Positions 1 to 64,000 of a DNA stretch of 64,000 bases are shown here, in pieces. The notes below the pieces were generated by a model, which ran no database searches, was not told the origin of the DNA, and was given only the letters and a program-made list of their open reading frames with translations. Source of the DNA: Sphingobacterium mizutaii (GTDB taxonomy: Bacteria; Bacteroidota; Bacteroidia; Sphingobacteriales; Sphingobacteriaceae); NCBI RefSeq assembly GCF_900187125.1, contig NZ_LT906468.1, positions 868,001-932,000 of the forward strand. Reading direction: 5' to 3'. Numbering within the stretch: position 1 is the first letter of the stretch; each line of letters begins with the position of its first letter. Position numbers and translations under genes: made by a program.

Positions 1-640
1 GCAATAAGCCTGGAGGAACATCCCATCCGGTTCCTGGTTCCAAGCGGTAGGCTTGTGAATAATTGGTGATCTTGTTGTCGCCTTTAGCAAAGTTCTCCAG
101 ACATTCCTTGATGGTTTCTTTTGGTGTTCCCGGTGCAATTCCCATAAAGGTATACGGGAAATCGCCGCCATGGTTGTTCAACTGAGGTGGGAAGTAATAG
201 GCTTCAGGTTTTCCTTGTTGTTCGATAAGTGCTGCCTTTTCATCATTGTGATGGATATGGTGGGGTAGAGGACCCATGTTATCAAAGAATTTTGAATACA
301 TCGGCCAGCTTTGGTATTCATCCCAAAGACGGTTACCAATTAATTTTCCTTTTAGATGGTCTACGCAGTCAGCTAATAAAACCTGTTCTGTCTTGCCATT
401 TTCTTCATAAACTACAAAACTCAATCCTTCAAATTCACCCGTCAAAGGACCATTTTTCGCAGGAGTGGTCGATGAAAACCAACGCTCATCAATACCGCCA
501 CGTTCACCGCCTAATACATAGTAATCATCGGGATGAAGTTTTATCCTTTTACCTGGTACACAAAAAGATCTTGGCACCCAGTTAGGTGCTAATCTCAATA
601 TTCCTTTTCCTTGTTCGAATGCCTTTTCAATGATTTCCAT
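1..640 (-). CDS. ManA-like cupin (class I mannose-6-phosphate isomerase homologue), partial
   Basis: The first 213 residues are visible; the C-terminus lies beyond the left edge. I read it from the ATG at 640, 11 bases after the stop of the DUF4432 gene, so it is probably the last visible gene of the susC operon. A His-rich metal site is present (H128 and H130, with E134 following), and a later PGTGWDVPPG stretch looks like the cupin barrel of phosphomannose-isomerase-like proteins. The family binds zinc and isomerises sugar phosphates or related sugars. Its place beside an aldose epimerase-like gene and a SusCD pair suggests sugar conversion in the cytoplasm, since no signal peptide is seen. 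The exact substrate cannot be read from sequence; rhamnose-derived or lactone sugars are an inference. Confidence 0.7.
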   Translation of the reverse strand, partial: MEIIEKAFEQGKGILRLAPNWVPRSFCVPGKRIKLHPDDYYVLGGERGGIDERWFSSTTPAKNGPLTGEFEGLSFVVYEENGKTEQVLLADCVDHLKGKLIGNRLWDEYQSWPMYSKFFDNMGPLPHHIHHNDEKAALIEQQGKPEAYYFPPQLNNHGGDFPYTFMGIAPGTPKETIKECLENFAKGDNKITNYSQAYRLEPGTGWDVPPGLL

Positions 641-651
641 TCTTATTATTT

Positions 652-1725
652 TTATAGGTTTATATACTTGTTTACAAATTCCGTAATGGAGTCCGGCTTA
701 TTCAATATACTGATTTCTAAGTTATATTTCCGCTTTTCTCCGGGTTTCAGTTGGATTAATTCCCCACGTTCGCGCATCAGTTTCTGCCCTAGCGGTGGGT
801 TGGTGCCAGGTTCCATTCCTGTTACATATTCACCTCTGCCCCAATGTTGCCAATTGGTCAACCAAGGCAGTTGCTTCTTGTTGAAGCTCAGTTTTAATGC
901 AAAGCCTAACTTCTCGTTGTAAATTCCACAATCTACTTGGCCTTGCTCATCACTCTCCACATCTATCAAAGCTGCTTCTTCTCCTGAACCACTATGGTCT
1001 TCCCGTGGTTCTTGGCAGGTTCGGAAGTCCTGTCCTTCTTTGAATATCTTATTGTCTGCGCCGGTTTCGCGAGATTGCCAAGCGCCCTTCCAGAGCAATT
1101 TGGTTCCCGCATCAATGAAAGGCCACCCGAAGTTGAAATGGTATAAAATCATATGGGAAGAATAGATATTACCGATATTCTGGATTTCATCATCCAAATA
1201 AATGGTTGGATGACCTAGAATGCATCGTATTGTGCGCGTAATTTCGATGTTGTCTCCTAGGGGATGGCCTTGAAATATTTTTCCAGTAATGGACATTTCG
1301 TAATCGCCGTTGGCCAGATCAGGCTGCTTGATGGATATCAGTTCTGCTGGGCTGTTGCTGAATTGATCATGCAAGCCGCGTTTTCCATATTCATCTTGCT
1401 CCGGTCCTCCAACATGGGTTACCCCACAGGTCGTCAATAATCCGCCTCCAAAAGTTCTCAGCCAATCAATTCCCTTGTCTGAGAAGGGTTGCGGAGCTGT
1501 GACACCTAGGCGGCTTAGCCAACTCAAGTTAAACTGATTGAACGAAGCGTCCGCTATGTCCATACCACGGTCTATGACTACTTTAAAGCGTAGTCCTGCC
1601 CCAGTGTTGATCCAGGCAATACGCGTTCCTTTCCCCCTTCCATTATCCAAAATGGAAGTTTCTATGCCTCCAACTTGTGCTACATGGGAGACTTTGTTCA
1701 ACCAGTCTTGATTTGAGTTTTCCAA
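652..1725 (-). CDS. DUF4432 family, aldose 1-epimerase-like protein
   Basis: This 357-residue protein has no signal peptide. It resembles the DUF4432 branch of the galactose-mutarotase fold, with the early pattern Gly-rich loop, RGMDIADASF near residue 55 and a late GMEPGTNPP segment near residue 305. Such proteins are thought to epimerise or bind free sugars. The start codon appears to be TTG at 1723-1725, since no in-frame ATG occurs upstream and the next methionine lies inside the conserved domain. It follows the dehydrogenase gene by 8 bases and precedes the cupin gene by 11 bases, so all three are probably cotranscribed. In this locus it most likely handles a sugar released by rhamnosidase or its oxidised form; that is inference. 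Confidence 0.75.
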   Translation of the reverse strand: MENSNQDWLNKVSHVAQVGGIETSILDNGRGKGTRIAWINTGAGLRFKVVIDRGMDIADASFNQFNLSWLSRLGVTAPQPFSDKGIDWLRTFGGGLLTTCGVTHVGGPEQDEYGKRGLHDQFSNSPAELISIKQPDLANGDYEMSITGKIFQGHPLGDNIEITRTIRCILGHPTIYLDDEIQNIGNIYSSHMILYHFNFGWPFIDAGTKLLWKGAWQSRETGADNKIFKEGQDFRTCQEPREDHSGSGEEAALIDVESDEQGQVDCGIYNEKLGFALKLSFNKKQLPWLTNWQHWGRGEYVTGMEPGTNPPLGQKLMRERGELIQLKPGEKRKYNLEISILNKPDSITEFVNKYINL

Positions 1726-1733
1726 TGCGTTAC

Positions 1734-4415
1734 TTATTTTTTGTTATAAACTTCACTTTTTTCATTTCCTCCAGACATCAGGTAGGCCATGATGTCTTTA
1801 ACTTCATCAGGACTCATCACATTCAATGTTCCCGGAGGCATGATCGATACCTCAGAACGGTTCATGGATTTCACTGAGTTTTTCGGAATGGTCTTGGTCA
1901 CTTGTGGTGCGTAAGGGTTTTGAGAAATCACATAATTGTGCTCATCCTCACTCATCAAACGGCCGAGGACGTTGGTTCCGTCTTTCAGGTTGAATACTTT
2001 GGATTCATATTGATCAGAAATCACTTTACTTGGTTCAATGATAGCCTCTAGCATATCGCGTTTAGAGAAACGGGTACCTAATTGCGTTAAATCAGGACCA
2101 ACAGAACCACCTTCGCCTTTGACAGTATGGCAAGAACCACATTTAACAGCAAGGAATAACTCTCTACCGCGTTTGAAATTGCGGACACCTGTGTTTTCAT
2201 CTACAACTTTCAGCGCCGAATCAACTTCCCATGCTCTTCCTGGACCTTCCGGACCTTCTACTTTCTCAGCAAGTCTGTTTCCTTGTGCATTGATCAAAGA
2301 GTCTCCCGACATCTTACCGTACATAGCAAGTTGATCTTGCGGTACGTTTTTCAATGCCATTTTACGAGCATTGTCAATAAAACCGATGTAGCTATTACCG
2401 CCTTTAAAACCGAAGGCTTTGTAGAACCAATTGAAATATTGCTCACGTAATTCCGGAGTCCAACCAACACTGGTATTGCTTAATGCAGTAGCCATGAAGA
2501 TCTGTTGTGCTGGAGGGATATTGGCCAACATATCAGCAATGTCCAATCCGTACTGTGGATTCCTCAAGATTAAATCTGAAGAATTCATAAAGTTGGTTTG
2601 GGTGGTGTCGTCTTTCGCATTGGCTAGGATGTCAAGCGTCTTCTTAACAGCTGGTTCGCTGTTTAGAGCAAGTAAGATTTTAGACAATTCCCTATTGGTA
2701 TAGTTCGATTTGGCAGGGTAGAAAGGTTCTAACCTTTGTGCTAAAGCAGCAGCATCCGCATCATTCACTTTACCCATACGCGCAATGACAATTTCGTAAA
2801 CTCTCAACAGGTTTTCCAACATCTTCGGCGTAATCTTTTCTACAGGAATGGTAGCCAATTTTTTCATGATCATAGGCTGTAGGGAAGGATCGGCTACATG
2901 TGCCATCGCTACCATCGCTTCAGTCAATCGAACAACATTGCGTTCTGCGAAAACCTTGTCTTTCCAAGTGTCAAATGGCTGATGTTCTACAGCAACTCGA
3001 GCGGCATAGCGAATGAATCTATCCTCATGGCCTAAATATTCCCAAACTTTATCAACAGTTCCTGGAGCCGATGGTCGGTGGTATTGTTCGATCTCTCTAC
3101 GTAATTTCACTAGCTCATTAGGCTCAGATATTTTAACCTCGTTATTGATCTTATCACGGTCTTTATGATAAACACGGTAAAGATCAGATTCCAATCGTCT
3201 ACCACCAGTCAAGAAGTAAAGGTTTCCATCCGGACCAATCGTTCCATCGGTCAATGGTAGTGGAGAACCCGAAATAAATTCTTCTGCCTTAGCGGTATAG
3301 CTTGCTCCATGAGGTTGCAATTGGATAGCATAGATGATACCGAAGCTCCAATCGAATGCGAATAAGCTGTTTCTATATTTATCTGGGAACTTAGCTTTGC
3401 TAGGGTTGATAAAGTTAGTAGGAGATCCTTGGCCGATATTTAAGGTTGCAGGAAGGTTGTCCAAGAACCTTTCATCCCATTTTGCATCCCCTTTTCTCCA
3501 GCCGTATTCACCGCCACTAGGAACGTGAAGGATCCTTGTCGGGCGGTACCATGGCATCCCGAAATCCCATTCCATATCGGAGTCGTAGGTAAAAAGCTCA
3601 CCTTCATTATTGAAGGCTAAGTCAAATCCATTACGCATTCCCGATGCGATAAGATCCCAAGATTTACCTTCTGAATCCGTTTTTGCAATCCATCCACCGT
3701 TCAGGTGAGAGTCAGCATCGTGGCCATGGGTATCTAAAATGTAAGGAATCAAATTGTCCACCTTATCATTCGGTAAAGAACGATAATTGTCCATTTTAGG
3801 GATTTTCGTGAAGTTACCAGCGATAACATAGATCATAGAATCTGGTCCTAATACGATGCTGTGCGGTCCATGTTCACCCTCTCCCTCCAATTCCATCAGC
3901 TGGGTGATTTTATCTAATTTATCATCATTGTTGGTGTCTTGAAGCCTATACAGACCGGAACCTTTTGAAAGATTCTCATTCGGACGGTGGTTAATCATAA
4001 CATATAAGCTGTTATAGGCCCATAACAAACCTTGAGCAAAGCCCATTCCTACTTTATTGCTGGTCGTATCCTTTGGATCGCGGCCCTCAATTGGAAAGTC
4101 CAATGCCTCAATTTTTGGCTTAACAGTTGAATCTGAACCAAGAGGAGGCAATTCAACGCGGAATAGACCACCAAATTGATCCGATGTGATCATCCGACCT
4201 TTGTCATCAAAAGTCATGGAAACCCAAGATCCTTTTTTGTCATCAGAAGGACTATAGATATGCTCGATTTCAAACCCATCGGGCAATGTTATTTTATCTG
4301 TTTTTGGATTAGGTTCTTTAACCACCTCCTTTTCCTTCTCCTGCTTACACGCTCCTGCAAAAATGAACAGGAACAAGGCAAACAAATACAATTGTGCTCT
4401 TTTCGTTTTTATCAT
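1734..4415 (-). CDS. PVC-type membrane-bound dehydrogenase with HEAT region and cytochrome c domain (lipoprotein)
   Basis: This 893-residue lipoprotein has a signal peptide with lipobox FAGAC (Cys23), so it should sit on the periplasmic side of a membrane. Residues about 45-415 form a six-bladed propeller like soluble sugar dehydrogenases. Residues about 440-720 are helical and HEAT-like. The C-terminus carries one c-type heme site, CGSCH at 759-763, with a probable distal Met859 in the IMPPGT segment. The family (planctomycete-type membrane-bound dehydrogenase plus heme-binding domains) is thought to oxidise sugars and pass electrons to cytochromes. It lies 42 bases after susD and 8 bases before the DUF4432 gene. 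The heme would be attached by the Ccm system, part of which lies at 38257-41167. Substrate unknown. Confidence 0.85.
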   Translation of the reverse strand: MIKTKRAQLYLFALFLFIFAGACKQEKEKEVVKEPNPKTDKITLPDGFEIEHIYSPSDDKKGSWVSMTFDDKGRMITSDQFGGLFRVELPPLGSDSTVKPKIEALDFPIEGRDPKDTTSNKVGMGFAQGLLWAYNSLYVMINHRPNENLSKGSGLYRLQDTNNDDKLDKITQLMELEGEGEHGPHSIVLGPDSMIYVIAGNFTKIPKMDNYRSLPNDKVDNLIPYILDTHGHDADSHLNGGWIAKTDSEGKSWDLIASGMRNGFDLAFNNEGELFTYDSDMEWDFGMPWYRPTRILHVPSGGEYGWRKGDAKWDERFLDNLPATLNIGQGSPTNFINPSKAKFPDKYRNSLFAFDWSFGIIYAIQLQPHGASYTAKAEEFISGSPLPLTDGTIGPDGNLYFLTGGRRLESDLYRVYHKDRDKINNEVKISEPNELVKLRREIEQYHRPSAPGTVDKVWEYLGHEDRFIRYAARVAVEHQPFDTWKDKVFAERNVVRLTEAMVAMAHVADPSLQPMIMKKLATIPVEKITPKMLENLLRVYEIVIARMGKVNDADAAALAQRLEPFYPAKSNYTNRELSKILLALNSEPAVKKTLDILANAKDDTTQTNFMNSSDLILRNPQYGLDIADMLANIPPAQQIFMATALSNTSVGWTPELREQYFNWFYKAFGFKGGNSYIGFIDNARKMALKNVPQDQLAMYGKMSGDSLINAQGNRLAEKVEGPEGPGRAWEVDSALKVVDENTGVRNFKRGRELFLAVKCGSCHTVKGEGGSVGPDLTQLGTRFSKRDMLEAIIEPSKVISDQYESKVFNLKDGTNVLGRLMSEDEHNYVISQNPYAPQVTKTIPKNSVKSMNRSEVSIMPPGTLNVMSPDEVKDIMAYLMSGGNEKSEVYNKK

Positions 4416-4457
4416 TTGGTTTTTATGTTGATATAGTTTATAACAGCTTACATGTGC

Positions 4458-5942
4458 CTACCAACCTTGATTTTGTTCAATTCCATTAATCTGAATCTCA
4501 CGCTGAGGGATCGGGAATAATAGTTTGAACGGTTGAATATTATATGAAGCACTGCTTAATCGAGTCAATCTTTTCTTCTCCTCGGCACCATGGGCAGTCA
4601 TCACCTCTATGGCTTTTCCGGTTCTCAAAAGTTGGTACCACCTATGGCTTTCAAAGGCTACTTCGACTCTTATTTCATTAGCGATGGCCGTTCTCAAAGC
4701 ATCTTTGGATAAACCAGATACTGGTTTCAAGCCGGCTCTTTTTCTTACGATATTCAGGTTTGCCAAAGGATCTCCTGAGCCGACCTCATTCTGTGCTTCC
4801 GCCAACATCAAAAGAACATGGGCATAGCGGTAGATTGGCCAGTTTTCATTCGATCTACCATCCTCAATATAAGGTGCATGATAAAACTTCTTGATAAACG
4901 GCATGCTTCCTCCAAATGCTTTAGACTCCTGAAATGCGGCATTTGAAGGGTCATTGAACAATTGGATGGATTTATCTCTACGTAAATCTCCCTGCTCATA
5001 GGCATTATAAATGCTCGGTGTTGGAATATTACTTCCGCCTAGGTTCCCTGAAAAACCGACCAATTGCATTTTTGCATTTCTTGGCCCGAACATGTAAATG
5101 AAGTTACTGTTCTCTCCCTCTACCGATTGATCAAACTGCACCTCAAAAACTGACTCTGCATTATTCTTGGAATTAGGACTAAAACAAGATGCATAATCTG
5201 GCATCAAGGAATAGCCTAATTTGGTTACTTCCTGAAAATTGGTTACTGCTTCAGCGTATTGCTTCCTAGTTAGGTAGACTTCTCCTAATAATGTGTATGC
5301 TGCACCCTTGGTCGCCCGACCTACACTTCCTTTATCATAGCTAGGAAGTAAGTTTGCAATGGCATCCTTAGCATCTTGGATAATGACTGCATAAACTTCG
5401 TCAACTGTTCCTTTCTTTCCATCTGAGAAGGCGTCCGAAGGATTCGCAACCTCTTTGGTCAGCAAAGGAACTTCTCCAAATAGTCTAACTAAATGAAAGT
5501 ACGAAAATGCTCTCAAAAACTTCGCCTCTCCCAGGTATTGTAACTTTAATTTTTCATCCGCGAACTCGACTTGATCAATCCTACTGATGATGGCGTTGGC
5601 TTGTTGAATGCCAACATACAGGTTTACCCAGGTGGTATTCACGTAGTTATTGGACGAGGTAATCAAGAATTCATCGATTTCCTCCCGCTGCTGTGCTCCA
5701 CGGTCCGTTTCATCATATTGATAATTGGTATTGTCAGCACGCATTTCAGTCATTGAAAAAAAATCACTGGTATACAATACTTGCAATCTGCTATATGCAC
5801 CATTTACTGCACGAAGGATCTGCCCTTCATTTTCGTAATAGTTCTCTCCACTTGAAAAGGTATAGGGTTTTACATCCAATAATTTATTGCAGGAGCTCAT
5901 GCTCAATAACCCTAGACCTAATAGAATATATCTTAGTTTCAT
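4458..5942 (-). CDS. RagB/SusD family nutrient-binding outer-membrane lipoprotein
   Basis: This 494-residue protein starts with a lipoprotein signal whose acylated cysteine is Cys18 (SMSSC). The middle contains the TPR-like helices and the AKFLRAFSYFHLVRLFG segment near residue 140 that marks SusD proteins, and the C-terminus ends with the usual SusD pattern FPIPQREIQIN...QNQGW. SusD lids bind glycans at the cell surface and hand them to the SusC channel. It begins 10 bases after the susC stop, so the pair is cotranscribed. Neighbouring rhamnosidase and mutarotase genes suggest a rhamnose-containing glycan or glycoside as ligand (inference). Confidence 0.95.
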   Translation of the reverse strand: MKLRYILLGLGLLSMSSCNKLLDVKPYTFSSGENYYENEGQILRAVNGAYSRLQVLYTSDFFSMTEMRADNTNYQYDETDRGAQQREEIDEFLITSSNNYVNTTWVNLYVGIQQANAIISRIDQVEFADEKLKLQYLGEAKFLRAFSYFHLVRLFGEVPLLTKEVANPSDAFSDGKKGTVDEVYAVIIQDAKDAIANLLPSYDKGSVGRATKGAAYTLLGEVYLTRKQYAEAVTNFQEVTKLGYSLMPDYASCFSPNSKNNAESVFEVQFDQSVEGENSNFIYMFGPRNAKMQLVGFSGNLGGSNIPTPSIYNAYEQGDLRRDKSIQLFNDPSNAAFQESKAFGGSMPFIKKFYHAPYIEDGRSNENWPIYRYAHVLLMLAEAQNEVGSGDPLANLNIVRKRAGLKPVSGLSKDALRTAIANEIRVEVAFESHRWYQLLRTGKAIEVMTAHGAEEKKRLTRLSSASYNIQPFKLLFPIPQREIQINGIEQNQGW

Positions 5943-5952
5943 AATCCTTGTC

Positions 5953-8900
5953 TTAAAAATTGAAATTCAACCCTAATGTGTAAATCTTTGGAACCGGATA
6001 CGCCGAATAGTCGATACCTGGCACCAATGGACTTATATCACCTCTATTTATGTTGGTACCTTCTGGATTTCCATCGTAATCAGTGAATAAGAATGGATTC
6101 TGAAGGTTGGCATAAATTCTAAGGTTGTTTAACACTCCACCAATGCTCTTTGGTAGGGAATAACCGATAGTGATGTTCTTGATCCATAGGTAATCTGTCT
6201 TTTGGACAAATAGGGAATGGGTATCGCGATACATTACACGGCCTCTACCAGTACCATTGGTTGTTGGCACCAAACCACTACCCGGATTAGATTCTGATCT
6301 CCAACGATCAGCAACCTCTTTCCTCACATTAAATACACCGTCGATGTTGTCTGTATAGAACCTGGTAGCATGCAACATTTCTTGTCCCATGGAACCCACC
6401 ATCATCACTCGGAAATCAAATGCTTTATAAGTCAAGGTATTGGTCATACCAAAATTGAAGTCAGGATAAGGGTTGCCAATTACTGCAAAGTCATCGTTTG
6501 GTGTAATCTGACCATCTCCATTTACATCCTTCATTTTTAAGTTCCCAGGGATAGCTCCCGGGAAAGCTGGATTATTGTCTACATCTGCTTGGTTTTGATA
6601 AATTCCTTCTACCACATAACCGATGATCATTCCGACAGGTTGACCAATCTCGGTGATATTGGTAAAGTTTCCTTCCGAACTCTGTCCTGAGAAGATTGGG
6701 TCAGTACTGCGTCCCAATGCAATGACTTTGTTGCGGTTGAATGAAATATTGAAGTCGGTATTCCAGGTAAAGTTTTCACGGGCAATATTTGCTGAACTAA
6801 TTGAAAACTCAAAACCCTTGTTCTCGACATCTCCACGATTTTCCACCACTGATCCAAATCCTGATGAATTAGGGATCGGGGTATTCAATAATAGATCTAA
6901 AGTATTACGTTTATAATAGTTGGCAGTTAAGGTCAAACGGTTATTCCATGTGGTGAAATCTAAACCAATGTTCAACTCTTTCATCCTTTCCCAACCTAAG
7001 AAGCTGTTCCCTAGGCTGTTCATCGTACGGCCTGGTGCAAGACCTCCTCCAAATATGTAATTCGCTGCACCAATACTACTTAAAGATGCATAGTTGGCAA
7101 TATTGAAGTTTCCAGAACGACCATAAGAAGCTCTCAATTTCAATTCATTGATCCACTCTTTATCTTTCAGGAAATCCTCTTCAGATAAGCGCCATCCGAC
7201 GGCAACTGAAGGGAATGAACCCCAGCGATTGTCTTTACCAAAGCGGGAAGAGCCATCAGCACGATAGGATCCAGTCAAGATATAGCGATCTAAATAGGAG
7301 TAGTTAACCCTTGCTAGGTAAGAGATCAATCCCCAATCTTCAATACCTGTACCGCCGGTAATCCTAGCTGCTGCATTCAAGGTCTGAATATCATCATCCG
7401 GGAATTGGGCACCATTGAAGTTTGCATTCTTATTCTTTTGCATTTGGATGGAATAACCAGCCAATGCCGAAATAGAATGTCCATTATCGGAGGAGTAATC
7501 GTAGTTTAAGGTGTTTTCGTTTGCCCAGTTAATATATTGGCCTCTGCCATAGCTTCCGCTAGGAATTGAAGCACCCGGAGCATTTTGATTAGGAATAGTA
7601 GATGGCCTAAAAGTCTCGCCACTCTCATCTTGATAGTCCACATTGAAGGTCGTTTTGAACTTCAAGTTTTCTAAAAAGCTATATTCTGCGTAGGTACTCA
7701 TCAAGAGTTTTAACTTCGAGCTCTTGTTTGTCCTTTGATTTAGGAACATTACTGGATTGGGATTTCCAAAGGTTCCTGCAGATTGAATATAGGGAACATA
7801 GGAACCATCATCATTATAGATTTTGGCAACAGGAGTAGTGATTTCGAAAAATTCATCACGGCCCTGACCGTTAATTCCCCCTTCAATATAAGATAAGGTA
7901 GGGTTGATGTTCATCCCTAATTTTAATTTCTTGACAAAATTCCCTTCCACATTCGCACGGATTGAGAAACGATCAAAGCCAGAATTTAACATCACTCCCT
8001 TTTGGTTTAAATAACCAGCAGAAACGAATGAACGAACACTCTCATTACCACCAGAGAAATTCACGTTGATATCCGACATCGGAGCAATTCTGGTCACGGC
8101 ATCATACCAATCCACACCTTCACCAAGGGCTGCCGGGTTTCTATATTCTTCAGGGATATCATTGATAGTTGGTTCCCTTCCTTCTTCGAACCTGATTCTA
8201 TCCTCGATAGCTTCTTTTCTGAATTGCGCAAATTCTGCGGCATTCATCAAGTTGGGTCTTCCTTTCTGAGGGACCTGCTGTAAACCTGAACTTGCCGCTA
8301 CATCAATTCTCATCTTGCCATCTGTACCACGTTTGGTATTGATCAAGATTACCCCATTGGAACCTCTTGAACCATAAATAGCCGTTGCAGAAGCATCCTT
8401 CAGCACGGTCATCGACTCGATATCATTTGGGTTGATGGTTGCCAAGGGATTTCCCCTTTCACTGGAAGAGCCCGGTACCGGGAATCCATCAATAACATAC
8501 AAAGGCTGGCTACCAGCACCTATTGCGCCAATTCCCCTGATTTGAATCCTAGGACCTCCACCTGGAGTACCATTGGAATTACTTACCTGTACACCTGATA
8601 ATTGGCCTGTTAAGGCTTGGTCAGGACTCGCAATCGCCTGTCCTTTTACATTTTTCATGGACACAGCGGCAATCGAACCAGTAACATCCTTTTTCTGTTG
8701 GCTACCATAACCAACTACAACGACTTCCGTAATGTCTTCACTGCTGCTATCTAAAGAAATGTTTTGAGTACCAGCTGCATTGACTACAATCTCTTTCGAA
8801 GTGAAACCGATATTGTCAAAGGTCAAAGTTTGCCCTTTGTTCAATTCGATTTCATATTTACCGTTTTCATCAGTCGCAGTCGCAGAATTGGTGCCTTTTA

Positions 8901-9228
8901 CTCGAACAGAAACACCCGCAATAGGCACCCCATTGGCATCACTAACGGTACCTGTGACCTTGATTTTCTCTTGGCCAAACAAGTTTAAGTTGCTGATGCC
9001 CGTGTTATGTTCCACGGAGATGTTGTGTGTTTCTTTATTCATAGTAGAATAATTGTTGACCTCGGAATGGCCAGCCTGCGATAAAATTAAAGCAGGAAAG
9101 ATCAACGATAATTGCAGGAATCTTTTCTTGGGTTCCGTTCCGAATGTGAACCCCAAAACCTTCCTAAATGTTACAGTAGGTGCAATTAATCGATGGTTTT
9201 TCGTTTTGTTTAATTGGTCATATTGCAT
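5953..9228 (-). CDS. SusC/RagA family TonB-linked outer-membrane transporter
   Basis: This 1091-residue protein has, after an unusually long N-terminus, a hydrophobic signal core at about residues 37-52 preceded by KKR. A carboxypeptidase-regulatory-like beta domain follows at about 90-170, then a plug with VVVGYGSQQKKDVTGSIAAVS near 175-195 and SRGSNGVILINTKRG near 285, and a long beta barrel ending in the aromatic-rich TLGLNFNF. There is no STN domain, so control by an anti-sigma factor is unlikely. It is the first gene of the minus-strand operon and imports glycan fragments using TonB energy. The ATG at 9226-9228 is the only good start before the signal peptide. Its upstream region carries a predicted antisense RNA, described separately. 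Confidence 0.95.
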   Translation of the reverse strand: MQYDQLNKTKNHRLIAPTVTFRKVLGFTFGTEPKKRFLQLSLIFPALILSQAGHSEVNNYSTMNKETHNISVEHNTGISNLNLFGQEKIKVTGTVSDANGVPIAGVSVRVKGTNSATATDENGKYEIELNKGQTLTFDNIGFTSKEIVVNAAGTQNISLDSSSEDITEVVVVGYGSQQKKDVTGSIAAVSMKNVKGQAIASPDQALTGQLSGVQVSNSNGTPGGGPRIQIRGIGAIGAGSQPLYVIDGFPVPGSSSERGNPLATINPNDIESMTVLKDASATAIYGSRGSNGVILINTKRGTDGKMRIDVAASSGLQQVPQKGRPNLMNAAEFAQFRKEAIEDRIRFEEGREPTINDIPEEYRNPAALGEGVDWYDAVTRIAPMSDINVNFSGGNESVRSFVSAGYLNQKGVMLNSGFDRFSIRANVEGNFVKKLKLGMNINPTLSYIEGGINGQGRDEFFEITTPVAKIYNDDGSYVPYIQSAGTFGNPNPVMFLNQRTNKSSKLKLLMSTYAEYSFLENLKFKTTFNVDYQDESGETFRPSTIPNQNAPGASIPSGSYGRGQYINWANENTLNYDYSSDNGHSISALAGYSIQMQKNKNANFNGAQFPDDDIQTLNAAARITGGTGIEDWGLISYLARVNYSYLDRYILTGSYRADGSSRFGKDNRWGSFPSVAVGWRLSEEDFLKDKEWINELKLRASYGRSGNFNIANYASLSSIGAANYIFGGGLAPGRTMNSLGNSFLGWERMKELNIGLDFTTWNNRLTLTANYYKRNTLDLLLNTPIPNSSGFGSVVENRGDVENKGFEFSISSANIARENFTWNTDFNISFNRNKVIALGRSTDPIFSGQSSEGNFTNITEIGQPVGMIIGYVVEGIYQNQADVDNNPAFPGAIPGNLKMKDVNGDGQITPNDDFAVIGNPYPDFNFGMTNTLTYKAFDFRVMMVGSMGQEMLHATRFYTDNIDGVFNVRKEVADRWRSESNPGSGLVPTTNGTGRGRVMYRDTHSLFVQKTDYLWIKNITIGYSLPKSIGGVLNNLRIYANLQNPFLFTDYDGNPEGTNINRGDISPLVPGIDYSAYPVPKIYTLGLNFNF

Positions 9229-9235
9229 ACCTTTG
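9205..9235 (+). promoter_or_regulatory. Bacteroidota-type promoter for a predicted antisense RNA
   Basis: TTTG at 9205-9208 and TACCTTTG at 9228-9235 are separated by 19 bases. Both elements match the published Bacteroidota primary sigma consensus TTTG-N19/20-TAnnTTTG exactly. The promoter points away from susC, with transcription predicted to start near 9241. The next plus-strand gene begins only at 9842, beyond a terminator at 9306-9338. Confidence 0.65.
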
Positions 9236-9243
9236 CAAAGTTA
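9236..9243 (-). promoter_or_regulatory. Candidate -7 element TAACTTTG immediately before susC
   Basis: On the minus strand TAACTTTG matches TAnnTTTG and ends 7 bases before the susC ATG, which would give an almost leaderless mRNA. It shares the CTTTGCAAAG palindrome with the plus-strand -7 element. No TTG lies at the usual -33 distance. It may be a chance product of the palindrome. Confidence 0.3.
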
Positions 9244-9338
9244 AATGGTTAAACAATAAAGAGTTTCGACCCTCTTGGTTAGTTTAAAAAGACCATTGAT
9301 ATTGAACCGATAGTGCGGGAACACTGTCGGTTTTTTTT
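9241..9338 (+). ncRNA. Predicted antisense small RNA opposite the susC leader
   Basis: A consensus plus-strand promoter ends at 9235 and a one-way intrinsic terminator ends at 9338, which defines a transcript of about 97 nt. Between them TTAAAC (9249-9254) can pair with GTTTAA (9282-9287), enclosing AAGAG (9259-9263) paired with CTCTT (9272-9276); the terminator stem forms the third hairpin. No start codon with a useful reading frame is seen. The RNA would be complementary to any susC leader that starts above 9338. In Bacteroides, cis-antisense RNAs such as DonS repress susC-type operons from the same kind of position. That this RNA exists and does the same here is inference. Confidence 0.55.
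9306..9338 (+). terminator. Intrinsic terminator of the predicted antisense RNA
   Basis: Stem ACCGATAGTG (9306-9315) pairs with CACTGTCGGT (9322-9331) through ten pairs, one of them G-U, around the loop CGGGAA. Eight T residues close the structure on the plus strand only. Read on the minus strand there is no T tract, so it does not serve the susC operon. No known plus-strand gene precedes it. Confidence 0.75.
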
Positions 9339-9490
9339 ATTAGTCTTTTTCAATGTTATTGTTCAATAACAGATCATCCTTTTTCTAAGTAATACATGTT
9401 TTCGTTTTCATTTGGTTTATTGGCAGCCTAGGTTGAAGAGCTACCGGAATTAGTTAAAAGTTATAGGTTGCCAATACTTTGGCTGTAGTT

Positions 9491-9498
9491 CAAATATA
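9491..9498 (-). promoter_or_regulatory. Candidate distal -7 element for susC
   Basis: On the minus strand this reads TATATTTG, an exact TAnnTTTG match. Transcription from here would start near 9485 and give a leader of about 255 nt that crosses the whole predicted antisense RNA. There is no TTTG at the -33 distance, which is common for regulated promoters but lowers confidence. Confidence 0.35.
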
Positions 9499-9841
9499 GT
9501 TATCCACTTTAGGTTGAGCATCCTGCACCGTCCTGTAGAAGGCTACACCAGTATATAGGACAGTCCTTGATAGGTTAGTAATTATATAGACAAAATATAA
9601 TCTTTTGATTGGCTTCATGCTAATAAGGTAATGGTCCTATATTACTTTGAACTTTACTTTTTATTAAATAATCCCCTCCAACCTGAAAGAACAGGATAGT
9701 CCTTCCTTTCGCCTTTTCTATCTTTAATCAATTTTCAGAATTATAGCCTATTTAAAACTATTGCAAAAAAAGGATGAAAATGGAATGGTAATTTCCGAAA
9801 TTGAAGTACCTAACAAACTATAAATTATTAGATCATCGCGC

Positions 9842-12691
9842 ATGGAATCCTTAAAAATTATATCCTGTATCTGTGTAAGCTTGTTGTTGAACTTTGCGGC
9901 TTCTTTTGCGAATATCCAACCTAAATACCTGCGTACAGAATATAAACTGAATCCTTATGTCGAGGAAAGCAAGCCTCGCCTGAGTTGGGAATTAGAAGGA
10001 AAAGGATTCAATCAATCCCAATTGGCTTACCAAGTGATGGTGGCAAGCTCTGAAATGCTGCTTAAAAAGAACCAAGCAGACCTTTGGGATAGCAAAAAGG
10101 TCAGTAGCAACCAAACTAACCAAATTGAATATGCTGGAAAGTTACTGAAGCCTGGTCAGCGGGTCTATTGGAAGGTGCGTTCTTGGGATGAAAAGGACAA
10201 GGTAGGAAAGTGGTCTGATGTGCAGTATTGGGAACTTGCGAAACCTAATCCCGACCATTGGAAAGCAAAGTGGATTGGTGTTGATTTAAATCACCTAGCA
10301 CCAAAAGCTGAATATCATTTACCGCCTTCGCCTTATTTGCGCAAGGAAGTGATCCTAAATAAAAAGATAAAATCAGCACGCCTGTACATCAGCTCCCTTG
10401 GCCTCCATAATTTTTATATCAATGGAGAAAAGATTGGTCGCGATTATTTTGCGTCAGGATGGACAGACTACCATAAGCGGGTTTATTACAATGTCTATGA
10501 CGTCAGCAATCAACTGAAGAATGGAGAAAATGCTTTTGGAGCTATTTTATCCAATGGTTGGTATGCCGGTTATTTGGGCTATGCATTATTGGTGGGTTCC
10601 CCACAAGTGAATCAATTCTATGGGAAATTTCCCTTACTAAAGGCTGAGATCGATGTAACCTATGAAGATGGAAGCCAAGAACAGATTGTTACCGATTCAA
10701 GTTGGAAGTACAGTACTGGCGCCATAATGGAATCAGATTTCTTGGAAGGAGAAAAGCATGACGCCCGAAAGGAGCCGCAAGGATGGAATAGGGTAGGATT
10801 TGATGAAAGCTCTTGGACGACTATCCAAGAATTTCCAGATCAAGAGGGACAAGCGCTAGAAATCTATCCCAGCAATCCAGTTCGGGTACTGCAGGAATTA
10901 TCTGCCAAATCAATCAAGAAAATTGATGGAGGTAAATATATCGTGGATTTTGGACAGAATTTCGCTGGTAATATCCGCCTAAAGATCAATGGCGCAAAGG
11001 GAGATTCCTTGGTCTTTCGGTATGGCGAAATGCTGTTTCCTGATGGCAAGCTGATGACCGACAACCTCCGAAAAGCGAGGGCTACGGATACCTATATCCT
11101 GAATGGTTCAAAAAATGAGGAATGGAGCCCTAGCTTCACCTTTCATGGTTTTCAGTTCGTAGAAGTTACCGGTCTAAAAGAAGAACCTAGCCTCGATTTC
11201 TTGACAGGCTTGGTCATGAGTTCCGATCTCGACCAAGTCGGAAGCTTTGAATCCGACAATAAGATGCTGAACCAGTTATATAGCAATATACTTTGGACGC
11301 AGAAGGCTAACTATCTCGATATCCCTACCGACTGCCCACAACGTGATGAACGATTGGGCTGGACTGGAGACGCCCAGGTGTATATGCGTTCGGCGATCTT
11401 CAATGCTGATGTTGCTGCTTTCCACAAGAAATGGATCAAAGACCTGAATGATTCCCAATGGCCGAATGGAGCCTATCCGATCTATGCCCCAATGCCTGTA
11501 AATGCTGAGGGGGTAGCAGCGATCAGAGCATCCGATTCTTTCTCGCCGGGATGGTCCGAAGCCGGGATTATCTGTACTTATGAATATTTCAAAGCCTATA
11601 ATGATCTTCGAATTGTAAGGGAATCGCTGCCTTTTATGAACAAATTTATGGCTTTCCTGAAGTCACGGACCAAGGGACATGTACTTCAGGAGGGGTCTTT
11701 TGAAGATGTAAACCCAAAAGGCGGATTCGGAGATTGGCTATCCGTTGGTGAAAAGACTAGCCCGGATTTATTGGCGACAACCTATTATTTCTATTGCAAT
11801 AAATTGATGGCTGAAATGTGTCGCGCTATCGGGGATTTGCAAGTAGCGAATGATTACGAAAAAGAATCCTTTGCGGTCAAGATGGGATTCAAGCAACATT
11901 ATATGGACGATCAAGGTAAACTGAAAACCAATGCCGCATTTTATGGAAAGGGGGAAGGCTATGTTGAAGGGCAGAATGGCTTTTCTGGGCATACCCAAAC
12001 GGCTTATGCCAATGCAATCTATTCGGGGATCCTGGATGATGAGGATGAAGCCATAGCAGGAAAATATCTGCGCGAATTATTGGAAAGCAATGGTAATAAA
12101 TTGAGCACAGGTTTCTTGGGTTTCAAGCCGCTTTTGCCAGCATTGACGGCTTCGGGGTCTGCTGATAAAGCGTATATGCTGATCCAAAGTACGGAATACC
12201 CATCCTTAGGCTATGAGGTTGTTAACGGTGCCACTTCCATTTGGGAACGATGGGATAGCTATACCAAAGACAAGGGATTTGTCCATAATGCAGCTATGAA
12301 TTCCTTCTCGCATTATGCGTTCGGTTCGGTCAATGAATGGATGTTTGAATATATGTTGGGAATCCGACTAAAAGAAAATGGTTTCCAAGAGATCTATATA
12401 CAACCTGAAATAGGAGATTTCGGAATCAATAACGTGGCTGGGTCTTATCGTTCCATCGCCGGTAACATCAAAAGTGCTTGGAGCAAATCCGAAAAGGAGG
12501 TCATTCAGGAAATCCAGATCCCAGTCAATGTAATTGCCTATTGCAGTATCAATACCGATGATCTGACTGCTGTAAAAATAAATGGAGAACCCATCGATAG
12601 GAACAATCTTGTCCGTTCCTTAAAGAAACTGGACGGCAAAATCTTGGTTGAACTTGGCTCGGGTAAGTATACCATCAGAACAGACCTTTAA
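9842..12691 (+). CDS. GH78 alpha-L-rhamnosidase
   Basis: This 949-residue protein has a probable signal peptide (hydrophobic to about Ala23), placing it in the periplasm or outside. The N-terminal half has the rhamnosidase beta domains (a fibronectin-like region, then the lectin-like domain with YINGEKIG near 195-205). The (alpha/alpha)6 catalytic barrel contains DCPQRDERLGWTGD beginning at Asp497, with the family acid Glu503, Trp507 and Asp510. It also has IWERWDS with the likely base Glu802, and a substrate His near 824. These match the residues known from GH78 structures. It releases terminal L-rhamnose from glycans or glycosides. It heads the plus-strand operon, 13 bases before the mutarotase gene. 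Confidence 0.95.
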   Translation: MESLKIISCICVSLLLNFAASFANIQPKYLRTEYKLNPYVEESKPRLSWELEGKGFNQSQLAYQVMVASSEMLLKKNQADLWDSKKVSSNQTNQIEYAGKLLKPGQRVYWKVRSWDEKDKVGKWSDVQYWELAKPNPDHWKAKWIGVDLNHLAPKAEYHLPPSPYLRKEVILNKKIKSARLYISSLGLHNFYINGEKIGRDYFASGWTDYHKRVYYNVYDVSNQLKNGENAFGAILSNGWYAGYLGYALLVGSPQVNQFYGKFPLLKAEIDVTYEDGSQEQIVTDSSWKYSTGAIMESDFLEGEKHDARKEPQGWNRVGFDESSWTTIQEFPDQEGQALEIYPSNPVRVLQELSAKSIKKIDGGKYIVDFGQNFAGNIRLKINGAKGDSLVFRYGEMLFPDGKLMTDNLRKARATDTYILNGSKNEEWSPSFTFHGFQFVEVTGLKEEPSLDFLTGLVMSSDLDQVGSFESDNKMLNQLYSNILWTQKANYLDIPTDCPQRDERLGWTGDAQVYMRSAIFNADVAAFHKKWIKDLNDSQWPNGAYPIYAPMPVNAEGVAAIRASDSFSPGWSEAGIICTYEYFKAYNDLRIVRESLPFMNKFMAFLKSRTKGHVLQEGSFEDVNPKGGFGDWLSVGEKTSPDLLATTYYFYCNKLMAEMCRAIGDLQVANDYEKESFAVKMGFKQHYMDDQGKLKTNAAFYGKGEGYVEGQNGFSGHTQTAYANAIYSGILDDEDEAIAGKYLRELLESNGNKLSTGFLGFKPLLPALTASGSADKAYMLIQSTEYPSLGYEVVNGATSIWERWDSYTKDKGFVHNAAMNSFSHYAFGSVNEWMFEYMLGIRLKENGFQEIYIQPEIGDFGINNVAGSYRSIAGNIKSAWSKSEKEVIQEIQIPVNVIAYCSINTDDLTAVKINGEPIDRNNLVRSLKKLDGKILVELGSGKYTIRTDL

Positions 12692-12704
12692 TTCTCAAAA
12701 GAAC

Positions 12705-13019
12705 ATGAAACAGCTAGCATTTAAAATGAAACTTCTGCCGGGCAATGAAACTGAATACCTGCGCCGGCATCAGGAAATATGGCCTAAGTTGGCTAAGCTC
12801 TTAAAAGAAAATGAGATCTCTGATTATTCCATTTTCCTTGATGAGGATACCTTAGATCTCTTTGCGGTGCAGACCTTGACGGAAGGATTTGATGAACAAA
12901 AATTAAAGACAGATCCCATAATGAAGGAATGGTGGGCTTATATGAAGGATCTAATGGAAACCAATGCCGATAATTCGCCAAAAACTTTTCCCTTAAAACA
13001 AGTATTTTACTTACCTTAG
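12705..13019 (+). CDS. rhaM: L-rhamnose mutarotase
   Basis: This 104-residue protein matches the size of E. coli RhaM/YiiL. It interconverts alpha and beta anomers of L-rhamnose in the cytoplasm, which speeds entry into isomerisation. The N-terminal signature EYLRRHQEIWP contains the active-site pair Tyr18 and His22, followed by the IFLDEDTLDLFAV strand and the C-terminal WWAYMKDLM segment. I place the start at the ATG at 12705; a longer frame exists upstream but overlaps the rhamnosidase gene. It sits 13 bases after that gene and 39 before the regulator gene. Its presence is the strongest evidence that free L-rhamnose is a product of this locus. Confidence 0.93.
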   Translation: MKQLAFKMKLLPGNETEYLRRHQEIWPKLAKLLKENEISDYSIFLDEDTLDLFAVQTLTEGFDEQKLKTDPIMKEWWAYMKDLMETNADNSPKTFPLKQVFYLP

Positions 13020-13058
13020 GATGTATACAAAGTAAACCTATATTGTAATACAGATCTT

Positions 13059-14099
13059 ATGACTTCCAAGGTAACTGATTTCTTAAAGACCATTCAGATA
13101 AGTGACTTTTCTGCTACCCCAAAATACAAGCAGTTAGCCAGTGCCATTATCGATGCGGTCAAGAATGGTGCATTGGAAAAAGAGGATATGTTGCCTTCCA
13201 TCAATGAGCTTTCTGTGTATGTGGATATCTCCAGGGATACCGTCGAAAAAGCCTATAAGTTCCTCAAAAATGCTGAAGTCATTGCCTCCATTCCCGGTAA
13301 GGGATATTATATAGCCACTACTGACGTGAAGCAGAGGCAAAAGATTGCAATCCTTCTGAATAAACTCAGCGCTCACAAAAAGTTGGTCTATGATTCCTTT
13401 GCAAGAGAATTAGAGGATGATGCAGCGCTCGATCTTTTCGTGTACAACTCAGATATCACCTATCTGCGGACCCTTTTAGGAGGCCTGACTAAGACCTATG
13501 ATTATTATGTCCTTTTTCCACATTTTAAGGAAGGAAGAGATCAAGCCCCCGATATTATTAATAAATTGATTCCACGTGAAAAACTGATCTTATTGGGTAA
13601 GTACATCGATGATATACAAGGTGATTTCGCTGCCGTATATGAGAATTATGAAAAGGATATCTATGGCGCCCTAGAAGAAGCCTTACCATCCTTGAGTAAG
13701 TACCATACCTTGAACCTGATCTTTCCGGATAATAGCGATTATCCCAAAGCGATTATCAAAGGCTTCTATAAATTTGCCCAACAATATGCTTTCAACCATT
13801 CCTTAGTGAGTGAATTGGAAAAGGAAAAAATTGAATTGGGCAGCTGTTATATCAATATCGCCGAAGATGATCTGGTGAAGCTATTGGACAAGATCATCAA
13901 GAAAAACCTAAAGATTGGACAGGATGTCGGCGTTATCTCCTATAATGAAACCCCATTAAAGAAATTCATTCTCAATGGTATCACAACGATATCAACGGAT
14001 TTTGAAATGATGGGTAAAATGGCGGCGGAACTCATCAAGAACAAATCAAAGGATCATGTAGAAGTCCCTTTTTACCTGAATCAAAGGTCATCGATTTAA
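13059..14099 (+). CDS. GntR-family regulator with sugar-binding-protein-like C-terminal domain
   Basis: This 346-residue protein has a GntR winged helix at about residues 15-75 (LPSINELSVYVDISRDTVEKAYKFL appears there in two parts), and a C-terminal region of about 260 residues with the alternating helix-strand pattern of LacI-like periplasmic-binding-protein folds. The combination is typical of Bacteroidota sugar regulators. It lies 39 bases after the mutarotase gene in the same operon, so it most likely senses L-rhamnose or a derivative and controls this locus. The palindromes at 9557 and 9693 are possible targets. Ligand and direction of control are inference. Confidence 0.85.
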   Translation: MTSKVTDFLKTIQISDFSATPKYKQLASAIIDAVKNGALEKEDMLPSINELSVYVDISRDTVEKAYKFLKNAEVIASIPGKGYYIATTDVKQRQKIAILLNKLSAHKKLVYDSFARELEDDAALDLFVYNSDITYLRTLLGGLTKTYDYYVLFPHFKEGRDQAPDIINKLIPREKLILLGKYIDDIQGDFAAVYENYEKDIYGALEEALPSLSKYHTLNLIFPDNSDYPKAIIKGFYKFAQQYAFNHSLVSELEKEKIELGSCYINIAEDDLVKLLDKIIKKNLKIGQDVGVISYNETPLKKFILNGITTISTDFEMMGKMAAELIKNKSKDHVEVPFYLNQRSSI

Positions 14100-14204
14100 A
14101 GAGTTAGAACAATTAGTTTGTAAGGTTCATCCAAAAAATTGCTCCCATCCATAAACAATTTGTTTTGTAATCTGTTCAATACCAGTCCACAAAGCAAAAT
14201 CATC

Positions 14205-14576
14205 ATGAAAATCCTTAAGACTATTATTTTCACCCTATTTGGTTTGGCATTTATATTCTTCGGCACTGCCAAGTTCATCAACATCATCCCGACCCTCGAA
14301 CTGACTGAAGCTCAGTTATCCATTACAGCGGCTTTAGTGAAATTAAAATGGTTAATTCCCTTGGTAGGGACGATGGAAATTATAGGGGGCCTCTTGGTCG
14401 CCATTCCCAAAACAAGAGCCTTAGGAGCCATTATATTGCTGCCTATTTTGATAGGAGTCTTTCTACATCATACAACCTTAGATCCTTCCGGAGCACCAAT
14501 GGCTGCCGTATTAGGGTTAATTGATATTTGGATCATTGCCGATAATTGGAAGAGGTATTTACCTATGGTAAAATAG
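14205..14576 (+). CDS. Small DoxX-like integral membrane protein
   Basis: This 123-residue protein has four predicted membrane helices. Helix one is followed by FGTAKFI, and the glycine-rich GTMEIIGGLLV segment near residue 60 fits DoxX-like families. The ATG at 14205 is chosen because an upstream extension would add a hydrophilic stretch before the first helix. It begins 105 bases after the GntR gene and may be read from that operon or alone. The function is unknown; members of the family are often linked to redox or thiol stress, but nothing here shows that. Confidence 0.75.
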   Translation: MKILKTIIFTLFGLAFIFFGTAKFINIIPTLELTEAQLSITAALVKLKWLIPLVGTMEIIGGLLVAIPKTRALGAIILLPILIGVFLHHTTLDPSGAPMAAVLGLIDIWIIADNWKRYLPMVK

Positions 14577-14903
14577 GATCTTTTGGGGTTCCTGTTCCAT
14601 TTATTCGTTTGAACCAAGATTGGGTTCGACGCCGCTCACCCTACGAGGATGGGAGGATGGACCAAGATCATAGTACAATCGCGGCATTCTAAACTATTTT
14701 TGGACGTGCTACTGTAGGGGCGTATTGCATACGCCCGCCCCATACAAACCTAAAATAATATCATCCCTTTGGATGTCCCTCCTTTCCATTCCTTCGTTTG
14801 AACCAGGATGCCCTTCGGCAGAGCTCAGGGTACGGGATGGGAGGATAGACCAAGATTTAAACTGCATCAAACAAATAATTGACCGAAGGTTCTTTAGCAC
14901 ATT

Positions 14904-14996
14904 TCCAATTCTGAACGAGGAGTGAAGAATCTGTACGGTTCTTTTAAAAATGGCCTGTCATCTTCAATCGAAGATTGAAGAACTGTACGCCAATGC
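14904..14996. repeat. 93-bp dispersed repeat, copy 1
   Basis: This block begins TCCAATTCTGAACGA and ends CTGTACGCCAATGC. It is largely identical to 24834-24927. It contains the hairpin TCAATC-GAA-GATTGA and two CTGTACG words flanking a more variable middle. Confidence 0.75.
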
Positions 14997-15025
14997 TATC
15001 ATTTTTTAATTATCAGTATTTATAG

Positions 15026-15545
15026 TTCCGAGATGTTTCGTTCCTCAACATGACGGGCTCGGGGATTAAAAAAGGAAAGTTTCCGAGATGTTTCGTTCCT
15101 CAACATGACAGGCTCGGGGATAATAAAAGCCATACTTCCGAGATGTTTCGTTCCTCAACATGACAGGCTCGGGGATAATAAAAGCCATACTTCCGAGATG
15201 TTTCGTTCCTCAACATGACAGGCTCGGGGATAATAAAAGCCATACTTCCGAGATGTTTCGTTCCTCAACATGACAGGCTCGGGGATAATAAAAGCCATAC
15301 TTCCGAGATGTTTCGTTCCTCAACGTGACGGGCTCGGGGATATTAAAAGCCATGCTTCCGAGATGTTTCGTTCCTCAACGTGACGGGCTCGGGGATAATA
15401 AAAGCCATGCTTCCGAGATGTTTCGTTCCTCAACATGACAGGCTCGAGGATAATAAAAGCCATGCTTCCGAGATGTTTCGTTCCTCAACATGACGGGCTT
15501 GCGGATTAAAAAAGGAAAGTTTCCGAGATGTTTCGTTCCTCAACG
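15026..15545. repeat. 55-bp tandem repeat array, nine full units and one partial
   Basis: Units start at 15026, 15081, 15136, 15191, 15246, 15301, 15356, 15411, 15466 and 15521, an exact 55-bp period. Each opens with TTCCGAGATGTTTCGTTCC. Within a unit CCGAG pairs with CTCGG and ATGTT with AACAT (or AACGT, keeping a G-U pair), so each copy can fold as a hairpin. Units 1 and 9 share a variant tail (ATTAAAAAAGGAAAGT), unlike the inner copies. No unique spacers exist, so this is not CRISPR. Confidence 0.9.
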
Positions 15546-15614
15546 ATGATGCAAATAGTTAAAAAAACATCCCCTTTCCGCTCTCTCAAATCTCAAATCT
15601 CACATCTCATATCC

Positions 15615-15655
15615 AAACACAAAAAAAGCGAGCATTGCTCGCTTTTTTTGTGTTT
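15615..15655. terminator. Bidirectional intrinsic terminator after the DUF4136 gene
   Basis: A perfect 19-bp stem (15615-15633 with 15637-15655) closes on the three-base loop ATT. The core GCGAGC/GCTCGC is flanked by seven A and seven T residues, so it works in both directions. It directly follows the DUF4136 stop codon. Confidence 0.9.
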
Positions 15656-15656
15656 C

Positions 15657-16214
15657 CTATTTCACAGGATATTCCTTAAAAATTCCTTCTACCACTTTCG
15701 GTAAATTATTGATTGATTTCTCTGGGGTTTGGATTTCGCCAGATCCTCTTGCTTGCCAAACGACCGAATTTGATTTGCGATCCACGGCTTCGATGATCAA
15801 GTGGGAGTAGCGGACTTTTTCTTTTCCTACTGGATAAGATCTGCCGCCCCAGCCGTAGCCCCAACAAGGACTAAAGCCCCATGGGCCACCCCATCCCCAG
15901 CCTGTGTTCCCGTACACCATTCTGCTTTTGTTGTTCACGATGGTGATATAACGAAACAAGATGTCTGGGTTCTCTTTGCTGTAGCGCATTCCTCTAGCCT
16001 CTAATTCACGGTTTGCCGAAGACAGAATGTTGTTTCTGGCGATGTCGTTCGTAAAGTAGTTCTTGGAAAGGGAATCTACAGGAGGTAACCAACCATAAGT
16101 TTTATATTGTGCGAAGTCCAAAGTCTGGACCCTCGTGGTATTATATTTATAGGAGCTACAGGAGCCTAATACTAAGACTACCCCAAGTAGCATAATCGAC
16201 CAAAACTTTTTCAT
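15657..16214 (-). CDS. DUF4136 domain lipoprotein
   Basis: This 185-residue protein has a lipoprotein signal with Cys19 (VLGSC). The pattern DFAQYKTYGWLPP near residue 33 and the C-terminal INNLPKVVEGIFKEYP end are typical of DUF4136 proteins. A Trp/Gly-rich stretch (GWGWGGPWGFSPCWGYGWGG, near residue 105-125) is also present. I use the ATG at 16214; a TTG nine bases upstream is possible but would only lengthen the signal. The terminator directly follows the stop. It probably sits in the outer membrane. The function is unknown. Confidence 0.85.
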   Translation of the reverse strand: MKKFWSIMLLGVVLVLGSCSSYKYNTTRVQTLDFAQYKTYGWLPPVDSLSKNYFTNDIARNNILSSANRELEARGMRYSKENPDILFRYITIVNNKSRMVYGNTGWGWGGPWGFSPCWGYGWGGRSYPVGKEKVRYSHLIIEAVDRKSNSVVWQARGSGEIQTPEKSINNLPKVVEGIFKEYPVK

Positions 16215-16257
16215 AAACCTCAATTTATTTTATTAGACGTATTTTTCCATAAATAGT

Positions 16258-17904
16258 TTAACCTCCAAACGAATATTTTGCAACTAAAGGCATGGACCTT
16301 CCCGGACCAAATGATTTAGGGCTAACGCGCAGAATAGGAGGGGCTTGGAATCTTTTGAATTCCGCATTGCCAAGCAATTTATAGATCCTGTTGACCAAGG
16401 TTTCATCGAAGCCTAAATTGATGACATCCTCTTTGGATTTTTCCATTTCGATCAGTTGGAAAAGGACAGCGTCCAAGAGATCATAATCAGGAAGGGAATC
16501 CGAATCTTTTTGATCCGGTCTTAATTCTGCCGATGGTGGTTTGACGATCGTATTGATCGGAATGATTTCGCGATCGCGATTGATGTATTTTGCCAACCCA
16601 TAAGCCTGTGTCTTATAAACATCGCCAATGACACTAATTGAACCTGCCATGTCACCATATAATGTACCGTAACCAACTGCAGCCTCACTTTTATTGGAAG
16701 TGTTCAATAGGATGTTGCCAAATTTATTGGAGATTGCCATCAGTAAGGTACCCCTTGTTCTGGCTTGGATGTTTTCTTCGGTGGTATCCTTATCACGGCC
16801 GGCGAAGGTTTCTTCCAGAGTCGATTCAAAAGCAGATGCAATGTCTTTAATTGGAATTATTTGATGTTGACATCCGGTATTCTCCACCAAATCCAAAGCA
16901 TCTTTCAAGGAGTGGTCCGTCGAATATACTGAAGGCATCAAGATAGAAAGCACATTTTCAGGACCTAGGGCTTCACATGCCAATGCGGCAACCAATGCTG
17001 AATCCAGACCTCCTGAAAGGCCAAGAACCGCTGATTTAAAGCCTGATTTTTGAAAATAATCTCTTAGTCCCAAGATCAAGGCATCATGAATCAATGAGAT
17101 TTCTGTTGTTTTCAGTGGGCTATGTTCCACCGAGGACTTTAAATCATTGTTGATCAGTTCCACAAACTGTAAATCCTCTTCAAAAGCCTTTAATTCTAGG
17201 ATCACTTCCGCCTTTTTGTTCAATGCAAGTGAGCGACCATCAAATATGATGTCTGTTTGTGCCCCAATTTGATTGACATAGATTAGAGGAGCGCTCGCTT
17301 TGATCACATTGCGCTGCAGCACATTTTTTCGGCTTTCAAAATGCGTGTATGAGAATGGCGAAGCTGCAATATTAATGATCAAGTCAGGATTTTCTTTTGC
17401 CAACTCCAACATAATATCGCCTACATAAGAATTAGGGCCATCGTCATCCCATAGGTCCTCACAGATGGTCAAAGCAATGGTCTTGCCATTGAAATTGATA
17501 CAGCTTACTTGTGCATTAGGTTCGAAATAACGGTATTCATCAAAAACATCGTAATCGGGAAGCAGACTCTTTTTGGTAATTTGCTTAACTTGTCCTTGTT
17601 CAATCAATACAGCAGCATTGTACAGGGATTTTCCTTCTCCGTCTTGATTGGGAACAGGAGCGCCAATAATACAGGCAATATCCTGGCAATGTTCAGCGAT
17701 GCGCTCGATGCTTTGATAGCAATGCTGTAAAAAAGCAGAGTTGCGCAAAAGATCCTTCGCAGGATAGCCTCCAATAGCCAATTCTGCAAATACGATCAGT
17801 TCAGCACCTTCATCCTTAGCTTTTTGGATGCTATCGATAATTTTTTGGTTGTTCTTTTCGAAATTTCCTATATGGTAGTTGAGCTGTGATAAAGCAATCT
17901 TCAT
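16258..17904 (-). CDS. nadE: Glutamine-hydrolysing NAD+ synthase
   Basis: This 548-residue enzyme makes NAD from deamido-NAD, ATP and glutamine (or ammonia) in the cytoplasm. The N-terminal nitrilase-type glutaminase spans about residues 1-260, with the likely catalytic Glu41 and Cys148 (ALTICEDLW). The synthetase domain follows, with the pyrophosphatase P-loop SGGLDS at 297-302 and the late SAELRPDQKDSDSLPDYD segment. Length and order match the bacterial two-domain NadE. The gene appears to be a single unit: the flanking gene at 16214 is 43 bases downstream, and 339 bases of non-coding DNA lie upstream. Confidence 0.96.
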   Translation of the reverse strand: MKIALSQLNYHIGNFEKNNQKIIDSIQKAKDEGAELIVFAELAIGGYPAKDLLRNSAFLQHCYQSIERIAEHCQDIACIIGAPVPNQDGEGKSLYNAAVLIEQGQVKQITKKSLLPDYDVFDEYRYFEPNAQVSCINFNGKTIALTICEDLWDDDGPNSYVGDIMLELAKENPDLIINIAASPFSYTHFESRKNVLQRNVIKASAPLIYVNQIGAQTDIIFDGRSLALNKKAEVILELKAFEEDLQFVELINNDLKSSVEHSPLKTTEISLIHDALILGLRDYFQKSGFKSAVLGLSGGLDSALVAALACEALGPENVLSILMPSVYSTDHSLKDALDLVENTGCQHQIIPIKDIASAFESTLEETFAGRDKDTTEENIQARTRGTLLMAISNKFGNILLNTSNKSEAAVGYGTLYGDMAGSISVIGDVYKTQAYGLAKYINRDREIIPINTIVKPPSAELRPDQKDSDSLPDYDLLDAVLFQLIEMEKSKEDVINLGFDETLVNRIYKLLGNAEFKRFQAPPILRVSPKSFGPGRSMPLVAKYSFGG

Positions 17905-18243
17905 GTGTGGACTTTTATTGTAAAAATAGTAATTTAATTAATTATCGCCTAAAGCCTATCCGCTATTAAGTAATAAATACTGGAAATTTTTGGGCTAATT
18001 TTTTAAGTCAGACTATTCTTTTGACCTTATTCGAGACATATTCGGAAAACTTGCAATATGTATCGAAGAATAAGGAATTTTTGTTGCTGTAAATGACGGA
18101 GCAATCCAAGGCATTTCCCGAATGTGTCTCGAATGAGTCTCGAATGAAACCCGAATTTTTCTTTAGGTATTTTGGGATGAAAACCAAAAGAAAAAGGCAA
18201 CCTTACGATTGCCTTTTTGTAAATATTATTTGATTTTTTGCGC
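17905..18243. other. Non-coding stretch with inverted and direct repeats
   Basis: No gene is seen here. ATTCGAGACATATTCGG at 18029-18045 and CCGAATGTGTCTCGAAT at 18118-18134 form an inverted pair with 16 of 17 matches and 72 bases between. The right arm runs into an 11-bp direct repeat, GTCTCGAATGA, at 18126 and 18137. A terminator follows at 18191-18218. Confidence 0.6.
18191..18218 (-). terminator. Intrinsic terminator after the FKBP lipoprotein gene
   Basis: AAAAAGGCAA (18191-18200) pairs perfectly with TTGCCTTTTT (18209-18218) around an eight-base loop. Read on the minus strand it ends in a T tract 26 bases after the FKBP stop codon. Confidence 0.85.
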
Positions 18244-18810
18244 TTAGTTTGCGTTTCTGATATCCGTTACTTCAATGGTGAAGATAAGCGGTGAATCCGC
18301 AGGGATATTTTCTTGTGCTTGATTATCATAACACAAAGGAGAAGGAGCGATAAATCTCACTTTATTTCCTTTTAATAATCCATGAGGTAAAATACCAGAA
18401 TAACCTGTTGTAGCTTTAGGGTAGAACATCACCATCCATGAAGTGATTAATCTGTTGATGGTAATTTGGGTTGGAGTTGTTTTTTCTTCAAAAACTTTTC
18501 CATCCATTAATTGACCTTTATATTTTAGGTTAGCCGTAACTGGTACCCATCCGTTTCCTGCAGAAACATATTCGAATGTACTATCAACTGTAGAAGGTAA
18601 TACTTCGTACCAAATGCCGTAAGCTGAATCTACGTTCGGACCAAAATGTTCTTTTGCATAAGCTTCAATACGTGGAGCTTGAGCTTTCAAAGTTGAATCG
18701 ATTCTTCTTTGATTAGCTTCATAATCAAAATCATTAGTTTCAGTCTTCATACAAGATGAAACACTTACCACAGCCAAAAGAGCAACTAAGAATAATTTTA
18801 AGTTTTTCAT
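18244..18810 (-). CDS. FKBP-type peptidyl-prolyl isomerase lipoprotein
   Basis: This 188-residue lipoprotein (Cys20 after VSVSS) has an FKBP domain in its C-terminal two thirds: YKGQLMDGKVFEE near 100, GLLKGNKVRFIAPSPLCY near 145 and a final FTIEVTDIRN strand. Such proteins assist proline isomerisation during folding on the periplasmic side. I prefer the ATG at 18810 because it gives a standard signal; another ATG lies at 18828. It follows the thioredoxin-like gene by 76 bases and ends at a terminator, so it may close the TonB receptor operon. The VNPDSAYGI-type N-terminal region is poorly conserved. Confidence 0.85.
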   Translation of the reverse strand: MKNLKLFLVALLAVVSVSSCMKTETNDFDYEANQRRIDSTLKAQAPRIEAYAKEHFGPNVDSAYGIWYEVLPSTVDSTFEYVSAGNGWVPVTANLKYKGQLMDGKVFEEKTTPTQITINRLITSWMVMFYPKATTGYSGILPHGLLKGNKVRFIAPSPLCYDNQAQENIPADSPLIFTIEVTDIRNAN

Positions 18811-18886
18811 ATTCGTTTTTAGTATCATTAATAATGCTTCTTATAACGTATGTATTTTTTTATACGCTACAGTTGCGGGCATAAAT

Positions 18887-19360
18887 TTATAAAATATTTA
18901 ATAGTTGCTTAATACTTAAGTAATTAAATTTTTTGAATTTCACGGAAAAATCGGTGTCTAAGATCATGGTAGTAGGGAAAACAGCCCTGTTTTTGCTGCC
19001 CATTAATATACTTGCCAAGGGGTGATATTTTCCAGTCCTTTTGGAATTTAATTCGCTGACATAGCTCACTCCGTCAAAACTGACAGTGTCTACGGATTCT
19101 GCATCAAACTCTACGGCATAATATTCAGAATTGAGCTTTTCGATCACTTTTTGGTCTTGAAAGGTTTCGCCTAGCATCTTTTTGCAATACGAACACCAAT
19201 CGGTATGGAAAAAGATCAGAACGGGCTTTGGCTGTGTTTCCAAGGAGTCGGATAATTGCTCAAAGGAAAGCCAATTGATGGCAGGTTCGTTCTGCTCTTG
19301 AGCTTGGAGCGAACCTGCCATCAATAAGATGCTGATGAGTATGTTTTGTAACAACTTCAT
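18887..19360 (-). CDS. Secreted thioredoxin-like protein
   Basis: This 157-residue protein has a signal peptide (to about Ala20) and a thioredoxin fold with the redox motif WCSYC (Cys56 and Cys59), followed by FPTTMILD with the cis-proline region near residue 130. It probably reduces or isomerises disulfides in the periplasm. Its ATG shares one base with the stop of the TonB receptor gene (TAATG), so translation is coupled. That coupling, plus a CxxC in the receptor plug, hints that it may act on the receptor or keep metal-binding cysteines reduced; this is inference. Confidence 0.85.
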   Translation of the reverse strand: MKLLQNILISILLMAGSLQAQEQNEPAINWLSFEQLSDSLETQPKPVLIFFHTDWCSYCKKMLGETFQDQKVIEKLNSEYYAVEFDAESVDTVSFDGVSYVSELNSKRTGKYHPLASILMGSKNRAVFPTTMILDTDFSVKFKKFNYLSIKQLLNIL

Positions 19361-21699
19361 TAGTGAAAATGTCCAACTTTGATGCCGAAGGTTATTGTTC
19401 TTGGCCTTGATGGTCCATAGATATAATTGGAGTCACGCAAAGCACCTTTATCAAAATCTTTCTGGAAGGCATTGAAAACGTTCTGCATTCCGCCGAAAAG
19501 CTCGATGCTGAAGTCCTTCTTTAAAGAAAAAGTATAGCCCAAGCGGAAGTTTGCTTCCACAAAATTTGGAGAGTTTTTCAAGATCATCTCTTCTCCTTCC
19601 AAAACATGTGGCACGATCATACTACCGGTGTAAACCCCAGTAATGTCGATATTAAAAGGCTCCAATGGTTTCCAGTTTGCATTAAAGTATCCATAAACAT
19701 TTGGCGTACGAACAAACTTTTTGCTGCTGACATTCTCTGCAGCTGTCTTTCCTTCATATAATAGTTGTTCATCGGTATATTCAGAACGTTGGACAGTTCC
19801 ACCCATCTGGAAACTGTATTTTGAAGAAGGGGCAATGTTTAATTCCACATTTGAACCATATACCTTCGCACCAGTCCCATTGCGCATTTCTTGGATGATC
19901 AAGTTTTCATCTTGGGAAGTCATGATATTGGTAAATGGGTTCTGAAGGTCTGTATAGAATCCTTCCAATAATAAACTGGTCTGTACTGAACCAAAGTTTT
20001 TGGTAAAGTTAAATGAACCTGTATAGGCATTGGAGTATTCAGTTTTTAAGTTTTCACCGATCAATACGAATACTTGTTGACCACCGATGGAAGTGACGTG
20101 CATATCTTCGTTGAAAGCTTGTGGTGCACGGAATCCGCGGGCAAAACCACCCCTAAATTGCAGATAGTCGGTGATATCATATAACAAAGTAAACCTTGGG
20201 CTGAATGTACCAAAGTTTTGGGCTGAGTTTCTGTTGTAGCCAGCCAATTTATAGCTGCCATCCACGTAGGTATAATCATAGCGCGCACCAATCAATGTTT
20301 TTAGGTTCTCCAAGATGTTCCACTCGTATTGCGCATAAGAACCCACGCCATGTGTCTTTTGGTCGATCAAACGATCGTATCCAGGGATATTGTCCTTGGT
20401 TCTGTTGTTGTTATATTCCACCCCAGCCGTAATGACATCACGCTCGAAGGTATAGGTATATTGAGCACCTACAACCATGGCGAAATCATCGGTATCACCA
20501 TAAGCATTAGAAGCCAAAATGCTATCCTGAGCGGTTCTACCGCCACCTAGACCACCATAAAAGCTTTCTCTATCGGTAATCTGTCCAGAACCATATAGGG
20601 AAAGTTTATGCTTGTAATCTTTTGAGTATTGGTCGTAAGTCAATCCGCCGATAAAGGTATTGGTCCTTAATTGTTCGGTTACATCTGTAAAATGCGGAGC
20701 CTTATCCAAGTTGTCACCGCCTCTACGGAACTCATTTAAGGCACTTAGGTCTAAAGTAATCTTATTGAATTCAGATGGCTTATAGAAAGCCTTGGTTCCA
20801 AAGGTGATGTTCTTCAATTTGGTCATTTCGGAAAAACCATCGCCATTCGCATCATAGGCTTGACGATTACGGTGCATTCCGTAAAATGTAGCACCCGCTT
20901 TTAGGTCATTGTCCACATAAGATGTGTTGAAATCAATGGTATTGTCCCAAGCCTGGCCATCGATGATGGAGTTTGTCGATTTGATCTGCCAATCATTTTC
21001 TACAGGATCTTTGGTAATGATATTGATGGTTCCGGCAATGGCATTCGCACCAAATAGGGCAGACCCTCCAGAGCGAACCACCTCGATGCGGTCTATCATG
21101 GAGGTAGGAATCTGATCCAGACCATAGACACTGTTTAGAGCAGAGAAAACAGAACGAGAGTTAATCAGAATCTGCGAATATGCCCCTTCCATTCCATTCA
21201 AGCGTACTTGGGTAAAGCCACAGTTTTGGCAATTATTTTCCACGCGAACCCCTGGTTGGTAATTCAAGGTTTCCGACATGGCAACGGACTGTGTTGCGGT
21301 AAATAATTTTGGGCTCAGTACATTCACGATTACTGGAGCTTTCTTTCTTTCCATGCCATAACGGGAAGCACTGACAACCACTTCGTTCAAGTTTAGGTTG
21401 TCTTCATGCAGGACGATGTTCAATCCTGATTCGTTGGCATTGAACTGTTTTTTAGCATTTTGGTAGCCTACCGCTCTTACGGAAAGGCTTTTGCTGCTTT
21501 GGCCTTTGGTATCCAGTTCAAAATATCCTAGGCTATCAGTTGAAGTTCCCACTTTGGTTCCATCCAAAAGAATGGTTGCATTAGGGATAGCTTGTTGTTT
21601 GTCATTAATTACGCGACCTGAAATTTGTGCATAAACCGCCTGTTTGCCTAGGCCAAGGCATATAATGATCAGGAAATTCCTGAGTAGAAATAATTTCAT
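19360..21699 (-). CDS. TonB-dependent receptor, probable metal or metal-chelate uptake
   Basis: This 779-residue receptor starts with a signal peptide (to about Ala24, VYAQ), then a carboxypeptidase-regulatory-like domain to about 110. The plug contains NNCQNCGFTQVRLNG near 155-170 and GGSALFGANAIAGTINIIT near 210, and the barrel ends with ITFGIKVGHFH. A CxxC in the plug is unusual and suggests metal or thiol chemistry. I use the ATG at 21699; longer frames lack a signal peptide at the end. The neighbour at 21872 is a His-rich membrane protein, and the next gene is a thioredoxin, which supports a metal substrate such as zinc, copper or nickel. The ligand is not proven. Confidence 0.88.
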   Translation of the reverse strand: MKLFLLRNFLIIICLGLGKQAVYAQISGRVINDKQQAIPNATILLDGTKVGTSTDSLGYFELDTKGQSSKSLSVRAVGYQNAKKQFNANESGLNIVLHEDNLNLNEVVVSASRYGMERKKAPVIVNVLSPKLFTATQSVAMSETLNYQPGVRVENNCQNCGFTQVRLNGMEGAYSQILINSRSVFSALNSVYGLDQIPTSMIDRIEVVRSGGSALFGANAIAGTINIITKDPVENDWQIKSTNSIIDGQAWDNTIDFNTSYVDNDLKAGATFYGMHRNRQAYDANGDGFSEMTKLKNITFGTKAFYKPSEFNKITLDLSALNEFRRGGDNLDKAPHFTDVTEQLRTNTFIGGLTYDQYSKDYKHKLSLYGSGQITDRESFYGGLGGGRTAQDSILASNAYGDTDDFAMVVGAQYTYTFERDVITAGVEYNNNRTKDNIPGYDRLIDQKTHGVGSYAQYEWNILENLKTLIGARYDYTYVDGSYKLAGYNRNSAQNFGTFSPRFTLLYDITDYLQFRGGFARGFRAPQAFNEDMHVTSIGGQQVFVLIGENLKTEYSNAYTGSFNFTKNFGSVQTSLLLEGFYTDLQNPFTNIMTSQDENLIIQEMRNGTGAKVYGSNVELNIAPSSKYSFQMGGTVQRSEYTDEQLLYEGKTAAENVSSKKFVRTPNVYGYFNANWKPLEPFNIDITGVYTGSMIVPHVLEGEEMILKNSPNFVEANFRLGYTFSLKKDFSIELFGGMQNVFNAFQKDFDKGALRDSNYIYGPSRPRTITFGIKVGHFH

Positions 21700-21871
21700 A
21701 AATAATTTTAGCTGTACAATTATATTTGGAAACCTATAAAGTATAGGAACCCAAATAGGGTAGGGCATCATTCAAGCCACTACATAAATTAATTAATGCG
21801 AACCTCATTAAGCGCAATAATCCCAAAGCGTTTGGGTTTGGAGCCAATAGGTTCAAAAAGAAAAATATTGA

Positions 21872-22234
21872 TTAAGCTAAAAAGGAAGGGGGGCCACGTC
21901 CAGCACGGATATCGTGGATTTGGAAAATAATATTAAAGGTCTTAAACCCGAATTCATAGACATTGAACTCTGGTAAGATCGGTACTTCAAAAACAAATGG
22001 GGACCAGTGGAGGTAAGAACCTTGGTAAACGATATCTAAGAATCGGATTTCAGCATCAGAGTGGTGATGATGGTGGTTCTTTTCGCCAAGGTTATAGGGG
22101 TGGATGTGCGTGACGATCTCACCGGTTGAGGTGACCTCTTTGTGCATGAAGACTACACCGGAGATAATGATGCCGCACATCCAAACAAGAAGGAAGTGGG
22201 CAACAAATTGGCGGTATGAGGTTAGTCTATGCAT
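21872..22234 (-). CDS. Small membrane-anchored protein with histidine cluster
   Basis: I do not recognise a named family. The protein has 120 residues. One N-terminal membrane helix (about 10-30) is followed by a likely periplasmic segment holding HIHPY (43-47) and five consecutive histidines (54-58), then an aromatic-rich region ending in RAGRGPPSFLA. Such His clusters bind transition metals. It lies 172 bases upstream of the TonB receptor on the same strand, so the two are plausibly one metal-handling unit. No terminator is seen between them. An alternative is a metal-responsive sensor accessory. Confidence 0.65.
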   Translation of the reverse strand: MHRLTSYRQFVAHFLLVWMCGIIISGVVFMHKEVTSTGEIVTHIHPYNLGEKNHHHHHSDAEIRFLDIVYQGSYLHWSPFVFEVPILPEFNVYEFGFKTFNIIFQIHDIRAGRGPPSFLA

Positions 22235-22286
22235 GCACGGGTCAAATGTGTGCTAAAATTAACAATTAATCTGCTAAAATTAGTGT

Positions 22287-22631
22287 TTAAACGATTTTAT
22301 TGTGCTCATCTGGGAACACAAGCAATGGTTTGTGGCTTCTTGCTTCCTCACGTTCCATTAATGCGTAAGAAATAATGATTACGATGTCGCCAACTTGTAC
22401 CAGACGGGCAGCAGCTCCATTCAAACAGATGGTTCCAGTACCACGTTCACCTGGAATGACATAGGTCTCCAGCCTAGCTCCATTATTATTGTTGACGATC
22501 TGTACTTTTTCATTGGCAATAATATCCGCAGCATCCATCAAGTCTTGATCAATGGTTATGCTTCCCACATAATTCAATTCAGCTTGCGTAACGCGAGCTC
22601 TATGAATTTTTGATTTCATTACTTCTATCAT
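22287..22631 (-). CDS. panD: Aspartate 1-decarboxylase
   Basis: This 114-residue proenzyme makes beta-alanine from aspartate for pantothenate synthesis in the cytoplasm. The self-cleavage site Gly-Ser lies in NYVGSITID (Ser24 by this start), and the later [19 protein letters not shown] and [12 protein letters not shown] segments match the family. The start is taken at the second of two adjacent ATG codons (22631; the other is 22634) by alignment with the E. coli N-terminus. It lies 44-47 bases after panC and is probably cotranscribed with it. Confidence 0.96.
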
Positions 22632-22638
22632 CATGATG

Positions 22639-22646
22639 CAAAGTTA
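22639..22646 (-). promoter_or_regulatory. Candidate -7 element TAACTTTG just before panD
   Basis: The minus strand reads TAACTTTG, an exact TAnnTTTG match, ending 4 bases before the first panD ATG and 7 before the second. If used it would give a leaderless panD transcript in addition to readthrough from panC. No -33 TTG is seen. Confidence 0.3.
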
Positions 22647-22678
22647 CTCTTTTAATATAAAATGGCTTAAAAATTATT

Positions 22679-23527
22679 CTAACGGGAAAGTAATATGTTA
22701 TCGATCAAACGTACCTTCTCCACCCATGCAGCGATGAGTGCTACGTAGTCTTTGCCTGTTTCGATATTGTCGACAGGGGCCAATGTGCTCGTTTCACAAA
22801 TACTAAGGTATTCCAATTCCACAGCAGGATTGGAAGCAAGGATTTCTTTCGCTCCATCCAACAGCTCAGCGACGGACTTCTGCTCCAAGTTGTCCTTGAT
22901 AAAGCGAAGCGCCGTAATTAAAGTCAAGGCATTTTCTTTACCTTCTTCAGAAAGACGTGCGTTCCTGGAGCTCAATGCCAGCCCTTCTTCACTTCTAATG
23001 ATTGGGCAGATCAGGAGTTTGATGTCCAGTTTTTTGATGTCAATCATGCGTTGGATGACCATCACCTGTTGGAAGTCTTTTTGGCCAAAGCAAGCTTGGT
23101 TCGGTTTTACCAGATCAAAAAGCTTAAAAACGATTTGTGTAACACCTTGGAAGTGTCCTGGGCGGTGTTCGCCTTCCCAGATCTGGTCCAGATTTCCTAG
23201 GTCGATATGCCATTCAGGGTCATTTTCAGGATACATCTCCTCAACGGTCGGCATAAAGAGAATATCACAGCCTACCGACTCCAATAGGGCGATATCATTT
23301 TCAATAGGGCGAGGATATTTCTCCAGGTCCTTAGGGTCATTAAATTGAGTTGGATTGACAAAAATGCTACATACCGTAATGTCGGTCAGTGGTTTAGCAT
23401 AGTTGATCAAGGAGAGGTGACCTTCATGCAGCGCACCCATGGTCGGTACCAAGGTGATGACTTGATTTTGTTGGCGGATTCCAGCAAGTTCATGTTGGAG
23501 TTCCTGTTTAGTGCGAAAAATTTTCAC
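22679..23527 (-). CDS. panC: Pantothenate synthetase
   Basis: This 282-residue enzyme joins pantoate and beta-alanine with ATP. It shows the nucleotide motif MGALHEGH (His34 and His37), the central CFGQKDFQQ segment and the SSRNARLS motif near residue 180, all standard. The start seems to be GTG at 23525-23527, since no in-frame ATG precedes the conserved KIF strand; a TTG two codons upstream is also possible. It is the first gene of a panC-panD pair and is divergent from the starch synthase-like gene, with 145 bases between. Confidence 0.96.
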   Translation of the reverse strand: MKIFRTKQELQHELAGIRQQNQVITLVPTMGALHEGHLSLINYAKPLTDITVCSIFVNPTQFNDPKDLEKYPRPIENDIALLESVGCDILFMPTVEEMYPENDPEWHIDLGNLDQIWEGEHRPGHFQGVTQIVFKLFDLVKPNQACFGQKDFQQVMVIQRMIDIKKLDIKLLICPIIRSEEGLALSSRNARLSEEGKENALTLITALRFIKDNLEQKSVAELLDGAKEILASNPAVELEYLSICETSTLAPVDNIETGKDYVALIAAWVEKVRLIDNILLSR

Positions 23528-23599
23528 GGTCAAAAATTAGAAATAAGGTGCAAAAATGGGGAATAAAGTTTAAATTATAAAATGATGATTTTTAATCAA

Positions 23600-23630
23600 T
23601 TGTAAAATTGATAAATTAATTGTATCTTTG
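23600..23630 (+). promoter_or_regulatory. Promoter of the starch synthase-like gene
   Basis: TTG at 23600-23602 and TATCTTTG at 23623-23630 are separated by 20 bases and match the Bacteroidota consensus. Transcription would start near 23637, about 36 bases before the ATG at 23673. Confidence 0.65.
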
Positions 23631-23672
23631 TAGACCGATTTTACTATTCAATAATATAAAAAACAGTTGGAG

Positions 23673-24494
23673 ATGGCAAAAACGAAAATCTTGTTTATAA
23701 CCCATGAAATGTCGCCTTTCCTTGAACTAAGTAAAATTTCTGAAATAACACGCCAGTTACCACATGCTATGCAAGAAAAAGGGTTCGAAATCCGAATTCT
23801 GATGCCGCGTTTTGGTAATATTAATGAGCGCAGAAATCGTCTTCATGAAGTGATAAGGTTGTCGGGAATGAACATAGTGGTGGACAATAATGATAATCCG
23901 CTAATTATTAAGGTAGCATCATTGCCGGCGGCAAGGATGCAGGTGTACTTCTTGGACAATGAAGAGTACTTTCAGCGGAAAAAAGTTTTTCGTGATGAGC
24001 ATGGTAAAGGCTTTGCAGACAATAATGAGCGTTCATTATTCTTCTGTAAAGGCGCTTTGGAAACCGTTAAGAAACTAGGATGGTCGCCAGATGTGGTTCA
24101 CTGTCATGGATGGTTTACTGCGATGGTTCCTGCTTACTTGAAAACAGTTTATCAGGATGATCCTACATTCAAAGATTCCAAAGTGTTCTTCTCCTTGTAC
24201 AATGAAGAATTCGGAAACGATTCTTTAGGAAGCAAGTATGCGGAAATGGCTGCACAATCAGACATTGACGCCAGCAAATTGAAGGATTATGGATCTGGTA
24301 GTTATGTTGACATCTATAAAGGTGCTCTATCCTTTACAGACGTTGTCGTAAAAGCCGATGCAGATATCAATCCGGAAATTCTTTCTTACATCCAAGAAAA
24401 TAACATCCGTACCTTCGAACCATCTTCAGATGAGGACTATGAAGCCTTCTCTGAACTGTATGATGAGTTCGTAAACGAAGAAGTTTCAGCCTAA
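23673..24494 (+). CDS. Short glycogen/starch synthase-like protein (GT5 catalytic N-domain only)
   Basis: This 273-residue protein matches only the N-terminal Rossmann half of GT5 glycogen synthases: THEMSPFLELSKISE at the start (where classic enzymes have the KxGGL loop), GFEIRILMPRFGNI near 40 and DVVHCHGWFTAMVP near 145-160. The C-terminal ADP-glucose-binding half is absent and the gene ends cleanly at a terminator, so it is not simply cut. Bacteroidota commonly carry this short form beside panC. The ATG at 23673 follows a GGAG-like sequence. The activity is uncertain; it could bind a partner or have a non-catalytic role. Confidence 0.82.
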   Translation: MAKTKILFITHEMSPFLELSKISEITRQLPHAMQEKGFEIRILMPRFGNINERRNRLHEVIRLSGMNIVVDNNDNPLIIKVASLPAARMQVYFLDNEEYFQRKKVFRDEHGKGFADNNERSLFFCKGALETVKKLGWSPDVVHCHGWFTAMVPAYLKTVYQDDPTFKDSKVFFSLYNEEFGNDSLGSKYAEMAAQSDIDASKLKDYGSGSYVDIYKGALSFTDVVVKADADINPEILSYIQENNIRTFEPSSDEDYEAFSELYDEFVNEEVSA

Positions 24495-24511
24495 GCTGAG
24501 GATAAAAGAGA

Positions 24512-24550
24512 CCAAAAAAGGGCAGAGATCATTTCTCTGCCCTTTTTTGG
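24512..24550 (+). terminator. Strong intrinsic terminator after the starch synthase-like gene
   Basis: A perfect 17-bp stem (24512-24528 with 24534-24550) with core GGGCAGAGA closes on the loop TCATT. A and T tracts flank it on both sides. Confidence 0.93.
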
Positions 24551-24833
24551 TTTTTGGGTGAACCAGGATTAAAGGGATGGGAGGATGGGCCAAGATAATT
24601 TGCACATTGAAAGATTTGCAAACCCCCAGAGGGGGTGACATCTTTGTAGAAAAATGTACCGTAAATCGGATAACCCCTGAAAGGGGTGAAATATTTTTCA
24701 ATATATCCTTTTTATTGGGTATTAATCGCCAAAAAATAGTTTCCTCATCTTACGATAGCGGAATGACAGCCATCCTAAAAAAAAAAAATAAAAAATAGAT
24801 TCTTCGCTTCGCTCTGAATCCCTCTCTGGAATA

Positions 24834-24927
24834 TCCAATTCTGAACGATTAGTGAAGAATCTGTACGGATCTCCCCCTAATGACCATGTCATTCTCAATC
24901 GAAGATTGAGGACCTGTACGCCAATGC
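24834..24927. repeat. 93-bp dispersed repeat, copy 2
   Basis: This matches 14904-14996 through most of its length, including GTGAAGAATCTGTACGG, the TCAATC-GAA-GATTGA hairpin and CTGTACGCCAATGC. The middle section is divergent. Confidence 0.75.
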
Positions 24928-25010
24928 AACCCTATTATTTGTTCAAAATATTAAGCGGGTGTATGCGATACACCCCTACCAAATTTGACACCTTTCAGGC
25001 GACATGTTCG

Positions 25011-25150
25011 GTTCAAGCCCAGATCATGGTCTATCCTCCCATCCCTTTAATCCTGGTTCATTCCCAGATCATGGTCCATCCTCTCATCCCATCCATCCTG
25101 GTTCTCACCCAGATCATGGTCCATCCTCTCATCCTTAAAATCCTGGTTCA
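25011..25150. repeat. Three 45-bp tandem repeats
   Basis: CCCAGATCATGGT begins at 25018, 25063 and 25108, giving a 45-bp period. Each unit runs on to ATCC...ATCCTGGTTC. In reverse complement the unit is the same GAACCAGGAT...CCAAGAT family found at 14611, 14800 and 24560. Confidence 0.85.
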
Positions 25151-25174
25151 AATAATATTCCTTATCTTCGTTTT

Positions 25175-25660
25175 ATGAAAATTAAAGTAGGTTTTGGCTT
25201 TGATGTCCATCAGATGAAGGCGGGACATCCTTTTGTTGTTGGTGGTGTTACCTTGGATCACCACGCTGGTGCTTTTGGGCATTCGGATGCGGATGTTTTG
25301 GCGCATGCGATCTGCGATGCGATCTTGGGGGCTGCGAATCTGGAAGATATCGGATACCATTTCCCAAATACGGATGATCGCTGGAAAGGTGCCAATAGCT
25401 TGGACCTGTTGAGACATTGCATCAAGTTGATTAAGGATAAGGGATTTGAGTTGGGCAATATTGATGGGATGCTATGTTTGGAGGCGCCAAAGATCAAACC
25501 TTATATTCCACAAATGAAAGCGAATATTGCGGAGGCTGCCGGAATTTCAGTGGAGGATGTTTCCATTAAAGCGACGACAAATGAACAGATGGGTTTTATC
25601 GGTAGAGAAGAAGGGGTGGTTGCCTATGCGGTTTGTTTGTTGGAGAAAACAAATTATTGA
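25175..25660 (+). CDS. ispF: 2-C-methyl-D-erythritol 2,4-cyclodiphosphate synthase
   Basis: This 161-residue enzyme of the MEP isoprenoid pathway closes the cyclic diphosphate ring. The zinc ligands Asp10, His12 (FDVHQ) and His44 (HAICDAI) are visible. HSDADVLAH and IGYHFPNTD are also intact, and the C-terminus has KATTNEQMGFIGREEG. The length is normal. The ATG at 25175 is the only sensible start. The gene overlaps the convergent MFS gene by 7 bases at the stops. The late pathway gene ispG begins to appear at the right edge of the window. Confidence 0.96.
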   Translation: MKIKVGFGFDVHQMKAGHPFVVGGVTLDHHAGAFGHSDADVLAHAICDAILGAANLEDIGYHFPNTDDRWKGANSLDLLRHCIKLIKDKGFELGNIDGMLCLEAPKIKPYIPQMKANIAEAAGISVEDVSIKATTNEQMGFIGREEGVVAYAVCLLEKTNY

Positions 25661-26871
25661 TTAAATCGTCTAAAGTAATTGATGGCAATAATTGCTGCTG
25701 TCAAAGCTAAAAGACTTCCAAGATAAAAAGGAGCGCTCGGTAGGTATATCGGGCCATTTTTTTTCGTGAAATAAGAGAACAGGGATGTCATGAGTAAAGG
25801 TCCGATAATGGCCGTTAGACTTATAATACTGGCCAAACCGCCTTGTATCTGACCTTGTTCGTTGGCTGGGGTATGGTTGGAGATGGAACTTTGCATGGCT
25901 GGTCCTGCGATTCCGGCGAACACGTAAAAAATACTGGAGATAAAAAGGGCTAAGGTGCCACCAGCAAATCCAAAACCTAGCAAGGCGATGCAATTCAGCA
26001 ATAGTCCAAAAATAATACTCTTCGGAATGCCGATCTTAGGGATAATGACCCGGATCAGTCCAGCCTGTACTATGGTGAGGAGCACGCCAATGATCCCCAA
26101 GGAGTAACCAACCATCCTTTCGTTCCATTGGAACTTTTCCATGGTAAAGTAAGACCAGGTACTTTGAACCGCATGGGCTGCAATATTGATCAAGAAAATA
26201 CAGATGACCAAAGGCATGATCACGGGGTATTTTTTGATATGCCTAAAGCTACCAACCGGATTTGCATTGATCCATCTGAAATTCCTTCGGTGTTCTTTTG
26301 GTAAGGATTCAGGAACCACAAAATATCCGTAAAGGAAATTGAGAAAGGTAAGACCGGCAGCAGCAAAGAAAGGGTATCGAGGTCCGTAATGGCCTAAAAT
26401 ACCGCCGATGACTGGTCCGATGATAAAACCTAGGCCAAATGCTGCACCGAGCAAGCCGAAGTTTTGAGCTTTATTTTCTTTGGTAGAGACATCGGCAATA
26501 TAAGCTGCGGCTACTGTATGGCTTGCACCTGTAATCCCTGCGACCAACCTGCCGACAAAGAGCCAAAAGATAGAAGGGGCAAAGCCTATCAGGAGGTAAT
26601 TGATGGTAAATCCGAATAAGGAACAGAGCAGTACAGGTCTTCGGCCATAGTGGTCGCTTAAATTACCAAGAATGGCAGCGAAAAAGAACTGGGTAAAAGC
26701 ATAGCAGAAGGTCAACCAACCACCATAAGAGGAAGCTTGGCTAAGGTCGCCGTGGATCAATTCCTTGATCAGGGCGGGCATTACAGGAATGATAATACCT
26801 AAACCGATGGAGTCTAAAACAACAGTTATAAATATAAAAAGTAACCCGGCTTGAGATTTTATTTTCGGCAT
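25654..26871 (-). CDS. TetA-like MFS efflux transporter (DHA1)
   Basis: This 405-residue protein has twelve hydrophobic segments. After helix two it shows GNLSDHYGRRP, the MFS motif A, and helix five has GAAFGLGFIIGPVIGGILG, the antiporter motif C seen in drug/H+ exchangers. The N-terminal DSIGLGIIIPVMP matches the TetA/TCR branch. Members export tetracyclines or other small molecules, but chromosomal copies like this often have unknown natural substrates, and resistance should not be assumed. It is a single gene, convergent with ispF. Confidence 0.88.
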   Translation of the reverse strand: MPKIKSQAGLLFIFITVVLDSIGLGIIIPVMPALIKELIHGDLSQASSYGGWLTFCYAFTQFFFAAILGNLSDHYGRRPVLLCSLFGFTINYLLIGFAPSIFWLFVGRLVAGITGASHTVAAAYIADVSTKENKAQNFGLLGAAFGLGFIIGPVIGGILGHYGPRYPFFAAAGLTFLNFLYGYFVVPESLPKEHRRNFRWINANPVGSFRHIKKYPVIMPLVICIFLINIAAHAVQSTWSYFTMEKFQWNERMVGYSLGIIGVLLTIVQAGLIRVIIPKIGIPKSIIFGLLLNCIALLGFGFAGGTLALFISSIFYVFAGIAGPAMQSSISNHTPANEQGQIQGGLASIISLTAIIGPLLMTSLFSYFTKKNGPIYLPSAPFYLGSLLALTAAIIAINYFRRFNQ

Positions 26872-26995
26872 AAGCTATTCCAATATACTGTTTTTTTTCT
26901 GCCCATAAAATGGATTAAATAAAGAATTTTGGCGCTTAGGCCACATTTTTTAGAACTATAAGAGTTAAGTTTTATTTACATCGGGAAAAATATGG

Positions 26996-27003
26996 TATTT
27001 TTG
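26996..27003 (+). promoter_or_regulatory. Candidate -7 element of the PBP1A gene
   Basis: TATTTTTG matches TAnnTTTG and would give a leader of about 85 nt. The upstream -33 region shows only TTTA, so support is moderate. Confidence 0.4.
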
Positions 27004-27095
27004 TTGTTGCCAAATGAGATTTGGCACACTTACTGTTTATAGGGAAATGGACTTAAAGTAGTAAGGATAAGTTCGTTGTTTCATTAAATTATCAA

Positions 27096-29357
27096 ATGAA
27101 GAGAGAATCAAAAAGTAGTAAACTTACAGAAGAGGATGTAAAGCGATATACGGGGGTCTTTTGGAAGGTATTGTTGGGTTTGGTAGCTTTTGCATGTTTA
27201 TTCCTCCTGAGTGTTAGAATTGGTATTTTTGGTAAGTTGCCTACCTTCAAGGATCTAGAAAATCCAAAAAGTAATTTAGCTTCAGAAATTTTGACCGATG
27301 ACAATAGGGTCTTAGGGACCTATTTTGTCCATAACCGTTCCAACGTAAAATATACCGAGTTGGCTCCATCATTGGTTCATGCCTTGATCTCCACAGAAGA
27401 CAAGCGTTTTTATGAACACTCTGGGATTGACTATTCACGTACCATGTCGACGGTATTATTGACCTTGGCTGGAAACAAACAAGGTGGTAGTACCATTACG
27501 CAGCAGTTGGCCCTAAATCTTTTCGCTGAAAAGAGGGAAAAGAATTCCTTGAAACGTATTATGCAAAAATTCCAAGAATGGATTACATCCGTTCGTTTGG
27601 AGCGTAATTATACCAAGGAAGAAATTGTCATGATGTATTTCAATACCGTAGATTTCGGTGCGTACAATACCTTTGGTATTAAATCAGCGGCAAGAACATT
27701 CTTTAATTCCACCCCAGAAAAATTAACACCCGATCAGTCTGCGTTATTGGTAGGGATGTTAAAGGGACCTGGTTATTATTCACCAGTCCGGTACCCAGAA
27801 AGAGCTATTGCCAGAAGAAATTTAGTCCTTCAGAACATGCGGGACCAGAACTTTATCACCAACGAGGAATTTGATAAATATAAAGCACAACCTTTGGGCT
27901 TGAAATTGACCATCTCCAACTATGGTGAAGGATTGGCACCTTATTTCCGTGCGGTATTAAAAGAAGAGATCAAGAAAGAATTCCAACGTTTGGCGATTAC
28001 CAAACCTGATGGAACTCCATATGACCTAGACCGTGATGGATTGAAGATCTATACGCCGATCAACTATAAGATGCAGCAATATGCCGAAGAAGCTCAAAAA
28101 GAGTGGATGCGTCGTTTGCAGAATGAATTTGACAAGCAATGGAGAAGAAGAAATGCCTTTACTGGTAAGAATGCTAATCTATTGGTAACGGGTATGAAAC
28201 GTTCAGACCGTTACAGAGTCTTGAAAGCAGAAGGTTTATCAGAAGATCAGATCAAGAAAGATTTTGAGAAGAAAGTTCCTATGAACCTGTTCACTTGGAA
28301 GGGTGCTGTTGATACGGTAATGTCTCCGATGGACTCAATCAAATATACCAAATTGTTCTTGCGTAATGCCATGGTATCGATGGAACCTCAAACAGGTTAT
28401 ATCCGTGCATGGGTAGGTGGGGTTGATTTTGAACATTTCAAATATGATCAGGTTAAATTAGGTACACGTCAGGTGGGTTCGACGGCGAAACCATTTGTTT
28501 ATGCCTATGCTATTGATAATGGTTATGGACCATGTGTTTCAGTTCCGAATCATATGCGTACTTATGGTGATTGGACGCCAAGGGGAACTACCCAAGGAGG
28601 TGATCCTATTACTTTGAAAAATGCCATAAAATATTCTCAGAACTTTGCATCTGCCTATTTGATCAGTGAAGTTGGAGCAGCCAATGTGGCGGATCTGACT
28701 AAGCGTATGGGTGTAAACTCGAATATTCCGAGTAACCTATCCATCGCATTAGGGTCTTATGATGCCTCTTTGTTTGATATGGTTGGAGCATATTCTGCTT
28801 TTGTTAACCAAGGGACATGGGTGGAACCAACGATGATCTTGAGAATTGAAGATAAGAATGGTTCGCCAATCTATGAAAAGGCTCCTAAAGTATTGAAAGC
28901 CTTGAACAGTGAGACAGCTTACGCCATGGTGGATATGTTGAAAGGTGTAGTGGACGGTGGTACAGGTTCTCGTTTGAGATGGGACCCTAACTTTGGTGGA
29001 TTGAAAAACCCAATCGGTGGTAAAACAGGTACAACAAACGATAACTCTGATGCTTGGTTTATCGGTATTACTCCAGAGCTGGTTACAGGAGTTTGGACCG
29101 GAGCGGAAGATCGTGGAATCAGCTTCAGTAGTATGCAATATGGACAGGGTGCCGCTGCGGCGATGCCAGTGTTTGGGCTGTATATGAACAAGGTGTATAA
29201 GGATAAAGACCTGAATTATTCGCAGGAAGATTTCCCGCAGCCTCCAAATGGGATCACCAGGTTCGAGATGAACTGTTCAAACTTCTCGCAATTCTATGGA
29301 AATGATCCTTCGAAGAGCGATTCACAAATAATGGAAGACGATAGGTTAGGATTTTAA
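27096..29357 (+). CDS. Penicillin-binding protein 1A (bifunctional transglycosylase/transpeptidase)
   Basis: This 753-residue inner-membrane enzyme polymerises and cross-links peptidoglycan. A cytoplasmic tail and one membrane helix (about 22-45) come first. The GT51 domain has catalytic Glu101 in STEDKRFYEHSG and the QGGSTITQQLALNLF motif. The transpeptidase domain has Ser462-x-x-Lys465 (GSTAKPF), a YSQNFA (SxN-type) motif and KTGT at 643-646. All active-site residues are intact. The gene stands between an MFS gene and uvrC and ends in its own terminator. Confidence 0.95.
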   Translation: MKRESKSSKLTEEDVKRYTGVFWKVLLGLVAFACLFLLSVRIGIFGKLPTFKDLENPKSNLASEILTDDNRVLGTYFVHNRSNVKYTELAPSLVHALISTEDKRFYEHSGIDYSRTMSTVLLTLAGNKQGGSTITQQLALNLFAEKREKNSLKRIMQKFQEWITSVRLERNYTKEEIVMMYFNTVDFGAYNTFGIKSAARTFFNSTPEKLTPDQSALLVGMLKGPGYYSPVRYPERAIARRNLVLQNMRDQNFITNEEFDKYKAQPLGLKLTISNYGEGLAPYFRAVLKEEIKKEFQRLAITKPDGTPYDLDRDGLKIYTPINYKMQQYAEEAQKEWMRRLQNEFDKQWRRRNAFTGKNANLLVTGMKRSDRYRVLKAEGLSEDQIKKDFEKKVPMNLFTWKGAVDTVMSPMDSIKYTKLFLRNAMVSMEPQTGYIRAWVGGVDFEHFKYDQVKLGTRQVGSTAKPFVYAYAIDNGYGPCVSVPNHMRTYGDWTPRGTTQGGDPITLKNAIKYSQNFASAYLISEVGAANVADLTKRMGVNSNIPSNLSIALGSYDASLFDMVGAYSAFVNQGTWVEPTMILRIEDKNGSPIYEKAPKVLKALNSETAYAMVDMLKGVVDGGTGSRLRWDPNFGGLKNPIGGKTGTTNDNSDAWFIGITPELVTGVWTGAEDRGISFSSMQYGQGAAAAMPVFGLYMNKVYKDKDLNYSQEDFPQPPNGITRFEMNCSNFSQFYGNDPSKSDSQIMEDDRLGF

Positions 29358-29379
29358 CCGTTTCTTTAATAAATTAGAC

Positions 29380-29419
29380 CAGACCTTTATTCTTCAGAAA
29401 TAAAGGTCTGTTTTTTTTT
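29380..29419 (+). terminator. Intrinsic terminator between the PBP1A gene and uvrC
   Basis: CAGACCTTTATT (29380-29391) pairs with AATAAAGGTCTG (29399-29410), followed by nine T residues. It lies only 6 bases before the uvrC ATG. Confidence 0.92.
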
Positions 29420-29425
29420 GCTACG

Positions 29426-31228
29426 ATGGAATTTGACTATAAGAAAGAATTGACCAAGATTCCCCATAAACCTGGGGTTTACCAATATTTTGACAAGGAT
29501 GATACGCTGATCTATGTGGGAAAGGCAAAGAACCTGCGGAATAGGGTCGGGTCTTATTTTGTCAATGAAAACCAGCTGAACAGCAAGACCCGTGTACTGG
29601 TCCGCAAAATCAGAAGGATTGCATTTACCATTGTTGACACCGAAATTGATGCTTGGTTATTAGAAAATAACCTGATTAAAAAGCACCAGCCTCGGTATAA
29701 TGTCATGCTTAAGGATGACAAAACATACCCGTGGATCGTGATCAAAAATGAACCATTCCCGAGGATTTTCTGGACGAGGAAGTACATCAAAGATGGATCT
29801 AAATATTTTGGACCCTATGCCTCTGTTGGGATGATGCATATCATCTTGGATATGATCCGTGAGTTATTCCCACTGCGTACCTGTAATCTGAGCCTGACCC
29901 AAGAAAATATTTCAAAAGGCAAGTTTAAGGTCTGTTTGGAATATCAGTTAGGAAATTGCTTAGGTCCATGTGAGGGGTATCAATCTGAAGCAAGCTACGA
30001 CGAGAATCTTTCTGATATCAAAGATATACTGAATGGGAAAATCGCTGTGGTAACCAATCGGATCAAGGAGCAGATGAATGAGGCCGTTCAACAAATGGAT
30101 TTTGAGGCGGCGCATAAACTGAAGATCAAATTGGATAAGCTTTCCAATTATCAAAGTAAGTCCACTGTGGTTAGTTCTTCGATTACGAATGTTGACGTAT
30201 TCAGTATTGCTTCGGAGGATAACTATGCCTTTGTGAATTTCTTGAAGGTAGTGAACGGAGTGGTAATCCAGACGCAGACAGTGGAATTGAAGAAACGATT
30301 GGATGAAACCAATGAAGAATTATTGGCCATAGCCATTCCACAGTTAAGATCCCGATTCAGGAGCCATTCCCGGGAGATCATTGTTCCTTTTGAACTGGAT
30401 ATTGAGAGTAATGAAGATATTAAGTTTCATGTTCCTAAACTAGGAGATAAGAAGAAGTTGCTGGAGCTATCGCAAAAGAATGTGGCTTACTTTAAGAAGG
30501 AGCGGCTTTTGCAATATGAGAAGCTGAATCCAGAGGTAAAGACGGACCGGATCTTGAAACAAATGCAAAAAGATTTACGTTTGCCTCAGTTGCCACAACA
30601 TATTGAATGTTTTGATAACTCCAATATACAAGGGAACTATCCCGTGTCTGCTATTGTAGTTTTTAAGGATGCGAAACCTTCAAAAAAGGATTATAGGCAT
30701 TTCAATGTGAAAACCGTTGAAGGACCGAATGATTTCGCGACCATGGAGGAAGCCGTTTTTAGGCGCTATAGAAGACTTTTGGATGAAGACCAGACATTGC
30801 CTCAGCTGATTATCATCGATGGTGGAAAAGGGCAATTAGGTGCTGCGCTAAAGAGTTTGAAGCTGTTGGGGATAGAGAAGCAGGTGACTGTCATTGGAAT
30901 TGCAAAAAGGTTGGAAGAGCTCTATTATCCAGGAGATCAGTACCCATTATACTTAGATAAAAAATCGGAGACCCTAAAGATCATCCAACATCTGCGAGAT
31001 GAGGCCCATCGATTTGGAATTACCTTCCATAGGAATCAGCGAAGCCGGAAAACATTTGTTTCAGAATTGGATAATATACCGGGAATTGGGAAAGTTACGG
31101 TTGAGAAGTTGTTGAAGACTTTTAAATCGGTTAAGAAAGTGCGGGAAGCCTCTGATGAAGAATTAAAAAAAGTGCTTAATCTAAAACAGATGCAAGCACT
31201 TAAGGAGTATTTTGCTGAAAAAAGTTAG
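29426..31228 (+). CDS. uvrC: Excinuclease ABC subunit C
   Basis: This 600-residue nuclease makes both incisions in nucleotide excision repair with UvrAB. The GIY-YIG domain is at the N-terminus (GVYQYFDKD...LIYVGKAKNLRNRVGSYF in two parts). A UVR motif (about residues 200-235, DFEAAHKLK) follows, then the RNase H-like UvrC domain with ECFDNSNIQG near 400 and IIDGGKGQLGAA near 470. The C-terminal helix-hairpin-helix has NIPGIGKVTVEKLL near 555. Full length. It starts right after a terminator and so probably has its own promoter overlapping that region. Confidence 0.96.
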   Translation: MEFDYKKELTKIPHKPGVYQYFDKDDTLIYVGKAKNLRNRVGSYFVNENQLNSKTRVLVRKIRRIAFTIVDTEIDAWLLENNLIKKHQPRYNVMLKDDKTYPWIVIKNEPFPRIFWTRKYIKDGSKYFGPYASVGMMHIILDMIRELFPLRTCNLSLTQENISKGKFKVCLEYQLGNCLGPCEGYQSEASYDENLSDIKDILNGKIAVVTNRIKEQMNEAVQQMDFEAAHKLKIKLDKLSNYQSKSTVVSSSITNVDVFSIASEDNYAFVNFLKVVNGVVIQTQTVELKKRLDETNEELLAIAIPQLRSRFRSHSREIIVPFELDIESNEDIKFHVPKLGDKKKLLELSQKNVAYFKKERLLQYEKLNPEVKTDRILKQMQKDLRLPQLPQHIECFDNSNIQGNYPVSAIVVFKDAKPSKKDYRHFNVKTVEGPNDFATMEEAVFRRYRRLLDEDQTLPQLIIIDGGKGQLGAALKSLKLLGIEKQVTVIGIAKRLEELYYPGDQYPLYLDKKSETLKIIQHLRDEAHRFGITFHRNQRSRKTFVSELDNIPGIGKVTVEKLLKTFKSVKKVREASDEELKKVLNLKQMQALKEYFAEKS

Positions 31229-31232
31229 ATTC

Positions 31233-31562
31233 TTACATAAATCCTAATTCCAACTTAGCTTCTTCCGACATCATGTCTTTGGTCCAAGGTGGATCGAAAG
31301 TAAGTTCTACGACTGCTTCTTCGATACCTTCAATTGCGGCAACTTTTTCTTGGACTTCATCCATGATCTGTCCAGCGACTGGGCATGCAGGTGCCGTCAA
31401 TGTCATGACGATTTTCGCTTTTTTATTTTCTTTGGTAATGATTTCATATATCAATCCAAGATCCAATATGTTAGCGGGTTTTAGTTCGGGGTCGTAAATT
31501 GTAGCGAGGGCTTCTTGAATTTGAGGAGCAAGGCCCAACCTATCCATAATGATTATATTCAT
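31233..31562 (-). CDS. MIP18/DUF59 family iron-sulfur assembly protein
   Basis: This 109-residue cytoplasmic protein shows IYDPELKPANILDLGLIYEI near residue 22-41, the conserved TLTAPACP with its cysteine near 60, and ELTFDPPW near 87. These mark the MIP18 (SufT/PaaD-like) family, which helps load iron-sulfur clusters into target proteins. The start overlaps nothing and lies 3 bases after the upstream glycosyltransferase stop, so the two are cotranscribed. A second ATG five codons in is also possible. It is convergent with uvrC, with a 4-base gap. Confidence 0.88.
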   Translation of the reverse strand: MNIIIMDRLGLAPQIQEALATIYDPELKPANILDLGLIYEIITKENKKAKIVMTLTAPACPVAGQIMDEVQEKVAAIEGIEEAVVELTFDPPWTKDMMSEEAKLELGFM

Positions 31563-31565
31563 GTC

Positions 31566-32729
31566 TTAATTTTTTGAATCAGCCAGTACCTCCGTATAGA
31601 TCCTTTCAAGTTCTTCCATTACTATGGGTTGGCTGTATTTATCTAAATATTCTTTACGGCAGTTTTCTTTGATTTCCAGGATCTTCTCTTTGGGAAGTGA
31701 ACTCCATTCTGCCAAGGTTTGAACCATATTGATATGGTTATGTGGGTCAAATAGTAACCCTGTATACAAAGGTACAACCATTTCATTTAAAATGCCAATA
31801 CTACTGGCAATGACTGGAGTACCGAGCGCATAAGCTTCTAAGACTGCCAAAGGCATGGATTCATAGCAAACCGATGGAACGATGACGGCTGAGGCGGATG
31901 CAATTTGATTGCTCAGGGTCTGTTTGTCCTGAAAGCCCATAAATTGCATGTTTGGACTATGGCTACAAATCAATTCCACTTCTTTTTGCAGAGGTCCAGT
32001 TCCGTAGATTTTTATCTTGTGGTTGGTTGCTTTCCATGCGTGAAGTAAAGGTATAATGCCTTTCTCTTCTGATAAGCGACCTACATAGACAAAATAATCG
32101 GAGGGATATTCTTTGCTTACTTCTTCTACCTTCACAAAGTTTGGCTTGACGGAGAATCTATCCATAGGAACATTGAACTTAGATTTTGCGAAGATGGATT
32201 TGGAAAATTCGGATAGGACAATGTATCGATCAATGGCCTTGAAAGTTCCTCTTTTTCTGTGGATCCAATAAGTAAAAGCTGTCCAAAAGGTTTTGATGAA
32301 GGAGTTTTCTAATACTTTCTTCTTTACGGCATCCCAAGGGAAATCCTCATTGATGGAATTTAAGTAGATGTTTCCATCGTAAAATAAAGTTGCAGAGGGG
32401 CAGATCAACCTAAAATTATGCAAGGTCATGACCATTGGAATCTTCATTTTTTTGATGTGAAGGATAAACAATGGACCTAAAGCATAGTGCATATTGTGGA
32501 TATGGATAAGATCAGGTTTGAAGGCATGGATCCGTTCCTTGATTTTTTTTACCTCTGGCCAATTGATAGGATAGAGAAGGTATTGTAGGTATCCTTTTAA
32601 TCCTTTGACATTCCGAACCGTATACAGATCTACTTCATGGTTTTTGCGCAAAGCTTCCATTTCTTGACCCATAACAAAATCTTCGCCGCCTATATGTTGG
32701 TATTGATTGTGTATGATGAGTATGCGCAT
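31566..32729 (-). CDS. Glycosyltransferase family 4
   Basis: This 387-residue GT-B fold enzyme begins MRILIIHNQY with the GGEDF loop of the acceptor domain. Its C-terminal nucleotide-sugar domain has YVGRLSEEKGI near 225 and the donor-site segment SVCYESMPLAVLEAYALGTPVIAS near 300-325 with the EX7E pattern. I start at the ATG at 32729; the longer frame begins with TTG. It likely transfers a sugar to a surface glycan or lipid. The downstream DUF59 gene is 3 bases away, an unusual partner that does not explain its substrate. Confidence 0.87.
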   Translation of the reverse strand: MRILIIHNQYQHIGGEDFVMGQEMEALRKNHEVDLYTVRNVKGLKGYLQYLLYPINWPEVKKIKERIHAFKPDLIHIHNMHYALGPLFILHIKKMKIPMVMTLHNFRLICPSATLFYDGNIYLNSINEDFPWDAVKKKVLENSFIKTFWTAFTYWIHRKRGTFKAIDRYIVLSEFSKSIFAKSKFNVPMDRFSVKPNFVKVEEVSKEYPSDYFVYVGRLSEEKGIIPLLHAWKATNHKIKIYGTGPLQKEVELICSHSPNMQFMGFQDKQTLSNQIASASAVIVPSVCYESMPLAVLEAYALGTPVIASSIGILNEMVVPLYTGLLFDPHNHINMVQTLAEWSSLPKEKILEIKENCRKEYLDKYSQPIVMEELERIYTEVLADSKN

Positions 32730-32816
32730 AAGTAGATCTCTAATAATTCCCTGCAATTTACATGTTAAAAGGCTAAAATCAAATCCTTAGGCTTCAGCTA
32801 TTCCATCTCAAATTGT

Positions 32817-32824
32817 TATCTTCG
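32817..32824 (+). promoter_or_regulatory. Weak -7 candidate for the polyprenyl synthase gene
   Basis: TATCTTCG differs from TAnnTTTG at one base. The position fits a short leader of about 12 bases. No -33 element was found. Confidence 0.25.
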
Positions 32825-32842
32825 TGCTAATTTTACAAGATT

Positions 32843-33820
32843 ATGTTCGAACAGCATCCCTATGGTAAGTTGATTGCTGGATATATTCAAAATGCTGAGT
32901 TTCCAAAACAACCTGCCGACTTATATGATCCAATAGCTTATATCCTTTCTTTGGCTGGTAAACGCATCAGGCCGATGTTGGTCCTGATGGGAGCCAAGTT
33001 GTTTGGCAAGGATAATTTGGAGGAGGTTCTTCCTGCCAGTATTGCCATTGAGTATTTCCATAATTTCTCGTTGATCCATGATGATATTATGGATAGGGCA
33101 CCATTGAGAAGGGGCAAGGCGACAGTTCACCAGAAATGGAACGATAATGTAGCCATCCTATCGGGAGATGCCTTGTTGGTAAAAGCCTACCAAGAATTGG
33201 GGAAAAGTCCGGCGGACCGGATTCCAAGTTTATTGCAAGTATTCAGTAAGATTGCCTTGGAGGTATGTGAAGGGCAGCAATTGGATATGGATTTCGAGAA
33301 GATGGCCGATGTTTCTGAGGATGATTACTTGAATATGATCCGTTTGAAAACCTCTGTTCTATTGGGTGGAGCCCTGCAGATGGGTGCAATATTGGCCCAT
33401 GTCGATGAGCAACAGCAACAATTGATCTATGATTTTGGGGTTAACTTAGGGATAGCCTTTCAGCTTCAAGATGATTATCTTGATGTGTATGGCGATCCAA
33501 AGACCTTTGGTAAGCAGGTGGGTGGAGATATTTTATGCAATAAAAAGACCTATTTAAGGATTAAAACCGAGCATTTGATTGATTCCTCTGCCAAGGTGGA
33601 GTTTGAAGAATTGATCAATTCGCAGGATATAAAAGATACAGAGAAAGTCAGCCGTATGAAAAATCTATATGCGCAATTTAATGTCGATCGACATGCGGAA
33701 GAAATTAAGTTGCGGTTTATGGAACTGGCTTACAATAAATTGGAAGAAATTGCCGTTCCTGAATCGCAGAAGGTGGAATTGAAGAATCTTGCCGATACTT
33801 TAATGCACCGTACACGCTAA
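32843..33820 (+). CDS. Polyprenyl diphosphate synthase
   Basis: This 325-residue prenyltransferase adds isopentenyl units to allylic diphosphates. It contains AGKRIRP (about 39-45), the first Asp-rich motif DDIMD (80-84 region) with RRGK following, and the second motif DDYLD at 210-214. Length and the lack of bulky early aromatic chain-stop residues suggest a medium or long chain product such as an octaprenyl-type quinone side chain. The exact length cannot be read from sequence. The gene is divergent from the GT4 gene and followed after 70 bases by an amidase gene. Confidence 0.9.
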   Translation: MFEQHPYGKLIAGYIQNAEFPKQPADLYDPIAYILSLAGKRIRPMLVLMGAKLFGKDNLEEVLPASIAIEYFHNFSLIHDDIMDRAPLRRGKATVHQKWNDNVAILSGDALLVKAYQELGKSPADRIPSLLQVFSKIALEVCEGQQLDMDFEKMADVSEDDYLNMIRLKTSVLLGGALQMGAILAHVDEQQQQLIYDFGVNLGIAFQLQDDYLDVYGDPKTFGKQVGGDILCNKKTYLRIKTEHLIDSSAKVEFEELINSQDIKDTEKVSRMKNLYAQFNVDRHAEEIKLRFMELAYNKLEEIAVPESQKVELKNLADTLMHRTR

Positions 33821-33890
33821 TTATGAAAATTGCCAAGATTTTTATAATTTGGTAAAAACAGTTAAAGAATCTATAGAGCTAAGGACATTA

Positions 33891-34667
33891 ATGGAGCCAC
33901 TAAAAATCACCATATTTCAAGCATACCTTTTTTGGGAGAATGTCGATAAGAACCTTCAAAATTTAGGTTTGAGGTTATCTTCATTGCGTGAGAAAACGGA
34001 TTTGATTATTTTGCCAGAGATGTTCAATACCGGCTTTACCACAAATGTGGAGAAATGTGCAGAGACCATGAATGGAAAAACCATGCATTGGTTGTACGAG
34101 ACGGCGAAGAAATTTGAATGTGTAGTTGCTGGATCTTTAATCATTGAGGAAGACAGTAAATATTACAATCGATTTGTGTGGATGTCTCCTGATGGCAGCT
34201 TTGTACATTATGATAAGAGGCATCTATTTTCAATGGCAGGGGAGGATAAAGTCTTCACTGCGGGGCAATCGCGAATTATTTTCCAGCTGAAAGGTTGGAA
34301 GATCTGTCCGATGATCTGTTATGACCTGAGGTTCCCGACTTGGTCGAGGAATCAGAATGGGGTCTATGACCTGATAGTCTACACCTCAAGTTGGCCAGAC
34401 AAGCGTTCGTCGCATTGGCGGGCATTGATTCCTGCACGCGCTATTGAAAATCAAGCTTTTGTAATCGGTGTGAACCGAGTAGGACATGACGGGAAAGAAG
34501 TATATTATTCAGGTGGGTCGATGTGTATATCGCCAAATGGGGATGTAGTTTACTATAAACCAGAAGATGAAGACCTGTATACCTTTACCTTAAACCCTAA
34601 AGATTTGGAGGAAAGCAGAGAACAATTTCCTTTCCTGAAAGACCAAGACCAATTTAAATTCTTGTAG
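33891..34667 (+). CDS. Nitrilase-family amidase (YafV/omega-amidase-like)
   Basis: This 258-residue cytoplasmic hydrolase has the full nitrilase triad: Glu in LPEMFNTGF (near residue 43), Lys in YDKRHLF (near 110) and Cys in CPMICYDLRFP (near 145). Its size and sequence pattern match YafV/omega-amidase proteins, which deaminate keto-acid amides formed from glutamine transamination. The ATG at 33891 is preceded by AAGGA at good spacing, whereas the longer frame starts at a TTG. A specific repair or salvage role is inferred from the family. Confidence 0.88.
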   Translation: MEPLKITIFQAYLFWENVDKNLQNLGLRLSSLREKTDLIILPEMFNTGFTTNVEKCAETMNGKTMHWLYETAKKFECVVAGSLIIEEDSKYYNRFVWMSPDGSFVHYDKRHLFSMAGEDKVFTAGQSRIIFQLKGWKICPMICYDLRFPTWSRNQNGVYDLIVYTSSWPDKRSSHWRALIPARAIENQAFVIGVNRVGHDGKEVYYSGGSMCISPNGDVVYYKPEDEDLYTFTLNPKDLEESREQFPFLKDQDQFKFL

Positions 34668-34743
34668 TTCGATTAGAGCCAATAAGAATTAGGCCATTTT
34701 GAAAACAATTTATTTCTGATTCTAGGGAATCAAGAGGGAGTTA

Positions 34744-35184
34744 TCAATCCTTATAGGGTCTTTCTAAGACTGCTTGTTGGATGATGGCTTGACGTAAGTT
34801 AAAGTGTTGAGGATCTAAATCTTCTACTTCCATTGGTTTTCGTTCAGATTTCAATTTCTCTTCTTTGAGTCTTTTTTCAGCAGCCAATCTTTTCTGTTCT
34901 ATCTTTCTTTGCCTTAGGATTTCCACTTCATCATAGGTAGGGATGTCGCTGTAAGTTTCAGGCGGTGCGGGTTTATTAAACACCACCGATTTTGGAGCTG
35001 GTTTAGTGGGCTGTTGTGGGGCTGGGTCTGGATTAGTTTTTTGAAATGGATTTTGGTTTGGAAGCTTCTTTTTAAGCTGCTCCAATCTTTTTTTAGCTTT
35101 TTCTTGCTCTTCTTGGTAGCCTTGGTAAATCTTGTAGATTACACTGCCGATAACGATAAGAATGATTAAAATAGGATTATCCAT
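34744..35184 (-). CDS. Single-pass membrane protein with proline-rich and charged coiled-coil regions
   Basis: I do not recognise a functional family. From the ATG at 35184 it has 146 residues. A membrane helix at about 3-18 (NPILIILIVIGSVIYKI) is followed by a basic helix rich in Glu, Lys and Gln, a Pro/Gln/Asn linker, and a second charged coiled coil (about 80-115) ending with FNLRQAIIQQAVLERPYK, which looks like a conserved peptide. Another ATG at 35211 adds nine residues. It is divergent from marR and convergent with the amidase gene. It may scaffold or anchor a partner at the membrane. Confidence 0.7.
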   Translation of the reverse strand: MDNPILIILIVIGSVIYKIYQGYQEEQEKAKKRLEQLKKKLPNQNPFQKTNPDPAPQQPTKPAPKSVVFNKPAPPETYSDIPTYDEVEILRQRKIEQKRLAAEKRLKEEKLKSERKPMEVEDLDPQHFNLRQAIIQQAVLERPYKD

Positions 35185-35249
35185 ATCTATAAAAATAGCT
35201 AAATTTTTCATTGAAATTATTTAACATAGATAAATAATTTGCATTTATA

Positions 35250-35269
35250 GCAATTAATCATTTAATTGC
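35250..35269. promoter_or_regulatory. Candidate MarR operator
   Basis: GCAATTAA-TCAT-TTAATTGC is a perfect 8-4-8 inverted repeat. It lies 31 bases before the marR ATG in the region shared with the divergent membrane-protein gene. MarR proteins commonly bind such sites in their own promoters. Confidence 0.6.
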
Positions 35270-35300
35270 ATCAACAACTTTATTACCAAATTAACCTGAC

Positions 35301-35744
35301 ATGATGACAAATGAGACTTATTATGCCAATGAATTCTATTCATTCTTAACGGGGAGAGTTTCTACAGCAATTGGGAGACGATTGCAACGGAACTTTAAGG
35401 ATAGTGGACTTCATATTACAGCAGAGCAATGGAGCGTTCTTTATTTCCTATGGGAATCAGAAGGATTGAGCCAACAAGAGATTGCCAAGCTGACTTTTCG
35501 CGACAAGCCAAGTGTATCGCGATTAATTTCAAACCTAGAAAAACAGAAGCTATTGGTCCGAGTGAGCAGTTCTGGGGATAAGCGAGCGAACCAGATTTAT
35601 CTAACGGCGCAAGGCCACAAAATCAAAGATAAGTGTATGCAACAAGCAGAAAAAACTATCTCTGAGGCTATGGCAGGCGTTGATAGAAATTCTATGCAAC
35701 AAGCCCAACAACTCTTAGAGATAGTTTTTAATAACTTGAAGTAA
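35301..35744 (+). CDS. MarR family transcriptional regulator
   Basis: This 147-residue protein has a winged-helix MarR core: helix region LHITAEQWSVLYFLWE near 32, the recognition helix FRDKPSVSRLISNLEKQ near 67 and the wing with SGDKRANQIYLT near 93. The N- and C-terminal helices form the dimer. No cysteine-based redox sensor is obvious. The perfect 20-bp palindrome upstream suggests autoregulation and possibly control of the divergent membrane-protein gene. The ligand is unknown. Confidence 0.9.
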   Translation: MMTNETYYANEFYSFLTGRVSTAIGRRLQRNFKDSGLHITAEQWSVLYFLWESEGLSQQEIAKLTFRDKPSVSRLISNLEKQKLLVRVSSSGDKRANQIYLTAQGHKIKDKCMQQAEKTISEAMAGVDRNSMQQAQQLLEIVFNNLK

Positions 35745-35751
35745 AACTGGC

Positions 35752-37305
35752 TTAGTCAAATACTTCCGGAGCGAAATCGCTGCGGTTGTTCACCAATTTA
35801 CCGGTATTTTTAAAGTATATATCCTGGAAGCTTAGGGTGTTCTGGCTATCAACCTTACGGAAGAATTTGTCAGCATTTACCTCGTCGAGGCTATTGAAAC
35901 CACAGGCTTCCATGATTTCTACGGTAGCACGTAAAGTGTTACGGTGGAATTGTGCAACACGCACGTATTTATCTTCTACATCCAATCCTTTGTATAGGTG
36001 TGGCTGTTGCGTTGCAACACCAACTGGACATACGTCTTCGTTACATTTTAAGGCTTGGATACATCCTAATGCGAACATCATTCCACGTGCGCTATAACAA
36101 GCATCTGCACCTAATGCAATCACTTTTAAGATATCAAATCCTGTAACGATTCTACTTGAAACGATGATCTTGATATGTTTCTTCAAGCCGAAGTTGATCA
36201 AGGTCGTTGTTACGAATGCCAAAGCATCGTATAGCGGCATACCCAAGTTGTCGGTGAATTCCAAAGGAGCAGCACCTGTACCGCCTTCTGAACCATCTAT
36301 AGAGATGAAGTCCGGCATGATCTGGGTTTCCTGCATCGCTTGGCAGATTTCAATGAATTCTTGTTTATCACCGATACAAAGTTTGAAACCAACAGGCTTG
36401 TAATCGGAAAGCTCACGAAGCTTTTGGATAAAGTTCATCATCTCAACAGGAGTTTTGAATGAACTGTGTGCTGGAGGAGACATGACGTCTGTACCTGGAA
36501 CTACGTGACGGATTGCAGCAACTTCAGGAGTGTTCTTAGCGGCAGGAAGGATACCTCCATGACCAGGCTTAGCACCTTGTGAAAGTTTCAATTCGATCAT
36601 TTTCACATAAGGGCGTGTAGATTTTTCACGGAAAAGGTTTGGTTCAAAATAACCATTCTCGTCCCTACAGCCGAAATAACCAGTACCTACTTGCCAAATC
36701 AAGTCGCCGCCATTGATATGGTATTGGGAAATACCACCTTCACCGGTATTGTGGGCAAAATTTTGCAAAGCTGCACCTTTATTTAAAGCGGTGATCGCCG
36801 TACGGCTCAATGCACCGTAACTCATTGCTGAGATATTGAATACACTTAAGCTGTAAGGTTGTTTACACGCTGCGTTTCCTACGGTTGTACGTAGGTTGTG
36901 ATCTTCGATATGAACAGGGAAGATACTGTGCGCTGCCCATTCGTTACCTACTGCCTGCGGATCGCTCTGCATACCGAAAGCCACGGTTTCGCGTTGGTTT
37001 TTCGCACGTTGATAAACGATGGAACGTTGACGTCTGTTGAAGGGTCTACCATCGGTATCAGACTCCCAGAAGTATTGTCTTAATTCTGGACGGATAGATT
37101 CCAAGAAGTAACGGAAGTATCCAACAACGGGATAGTTTCTTAGGATCGCATGTTTCGTTTGGAAACTGTGATATAATGCAATGACTAAGAGCGGGAATGG
37201 AATCAGTAATAACCAAAACCATTTTGGAGTAAAGATGACACCAAAAGAGATAATTATTAGGTTTACTAAAATAATGATCCCTAGGATGAGTTTTCTTACC
37301 TGCAT
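35752..37305 (-). CDS. FMN-binding glutamate synthase family protein
   Basis: This 517-residue protein begins with two membrane helices (about 5-50) and then has the FMN-binding alpha/beta barrel of glutamate synthase: SYGALSRTAITALNKGA near 158, GEGGIS near 185, LSQGAKPGHGGILP near 232 and IDGSEGGTGAAP near 335. The iron-sulfur cysteines of KCNEDVCPVGVATQ near 423-435 are present. It lacks the amidotransferase and GXGXG domains, so it is the stand-alone membrane-bound type of unknown substrate. It is convergent with marR, 7 bases apart. Confidence 0.92.
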   Translation of the reverse strand: MQVRKLILGIIILVNLIIISFGVIFTPKWFWLLLIPFPLLVIALYHSFQTKHAILRNYPVVGYFRYFLESIRPELRQYFWESDTDGRPFNRRQRSIVYQRAKNQRETVAFGMQSDPQAVGNEWAAHSIFPVHIEDHNLRTTVGNAACKQPYSLSVFNISAMSYGALSRTAITALNKGAALQNFAHNTGEGGISQYHINGGDLIWQVGTGYFGCRDENGYFEPNLFREKSTRPYVKMIELKLSQGAKPGHGGILPAAKNTPEVAAIRHVVPGTDVMSPPAHSSFKTPVEMMNFIQKLRELSDYKPVGFKLCIGDKQEFIEICQAMQETQIMPDFISIDGSEGGTGAAPLEFTDNLGMPLYDALAFVTTTLINFGLKKHIKIIVSSRIVTGFDILKVIALGADACYSARGMMFALGCIQALKCNEDVCPVGVATQQPHLYKGLDVEDKYVRVAQFHRNTLRATVEIMEACGFNSLDEVNADKFFRKVDSQNTLSFQDIYFKNTGKLVNNRSDFAPEVFD

Positions 37306-37392
37306 GATGAAATTATTATGCTAAACTTATTATAATTTATTACCACAGTCTAGGTTCCGCCATAAATGTGCCATAAACGGAACGAGAACCCT

Positions 37393-37419
37393 ATAACCGG
37401 TTATTTGCATGCAAAATTA
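37393..37419 (-). promoter_or_regulatory. Candidate promoter with two overlapping palindromes
   Basis: The minus strand shows TAATTTTG at 37412-37419, an exact TAnnTTTG match, about 106 bases before the FMN glutamate synthase-like gene. Just downstream lie the perfect 12-bp palindromes TTTGCATGCAAA (37404-37415) and ATAACCGGTTAT (37393-37404), which share one base. No -33 element is clear. The leader also holds a hairpin with GGTTCCG and CGGAAC arms near 37351-37381. Confidence 0.4.
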
Positions 37420-37477
37420 GCAAGTTCAGAGGGTATTATGAAAAAATTAGTAAGAAGTTTAAAGATTTATTGAATTG

Positions 37478-38257
37478 TTAATTTTCTGAATTATTCTCTC
37501 TTGTTTTAACAATAAGGTCCGATATTTTTTGGTAAATAAGTTGCCAATCAGGATGGGGACTAAGAAAGTTGAAATGCGTCAACATAGTTGTTTTGTCATT
37601 TCTTGCTGCGGGTCCTGTCTGAACCTGCTTAGGTTCGTGATTTTGCACTTTTTCTGCCGTTGCTTGTATGATCGGACGGATCAGATCAAAGGGTAGATTA
37701 TGCTCTTTCAGCAGATCGAAAGAAAGTTGAAAAAGCGCGTTGCTAAAGTTGTTTGCGAAAACTGCAGAAACATGTAATGCCAATCGCTGTTGGGTATTGC
37801 AGTTGAAAATATGATCTGATATCTGAGCGGCCAATTGGGTAAGGACTTGGGCTGAACCTTCCTTGTTGGCTTCAATTCCAAATGGTGTATGGCTAAGGTC
37901 TAAGGCTTTCTGCTTGGAAAAACTTTGGACTGGGTAAATAACCCCATGGTTTTTGAACGGATTAAGGACTGCAAGACCAGTGGCTCCTGAGCAATGTGCC
38001 ACGATGCCTACTAGGTCTTTAGGAAGTGCTTGTACGAGTTCAGTGATCGCAGAATCGGAAACCGCTAATAAATATAGATCGGCGTTTGGGTCCAAATGGG
38101 AGAGGTTGTCTATCGCTTGAGCGGATAAAACATTAGCCAATGCACTGGCATTGGCTAATGTTCTACTGTATACTTGAGCAACACGATGTCCTGCATCAGT
38201 GAATGCTTTCCCAAGGTGGGTTGCAATATTTCCACTGCCGATGAGGACGATATTCAT
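37478..38257 (-). CDS. DUF2520 / ProC-like NAD(P)-binding protein
   Basis: This 259-residue protein starts with a Rossmann motif GSGNIA (residues 7-12). A central SVAHCSGATGLAVL-type segment (HCSGATG, near 89) and the C-terminal helical DUF2520 domain follow, with PAARNDKTTMLTHFNFL near 222. It resembles pyrroline-5-carboxylate-reductase-like oxidoreductases, but its substrate is unknown. Its ATG shares a base with the ccmF stop (TAATG), so it is translated with ccmF. This coupling is notable, and the functional link to cytochrome assembly is not known. Confidence 0.85.
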   Translation of the reverse strand: MNIVLIGSGNIATHLGKAFTDAGHRVAQVYSRTLANASALANVLSAQAIDNLSHLDPNADLYLLAVSDSAITELVQALPKDLVGIVAHCSGATGLAVLNPFKNHGVIYPVQSFSKQKALDLSHTPFGIEANKEGSAQVLTQLAAQISDHIFNCNTQQRLALHVSAVFANNFSNALFQLSFDLLKEHNLPFDLIRPIIQATAEKVQNHEPKQVQTGPAARNDKTTMLTHFNFLSPHPDWQLIYQKISDLIVKTRENNSEN

Positions 38258-40725
38258 TATGCTGCTTGTTTAGCTTCTTTGATTTTATTGTCTTTTACGC
38301 GACGATAGATCGCCATTCCGAAACCAATGGTCATCACGATGGTACCACACCAGAAGAAGTTGATATAAGGGAATTTGATAGCCTTGAATACCACCCATTT
38401 CTTTTCAGGAAGAGGTTTTTGGTAAGCCATCAATTCCAATTTGTTCTTCTCCGGCATAATCTTCGTGAATCTGAATCTTAGGCCTTGTTCAGGGACATCT
38501 TTATAGAAGTCGAAGGTATTGCCACCTTTGATCAAAAAGATGGGTTCTACAGGGAATTCCTTGCCATCTGAGGCAACGACTTTGATTTTTAATCCGACAA
38601 GGATATCATCGTCTGCCTTAGGCATATTTTCCAATTTAGCATCTTTGTTGATGCCTTGGATTACATAGAAACCATTTCTATAGCGTAAGGTATCACCCAC
38701 ATTAACCTCATAGGTTGCAGGCTCTTCATAGTCTTCAAAACCGGCATTTCCTTCTTGAGCATCTTGCTCAGCAGGTTTCTGCGAATCAGAAGCTGCAGCG
38801 GTAATAACAGTGTAGATATCATGGGTCAGGAAATGTTTTGTTCCTGGCGTACCGATCAATCCACCCATTTGCGGGTTGTTTTGTGCAAAAGGTTTTAAGA
38901 CAAAGGAGTTTTTGATGTTACCGGATTCTTCGTCAATTTCATCGTATTTGATTTTGTAAAAGACGTTCGGTTTGGCGACAGAGTCACCAATGTAAGTGAT
39001 CTTGTATTTTCCCATATCCACAGGTTCACCTTCTGTTAGGAATAGGTTGTCACCTGGTTTTTCAACTTGGTCAAATCCGGCTACGGCGATGTAGTTACTG
39101 CTGTTTACTGAAACAACTTCATTGGTTGCCGCTGCGATCAATGCGCCGATCAATAGGAGTCCGAAACCAATATGGGATACAGCAGATCCAGCCAGGCGCC
39201 ATTTACCTTTGAATGAATCACCCAGTACCCTTAAGTTCACCAAGATTGCGAACACCGAAGTGAAGGTGATCAGGATGAACATAATGTTGGTGTAAATATT
39301 GGTGAAGTAAACGATAGCTGCTGAAATGATCAATGCGAAGATAAAAGAAGCTAATGTAGCTGCCCAAAATTTCTTGCTATCTGTACGTTTATATTTTAAG
39401 AATTGCGTAAATGCAGTCAAAAGCATGACAACAACCGCAAATGCGCCTTGCCATTTGTTGTAGTGAGGAATTGGATCTACCGGAGGGGCAACCTTGGTTC
39501 CAAACAAGGCATTGAACACCGGAATGGATGTTGTTGCAATCATCTGAACACATGCTACGGTTAGTACCAATGCTCCAATGAATAACCAGAATTCGCGTGA
39601 ATATATTTCTTCTTCTTTCTTGGTGCTAGGCATTTCTTTCCTTCTAGCAACCAACAGCACGACCATAATGATCAAGAAAATAACGTTGAAGATGATAAGC
39701 TGTCCTGACATCCCTAAACTGGTGAAGGAGTGCACAGAGGTTTCACCTAAGATACCACTTCGGGTTAGGTATGAAGCATAAATAACTAGGACGAAGCTGA
39801 TCATCGCCAAGAATACAGCAGTGAAGTAAGCATGTCCCGTGTTTTTGTAAGCGACCATAACGTGAACGGCAGCAATCAAAGTCAACCAAGGAATGATCGA
39901 TACGTTTTCTACAGGGTCCCATGCCCAGAAGCCACCAAAGTTCAGTGCTTCATAAGCCCAGAAAGAACCCATGATAATACCTGCTCCTAGGATCATTACA
40001 GCGAATAATGCCCAAGTTAATCCCGGGTTGATCCATTCTTTATAGCGTTTTTGCCAAAGTCCAGCTGCTGCGTAAGCAAACGGAACGATCATGGATGCAA
40101 AGCCTAAGAATAGTGTAGGAGGGTGGATAACCATCCAGTAGTTCTGTAATAATGGATTTAAGCCTCTACCATCCTTGATCATGCTCAGGTAATTCGGATC
40201 TTTTAAGATTGGCCAGTTCATGGCATCTCTAAGCAAGATAAATGGTGAACTACCAATACGAGAACCAAAGACCTCAACGCCTAATAGCATGGAAGCCAAG
40301 AAAAGTTGACATAGCATGACAAAGGTCATCACTGGGCTTTCCCAGCTTTTCGCTTTGAAAACAAGGATAGATCCCATTACCACTTGCCAGAACATCCATA
40401 GCCAGAAGCTTCCTTCTTGTCCTTCCCAGAATGATGAAATGATATAATGGGTAGGCAGGGTCATCGACGAATGCGCGTAGGCATAGTGATATACGAAAAG
40501 GTGATTGTAGATGATATAAAATAGGGTGGCACCAATTACTACGATTGACACGGCATTTAGCCAAAAGCCAATACGCCCTAATTGTTTCCAAGATTTTTCT
40601 TCAGGGTATTTGGTTGCAAAGAAATAGGAAATGAAGGATAATAATGCTGCTCCAAAAGAAAGGACCACGAAAAACTGTCCAATTTGACCTGGAAGTAGAT
40701 TTTCTCCAACGTAATTTACGTCCAT
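38257..40725 (-). CDS. ccmF: Cytochrome c heme lyase subunit CcmF
   Basis: This 822-residue integral membrane protein helps attach heme to apocytochromes in the periplasm. It has the WWD-type segment FGGFWAWDPVEN near 255, the VIHPPTLFLGF helix start with its histidine near 198, and multiple hydrophobic helices. Toward the C-terminus there is a large periplasmic region (about 560-780) longer than in E. coli CcmF. The gene begins 22 bases after ccmE and ends overlapping the DUF2520 gene. The c-type heme site of the dehydrogenase at 1734 and other cytochromes would depend on it. Confidence 0.93.
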   Translation of the reverse strand: MDVNYVGENLLPGQIGQFFVVLSFGAALLSFISYFFATKYPEEKSWKQLGRIGFWLNAVSIVVIGATLFYIIYNHLFVYHYAYAHSSMTLPTHYIISSFWEGQEGSFWLWMFWQVVMGSILVFKAKSWESPVMTFVMLCQLFLASMLLGVEVFGSRIGSSPFILLRDAMNWPILKDPNYLSMIKDGRGLNPLLQNYWMVIHPPTLFLGFASMIVPFAYAAAGLWQKRYKEWINPGLTWALFAVMILGAGIIMGSFWAYEALNFGGFWAWDPVENVSIIPWLTLIAAVHVMVAYKNTGHAYFTAVFLAMISFVLVIYASYLTRSGILGETSVHSFTSLGMSGQLIIFNVIFLIIMVVLLVARRKEMPSTKKEEEIYSREFWLFIGALVLTVACVQMIATTSIPVFNALFGTKVAPPVDPIPHYNKWQGAFAVVVMLLTAFTQFLKYKRTDSKKFWAATLASFIFALIISAAIVYFTNIYTNIMFILITFTSVFAILVNLRVLGDSFKGKWRLAGSAVSHIGFGLLLIGALIAAATNEVVSVNSSNYIAVAGFDQVEKPGDNLFLTEGEPVDMGKYKITYIGDSVAKPNVFYKIKYDEIDEESGNIKNSFVLKPFAQNNPQMGGLIGTPGTKHFLTHDIYTVITAAASDSQKPAEQDAQEGNAGFEDYEEPATYEVNVGDTLRYRNGFYVIQGINKDAKLENMPKADDDILVGLKIKVVASDGKEFPVEPIFLIKGGNTFDFYKDVPEQGLRFRFTKIMPEKNKLELMAYQKPLPEKKWVVFKAIKFPYINFFWCGTIVMTIGFGMAIYRRVKDNKIKEAKQAA

Positions 40726-40747
40726 AGAATATTGAGGTATTGAATTG

Positions 40748-41167
40748 TTAATTGACTGATGCTGTTGTCGGAGTAGATGATGTTTCTATCACCTCCATTT
40801 GATCCTGATTGTATTTCGAAGGACATTTCATCAAAATCTTGCTGGCATGGAAAACATTACCTTCCATTTTACCGGTCAAAACAATTTGTTCAGAACGCTC
40901 GATATCCTGAGGTTTAGAACCATTGAATACTACTTGACACTCTGTACTGTCATTGTCAAACATGTAAAAAGAGAAATGATTTGCATCCTTCACAGGATCA
41001 TAATGCAGATCTTTTTGTTTATTCAAGACACCTACTACATAGATCTCTGTCTTCTTTTCCCTCGCCTCAGTAAATGTTGAATATGTACTAGAATCGGTAT
41101 AGATCACAAGTATCATCGCAATAGCTATCGCTATAATTACAATTAAAATGATCGAACTTTTCTTCAT
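40748..41167 (-). CDS. ccmE: Heme chaperone CcmE, CxxxY type
   Basis: This 139-residue membrane-anchored periplasmic protein has one N-terminal helix (about 5-22) and a beta-barrel core with VVGVLNKQKD near 44 and VVFNGSKPQDIERSEQIVLTGK near 79-100. The heme-binding motif reads KCPSKY: Cys115 and Tyr119 take the place of the usual His and Tyr, giving CxxxY as in Desulfovibrio and some archaea. It passes heme to CcmF, whose gene lies 22 bases downstream. A TAATTTTG -7 candidate lies at 41197-41204. Confidence 0.92.
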   Translation of the reverse strand: MKKSSIILIVIIAIAIAMILVIYTDSSTYSTFTEAREKKTEIYVVGVLNKQKDLHYDPVKDANHFSFYMFDNDSTECQVVFNGSKPQDIERSEQIVLTGKMEGNVFHASKILMKCPSKYNQDQMEVIETSSTPTTASVN

Positions 41168-41196
41168 CTCTATATGAATATAATATTAACCAAATG

Positions 41197-41204
41197 CAAA
41201 ATTA
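41197..41204 (-). promoter_or_regulatory. Candidate -7 element of the ccmE-ccmF operon
   Basis: The minus strand reads TAATTTTG, an exact TAnnTTTG match, which would give a leader of about 25 nt. No TTG is found at the -33 distance. Confidence 0.35.
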
Positions 41205-41390
41205 CGAAATAGTAGTGCAAGGAATGAATTTAGCAATGAAATTGAGTTATTTAGAATGGTTCTATTTAAATAGGTTTAATATTTGTAAAATGTTTGGTAT
41301 TAATAAGTTATGAGTGGGTTGAAAGTGATTTGTTCACGATTTTCAGGAAAATACATTTTCAGGCTTTTGTAATAAAAGTGATTCAAATAA

Positions 41391-41428
41391 GAAAGCTCAG
41401 TCAAAATATTGTTTTTGAATGAGCTTTC
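41391..41428 (-). terminator. Terminator after the dicarboxylate symporter gene
   Basis: GAAAGCTCA (41391-41399) pairs with TGAGCTTTC (41420-41428); an inner TCAAAA/TTTTTGA pairing extends it. On the minus strand it ends in a T-rich but interrupted tract, 24 bases after the symporter stop codon. Confidence 0.7.
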
Positions 41429-41452
41429 GTGTTTCTTAAATACTCTTATTTA

Positions 41453-42685
41453 TTAAGCTTCAGCCTGTTCCGGATTAAATTTTTCTCCTGAGAATCTGGT
41501 CACTAGCATGGCCGCGACCGTATCACCAGTTGCATTCAGTACGGTGGCTAAGGGGTCTACCAAAGCTCCGATAATCAAAATAGATGGTACAGCTTCATTT
41601 GGTATTCCGTAGATGGAGATCATCAGCATTTCGCCGATAAAGCCACCGTTAGGAATCCCTCCTGCTACCATAGAAACTAAGACGGTGATGCCTACGGCAG
41701 TGATCAGGGTAGTAGGTTCGAAGAAATTCCAACCTAAGATGGAGAAGGCTACATAGATCTTGAGGATGGAGGAAATGGCTGATCCGTTTTTGTATAGGGT
41801 ATTCCCTAGAGGAACCACGATACTGGATATTTCTTTGGGAATTCCAATTCTATTGGAGGCTATTAGGTTGGCTGGCAAGGTTGCCAAGCTGCTACAGGTA
41901 CTGATGGCTGTTAATGATGGTGAAATATTATGTTTCCAATATGATTTTACCCCTGAGGAGCCTTTGGCAATAAATGCGTAAAGGCTAAAAAATACAATGA
42001 AAAACACGACACCAAAGCCATAATAGAATCCTAATGGCTTAGCATAGAAACCAAAAAGTTCAGGGCCTAAGGTCTTTACCTGATAGGCGAAATAAGCTCC
42101 TAAACCGACAGGTCCCGCTTTCATCACCAAGATCAAAAGGTTTTCCATGACCTTGTTTCCGGCATTTAGGAAGGCTGTGAATTGTTTTCCCATTTCGCCA
42201 GATTTGCGGGTGGCAGTTCCAACCAATAAGGCAAAGATGACAAAGGCTAGGATATTCTTTCTGGAAAGTAAGTTGGCAAACTCATCAACACTTAAAAAGC
42301 GGACTATCCGGTCTCCCCAAGTTTCATCAGCATTAGTGGAAAGGGCTTCGTTGACTGCCGAGCCATCTGAAATGGCAGTGACAGGGAATGCCCAAAGGCC
42401 TGCAATAGTCGCTATGGCAGCGATGATGATCGTTCCGATAAATACGGCAGTCATCACCCCAATGGTTTTGCCAAGTTTGTTACTGTCCTCGATATTAGCA
42501 ATGGAGGATGATATGGCGAAAAATAGAAGGGGAATGACGGAAACGAAGAGTAAGTTTAAGAAAATATCACCTACAGGTTTTAGGATATCAACTGCCTGAG
42601 GGAAGAATATTCCGATTAGACTACCAATAGTAATACCTATTAGAAGTAAGATGATACTTCCGTAATTTTTTAGGATTTCTTTCAT
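41453..42685 (-). CDS. Dicarboxylate/amino acid:cation symporter (DAACS family)
   Basis: This 410-residue carrier has about eight membrane helices and the two hairpin loops of the family, including the serine-rich STCSSLATLPANL segment near 259 and GGIPNGGFIGEMLMIS near 337, plus the NATGDTVAAMLVTR motif near 382. It imports glutamate, aspartate or C4-dicarboxylates with H+ or Na+. A single-gene unit is likely: it has its own terminator and a minus-strand -7 candidate TATTTTTG at 42734-42741. The exact substrate cannot be assigned. Confidence 0.92.
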   Translation of the reverse strand: MKEILKNYGSIILLLIGITIGSLIGIFFPQAVDILKPVGDIFLNLLFVSVIPLLFFAISSSIANIEDSNKLGKTIGVMTAVFIGTIIIAAIATIAGLWAFPVTAISDGSAVNEALSTNADETWGDRIVRFLSVDEFANLLSRKNILAFVIFALLVGTATRKSGEMGKQFTAFLNAGNKVMENLLILVMKAGPVGLGAYFAYQVKTLGPELFGFYAKPLGFYYGFGVVFFIVFFSLYAFIAKGSSGVKSYWKHNISPSLTAISTCSSLATLPANLIASNRIGIPKEISSIVVPLGNTLYKNGSAISSILKIYVAFSILGWNFFEPTTLITAVGITVLVSMVAGGIPNGGFIGEMLMISIYGIPNEAVPSILIIGALVDPLATVLNATGDTVAAMLVTRFSGEKFNPEQAEA

Positions 42686-42724
42686 TTAAGTAATTTGCTC
42701 AAGCTAAAATAGTTGTTTTTATTT

Positions 42725-42741
42725 TAGATTTGCCAAAAATA
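42725..42741. promoter_or_regulatory. Back-to-back -7 elements for mnmD and the symporter
   Basis: TAGATTTG (42725-42732, plus strand, toward mnmD) and TATTTTTG (42734-42741 on the minus strand, toward the symporter) both match TAnnTTTG and lie one base apart. RNA polymerase could bind only one at a time. -33 elements are unclear for both. Confidence 0.4.
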
Positions 42742-42745
42742 TATA

Positions 42746-43411
42746 ATGGAATTCGTTAAAACAGCAGATGGGTCAAAAACTTTGTACCATGAAGAGGTAG
42801 GAGAGCATTACCATTCTAAACATGGTGCTCATCAAGAAAGTGTGCATGTGTTTTTGAATACTGGATTACGGTATTGGTTGGAGAAGGAGGCAAGTAATTC
42901 TGCATCTGTTTTGGAGATTGGGTTCGGCACTGGTTTGAATTTCTTGATGACCGCAGATTATTGCCAAGAGCATCAGATTTCCCTTAATTATGTAGGGATT
43001 GAGGCCTTTCCTTTGAGCCAAGAATTGATTCAGCAATCTGAATATGGACAGTATGTTTCAGACCTTGTTTGGGAAAGTTTTATTGAAAAATATCCAAAAT
43101 CCATCGATTCAAAATTCAATCTTTTCGAGTCAATAAAGTTCGAAGTTGCTCATCAGAAAGTGATGGACTTCCAAAGTGACGAACTTTTTGATGTTATCTA
43201 TTTTGACGCCTTTGCGGAGATTCACCAACCAGAAATGTGGACTCCAGAGACTTTAGCTCATGTCTGCCAGTTCCTTAAATCGGGTGGAGTTTTTGTGACT
43301 TATGCAATTACCGGGAATTTAAAACGCGCTATGAAAGCTCTAGGCTTTAGTATTGAAAAAGCGCCGGGTGCTCCCGGAAAACGTGAAATGTTGAGAGCAA
43401 CCAAGCTATAG
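42746..43411 (+). CDS. mnmD: tRNA 5-methylaminomethyl-2-thiouridine methyltransferase MnmD
   Basis: This 221-residue SAM-dependent methyltransferase has the family N-terminus (YHSKHGAHQESVHVFL), the SAM motif LEIGFGTGLNFL near 52 and the later DVIYFDAFAEIHQPEMWTPE segment near 146 that matches the DUF752 domain. It lacks the MnmC oxidase half, as in many bacteria that have separate MnmD. It completes wobble uridine modification in certain tRNAs. It is convergent with the sulfatase gene, 6 bases apart. Confidence 0.92.
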   Translation: MEFVKTADGSKTLYHEEVGEHYHSKHGAHQESVHVFLNTGLRYWLEKEASNSASVLEIGFGTGLNFLMTADYCQEHQISLNYVGIEAFPLSQELIQQSEYGQYVSDLVWESFIEKYPKSIDSKFNLFESIKFEVAHQKVMDFQSDELFDVIYFDAFAEIHQPEMWTPETLAHVCQFLKSGGVFVTYAITGNLKRAMKALGFSIEKAPGAPGKREMLRATKL

Positions 43412-43417
43412 TATTTC

Positions 43418-44887
43418 TTAATTTTTATTGATCCTGCCTAAAGGCCTACGGTTCTGTCCTTCTGACTTAGTGAGGTTATCTCCTAAGTCCCTACGAGCTT
43501 CGTCGGCAATTTCAAGCAGTTTTTCCAATACTTCAGGATTCTGTTCGATGACATTGTATCTTTCTCCAGGATCGCGACGAAGGTCGTAGAGTTCCATGGT
43601 TTTTACTTCATGTTCTTTGTAGTTTCCCCCAAAGCCATCATTTCCAGGAAGGATTCCCTCATAAGATCTGGATTTGTGTGGTAAAACTAGTTTCCAGTTC
43701 TCAAAACGCACAGCCTCTAGGTCATTTTGGTTGTAATAATAGTACATGGACTTTCTTGAAGCTGCTGATTTAGGATCCTTAATCTGGGATAAAAAGCTAA
43801 TGCCATCAATTTGATTAGGATGATCTTTATAGTCAATTAATTCTGCCACCGTAGCGAAAATATCCATGCTGCTGGTCAGGTTATTGTTGATTCGGCCTTC
43901 TTTGATCTTATCTGGCCAATAGATAATGCAAGGTACACGCTGTCCGCCCTCCCAACTGGCTCCTTTGCCTTCTCTAAAGCCACCTGAAGATCCATTATGG
44001 TTCCCAAAGTTAAGCCAGGGCCCATTATCACTTGTGAAAATGACGATGGTATTATCGCTCAATCCATTCGATTTCAAGGCTAGAAAGATCTGTCCCATGG
44101 AATCATCGATCTCGTGCATGACATCGCCGAATAAACCTTGCTCCGAAGTCCCACGGAATTTCTTTGAAGCTGCGATAGGCACATGGGTCATGCTATGAGC
44201 TAAATACAAAAAGAATGGTTTGTTCTTGTTGGCATTGATGAAATCAACAGCCTTTTCGGTATAGTTTTCTGTTAATACTGCTTGATCTTCCAAGTTGTTT
44301 ATTTTCATTACCGTATCTGGGAGATTCTGCCCGGCTTTTACCTCCAATAAAGGCAAAACAGGGTATTTTGCAACATAACTGTCTGGTTTGGCTGGTTTGC
44401 CATCGAATCCTACTGGCCACATATCGTTGGAGTAGGGGATTCCATAATAGCTGTCAAAGCCTTGCTTGGTTGGAAGAAATTCAGGTTCACTTCCAAGGTG
44501 CCATTTGCCGATGATTTGAGTACTATATCCTTTGCTCTTCAACATTTCTGCCATTGTGATCTCATCAGGATTTAATCCTACCCCAGCAGAGGGCATGAAT
44601 GCACCACTGATTCCCATCCGATTGGGATAATTCCCTGTTAATAGGGCTGACCTGGATGCTGAACATACTGCCTGAGGAACAAGGAAGTTGGTGAAACGGA
44701 TCCCATTGTTTGCCATCCTATCCAATACAGGTGTGTGATAGCCTAAAGCTCCAGTAACTCCAAGATCACCATAACCTAGGTCATCCATAAAGACGAGGAT
44801 AATATTGGGTTTGTTCAGATTCTTCTGTGCAAAGGCAGTATTAAAGAGGATATTCAATAAAAGCAGTAATGGAATTCGATAGATCAT
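43418..44887 (-). CDS. Secreted sulfatase (arylsulfatase family S1)
   Basis: This 489-residue enzyme has a signal peptide (to about Ala20), the metal-binding DDLGYGD near 35-41 and the formylglycine motif CSASR at 75-79, in which Cys75 must be converted by a sulfatase-maturating enzyme. IGKWHLG near 145 and a SDNGPW segment near 285 supply other metal and sulfate ligands. All look intact. The substrate is unknown; family members cut sulfate from glycans or aryl esters. It is not near a SusCD pair, so it need not belong to a glycan locus. Confidence 0.93.
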   Translation of the reverse strand: MIYRIPLLLLLNILFNTAFAQKNLNKPNIILVFMDDLGYGDLGVTGALGYHTPVLDRMANNGIRFTNFLVPQAVCSASRSALLTGNYPNRMGISGAFMPSAGVGLNPDEITMAEMLKSKGYSTQIIGKWHLGSEPEFLPTKQGFDSYYGIPYSNDMWPVGFDGKPAKPDSYVAKYPVLPLLEVKAGQNLPDTVMKINNLEDQAVLTENYTEKAVDFINANKNKPFFLYLAHSMTHVPIAASKKFRGTSEQGLFGDVMHEIDDSMGQIFLALKSNGLSDNTIVIFTSDNGPWLNFGNHNGSSGGFREGKGASWEGGQRVPCIIYWPDKIKEGRINNNLTSSMDIFATVAELIDYKDHPNQIDGISFLSQIKDPKSAASRKSMYYYYNQNDLEAVRFENWKLVLPHKSRSYEGILPGNDGFGGNYKEHEVKTMELYDLRRDPGERYNVIEQNPEVLEKLLEIADEARRDLGDNLTKSEGQNRRPLGRINKN

Positions 44888-44917
44888 AGGGGTTAGGTCT
44901 TTTAACTAATATAAGCA

Positions 44918-44955
44918 AAAAAAAGGTCGCTGAGATAAATCCCAGCGACCTTTTT
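44918..44955 (-). terminator. Terminator after slyD-like gene
   Basis: AAAAAAGGTCGCTG (44918-44931) pairs perfectly with CAGCGACCTTTTTT (44942-44955). It stops minus-strand transcription from the slyD operon before the sulfatase gene, and A and T tracts on both sides allow either direction. Confidence 0.9.
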
Positions 44956-44970
44956 TCGTGTTAAATTTTC

Positions 44971-45471
44971 TTAGTGTCCTTCGTTACCATCAGCACCGTG
45001 AGCATGTCCATGAGATAATTCTTCAGGAGTAGCCTCACGAGTATCTAAGATTTCGATATCGAAGTTTAATTTTTTTCCAGCCATTGGGTGGTTCAAGTCA
45101 GCAACAACTGCTTCTGGAGTTACTTCTACAACAACCGCACGGAATTGGTTTCCTTGGTTGTCTTGTAAAGGAAGAACTTCACCAACTGGAGGAAGTCCAG
45201 TTTCTTTGAACATATCAGCAGGTAATTGTGCAATAGCACGATCATCGCGTTCGCCATAAGCATCAACTGCCTCTAACTCGAAAGATTTTTTGTCACCAGC
45301 ACCTAAACCAGCGATGTTTTCTTCGAATTTTGGAAGCATCATGCCTACACCATATAAAAATGTTAAAGGATTCTCAGTCGTTGTTTGCTCTACAAATGTT
45401 TTTTCACCGTTATCTTCAATTGTGTGAAGAACGTAATTCAATGTTACTACATTGTTGTTTTCTACTGCCAT
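44971..45471 (-). CDS. SlyD-like FKBP-type peptidyl-prolyl isomerase
   Basis: This 166-residue cytoplasmic protein has the SlyD layout: an FKBP half-domain at the N-terminus, an inserted chaperone flap (about 70-130, ADMFKETGLPPVGEVL) and return to FKBP with LNHPMAGKKLNFDIEI near 132-147. It ends in a short His-containing tail (HGHAHGADGNEGH) that may bind nickel or zinc weakly. SlyD proteins fold proteins and can supply metal. It lies 20 bases after the YyaL-like gene and is probably cotranscribed with it and sixA. Confidence 0.9.
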   Translation of the reverse strand: MAVENNNVVTLNYVLHTIEDNGEKTFVEQTTTENPLTFLYGVGMMLPKFEENIAGLGAGDKKSFELEAVDAYGERDDRAIAQLPADMFKETGLPPVGEVLPLQDNQGNQFRAVVVEVTPEAVVADLNHPMAGKKLNFDIEILDTREATPEELSHGHAHGADGNEGH

Positions 45472-45491
45472 TCTGATTAGATTGTGGGAAT

Positions 45492-47501
45492 CTATCCCTG
45501 TTTATTATTTATTAATTCTATAATATTCTCAATTGACGTTTGTGGAAGGCTGCAGGTTTTCTTCTGACAAAGGTATGCTCTGGCATCCACTGTGTTTTTA
45601 TGCTCTAACAAAGGAAGACTGCTTTTTGTTCCCCCTAATGTGATTTTGTTGGGGACATAGTATTGATCTAATTCCTTACGCCAAGCCTGTCCTTCATCTC
45701 CTGTGATTGCAATTTCCCAAACTCCAAAATGAAGTTCTAAAAGTTGGATTGCCCAATTTGAATAGGCCGAACCATAAGATTTAATATGTGGAAAAACATT
45801 AGCAAAAACTCGATCTGCAATTTCCGTGTACCTACTATTATCAAATAATACGCCGAGTTTAAACAAAGAACGCACTATTGTGGATGAGGATGCCGGAATT
45901 ACATTGTCCATAATCTCACTTTTTCTCGCAATCAAAACCTCCGCATCCGAGCTACTGTAATAAAATATAGCCTCTTGATCGTCAAAAAACTGGGATATTG
46001 CTATTTCTAGGTAGGATTTTGCTTTCTCAAGCCATTTTTCTTCAAAGGTTGCTTCATACAAAGCGATATAGGATTCAATGGTAAAAGCATAATCATCAAG
46101 AAATCCTAAAATAGTTCTATTGTGGTCTGACGGTTGATGTAGAAGTCTGCCATTTTGGCAACAATGCTCCTCAATAAAGTTTGCAATGCCTTCTGCTAAA
46201 TCCAAGAAATGGGCATTGCCAAAGGTTCTGTAGGCATCAACCAATCCCTTCAAGAATAAGGCATTCCAAGTTGTCAATTGCTTGTGGTCTAAACCCGGTC
46301 TAACTCTTTTGCTTCTATATTCTAGGAGTTTTGCTTTTATTTCTTTCAAATGTTCATGCCATTCCTCCTCGCTATATCCTGCTTCGTTAATGAGCTCCTG
46401 GTCTTCAGGAGTTACGAAGGGGATATTGATTTGTTCTTCGGTCCAATTCCCACTCTTTTTGATGTTGAAATAGTTCCTAGCGAGTTCTGCATCATCACCT
46501 AATACATCGAACTCTCCATAGTCAAAGGTATAGAATTTACCTTCCACGCCTTCAGAATCGGCATCCAAAGCAGAATAGAATCCACCATTGGGGTCCAACA
46601 TTTCTCGTTCAGCCCAAGCAATGGTTTCTTCAACGATGTTTTTATATAAAATATGGGGTCTATTTTGATAAGCCTCACTGTAAAGACTCAATAATTGCCC
46701 ATTATCATAAAGCATTTTTTCAAAATGGGGGACATGCCATTTACCATCGACAGAATACCGGGCAAATCCGCCGCCAATCTGATCATAAATGCCGCCATTC
46801 GCCATTTTCTCCAAGGTGAAATGGACATGGTCTACAACCGCCTGATCATGGTTGAGATACCCATAACGCAAGAAAAAGATCCAGTTATTTGGAAGTGGAA
46901 ATTTCGGAGCTCGTGTATAACCTCCATTTTTACCATCAAATTGCTCCTTCCATGGATCAACCACTTGAAGGATATCATTTAAAGAATATAGCTCAGGAAT
47001 AGTTTGGATAGGAAGTTTTTCTGCTTGTATAATGCCTTGGGTAAGCCGTTCTGCATAATCAATGGCAACCTCCGGTTTTTCTTCCCACATTTGGGCAATT
47101 TGTAACAGAACCTGTTGCCAATCATTTGGCTTAAAATAAGTGCCGCCATAGATTGGCCTTCCATCTGGCAGGCAGATGCAATTCAATGGCCAACCACCTG
47201 AGTTTGTCATCAATTGAACAGCTATCATATAGATCTGATCAATGTCAGGACGCTCTTCACGGTCCACTTTAATGCAAACAAAAAACTTATTCATGGTTTG
47301 CGCGACAGCCTCATTTTCAAAGCTCTCACGTTCCATCACGTGACACCAGTGGCAAGCAGAATAGCCAATACTTACTATGATTAGCTTATTCTCTTCTTTC
47401 GCCTTATTTAATGCTTCTTCACCCCATGGAAACCAATGAACTGGATTGTGCTCATGTTGTTTTAAATACGGGGAACTTTCACCTTGTAGTTTGTTTGCCA
47501 T
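45492..47501 (-). CDS. Thioredoxin-domain protein of the YyaL/DUF255 (SSP411) family
   Basis: This 669-residue protein has an N-terminal thioredoxin-like domain (about 1-165) with SACHWCHVM (Cys50 and Cys53), then a long alpha/alpha-barrel-like region with [29 protein letters not shown] near 240-270 in two parts, [13 protein letters not shown] near 310 and [22 protein letters not shown] near 400. There is no signal peptide. The family is widespread but its reaction is unknown; a sugar or phosphosugar epimerase-like fold has been noted. It follows sixA by 21 bases and precedes slyD by 20. Confidence 0.93.
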
Positions 47502-47522
47502 AACATACGAAGGTAAAAACTA

Positions 47523-48008
47523 TTATTTTAATAATCCTATTAGGTTGGCAGTACCTCCTCCAAGCATTTCAAAGGTTAGATCGCCTTCAAGTTGTAAAAT
47601 TGATACATTCGAGGTCGCCAGTTCAATCTCTGAATGGCTCAAATAGTTGGTCAGATTAGAAAGTCCGGGATTATGTCCGAATATTAATAGCGTATCATAC
47701 TCATTAGGAACAGTATTGATGACTTTTAAGATATCCATAAAATGTGCTTCATAAATATCCCTAGTCTGATGGATGGATTCTTTAGGATAGCCTAGCACTT
47801 CACAAAATAATTCTGCTGTTTGGATGGCACGGTTAGCCGATGAGGAAGTCACGAGCGTCTTTTCATCAATTTTCAGTGATTCCTTTAATTTCTGAGCAAT
47901 CCTTTCCGCTCTTTCTCTGCCCTTTTTCTGTAGGTCTCTATAAAAATCATCTTTTGAAAAAGAATGTTCTTCAGCTTTGGCGTGCCTGATAAGATATAAT
48001 GTTTTCAT
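47523..48008 (-). CDS. SixA-type phosphohistidine phosphatase
   Basis: This 161-residue histidine phosphatase has the RHAK catalytic motif with His9 and lies at the start of a three-gene operon. The later STFVTSSSANRAIQTAE-type segment (SSSANRAIQTAE, near 53) and LIFGHNPGLSN near 113, with its second catalytic His, complete the site. E. coli SixA removes phosphate from histidine on phosphotransfer proteins. The substrate here is unknown, and Bacteroidota versions may act on other phospho-metabolites. Confidence 0.88.
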   Translation of the reverse strand: MKTLYLIRHAKAEEHSFSKDDFYRDLQKKGRERAERIAQKLKESLKIDEKTLVTSSSANRAIQTAELFCEVLGYPKESIHQTRDIYEAHFMDILKVINTVPNEYDTLLIFGHNPGLSNLTNYLSHSEIELATSNVSILQLEGDLTFEMLGGGTANLIGLLK

Positions 48009-48175
48009 GTTCTGAATACCTAGTTAAAACTCCAAGATAAAGAAATATTAATTAATTAATCGTTCTGAAATTGTTAAGGAATGTATCATCCCTTTAACCA
48101 CTAATTTATCCCTAAGTGTAACATTCTTGTAATGACTTTCGTTAATATTTTAAAGAAGTTCAAAGAAAAGACACT

Positions 48176-49372
48176 ATGAAAAACGATATACCTAGCCTTT
48201 CTGATTGCTCTTTAATAGTTGGATTAAGAAATAATTTAGCCTATACCCAAGCTTTTTATAAAGCAATTCGAGAACAATATCCTGCAGTAGAAATTGTGAT
48301 GGTGAGCTATGGAAGTACAGATGGAACCCATGAATGGCTAGAAGGGTTAAATGACCCTCATGTGAAATTTCATTATGAAAATGTATCCAAATCATTATCT
48401 GAAACTTATAATAAAGGAGTCGAACTTGCTAGCTCCAAGCTGGTGACTTATGTTCATAACGACATGATCCTTGGAGAGGGCTTTATAGAAGCTTTAATAG
48501 AAGCTTGGGAACCCGGATCGGTTACCTTTTATTCCCTAGTAGAACCTCCAATATTCACCGATGATTCTTTTGATTGGAAAACTGTGATGGACTTTGGTGA
48601 TAATCTTGAAAATTTTAAGCAAGAGGAATTTTCTGAATATGTTAGAAATCAAAAAATAAGTGCAAAAAAACCATTTGTTACAGAAGATCATTCCTTCTTC
48701 CTCTGTGTAGAACGATCTTGGTTATTGGAAATGGGCGGCTTAGATGAAACCTTCAGCCCGATGTTCTGTGAGGATTTAGATCTAATAATGAGGTTTTCAA
48801 TTCAAGATGCGAGTTTAATTCAAGTCCCAGGTGCCATTGCGTATCATTTTGTGAGTAAGACCTCCAGATTTTCTCAGGAATACAAAGAAGAAAGCAAAAA
48901 AATTGATCAACTGGCAATAAACAACTTTTATAGGAAATGGCGATTTCATCCTTTTGCTAAGTTTAGGAAGGCCTATGATGTAGTGGCGGTCGTGGAAAAT
49001 GCAACAACAGATGGTGTTTTTAAAATTGAACCATTTGTCCATAAAATATACATCGATTCCTCCGTTGAAGATTATATTTCTAAATACCAAAAAACCACTA
49101 AAATTAATCTTAGGAATAGGGTTTTTTCAATAAATCAAATGGCTTACCATGATGTAGTGATTTACTTGGATCAAGAAAAAATGAAAGAAGATGATTTTAA
49201 GCAAATACAAAGGCTTTCTGATATTATTTCCAAAAATCAAGTCAAGAATGGAAATCCTTTAAAACGATTGTTTAAAGATTATAGAAAAATTAGTATAGGT
49301 AATATTGCTGGTAAGATAAATAAATTTCGTTCTTTTGAAGATAAGTTTTCGGCAATTGCCATTAATTACTAA
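48176..49372 (+). CDS. Glycosyltransferase family 2 (island gene 1)
   Basis: This 398-residue enzyme has a GT-A fold: SLIVGLRNNLAYTQAF at the start, VSYGSTDGTHEWLEG near 42 and a DxD-like YVHNDMILGEGF near 90. A later GGLDETFSPMFCEDLDLIMRF segment near 184 binds acceptor or donor. A C-terminal helical region of about 130 residues is not recognised. The codon use is strongly AT-rich, unlike flanking core genes. It is followed after 15 bases by a second GT2 gene on the same strand. Confidence 0.88.
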   Translation: MKNDIPSLSDCSLIVGLRNNLAYTQAFYKAIREQYPAVEIVMVSYGSTDGTHEWLEGLNDPHVKFHYENVSKSLSETYNKGVELASSKLVTYVHNDMILGEGFIEALIEAWEPGSVTFYSLVEPPIFTDDSFDWKTVMDFGDNLENFKQEEFSEYVRNQKISAKKPFVTEDHSFFLCVERSWLLEMGGLDETFSPMFCEDLDLIMRFSIQDASLIQVPGAIAYHFVSKTSRFSQEYKEESKKIDQLAINNFYRKWRFHPFAKFRKAYDVVAVVENATTDGVFKIEPFVHKIYIDSSVEDYISKYQKTTKINLRNRVFSINQMAYHDVVIYLDQEKMKEDDFKQIQRLSDIISKNQVKNGNPLKRLFKDYRKISIGNIAGKINKFRSFEDKFSAIAINY

Positions 49373-49387
49373 ATATATCTTCTCAGA

Positions 49388-50050
49388 ATGAGTGTTTTAA
49401 CTTATGTTTTCAATAAGCGTCCTTCCATTACTTATGCTATTACAGTATGTAATGAACATAAAGAATTAAAAAAACTATTGTCACATTTAATTTCCAAGAT
49501 CAGGCCCAAAGATGAGATAGTAGTCCTTCAGGATGTTACAATTCCAAATCCTAAGGTGTCTGAAGTATTAAATGATTACTCCCAAGATATCATTGTTAAA
49601 GAAGCAAAGCTCAATTCTGATTTCTCAAACTTTAAAAATCAATTGATTTCCTTGGCTTCCTGCGAATATCTATTTCAGATTGATGCCGATGAAATGTTGC
49701 CAGATTCGCTTATTGCGAAGTTGCCAGGTTATCTGGAGTTGAAGTCTAAATACGATTGCTTTAATGTTCCAAGGATCAACACTGTGGAAGGAATTACAGA
49801 GGAGCATCTCAAAAAATGGAACTGGAAATTAAATGAAGATGGATATATTAACTACCCAGACTGGCAGGCTAGGATAATAAAGCTCAAAACCGATTATCCA
49901 ATTAATTGGCGCAATAAAGTTCATGAGGTTTTGACCGGTTATAAAAAAATGGGACGGTTAAAAGGTAATGGTTATGAATTTGCAATTATCCATCAAAAAG
50001 AAATAAAGAAACAAGAATTGCAGAACGAATTTTACGATAATCACTTTTAA
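49388..50050 (+). CDS. Glycosyltransferase family 2 (island gene 2), short
   Basis: This 220-residue protein keeps the N-terminal GT-A features: ITYAITVCNEHKELKKLL near 14, the DEIVVLQD loop near 42 and the DADEMLPDSL acidic motif near 99. The C-terminal half has NVPRINTVEGI and WQARIIKL, as in GT2 enzymes of lipopolysaccharide or glycolipid synthesis. It ends cleanly at a terminator, so it seems naturally short. It is probably cotranscribed with island gene 1. Confidence 0.85.
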   Translation: MSVLTYVFNKRPSITYAITVCNEHKELKKLLSHLISKIRPKDEIVVLQDVTIPNPKVSEVLNDYSQDIIVKEAKLNSDFSNFKNQLISLASCEYLFQIDADEMLPDSLIAKLPGYLELKSKYDCFNVPRINTVEGITEEHLKKWNWKLNEDGYINYPDWQARIIKLKTDYPINWRNKVHEVLTGYKKMGRLKGNGYEFAIIHQKEIKKQELQNEFYDNHF

Positions 50051-50066
50051 TTAAAATCTTTATACC

Positions 50067-50102
50067 AAAAAAGCCACTTGAAATAAATCAAGTGGCTTTT
50101 TT
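50067..50102. terminator. Bidirectional terminator inside the glycosyltransferase island
   Basis: AAAAAAGCCACTTGA (50067-50081) pairs perfectly with TCAAGTGGCTTTTTT (50088-50102). It separates the plus-strand GT2 pair from the minus-strand glycosyltransferase operon and can serve both. Confidence 0.93.
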
Positions 50103-50113
50103 GTTTGCTTATC

Positions 50114-50929
50114 TTAGGACTTCACGATTCCGAAATCAGTCCATGTTTTCTTCTGATTTATGGTTTCCTCTAGTATGAGGTCATTTTTTGCAAGATTATC
50201 TTTATTGTTTTCCTTGTGATAGAGATGATATGCAACGGCAGCAAATTTTAAAAATCGCTTCTTGATTCCACTATTCATCAACCTAAAAGCCATCTCAGAA
50301 TCTTCTGATCCCCATCCTTGTATGCTTTCATTATATCCATTAACCTTAATTAGGTCTCTTTTCCAAAAAGACATATTGCAACCCCTTAAGATCTTAGGTT
50401 GATTTTTTTTATACCTGTCAGCCAAAAACCTGGAAAGAAAACCAGATCGCATGCTATTCAGAATAAAAGATAACGGGAATTTACTTCTATCAACTTTTAT
50501 GGTTCCTTTTTGTTCCAACAATTCCTTGCTTTGTTCTTGGTCTACCCAAACTCTACTTCCACATAAAAAGGCATTCGGTTCAATTAAGGATAGATGGTCT
50601 GAAATAAAATGAGGATCCAATAAAATGTCACCATCTATTTGAATTATATATTCAGATTGTGCGGCTTCAATCGCTTTATTTCTGATCACGCTCAAACGAA
50701 ACCCTTCGTCCGGATGCCAGATATGATGAATGGGAACTTTAGAAATGGACTTTAACCTTTCTACGGCCTGTTTTGTAGCTTCTCCAGAACCGTCATCTGC
50801 AATTAAAATCTCATCGGGCAATCTATCTTGGGCTAATATGGTTTGCACACATCTTTCCAGCGCCTCTGGCCAATTATATGTAGAAATCATTATGGCAACT
50901 GTATTCGGTCTTTGCGATAAATCACTCAT
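50114..50929 (-). CDS. Glycosyltransferase family 2 (island gene 3)
   Basis: This 271-residue enzyme has ISTYNWPEALERCV near 13, LIADDGSGEATKQ near 40 and QIDGDILLDPHF near 92 as donor site, then RGCNMSFWKRDLIKVNGYNE near 184 and GWGSEDSEMAFRL near 204, the galactosyltransferase-like C-terminal part. It is a close paralogue of the next gene and lies 1 base after its stop. It probably adds a hexose to a surface glycan. Confidence 0.9.
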   Translation of the reverse strand: MSDLSQRPNTVAIMISTYNWPEALERCVQTILAQDRLPDEILIADDGSGEATKQAVERLKSISKVPIHHIWHPDEGFRLSVIRNKAIEAAQSEYIIQIDGDILLDPHFISDHLSLIEPNAFLCGSRVWVDQEQSKELLEQKGTIKVDRSKFPLSFILNSMRSGFLSRFLADRYKKNQPKILRGCNMSFWKRDLIKVNGYNESIQGWGSEDSEMAFRLMNSGIKKRFLKFAAVAYHLYHKENNKDNLAKNDLILEETINQKKTWTDFGIVKS

Positions 50930-50930
50930 T

Positions 50931-51743
50931 CTAATTGTTTAAATATTTGTCTATTCCACTATCAACCCAAGTGATATTATCTTTTTGAGTCTGTTCCATG
51001 ATTTCCTTATTTCGCGCTTCTTGATTGTTGTTTTTTTTCTCTGGATGATAAAGGTGGTACACAATTGCAGCAAATTTAATGACTGATTTTTTTACCCCAT
51101 TATTCATCATCCGTAAAGTTAAATCACTATCCTCATGACCCCAACCTTCATAAGCCTCATTATAGCCATTCACAGCAAAGATATCCTTTCGCCAAAAAGA
51201 CATGTTGGCACCTCTAGCATAATAAACAGGAAAAGAATTTTTATATCTGTTCAAAAGGAAATTTGACAAAAGAGGGAATCTAATGCCATTTTCTATCCTT
51301 TTATTTCCTCCACCGAGTAATTTGGGATGAACATTGTTTTCTTCGATTAACTTCTTGGAATATTCATCACTCAACATCACACGACTACCTTGTAATAGAT
51401 AATTAGGACGAGCAGCTTTTAAGTGATCTCGAATAAAATCTTTATGCAGAAAAACATCGCCATCGATTTGAATGAGATATTCATATGCTGCGACAGAAAA
51501 GCATTGATTTAGGATCATCGATTTTCTAAAACCCTGATCCTCTTGCCATAAATGTTTAATGGGAATAGGAAAGCTGCTTCGAATGGATTCAATTAATTCT
51601 TTTGTTTCATTCGTAGAACCATCGTCAGCAATAATTACTTCCTTTGGAAGGATGCTCTGCTCTAGGATACTTTTTAAGCATAGATTCAGTGCCCCTGGCC
51701 AATTATAGGTAGCAACAATAAGCGAACAGTCCTTTATCTTCAT
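50931..51743 (-). CDS. Glycosyltransferase family 2 (island gene 4)
   Basis: This 270-residue paralogue of island gene 3 has ATYNWPGALNLCL, IIADDGSTNETK, QIDGDVFLHKDF, RGANMSFWRKDIFAVNGYNE and GWGHEDSDLTLRMMNNG at matching positions. The pair looks like a tandem duplication that has diverged. It is 85 bases after the GT4 gene in the same orientation. Differences in the late GSE/GHE residue and surrounding loop suggest different donors or acceptors (inference). Confidence 0.9.
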   Translation of the reverse strand: MKIKDCSLIVATYNWPGALNLCLKSILEQSILPKEVIIADDGSTNETKELIESIRSSFPIPIKHLWQEDQGFRKSMILNQCFSVAAYEYLIQIDGDVFLHKDFIRDHLKAARPNYLLQGSRVMLSDEYSKKLIEENNVHPKLLGGGNKRIENGIRFPLLSNFLLNRYKNSFPVYYARGANMSFWRKDIFAVNGYNEAYEGWGHEDSDLTLRMMNNGVKKSVIKFAAIVYHLYHPEKKNNNQEARNKEIMEQTQKDNITWVDSGIDKYLNN

Positions 51744-51828
51744 AAATTCTTTAGCAAATAATATTTCAATTATATATATTCTTGTCTAATTGTTAAAATA
51801 TATTTTGATTTCTATCTAGCTATAAGAT

Positions 51829-53067
51829 TTACATGGCTTCAATCAATTTCTTTAACCTTCCCATGATCAACGGCCAAGAATAATTTCTTTGGACATATTC
51901 CTTTGCTCTGGCCTTGTTCAATTCTATAAGTGTTGGATCTGAAATATATTTATGTATTTTCTGATGAAAATCTTTCTCACTCATATATGCTTCCGTTGCT
52001 CCTTCGCTCTTGATCGAATGGCCAAGTAATACATCGGATTTACTATTTACCAGGACGGTCTTTCCGAGATCCATTGCCTCCAGTAGAAGTAAGGATAAAC
52101 TTTCATTCCTTGAAGGATTAACAATTAGAGTCGCATTTTTAATCAAAGATACTTTCTCTTCATCCGTCACAAATCCCGTATAAATGATGTCCGGATGTTC
52201 GATTTTCTCTTGAAACAACCTTCCCGTTAAAACTAGCTTTAGATCTGAGGGATGTTTCTCTTTGTAAGAAACAAACCAAGGAATCAATTTATCCATTTTA
52301 GACCCGCAAACTCGTCCAAAATAATGGATATATCGCTCAGGAAGATTGAACTTTTCTTTTAATTCCGCTAATTGAACCTCATTTTCAAAATCAGTCTCAA
52401 CTCCAACGGCGAGAATACTGTTTTCAGACATTTTGTTTCCAAATATCTTAAGGCTTAACTGGTGCTCCTCTTCCGTATTGAATCCAATATGCTTTACACT
52501 CGTAAATACATGGGTGTGAACTGATCGAAATACATCCCCCTCATTGTGGACCGTTGGAATCAACAATGTTTTTTCTGGGGCAATCCTAGCTCCAAAAACT
52601 GTATGCGGATAAACATAAGAGAACAAAATTATTGCCTTATATTCTTCTTTGTGGCCCTCTAAATAATCTAAGAGATCTTTTGAATAGAATCCATGGCTTT
52701 TGAGTAGGCTTTCTTCATTTTCAATCCCTAAATTCCATACCGGTTTAATATTAGCAACTGATTCTAAAAGACCTAAGCGAAATAAATTCCTCCTTACCTT
52801 TCTTGAAAATTTGGTTTTCTTACGCCAAATATTGTGCTCCTCGGCATTATATGGCTTACAGTCAAACCTCAATACATTCACACCATTAAGGTTTTCTCGA
52901 TTATCCTTATAATATGGCTCAAAAGTATTGTAATTAATTGTTTTGCTTGTCAAAACATCCACCTCATAATCATTTACTAGTCGCTCTGCCAGCATCTTGC
53001 AATGATATTCAGCCCCACCGTTTACCTCTTTTCCGTATTGACAAACTAAAAAACAGATTTTTTCCAT
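51829..53067 (-). CDS. Glycosyltransferase family 4 (island gene 5)
   Basis: This 412-residue GT-B enzyme opens with a GGAEYHCKMLAERL acceptor loop near 17-30. The nucleotide-sugar domain has YFGRVCGSKMDKLIPWF near 246 and the NPSRNESLSLLLLEAMDLGKT donor segment near 317 (EX7E). It likely acts in the same glycan pathway as the flanking genes. It is 35 bases after the GT9 gene, with the same direction. No membrane helix is seen. Confidence 0.88.
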   Translation of the reverse strand: MEKICFLVCQYGKEVNGGAEYHCKMLAERLVNDYEVDVLTSKTINYNTFEPYYKDNRENLNGVNVLRFDCKPYNAEEHNIWRKKTKFSRKVRRNLFRLGLLESVANIKPVWNLGIENEESLLKSHGFYSKDLLDYLEGHKEEYKAIILFSYVYPHTVFGARIAPEKTLLIPTVHNEGDVFRSVHTHVFTSVKHIGFNTEEEHQLSLKIFGNKMSENSILAVGVETDFENEVQLAELKEKFNLPERYIHYFGRVCGSKMDKLIPWFVSYKEKHPSDLKLVLTGRLFQEKIEHPDIIYTGFVTDEEKVSLIKNATLIVNPSRNESLSLLLLEAMDLGKTVLVNSKSDVLLGHSIKSEGATEAYMSEKDFHQKIHKYISDPTLIELNKARAKEYVQRNYSWPLIMGRLKKLIEAM

Positions 53068-53102
53068 ATTATGTTAAACGTATTACTTAACCTTATTTGC
53101 TA

Positions 53103-54122
53103 CTATTCCTTTATTTTTCCCTTCACCCTTTCAACAACCATTTCGCTACTTATTAAATCAATGGCCTCTACGCCATCGCAAAGGCATGACTTATTGCCAT
53201 AAACAGAATTCGGCCTATTGGGATGTTCAACCTGTACACAATCATCCATCGACTGACCATAGCCTAAAAATCCCGCATAAGGATGGGTGGCCCCCCAAAC
53301 CGATACACATGGAATACCCATCAAGGAAGCCATGTGCATGCCCGAACTGTCCATGCTGATCATCAGGTCCAGATGGGCGATAATATCCAATTCCTGAGTT
53401 AAATTATATTTCCCTACCACAGAAAACACATTTGGGAATTGCTTCTCCCATTTCTCTGTAATTGCTTTATCACTTGCCCCACCACCAAATAGCAGCACCT
53501 GTACCCCTAAATCCGATAAAGAATGGATTACCTCCGTCATCTTCTCTACCGAAAGAACTTTATAGGGATGTTGGGCAAATGCAGAGATCCCCACTTTTTT
53601 TGCGTTAGAAGCTAGGATCGGCATCATCCCTTGAGGAATAAGTCGATGTTGCTTCTCCAGCTGATGACTCAATTGGAGGCTATGGCCCAATTTTCTGAAA
53701 ACATCAGCATATCGTTCCGTAGTCAATTTCAAAGGTTTAAAAACCTTGTCCTTGCTTCTGGTAAGGGCCTTTTTCTCTGACCTACCTTTATCTAGGATTT
53801 GAACTTGATATCCCGAAGTCTTAAAAAGGATGTCCAAAAATCGGGACCTGATGTTGTTATGTAAATCCGCAACCTGCTTTGCCTTGTACTTTTTCAGCTC
53901 AGTGAATAGCTTCAACAAACCAGGTATGCCTTTATGCTTTCCTTTTGGATCAATGGGATGAAAGATTAACCTCGGTATCCCATCAAAAAAAGCAGAAAAA
54001 AACGGACGCGAAACCATGATGATTTCAGTGTCCGTATGCTGTGCTTGGAATTCCCTTAAAACGGAAGCAACCATGGCTACATCACCCATTGCTGAAAATC
54101 TAGTGACCAAGATTCGCTTCAT
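53103..54122 (-). CDS. Glycosyltransferase family 9 (heptosyltransferase-like)
   Basis: This 339-residue protein has the GT9 start RILVTRFSAMGDVAM, a central LLFGGGASDKAI near 215-226 and the late SMDSSGMHMASLMGIPCVSVWGATHP segment near 256-281 that binds ADP-heptose or similar. It should add a core sugar to lipid A-like or related surface glycan. It begins 9 bases after the DUF4254 gene and is followed by the GT4 gene. In Bacteroidota this GT9-DUF4254 pair is a common neighbour arrangement. Confidence 0.93.
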   Translation of the reverse strand: MKRILVTRFSAMGDVAMVASVLREFQAQHTDTEIIMVSRPFFSAFFDGIPRLIFHPIDPKGKHKGIPGLLKLFTELKKYKAKQVADLHNNIRSRFLDILFKTSGYQVQILDKGRSEKKALTRSKDKVFKPLKLTTERYADVFRKLGHSLQLSHQLEKQHRLIPQGMMPILASNAKKVGISAFAQHPYKVLSVEKMTEVIHSLSDLGVQVLLFGGGASDKAITEKWEKQFPNVFSVVGKYNLTQELDIIAHLDLMISMDSSGMHMASLMGIPCVSVWGATHPYAGFLGYGQSMDDCVQVEHPNRPNSVYGNKSCLCDGVEAIDLISSEMVVERVKGKIKE

Positions 54123-54131
54123 CGCAAGAAA

Positions 54132-54737
54132 TTATTTTTGGGCCCCGTAAAGAACAGGGTTTAAATTCGGGTCATTGTACATTTTCATTTGTTTGTACAC
54201 TTTCATGTATTTTTTGCCAGCCTCAATGTCTGCAAGCAACTCATCGATACTTTGAGAAAGATCCTTACGTTGTTCCAACAGTACATCCAACTTAAGCTGA
54301 CAAGCATCTTGATGAGCTTTAGAAACATCCGTACGTTTGGTTTCTTGTTCCATATGGTAGATCTTCAACGCTAAGATGGACAGTCGATCAATCGCCCATG
54401 CCGGACTTTCTGAATTGACCTTTGCATCAGCTAATGCCACTACATCCGCAAACTTCTGAAGATAATAACTATCGATAAATTCAACGGTATCAGTACGTTC
54501 CTGATTCTGTCTGTCAATCCTTCTTTTCCAATAAAGACCTTCTCTAGGATCAATATTCGGATTCCGGATCACATCCTCCATATGCCATTGCGCCGTATCA
54601 ATCCAGCATTTCAAATACAATAAATGCTCTAAAGTCTCACGACCATACGGATTCTCGATCGGCTGATCAATCTTATCATAAACATGGTAATCTTCAATTA
54701 CCTTCTGAAAAATTTTGTTTGCTGCTGAAGATATCAT
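54132..54737 (-). CDS. DUF4254 domain protein
   Basis: This 201-residue soluble protein is mostly helical and rich in charged residues, with WHMEDVIRNPNID near 49, NQERTDTVEFID near 74 and RLSILALKIYHMEQE near 117, typical of DUF4254. Its function is unknown. It is the first gene of the minus-strand glycosyltransferase operon and lies 9 bases before the GT9 gene, so a role in surface glycan synthesis is likely. I take the ATG at 54737; a TTG two codons upstream is also possible. Confidence 0.88.
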   Translation of the reverse strand: MISSAANKIFQKVIEDYHVYDKIDQPIENPYGRETLEHLLYLKCWIDTAQWHMEDVIRNPNIDPREGLYWKRRIDRQNQERTDTVEFIDSYYLQKFADVVALADAKVNSESPAWAIDRLSILALKIYHMEQETKRTDVSKAHQDACQLKLDVLLEQRKDLSQSIDELLADIEAGKKYMKVYKQMKMYNDPNLNPVLYGAQK

Positions 54738-55059
54738 GTACAAATATAGTATTTAGTATTTAGTAGTTAGTAATTAGACCCCTCAAAACGTCCTTTAAAT
54801 ACTAGTAATTAGTAATTAGTATTTAGTATTTAGAATGGGTATATCGTCCTTTAAATACTAGTATTTAGTAATTAGTATTTAGTATTTAGAACGGGTATAG
54901 CTTCCATTATATAGTAGTATTTAGGATTTAGTAAATAGTATTTAGTACGGGTAGCTAATAATATAGGGAAGGAAATTTCTCTTTTTGAAAAAAACTTCAG
55001 TACTTCAATACTATATAAAACCATTTAGGGTCTAAATACTAAATACTTTATACTAAATA
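54738..55059. repeat. AT-rich imperfect tandem repeats with inverted arm
   Basis: Heptads of the type TAGTATT or TAGTAAT are packed into four larger units of about 55-57 bases, starting near 54747, 54804, 54859 and 54915. The first three units contain related TCCTTTAAATAC or TTCCATTATATAG ends. Near the nuoN stop (about 55031-55062) the reverse complement CTAAATACTA recurs, so the two parts can pair. No gene is seen. The structure may end nuo transcription. A TATATTTG -7 candidate for the DUF4254 gene lies at 54741-54748 on the minus strand. Confidence 0.8.
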
Positions 55060-56547
55060 CTATTTCAATATCACCCCCGGGAACAACCCAAATACCACTA
55101 CTAGGATAGTCAATACAACCCCGATGACCAGCATAACGCTGATTTTGTTGTCAATTGGCGTGATTTCTTCCTCTTTGTTGGTTTTTAGGAAGGAATACAA
55201 TGGGATTTTAAAGTAATAGAACAGGGAGATTACGGAAGTCAGGGCGCCGATAATCAAAAGCCAAAGGAAGATCAAGTCTCCTCCGGATTGGTAAATTTCA
55301 AAAATACTGGTGAAGACCAATAGTTTTCCGACGAAGCCTGCAGTAGGGGGAATTCCGATCAAGGAGATACCTACGATTGAAAAGCAGGTAAAGATTAAAG
55401 GTAATTTCTTGCCTTGTCCAATATAAGCCTGTAGGTTGGTGCTGCCCAGTTTCTGTTCTAAGACATCAATAAAGGCAAAACTCGCCAAATTCATCAGGAC
55501 ATAAATGAAAATATAGAAGAAAAGGATATCCTGCTGTCCATTTGTATAACCTATGATTGCCATCAAAAGAAAACCGGTATGTCCGATGGAGGAATAAGCC
55601 ATCAATCGTTTCATATCGGTCTGCCTTAGGGCAATCAAGTTACCAAAGAGCATCGTGACGATTGCCACAATGGACACAAACATAAAGGTCAGTTCGCTAA
55701 AATAGAAAGGCGTGCTGATCCAAGCTGCGGACAATCTGCTCATCAAGATAATGGCTGCGATCTTAGGTACAGTTGACAAAAATGCCGTCACTGGAGTAGG
55801 AGCCCCTTCATAAACATCTGGTGCCCATAAGTGGAAAGGAACAAAACTCAATTTGAAACCAATTCCTGTAAAGACAAAAAGGATGGCAATGCTACTCATC
55901 ACCTCTGGTGCAGCAATCAGACCTTGGAGGTGTCTAGGACTTGCAAAGTTCAGATCTCCGGTAAAGCCATAGATCAAGGAAAGCCCATATAACATCACTG
56001 CCGAACATGCCGATCCAAATAAGGCATATTTCATCGCAGCTTCAGATTGTTTTTTGTTCTCCGAGAAATAGCCCACCATGATATAGGAACTGATGGAAAC
56101 CATCTCAATAGCTATAAAAGCCATCAACCAATGGGTCGTCATGGAAAAAAGGTTCATGCCTATCCCTGCAGCTAATAGGATGCTATAGATATCACCTTTT
56201 CTCTTCTTGAATTCTTTTTGCGCAAAATGTTGCTGTAGGAAAATAGCTGATACCAATAAGCCCAAAGCAATAAACGCCCTGGCGTAAAAAGAGGTCTTAT
56301 CGAGGGTCAACATTCCATAGAACCCAAAATTTGCATAATCATATTGGGTCAATAAAATGGCAAAAGATGAAATGATGGTCAGGATGCTGATAAAAAAAGA
56401 AGAATGTTTCCAGTATCTATCAAACACTAAGGTACAGGCTATACTGAGCAGAAATCCAATAGACATGCTCAGTTCAACTTTGAACAAAGGTATCGATCGA
56501 ATAATCTGATCTATATGGTCTGAAACCTGCAATGCGAACTCGTTCAT
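55060..56547 (-). CDS. nuoN: NADH-quinone oxidoreductase subunit N
   Basis: This 495-residue antiporter-like subunit of complex I has about fourteen membrane helices. Conserved features include MTTHWLMAFIAIEMVSISSYIMVGY near 125-150 (in two parts, with the family glutamate), FVPFHLWAPDVYEGAPTPVTAFLS near 230-255 and MKRLMAYSSIGHTGF near 310. It helps pump protons. It is the last gene of the nuo operon, 11 bases after nuoM, and its stop is followed by an AT-rich repeat region rather than a classic terminator. Confidence 0.96.
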   Translation of the reverse strand: MNEFALQVSDHIDQIIRSIPLFKVELSMSIGFLLSIACTLVFDRYWKHSSFFISILTIISSFAILLTQYDYANFGFYGMLTLDKTSFYARAFIALGLLVSAIFLQQHFAQKEFKKRKGDIYSILLAAGIGMNLFSMTTHWLMAFIAIEMVSISSYIMVGYFSENKKQSEAAMKYALFGSACSAVMLYGLSLIYGFTGDLNFASPRHLQGLIAAPEVMSSIAILFVFTGIGFKLSFVPFHLWAPDVYEGAPTPVTAFLSTVPKIAAIILMSRLSAAWISTPFYFSELTFMFVSIVAIVTMLFGNLIALRQTDMKRLMAYSSIGHTGFLLMAIIGYTNGQQDILFFYIFIYVLMNLASFAFIDVLEQKLGSTNLQAYIGQGKKLPLIFTCFSIVGISLIGIPPTAGFVGKLLVFTSIFEIYQSGGDLIFLWLLIIGALTSVISLFYYFKIPLYSFLKTNKEEEITPIDNKISVMLVIGVVLTILVVVFGLFPGVILK

Positions 56548-56558
56548 CTATCTAAACC

Positions 56559-58163
56559 CTACAAATAAGCTGTTACCAAATCCAATAAACTTAATACGGA
56601 GTTGTTCAGTACTCCAAACAGCAAAGAAGGCATGACTCCCAGGATTAAGGCCAATGCCAAGGTTGGGAATAGAATGATCTGCTCCCTGCTGTTTAGATCT
56701 GTCAATTCCGCTGCCCATTCTTCACCGCCTTTCAAACGGGTCTGTCCGAAGAACATCCGTTGTAAAGTCCATAAAAAGTAAACTGCACTCATCAGGATAC
56801 CTAAAGAACCAAATATCGCCATCCAACGGGGGATGCCAGTATGCATACTTTCTGCATTGAATGTTCCGATGATAACGAAAGCTTCTCCAATAAAAGCTGA
56901 AAACCCTGGAAGACCTAATGAGGCAAAGAAAGCTATGGCAACATAAGCCGTATATTTAGGCATGATGCCTGCCAATCCTCTAAAATTATAAATATATCGA
57001 TCGTGAACTCGGTCGTATAAAACACCGACCAAGAAGAACAAGGCTGCTGATAAGAATCCATGGCTCAGCATTTGGAACATGGCTCCAGAAACACCCTCAG
57101 CTGTCAAAGATGAAATGCCCAGCAGGACAAATCCCATGTGGGAAACCGAAGAATACGCGATCATTCGCTTTAGGTCTGTTTGTGCCAAAGCATTCAATGC
57201 ACCATAAATAATGGAAACCACGCCGATCAAACCTAACCACCAATTGGCATCCGACATCGCATCCGGGAAGATTCCCATACAGATACGGATAACGCCATAA
57301 CCACCAATCTTTAACAAGATACCGGCAAGAATAATGGAAACTGGGGTAGGAGCCTCTACGTGTGCATCAGGCAACCAGGTATGTAATGGGACAATTGGAA
57401 TCTTGATCGCAAATGCAATGAAAAGGACAATAAATCCTATCATTCTCGCTGGAATTCCTAAAATTTCATTGGCATTTCCTAAGAAATCAAAGAATGAGCC
57501 CGGTATATAATTCTCCGGATTCATCATATACAGCATATTGAAGGTATGTGCTCCGGTATTTGGATTTAGAACTGAAAAATACAGTCCCACAATCACCAAC
57601 AACATAAATACTGACCCAAATAAGGTGTAAATAAAGAATTTAATCGCTGCATATTCTCTTCGTGCTCCACCCCAAATACCGATTAAAAAGTATAGAGGAA
57701 GTAGCATCACTTCATAAAAGACATAGAATAGGAAGAAATCCAATGCACAGAATATCCCCATAACGGCGGTATTCAGGAGCATTAACAAAGCAAAATAGCC
57801 CTTTTTACTCTTTTCCATGTTCCAAGAAGCACCCACGGCCATCAACATGACAAAGGCACTTAAAAGCAATAAGGGTAAGGAGAAGCCATCTACTCCTAGA
57901 AAATAGTCGATCTCCAATTTTCCTATGGAACCTAGGTTCAGCCTGATCCAAGGGAGTTGCTCCACATACTGGTAGGAGGCAACATCATTGAAAGCCCCTG
58001 TGCTGCCTTGAAAGTTTGCATATAAGTAACCTGCCAATCCAAATTGGATCAAAGTAACAATCAGTGATAGATATTTGTAGCTCTGTCCCATCCGATTCGG
58101 AAGCAACAGGATGGCTACAACAGCGATCATCGGCAGAAATATAAGTAAGGATAATGCACCCAT
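56559..58163 (-). CDS. nuoM: NADH-quinone oxidoreductase subunit M
   Basis: This 534-residue antiporter-like subunit has FYVFYEVMLLPLYFLIGIWGG near 145 with the conserved glutamate, KIPIVPLHTWLPDAHVEAPTPVS near 248-270 and LKRMIAYSSVSHMGFVLLG near 327. It forms one of the proton channels in the membrane arm. It begins 1 base after nuoL, which fits a tightly coupled operon. Length is normal. Confidence 0.97.
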   Translation of the reverse strand: MGALSLLIFLPMIAVVAILLLPNRMGQSYKYLSLIVTLIQFGLAGYLYANFQGSTGAFNDVASYQYVEQLPWIRLNLGSIGKLEIDYFLGVDGFSLPLLLLSAFVMLMAVGASWNMEKSKKGYFALLMLLNTAVMGIFCALDFFLFYVFYEVMLLPLYFLIGIWGGARREYAAIKFFIYTLFGSVFMLLVIVGLYFSVLNPNTGAHTFNMLYMMNPENYIPGSFFDFLGNANEILGIPARMIGFIVLFIAFAIKIPIVPLHTWLPDAHVEAPTPVSIILAGILLKIGGYGVIRICMGIFPDAMSDANWWLGLIGVVSIIYGALNALAQTDLKRMIAYSSVSHMGFVLLGISSLTAEGVSGAMFQMLSHGFLSAALFFLVGVLYDRVHDRYIYNFRGLAGIMPKYTAYVAIAFFASLGLPGFSAFIGEAFVIIGTFNAESMHTGIPRWMAIFGSLGILMSAVYFLWTLQRMFFGQTRLKGGEEWAAELTDLNSREQIILFPTLALALILGVMPSLLFGVLNNSVLSLLDLVTAYL

Positions 58164-58164
58164 C

Positions 58165-60171
58165 TTATTTTAGTATCAAATAAATTATTCCCATTAATAA
58201 TACCGTAAAGGCAAAACCCAAGTAGTTTTGAAGCCTTCCGTTTTGCACCCATCTCAGTAGATGGCCCATATAGTAGGTCGTTCCCCCAATGCTATTCACC
58301 AGCCCATCGACCAGGTTCTTGTCTACCCAAGCACTGAAATTTGCCAAGCCTCTAGTGATAATGGCAAGGCCATTGACCAAACCATCCACGATATACTTGT
58401 CAAACCAGTACAAGCCATTGCTCAAACGCAAAGTACTATCCACAAAAAGCTTTTGGTAAACTTCATTCAGATAGCCTTGGTTCAAGGAAAGTGCAATCCA
58501 AGGATTGCCAGCTTGCAATGGATATTTGTTCTTTACATACCAATTCCAACCTATTGCCCAAGCGATCGCAGATCCAAGGGTCAACACAACAGGTAAGATG
58601 AGGTGTAAGGAATGTATTTCAGTGTAAGGATATTTTACATTAAATCCTCCTAAGATAAAGGAGTGGTGGTAAGCCAATGGATTCCAAGAGAAAACCAAAA
58701 ACAACGAACAGATCCCCAAAAAGATCATAGGTCCAAGCATGCTACTACTGGCTTCATGGATATGGATATGTTCAAGTTTAATCTTAAATTCACCAAAGAA
58801 TACTTTGAAGATCAATCTACCGATATAAAAAGCAGTCAAGATACTGACTAAGGTCAAACTTATCGGTATCAATAAATAGAAGGAGCCATGATGTATCGCC
58901 CATTCATAGGCAGAGATCAGGATAGCATCCTTAGATAGGAAACCCGAAGTCAATGGAAAGCCAGCCAATGCCAATGAGGCTATGCTCATCAGGATAAATG
59001 TTTTAGGCATCCATTTCCTTAGTCCGCCCATATTATTGATGTCCTGAGGATCTATATCTAAATTGTTCTTTTCTTTTAAGTGCGCCATTTCATGGATGAC
59101 AGCTCCTGCGGCCAAGAAAAGTAGACATTTGAAGAAGGCATGTGTCGCTAAATGGAACATGGCTGCATCCCATGCGCCAACTCCTACCGCCACCACCATA
59201 AAACCCAATTGAGAAATCGTGGAGAATGCCAATATCCTTTTGATATCGCGCTGCCCAAGGGCAAAGAACGCCGCAATAAATGCGGTAATCGAACCTATGA
59301 TCGCGATAAACAATAAAGCCGTTTCATTGAATAATGGAAATACCGTACAGATCAAGAATACCCCAGCAGCCACCATGGTAGCCGCATGGATCAGCGATGA
59401 TACAGCTGTAGGTCCTTCCATCGCATCAGGCAACCACACATGCAATGGGAATTGTGCTGATTTAGCCATTGCGCCAACAAAGAAACAGATTCCCGTAAAG
59501 GTCATCCAGCCCGTTGATGCTTGTGCCGTTTCATAGAAGAGCCCTTCTTTTCCAAAAAGCTCTACCAAGTTCAAGCTCCCATATATGCTGTAGACTGATG
59601 CTATTCCCAATAAAAAGCCCAAATCCCCAATTCTGTTGATGATAAATGCCTTTTTATTGGCTTGGACTGCGGATTCTTTGGTAAACCAAAAACCAATCAA
59701 TAGATAGGACGCAAACCCAACTAATTCCCAAAAGATGTACATCATAAATAGGTTGTTGGATATGCTCAAACCTAACATGGCAAAGCAGAATAGACTCAGG
59801 TACATCCAATATCGATGGATCCCTGGATCTCCTTTCATATAAGCTCTGGAATAGATATGGACAGGTAATGCAATCACACAAACGATCAACTGCATCAAAA
59901 CCGTGAGGTTATTTAATAATACCCCAATATTGAAGGTGTTTTGACCAATGGTAAACCAAGCGTAATTCGCTACAATAGCTTCGTTTTTCCAGACTTCTGA
60001 AAACACGAAAAGCAAGCTTAATAGGGTACTTAAGATAATGGCGATCAAGGCGATATTGCCCGATTGGTCCCTTTTCCCAAGAATTGCTTGGATCAAGAAA
60101 GCAACAAAGGGGAGCAGTACAACCAGTATGCTTCCTAAGACAGGTGATGATATGTTCAGTAAATCGCCCAT
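58165..60171 (-). CDS. nuoL: NADH-quinone oxidoreductase subunit L
   Basis: This 668-residue largest antiporter-like subunit includes MYIFWELVGFASYLLIGFW near 143, AQFPLHVWLPDAMEGPTAVSSLIHAATMV near 240-268 (in two parts) and RILAFSTISQLGFM near 310. The C-terminal long amphipathic helix that runs along the membrane arm ends near residue 640, with a final membrane helix. Its ATG overlaps the nuoK stop by one codon-phase (ATGA), indicating translational coupling. Confidence 0.97.
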   Translation of the reverse strand: MGDLLNISSPVLGSILVVLLPFVAFLIQAILGKRDQSGNIALIAIILSTLLSLLFVFSEVWKNEAIVANYAWFTIGQNTFNIGVLLNNLTVLMQLIVCVIALPVHIYSRAYMKGDPGIHRYWMYLSLFCFAMLGLSISNNLFMMYIFWELVGFASYLLIGFWFTKESAVQANKKAFIINRIGDLGFLLGIASVYSIYGSLNLVELFGKEGLFYETAQASTGWMTFTGICFFVGAMAKSAQFPLHVWLPDAMEGPTAVSSLIHAATMVAAGVFLICTVFPLFNETALLFIAIIGSITAFIAAFFALGQRDIKRILAFSTISQLGFMVVAVGVGAWDAAMFHLATHAFFKCLLFLAAGAVIHEMAHLKEKNNLDIDPQDINNMGGLRKWMPKTFILMSIASLALAGFPLTSGFLSKDAILISAYEWAIHHGSFYLLIPISLTLVSILTAFYIGRLIFKVFFGEFKIKLEHIHIHEASSSMLGPMIFLGICSLFLVFSWNPLAYHHSFILGGFNVKYPYTEIHSLHLILPVVLTLGSAIAWAIGWNWYVKNKYPLQAGNPWIALSLNQGYLNEVYQKLFVDSTLRLSNGLYWFDKYIVDGLVNGLAIITRGLANFSAWVDKNLVDGLVNSIGGTTYYMGHLLRWVQNGRLQNYLGFAFTVLLMGIIYLILK

Positions 60172-60476
60172 CAGTCTCTTAAGTCGGTTGTGTTATCTGG
60201 ATTAATACTCTTATAATTCCTATATAGGTTTAGGATAATGGCTAACCCAACAGCCACTGCTGCTGCTGCCAGTACAATAGCAAATAGCGCAAAGACCTGT
60301 CCAGCATAGTTTATTTTATCATATCGGCCAAATGCCACAAGATTTAAGATTGCAGCATTGATGATAAACTCAATGCCAACCAAGATCATGATTGCATTTC
60401 GCTTGGCAACAATCGCATAAAGTCCAATACAGAAAAGGCAAGCCGAAACAACCAAAAAATGGGTTAGGGTAATCAT
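60171..60476 (-). CDS. nuoK: NADH-quinone oxidoreductase subunit K
   Basis: This 101-residue subunit has three membrane helices with the conserved glutamate in ILVGIEFIINAAILNLVAF near 31-49 and a second acidic region toward the C-terminus. Its start overlaps the nuoJ stop (ATGA). Size and position are standard for complex I operons. Confidence 0.96.
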   Translation of the reverse strand: MITLTHFLVVSACLFCIGLYAIVAKRNAIMILVGIEFIINAAILNLVAFGRYDKINYAGQVFALFAIVLAAAAVAVGLAIILNLYRNYKSINPDNTTDLRD

Positions 60477-61015
60477 TTCGGACCCTCCTTTCTGGAAAGA
60501 TGCGCTGCACCGATCAAGGCTGCCAATAGGAAAATTGAAATGACCTCAAAAGGCAAAAGATATTGGGTCATAAATTTAAGGCCCAATTGATTGATGTTAT
60601 TATCAGTGGATTTAATTACATTTCCACTTCTTATATTTTCAGTTATCCATTTTGGGGTATTATCTTGCAATTCCAAGATCCCATAGATCATGACAGCAAG
60701 AAATCCAAGGCTCAACAACAATGTTTGCCAGTTTGGAAGAGAAAGGAATTTACTGGATGTATTCTGTAGATCAGCAAGCAGCTCCTTATTGGAAAGCATA
60801 AAGGCAAAGATCATCAAGATCAGTACGCCTCCTACATAGACCATGATTTGGGTAATGGCTACAAAATCAGCCAAAGCAAAGATAAATAAGCCAGCCATTC
60901 CAAATAAGACGACGAAGAACAGGAATAAGGCTCTTGCCGTATTCTTTAAACTGACTACTAATAAGGCTGAACCTAGGGTTAATGCGGCAAAAGCATAAAA
61001 TATGGCTAATTCCAT
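60473..61015 (-). CDS. nuoJ: NADH-quinone oxidoreductase subunit J
   Basis: This 180-residue subunit has about five membrane helices with QIMVYVGGVLILMIFAFML near 56-74, the typical NuoJ third helix. A less conserved loop near 110-150 precedes the last helix (LLPFEVISIFLLAALIGA). The start shares one base with the nuoI stop (TAATG). Standard position between nuoI and nuoK. Confidence 0.95.
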   Translation of the reverse strand: MELAIFYAFAALTLGSALLVVSLKNTARALFLFFVVLFGMAGLFIFALADFVAITQIMVYVGGVLILMIFAFMLSNKELLADLQNTSSKFLSLPNWQTLLLSLGFLAVMIYGILELQDNTPKWITENIRSGNVIKSTDNNINQLGLKFMTQYLLPFEVISIFLLAALIGAAHLSRKEGPK

Positions 61016-61578
61016 TATTTATTCTTTGCTGCCTCCTTCTCAGCTTGAAACTTGGTCCATTCCTCTTTACGTTTCTTGATTTCTTCATCTGTCATATCCG
61101 CAAAGGAATAAGTCAAATCCGCAAGATTGGTCGTTACTCGATCGTAATTATCCGTCATGGTAATACATTCCGTCGGACAGACAACTGTACACAGACCACA
61201 GTACATGCATTTTGCCATGTCTATATCAAACTCAGCTGCATAAAGTCTCTTCACTGAACCATCAGAAGTTTTTCCAATGGCCTCTGGCGATTTTATGGCT
61301 TCGATGGTAATACAATCGACTGGACATGCTTTTGCACAGAGGTCACAGACGATACAATCATCAATGACTACGTCCAACTGATATCTAGCGACCTCAGGGA
61401 TAGGCATTTTTACCTTCGGATATTGTACGGTTGTTACACCAGCTTGCTCCTCAAAGTAATTGTCTTGCTTGATATCTAGGGAACGACGGGATTTTCGGGC
61501 ACTGAAAAGGTGTCTCACCGTTAGGGTAAGTCCTTTTATGGCTGTTGCCAATCCTTGTATGGTCGTTTTTAAGATCAA
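61015..61578 (-). CDS. nuoI: NADH-quinone oxidoreductase subunit I
   Basis: This 187-residue peripheral subunit carries two [4Fe-4S] clusters through CIVCDLCAKACPVDC near 75-89 and CMYCGLCTVVCPTEC near 123-137, which pass electrons toward quinone. The start codon seems to be TTG at 61576-61578, adjacent to the nuoH stop, because no other in-frame start lies before the conserved domain. It follows nuoH without a gap. Confidence 0.96.
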   Translation of the reverse strand: MILKTTIQGLATAIKGLTLTVRHLFSARKSRRSLDIKQDNYFEEQAGVTTVQYPKVKMPIPEVARYQLDVVIDDCIVCDLCAKACPVDCITIEAIKSPEAIGKTSDGSVKRLYAAEFDIDMAKCMYCGLCTVVCPTECITMTDNYDRVTTNLADLTYSFADMTDEEIKKRKEEWTKFQAEKEAAKNK

Positions 61579-62652
61579 TTATAGCATGATTAATATTCTC
61601 CAAAGCCCTGAAATGGCCATGCACACAAAGGCAAGGGGAATAAGGATTTTCCAACATAAGGTCATCAACTGATCCGCACGGAATCGTGGTAATGTCCAAC
61701 GAATCCAAATCTGGACAGCGACAATAAATAATGACTTGAACAAAGTCCAAAACACACCCCAAATTGGGCCTGTCGTCCAATCCGCCAATCTGGCTGCGCC
61801 GATATTTGGTAGAATAGTGTTCCATCCACCTAAGAATATCACCACACCCAACATGGCTACCAAGAACATCATCGCATATTCTGCCAAGAATAAAAAAGCA
61901 AACCTAATCCCACCGTATTCGGTATGGAAGCCTCCAATCAGCTCACTCTCCGCTTCTGGAATATCAAATGGCGCTCGGTTACACTCTGCCAACGATGCAA
62001 TAAAAAATATAGCATAACTGACAAGCAGATGCGGTGCCTGGAAAATATTCCAGGACAAGATTCCGCCAATATCATTCACCTTCCAAAATCCAAGAAAATA
62101 AAGGTCTTGATTTGCCCAAACTCCTTGATTTAGTGCGATTTCATTTAAATTTAAGGTCTGTGTGATCATCACCGCAGAGATTAAGGAAAGACCTACCGGT
62201 AATTCATAGGAAATCATCTGCGCAATGGCTCGGATTGAACCTAATAAAGAGTATTTATTATTAGATCCCCAACCAGCCATCAAAATGCCAATGGCATCAA
62301 TGGACACTACAGCCATAATAAAGAATAATCCTGTATGGGTATTGGATGGTAATAGGTCAGGCCCCCAAGGAACAACACTATATCCAATGAAAACAGCAAC
62401 GAAAATAATGATCGGTGCTACTGCGAATAAAATCTTGTCAGAGGCACTTGGAGAGATAAATTCCTTTTGAAGTAATTTTAATATATCTGCAATGGTCTGC
62501 AATAAACCAAACTTACCCGTTTCCATCGGACCTAATCGATCCTGAACAAATCCTGCAATCTTACGCTCCGCATAAACTGCAAAAAGCGTAAATAAAGCAA
62601 TAAACAAAAATATTGCAACAGGTGTTAGGATATTCAAGATTAAGCTGTCCAA
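61579..62652 (-). CDS. nuoH: NADH-quinone oxidoreductase subunit H
   Basis: This 357-residue subunit forms much of the quinone-binding chamber. Conserved segments include YAERKIAGFVQDRLGPMETGKFGLLQTIAD near 27-56 (in two parts), GSIRAIAQMISYELPVG near 137 and AECNRAPFDIPEAESELIGGFHTEYGG near 222-248 (in two parts). The start is a TTG at 62650-62652. It is the first gene of the operon, with no nuoA-G genes immediately upstream. A -7 candidate, TATGTTTG, lies at 62684-62691. Confidence 0.96.
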   Translation of the reverse strand: MDSLILNILTPVAIFLFIALFTLFAVYAERKIAGFVQDRLGPMETGKFGLLQTIADILKLLQKEFISPSASDKILFAVAPIIIFVAVFIGYSVVPWGPDLLPSNTHTGLFFIMAVVSIDAIGILMAGWGSNNKYSLLGSIRAIAQMISYELPVGLSLISAVMITQTLNLNEIALNQGVWANQDLYFLGFWKVNDIGGILSWNIFQAPHLLVSYAIFFIASLAECNRAPFDIPEAESELIGGFHTEYGGIRFAFLFLAEYAMMFLVAMLGVVIFLGGWNTILPNIGAARLADWTTGPIWGVFWTLFKSLFIVAVQIWIRWTLPRFRADQLMTLCWKILIPLAFVCMAISGLWRILIML

Positions 62653-62974
62653 TCTTCTTTTTAGATTAATTCTTAATTAGCTACAAACATAAGGAAATAG
62701 GAGCAAATAAGCCATAACTAATATCATTTAGAACAGCGATTTGCCTTATTTTGTGAGCTATTTTTTAAAGTTTTGACAATATTAAAAATCTTGCATGGTA
62801 TTTGCCTTATGCTTTTGAAATTTGTTGTGGTATTAAATCTGCTTCCGTAAAATATCCATTTTATAAATAGGCCAAAAAACAAAATATGATATGGAAAACA
62901 GGGAATTTTAAAAAATATTTTAAACCTTTTGACAAATTTTACGTATTTATATTAGAGTTTAAACAATGATATCT
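62653..62974. other. Divergent non-coding region between nuoH and the META lipoprotein gene
   Basis: This stretch of about 320 bases is AT-rich and holds no gene. A minus-strand TATGTTTG (62684-62691) is a reasonable nuoH -7 element, giving a leader of about 26 nt, but no -33 TTG is at the right distance. TTTG at 62928-62931 is a possible -33 part for the META gene, without a clear -7 match. Nothing else stands out. Confidence 0.5.
62684..62691 (-). promoter_or_regulatory. Candidate -7 element of the nuoH-N operon
   Basis: The minus strand reads TATGTTTG, an exact TAnnTTTG match about 32 bases before the TTG start of nuoH. A promoter here fits with nuoH being the first gene of its transcript. 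No good -33 element is visible. Confidence 0.4.
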
Positions 62975-63760
62975 ATGAAAAAATCAATTTTTAGTGTGTT
63001 AGCAGTAGTAACAATTTTATTTTCAAGTTGCGCTGGCGCTAAGAAAACAACTGAAAACCAATCTCCAGACTTTGCTGAAATCACTGGCAACAAATGGCGT
63101 TTGATTGAATTAAATGGTAAAGAAGTGCCGGAAAAATTAAATGGCAAAGAGCCGTTTTTAGTTTTTATGAGTGATGAATCCCGTTATTCTGCTTCTGGTG
63201 GCTGTAATACCATGTCTGGTGAATATGTATTCGCTGGAACCAACAGGATATCTTTCAAACCTGGAATTTCAACCATGATGGCATGTGAGGATATGGAAAC
63301 TGATAAATTGTTGTCGGAAGTATTCAAAACAACTAATAACTATACTTTAGCTGATGGCATCTTATCTCTAAATGTTGGCCGCAGGATGCCATTGGCAAAA
63401 TTTGCCAAGGTTAATGCAGAAAACAGCTTGGTAGGTACTTGGGAATTGGACTATATCGCTAATTCTTCAAAACCATTCAATGAACTATATCCTGATAAAA
63501 AACCGACCCTGACCTTTGATTCTTCTTCAAATAAGGTGTCTGGTAATGCTGGATGTAACACATTCAACAGTTCTGTAACAATCAATGGAAAGAACATTAA
63601 GTTTGGTCCGATGGCGACCACTAGAATGGCCTGTCCAGGTGAAGGTGAACCGCTGTTCATTCAATCTATGGAAAAGGTAAATGTTCAAAGTGTCAATGGT
63701 GACCAACTCACTTTAATTGTTGGTGATATTGCAACTATGAGATTCAAGAAAATCAAATAA
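62975..63760 (+). CDS. META-domain lipoprotein with two META repeats
   Basis: This 261-residue lipoprotein (Cys19, FSSC) contains two copies of the META/HslJ fold. The first, about 35-140, has NKWRLIELNGKEVP and GGCNTMSGEY; the second, about 150-255, has GTWELDYI, GNAGCNTFNSSV and FGPMATTRMACPG. META proteins are linked to envelope stress or motility in other bacteria, but their action is unknown. I start at ATG 62975; an ATG at 62966 adds three residues. It is convergent with the ispG gene and shares a terminator with it. Confidence 0.9.
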   Translation: MKKSIFSVLAVVTILFSSCAGAKKTTENQSPDFAEITGNKWRLIELNGKEVPEKLNGKEPFLVFMSDESRYSASGGCNTMSGEYVFAGTNRISFKPGISTMMACEDMETDKLLSEVFKTTNNYTLADGILSLNVGRRMPLAKFAKVNAENSLVGTWELDYIANSSKPFNELYPDKKPTLTFDSSSNKVSGNAGCNTFNSSVTINGKNIKFGPMATTRMACPGEGEPLFIQSMEKVNVQSVNGDQLTLIVGDIATMRFKKIK

Positions 63761-63781
63761 GATCATTCAATTATCTAGATA

Positions 63782-63816
63782 AAAAGGGAGATGTTTATTG
63801 AAAACATCTCCCTTTT
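63782..63816. terminator. Bidirectional terminator between the META gene and ispG
   Basis: AAAAGGGAGATGTTT (63782-63796) pairs perfectly with AAACATCTCCCTTTT (63802-63816). The flanking A and T residues allow use by both convergent genes. Confidence 0.92.
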
Positions 63817-63847
63817 ATATTTCTTAATATTTCTTTACTGTTCTAAT

Positions 63848-64000
63848 TTATCCTTCTTCTACCCAAAGACCATCTGATTTGATAATGTCTATCAATTCAT
63901 CCAAGGCCTTTGCAGATGATACATTACGTTTCACTACTTCTTTACCGCGATAAAGAGTAATCTTATCTGGACCTGCTCCAACATAACCGTAATCAGCATC
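63848..64000 (-). CDS. ispG: 4-hydroxy-3-methylbut-2-enyl diphosphate synthase IspG, C-terminal part
   Basis: Only the last 50 residues are in the window; the rest lies beyond the right edge. They read from [20 protein letters not shown] through [20 protein letters not shown] to SDGLWVEEG and a TAA stop at 63848-63850. This matches the C-terminal iron-sulfur domain end of the long IspG form found in Bacteroidota and Chlamydiae (YVGAGP...ITLY...V.RN, ending WVE). IspG works in the MEP isoprenoid pathway, upstream of quinone and undecaprenyl synthesis. Identification rests on a short segment. Confidence 0.8.

Follow-up and report, generated by a model that had tools for sequence, protein, structure and literature searches.

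A conserved antisense RNA predicted opposite the susC start of a rhamnose-type locus in Sphingobacterium

In this study, we describe a short RNA predicted to face the start of susC in a rhamnose-type locus of Sphingobacterium mizutaii. Because susC genes throughout the Sphingobacteriaceae, and in a few further families of Bacteroidota, show this layout as well, we hold it very probable that the RNA is a genuine regulator of uptake. In the absence of transcript data, the existence of the antisense RNA is strongly supported by sequence comparison, and its transcription is inferred. Antisense control of glycan uptake is known mainly from gut Bacteroides. With the signature described here, comprising a -7 box at the start codon, a helix termed P1 and a terminator, such RNAs could be annotated from sequence; each RNA is linked to a defined target, and its role could be tested with a single promoter mutation. 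All coordinates refer to the window, i.e., the whole analyzed DNA stretch of 64,000 nucleotides.

The gene faced by the antisense RNA, susC (5953-9228, minus strand), encodes a receptor with Plug and CarbopepD_reg_2 domains and without an STN domain. Its side of the locus further comprises susD downstream (4458-5942, minus strand) and genes for a cytochrome c domain protein and a DUF4432 protein. The cytochrome c domain is C-terminal, and the corresponding gene (1734-4415, minus strand) lies between the DUF4432 gene and susD. The plus strand carries the divergent alpha-L-rhamnosidase gene (9842-12691), the gene for the L-rhamnose mutarotase RhaM (12648-13019; the listed open reading frame begins at TTG and the true start may be further in) and the gene for a GntR-type regulator (13059-14099), the candidate regulator of the locus. 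The probable -7 box of susC, TATATTTG (9491-9498, minus strand), lies 37 nt after the start of an operator-like element, CAGGACGGTGCAGGATG (9519-9535, minus strand). A matching element is present in 13 of 13 orthologues, and box and element occur together in 12 of the 13. If TATATTTG is indeed the susC promoter, as we predict, the leader measures about 250 nt and the antisense RNA lies opposite its last ~100 nt. Strings related to CAGGACGGTGCAGGATG occur nearer the divergent rhamnosidase gene (AGGACAGTCCTT at 9557-9568 and AGGATAGTCCTT at 9693-9704), and elements of this kind are candidate sites for the GntR-type regulator. An inverted repeat, TATTGGCAGCCTA / TAGGTTGCCAATA (9418-9430 and 9464-9476), near the 5' end of the predicted leader possibly represents a leader hairpin.

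The predicted antisense promoter reads TTTG-N19-TACCTTTG on the plus strand (9205-9235). Its -33 box TTTG (9205-9208) is located inside the first susC codons, and its -7 box TACCTTTG (9228-9235) shares its first base with the end of CAT (9226-9228), which is the susC start codon read on the plus strand. All elements of the Bacteroidota promoter claimed in the initial annotation are thus present, but its position had to be corrected: instead of lying upstream of susC, it overlaps the start codon and the first codons. The 5' end of the RNA, estimated from the -7 box to within about 3 nt, lies ~12 nt upstream of the start codon, from where the RNA runs away from the gene. With an intrinsic terminator, P3, at 9304-9338 (plus strand), this results in a predicted non-coding RNA of about 98 nt (9241-9338, plus strand), in agreement with the earlier figure of about 97 nt and backed by its folding score, by BLAST conservation up to the terminator and by covariance model matches. 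P3 consists of a 12-pair stem (9304-9333) with the apical sequence GUG-CGGGAA-CAC, followed by a U tract solely on the plus strand, which bears out the one-way terminator previously placed at 9306-9338; no second terminator-like site was found on either strand of 8500-10500. Likewise, no plus-strand open reading frame of at least 80 amino acids covers 9241-9338, in line with the claimed absence of a gene on this strand. The three hairpins proposed earlier are replaced by a different predicted fold, in which a long-range helix, P1, connects 9244-9250 with 9291-9297 (plus strand), just before the terminator. P1 is supported by the fold and by strand-pairing tests across the family. It encloses an inner hairpin, P2 (AAGAG-N8-CTCTT, 9259-9276, plus strand), that is seen in rhamnose-type copies.

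Beyond the source genome, BLAST recovers the element in three congeners at 79, 75, and 72% identity, the last copy being a relic, and in two of the three the match ends at the terminator. A covariance model trained on three copies yielded 39 matches distributed over 28 of the 94 Sphingobacterium genomes, with S. endophyticum, S. shayense, and S. cellulitidis among the named hosts. Except for two relics, all these matches are antisense to the 5' ends of SusC/TonB receptor genes. Four of the receptor genes concerned gave no BLAST row against the SusC of the window; according to Pfam, G091b and G019c have Plug and CarbopepD_reg_2, and the short piece of G106a has STN. No Pfam domain was found in the 116-residue piece of G106b, the identity of which rests on its N-terminal sequence alone. 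Conversely, close susC matches were obtained in 17 genomes, 13 with strong RNA matches and one (G102) with a diverged copy. The RNA accompanies 14 Sphingobacterium susC orthologues, those whose 5' end can be read and whose N-terminus is related. Among the 17 genomes, G110 is cut by a contig end, and in G100 and G012 neither the protein N-terminus nor the antisense RNA is present. Across susC codons 2-8, located under the promoter, synonymous identity (counted where the amino acid is conserved) amounts to 0.94 compared to 0.45 elsewhere, and none of 758 windows is as high, with the caveat that synonymous conservation near start codons can have translational causes. The prediction therefore withstood the conservation test that had been proposed for it, as orthologues keep the promoter, the terminator and the pairing, with a folding constraint on the plus strand. 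The antisense element is conserved by selection.

G019 and G091 have lost the susC orthologue and retain only decayed relics of the antisense RNA: the box has become TACCCCTT, the terminator stem contains a mismatched position, and no U tract follows it; the residual open reading frames count 50 and 25 codons. The relics of the susC start and the RNA are found at L038:8540-8700 (G019) and in L074 (G091). Such decay is the pattern expected if the putative RNA is kept only alongside its susC. It also bears on the idea that other susC mRNAs are the main targets, reached in trans via the terminator loop or the 5' end of the RNA. FopS sRNAs do repress susC mRNAs in trans, and terminator loops of the GTGCnnGAACAC kind are common to several copies; yet the loop varies across the wider family, and every copy is located at a susC of its own and degenerates when that gene is lost. 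We judge predominant action in trans very unlikely.

A more trivial explanation would be that promoter- and terminator-like strings arose by chance in AT-rich DNA and yield at most noise transcripts. Bacterial antisense transcription is often noise, as cautioned by Ryan et al. (2020), but the conservation, the strand bias, the P1 pairing and the recurrence at susC starts leave this explanation barely tenable. Across 1.24 Mb of the source genome, we looked near gene starts for a TAnnTTTG box with an antisense terminator 55-150 nt further on; only 1 of 893 genes other than TonB receptors had this combination, and a chance origin was rejected on this count. The same search returned 1 of 18 susC genes, namely that of the window. 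Within the source genome alone the enrichment at susC is weak (p = 0.04, 18 susC genes surveyed), hence the case rests on the comparison between genomes. Of 893 ordinary gene starts, only 3 show the sequence CAAAnnTATG, and the -7 box was therefore ruled out as a general translation signal. No Rfam model matches the window at gathering level, although the presence of the FopS model in the Rfam copy used is unverified; three unrelated weak matches in 9190-9380 (E 0.18-0.45) look like chance.

The antisense RNA folds better than 200 of 200 shuffled sequences (z = -3.8), but the minus strand of the same bases folds as well (z = -2.8). The latter, together with the location of the element within the predicted leader, would be compatible with a structured leader of the susC mRNA on the sense strand, with the antisense promoter and terminator as its mirror-image appearance. 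Several strand-specific signals contradict this. In 12 orthologues 97% of the cells of terminator P3 are paired, and the terminator core contains G-U pairs and no A-C pairs. Across 84 members, with a strand-neutral stem detection that penalizes both alike, the terminator stem shows 66 G-U against 0 A-C. Since the stem keeps G-U and never A-C, the antisense strand is inferred to be the folding strand. The covariance model itself favors G-U over A-C, which biases the family-wide count; the count in the orthologues, a set also delimited by protein similarity, is less biased by the model. The P1 helix is absent from the covariance model's own structure. Its cognate strands pair at -11.6 kcal/mol versus -7.35 kcal/mol for swapped strands (sd 0.34; 0 of 2000 permutations; 47 non-training members), and at -10.63 versus -5.81 for shuffled, composition-matched strands (82 members). 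On the sense strand this signal is weaker. Structure on the sense-strand leader was ruled out by the G-U versus A-C counts, the P1 strand comparison and the side on which the U tract lies, and is further disfavored by the rarity of CAAAnnTATG at ordinary starts; we consider it highly improbable. Classical covariation in the orthologues alone is modest, with two pairs changed on both sides in the 12 sequences, a result reached by 151 of 500 shuffles. Consequently, the structural case rests on the strand bias and the P1 test. A first RNAalifold consensus was set aside as it paired promoter bases with the RNA.

The arrangement is not restricted to close relatives. A second covariance model (29 copies) picks up weaker family members in 159 of the 300 Sphingobacteriales genomes, representing 14 of 17 genera, and in a few other Bacteroidota families. 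All 49 sampled matches outside the training set are situated at SusC/TonB receptor genes. A class-wide search added 12 of 12 at such genes, but scored only nine candidates per genome, so that absence there means little. In a deeper look at 20 genomes, nine of ten new matches are at receptor genes; match L237 (E 0.031) is not. The samples came mostly from the upper ranking and are therefore not random. We count it as support for the cis-antisense reading that these protein-blind searches land on susC starts. The start codon overlaps the -7 box in 102 of 106 distinct members, and no other feature of the family is as constant as this box. The TTTG at -33, on the other hand, is present in 11 of 12 rhamnose-type copies but in only 3 of the 75 family members located at other SusC genes. 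All 32 receptor genes scanned from other genera encode Plug, CarbopepD_reg_2, and STN domains (Pfam), and the member in the window differs from its relatives by its -33 box, by facing a SusC that lacks STN and by the GntR regulator in its locus. The statistics on STN and on the -33 box by group were chosen after seeing the data and are descriptive. By inspection, four of the seven SusC-size STN genes in the source genome carry a copy (L228, L231, L232, and L233, as opposed to L229, L234, and L236). In G428, from another Bacteroidia family, eight copies are found, all at SusC starts (L208, L217, and L241-L246). It could equally well prove right or wrong that DonS is one member of this family and that the rhamnose-type copies form a branch on susC genes without STN and with a -33 box. 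The initial annotation had proposed an extension of antisense control to a rhamnose locus; this is supported by the sequence comparison, but the scope was understated, as susC genes in many genera are involved. In those parts of the literature available to us, no published description of the start-codon promoter, the 5'-end helix or such breadth was found.

We consider it likely, by analogy, that the RNA represses susC in cis as an antisense transcript, in the manner of Bacteroides DonS, with transcription, pairing, repression and trigger being inferred. The plus-strand RNA of ~98 nt, transcribed from a promoter of its own, would lie opposite the final ~100 nt of the susC leader and pair with this leader. 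Pairing would then block translation initiation beside the start codon and/or expose the mRNA to decay, and SusCD would be held low until the locus regulator activates the susC promoter strongly enough to outpace the antisense RNA. The sequence data show the promoter and terminator sequences, their conservation, the folding strand and the family-wide recurrence at susC starts. Transcription, in-cell pairing, repression and the choice among translation block, decay and transcriptional interference are inferred, and repression of susC rests on analogy only, without expression data. Interference would mean that polymerase from the convergent promoter collides with polymerase in the susC leader and that the RNA is a by-product. 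The promoter does overlap the start codon and face the incoming polymerase, and the constancy of the -7 box would fit as well. Interference alone, however, needs neither P1 pairing nor a shared terminator loop, and both are kept, so that we regard it as rather unlikely.

Among known systems, antisense RNAs have also been reported by transcriptomics in Flavobacterium psychrophilum, another non-Bacteroides member of the phylum; the accessible part of that report describes no family at susC starts (PMC9723704). The FopS sRNAs of B. thetaiotaomicron, described alongside RbpB, repress susC mRNAs beside the start codon when substrate is short; their structure is reported as deposited in Rfam (PMC11697453). 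They form a paralogous family of ~65-70 nt with a shared single-stranded 5' seed (PMC11697453), whereas the RNA of the window lies across from the gene it presumably targets, with a 5' end that the predicted fold places in the P1 helix. The closest parallel is provided by the DonS-type RNAs of Bacteroides (Cao et al., 2016), which the portions of the literature at hand describe as PUL-associated cis-antisense RNAs (PMC7366714, PMC10994844, PMC9723704); 32 PUL-associated antisense RNAs are now listed for B. thetaiotaomicron. According to the available text of Ryan et al. (2020), DonS-type RNAs are 78-128 nt long, divergent to a susC homologue, and lower its expression. The RNA described here is likewise short, cis-antisense and divergent to a susC homologue, with a predicted promoter of its own, and its ~98 nt fall inside the length range given in that text. 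The comparison already drawn in the initial annotation is thus sustained for position, orientation and length, with repression inferred. The host, by contrast, is Sphingobacterium, and the locus is of the rhamnose type and includes a GntR regulator as well as a SusC that lacks the STN domain. Known DonS-type examples belong to mucosa-derived-glycan loci in Bacteroides, a description that a Sphingobacterium locus with a rhamnosidase and a rhamnose mutarotase does not meet. We take the mucosal-glycan locus as a descriptor of the known examples and not of the mechanism, and our claim therefore concerns a DonS-like mode of action and not identity with DonS.
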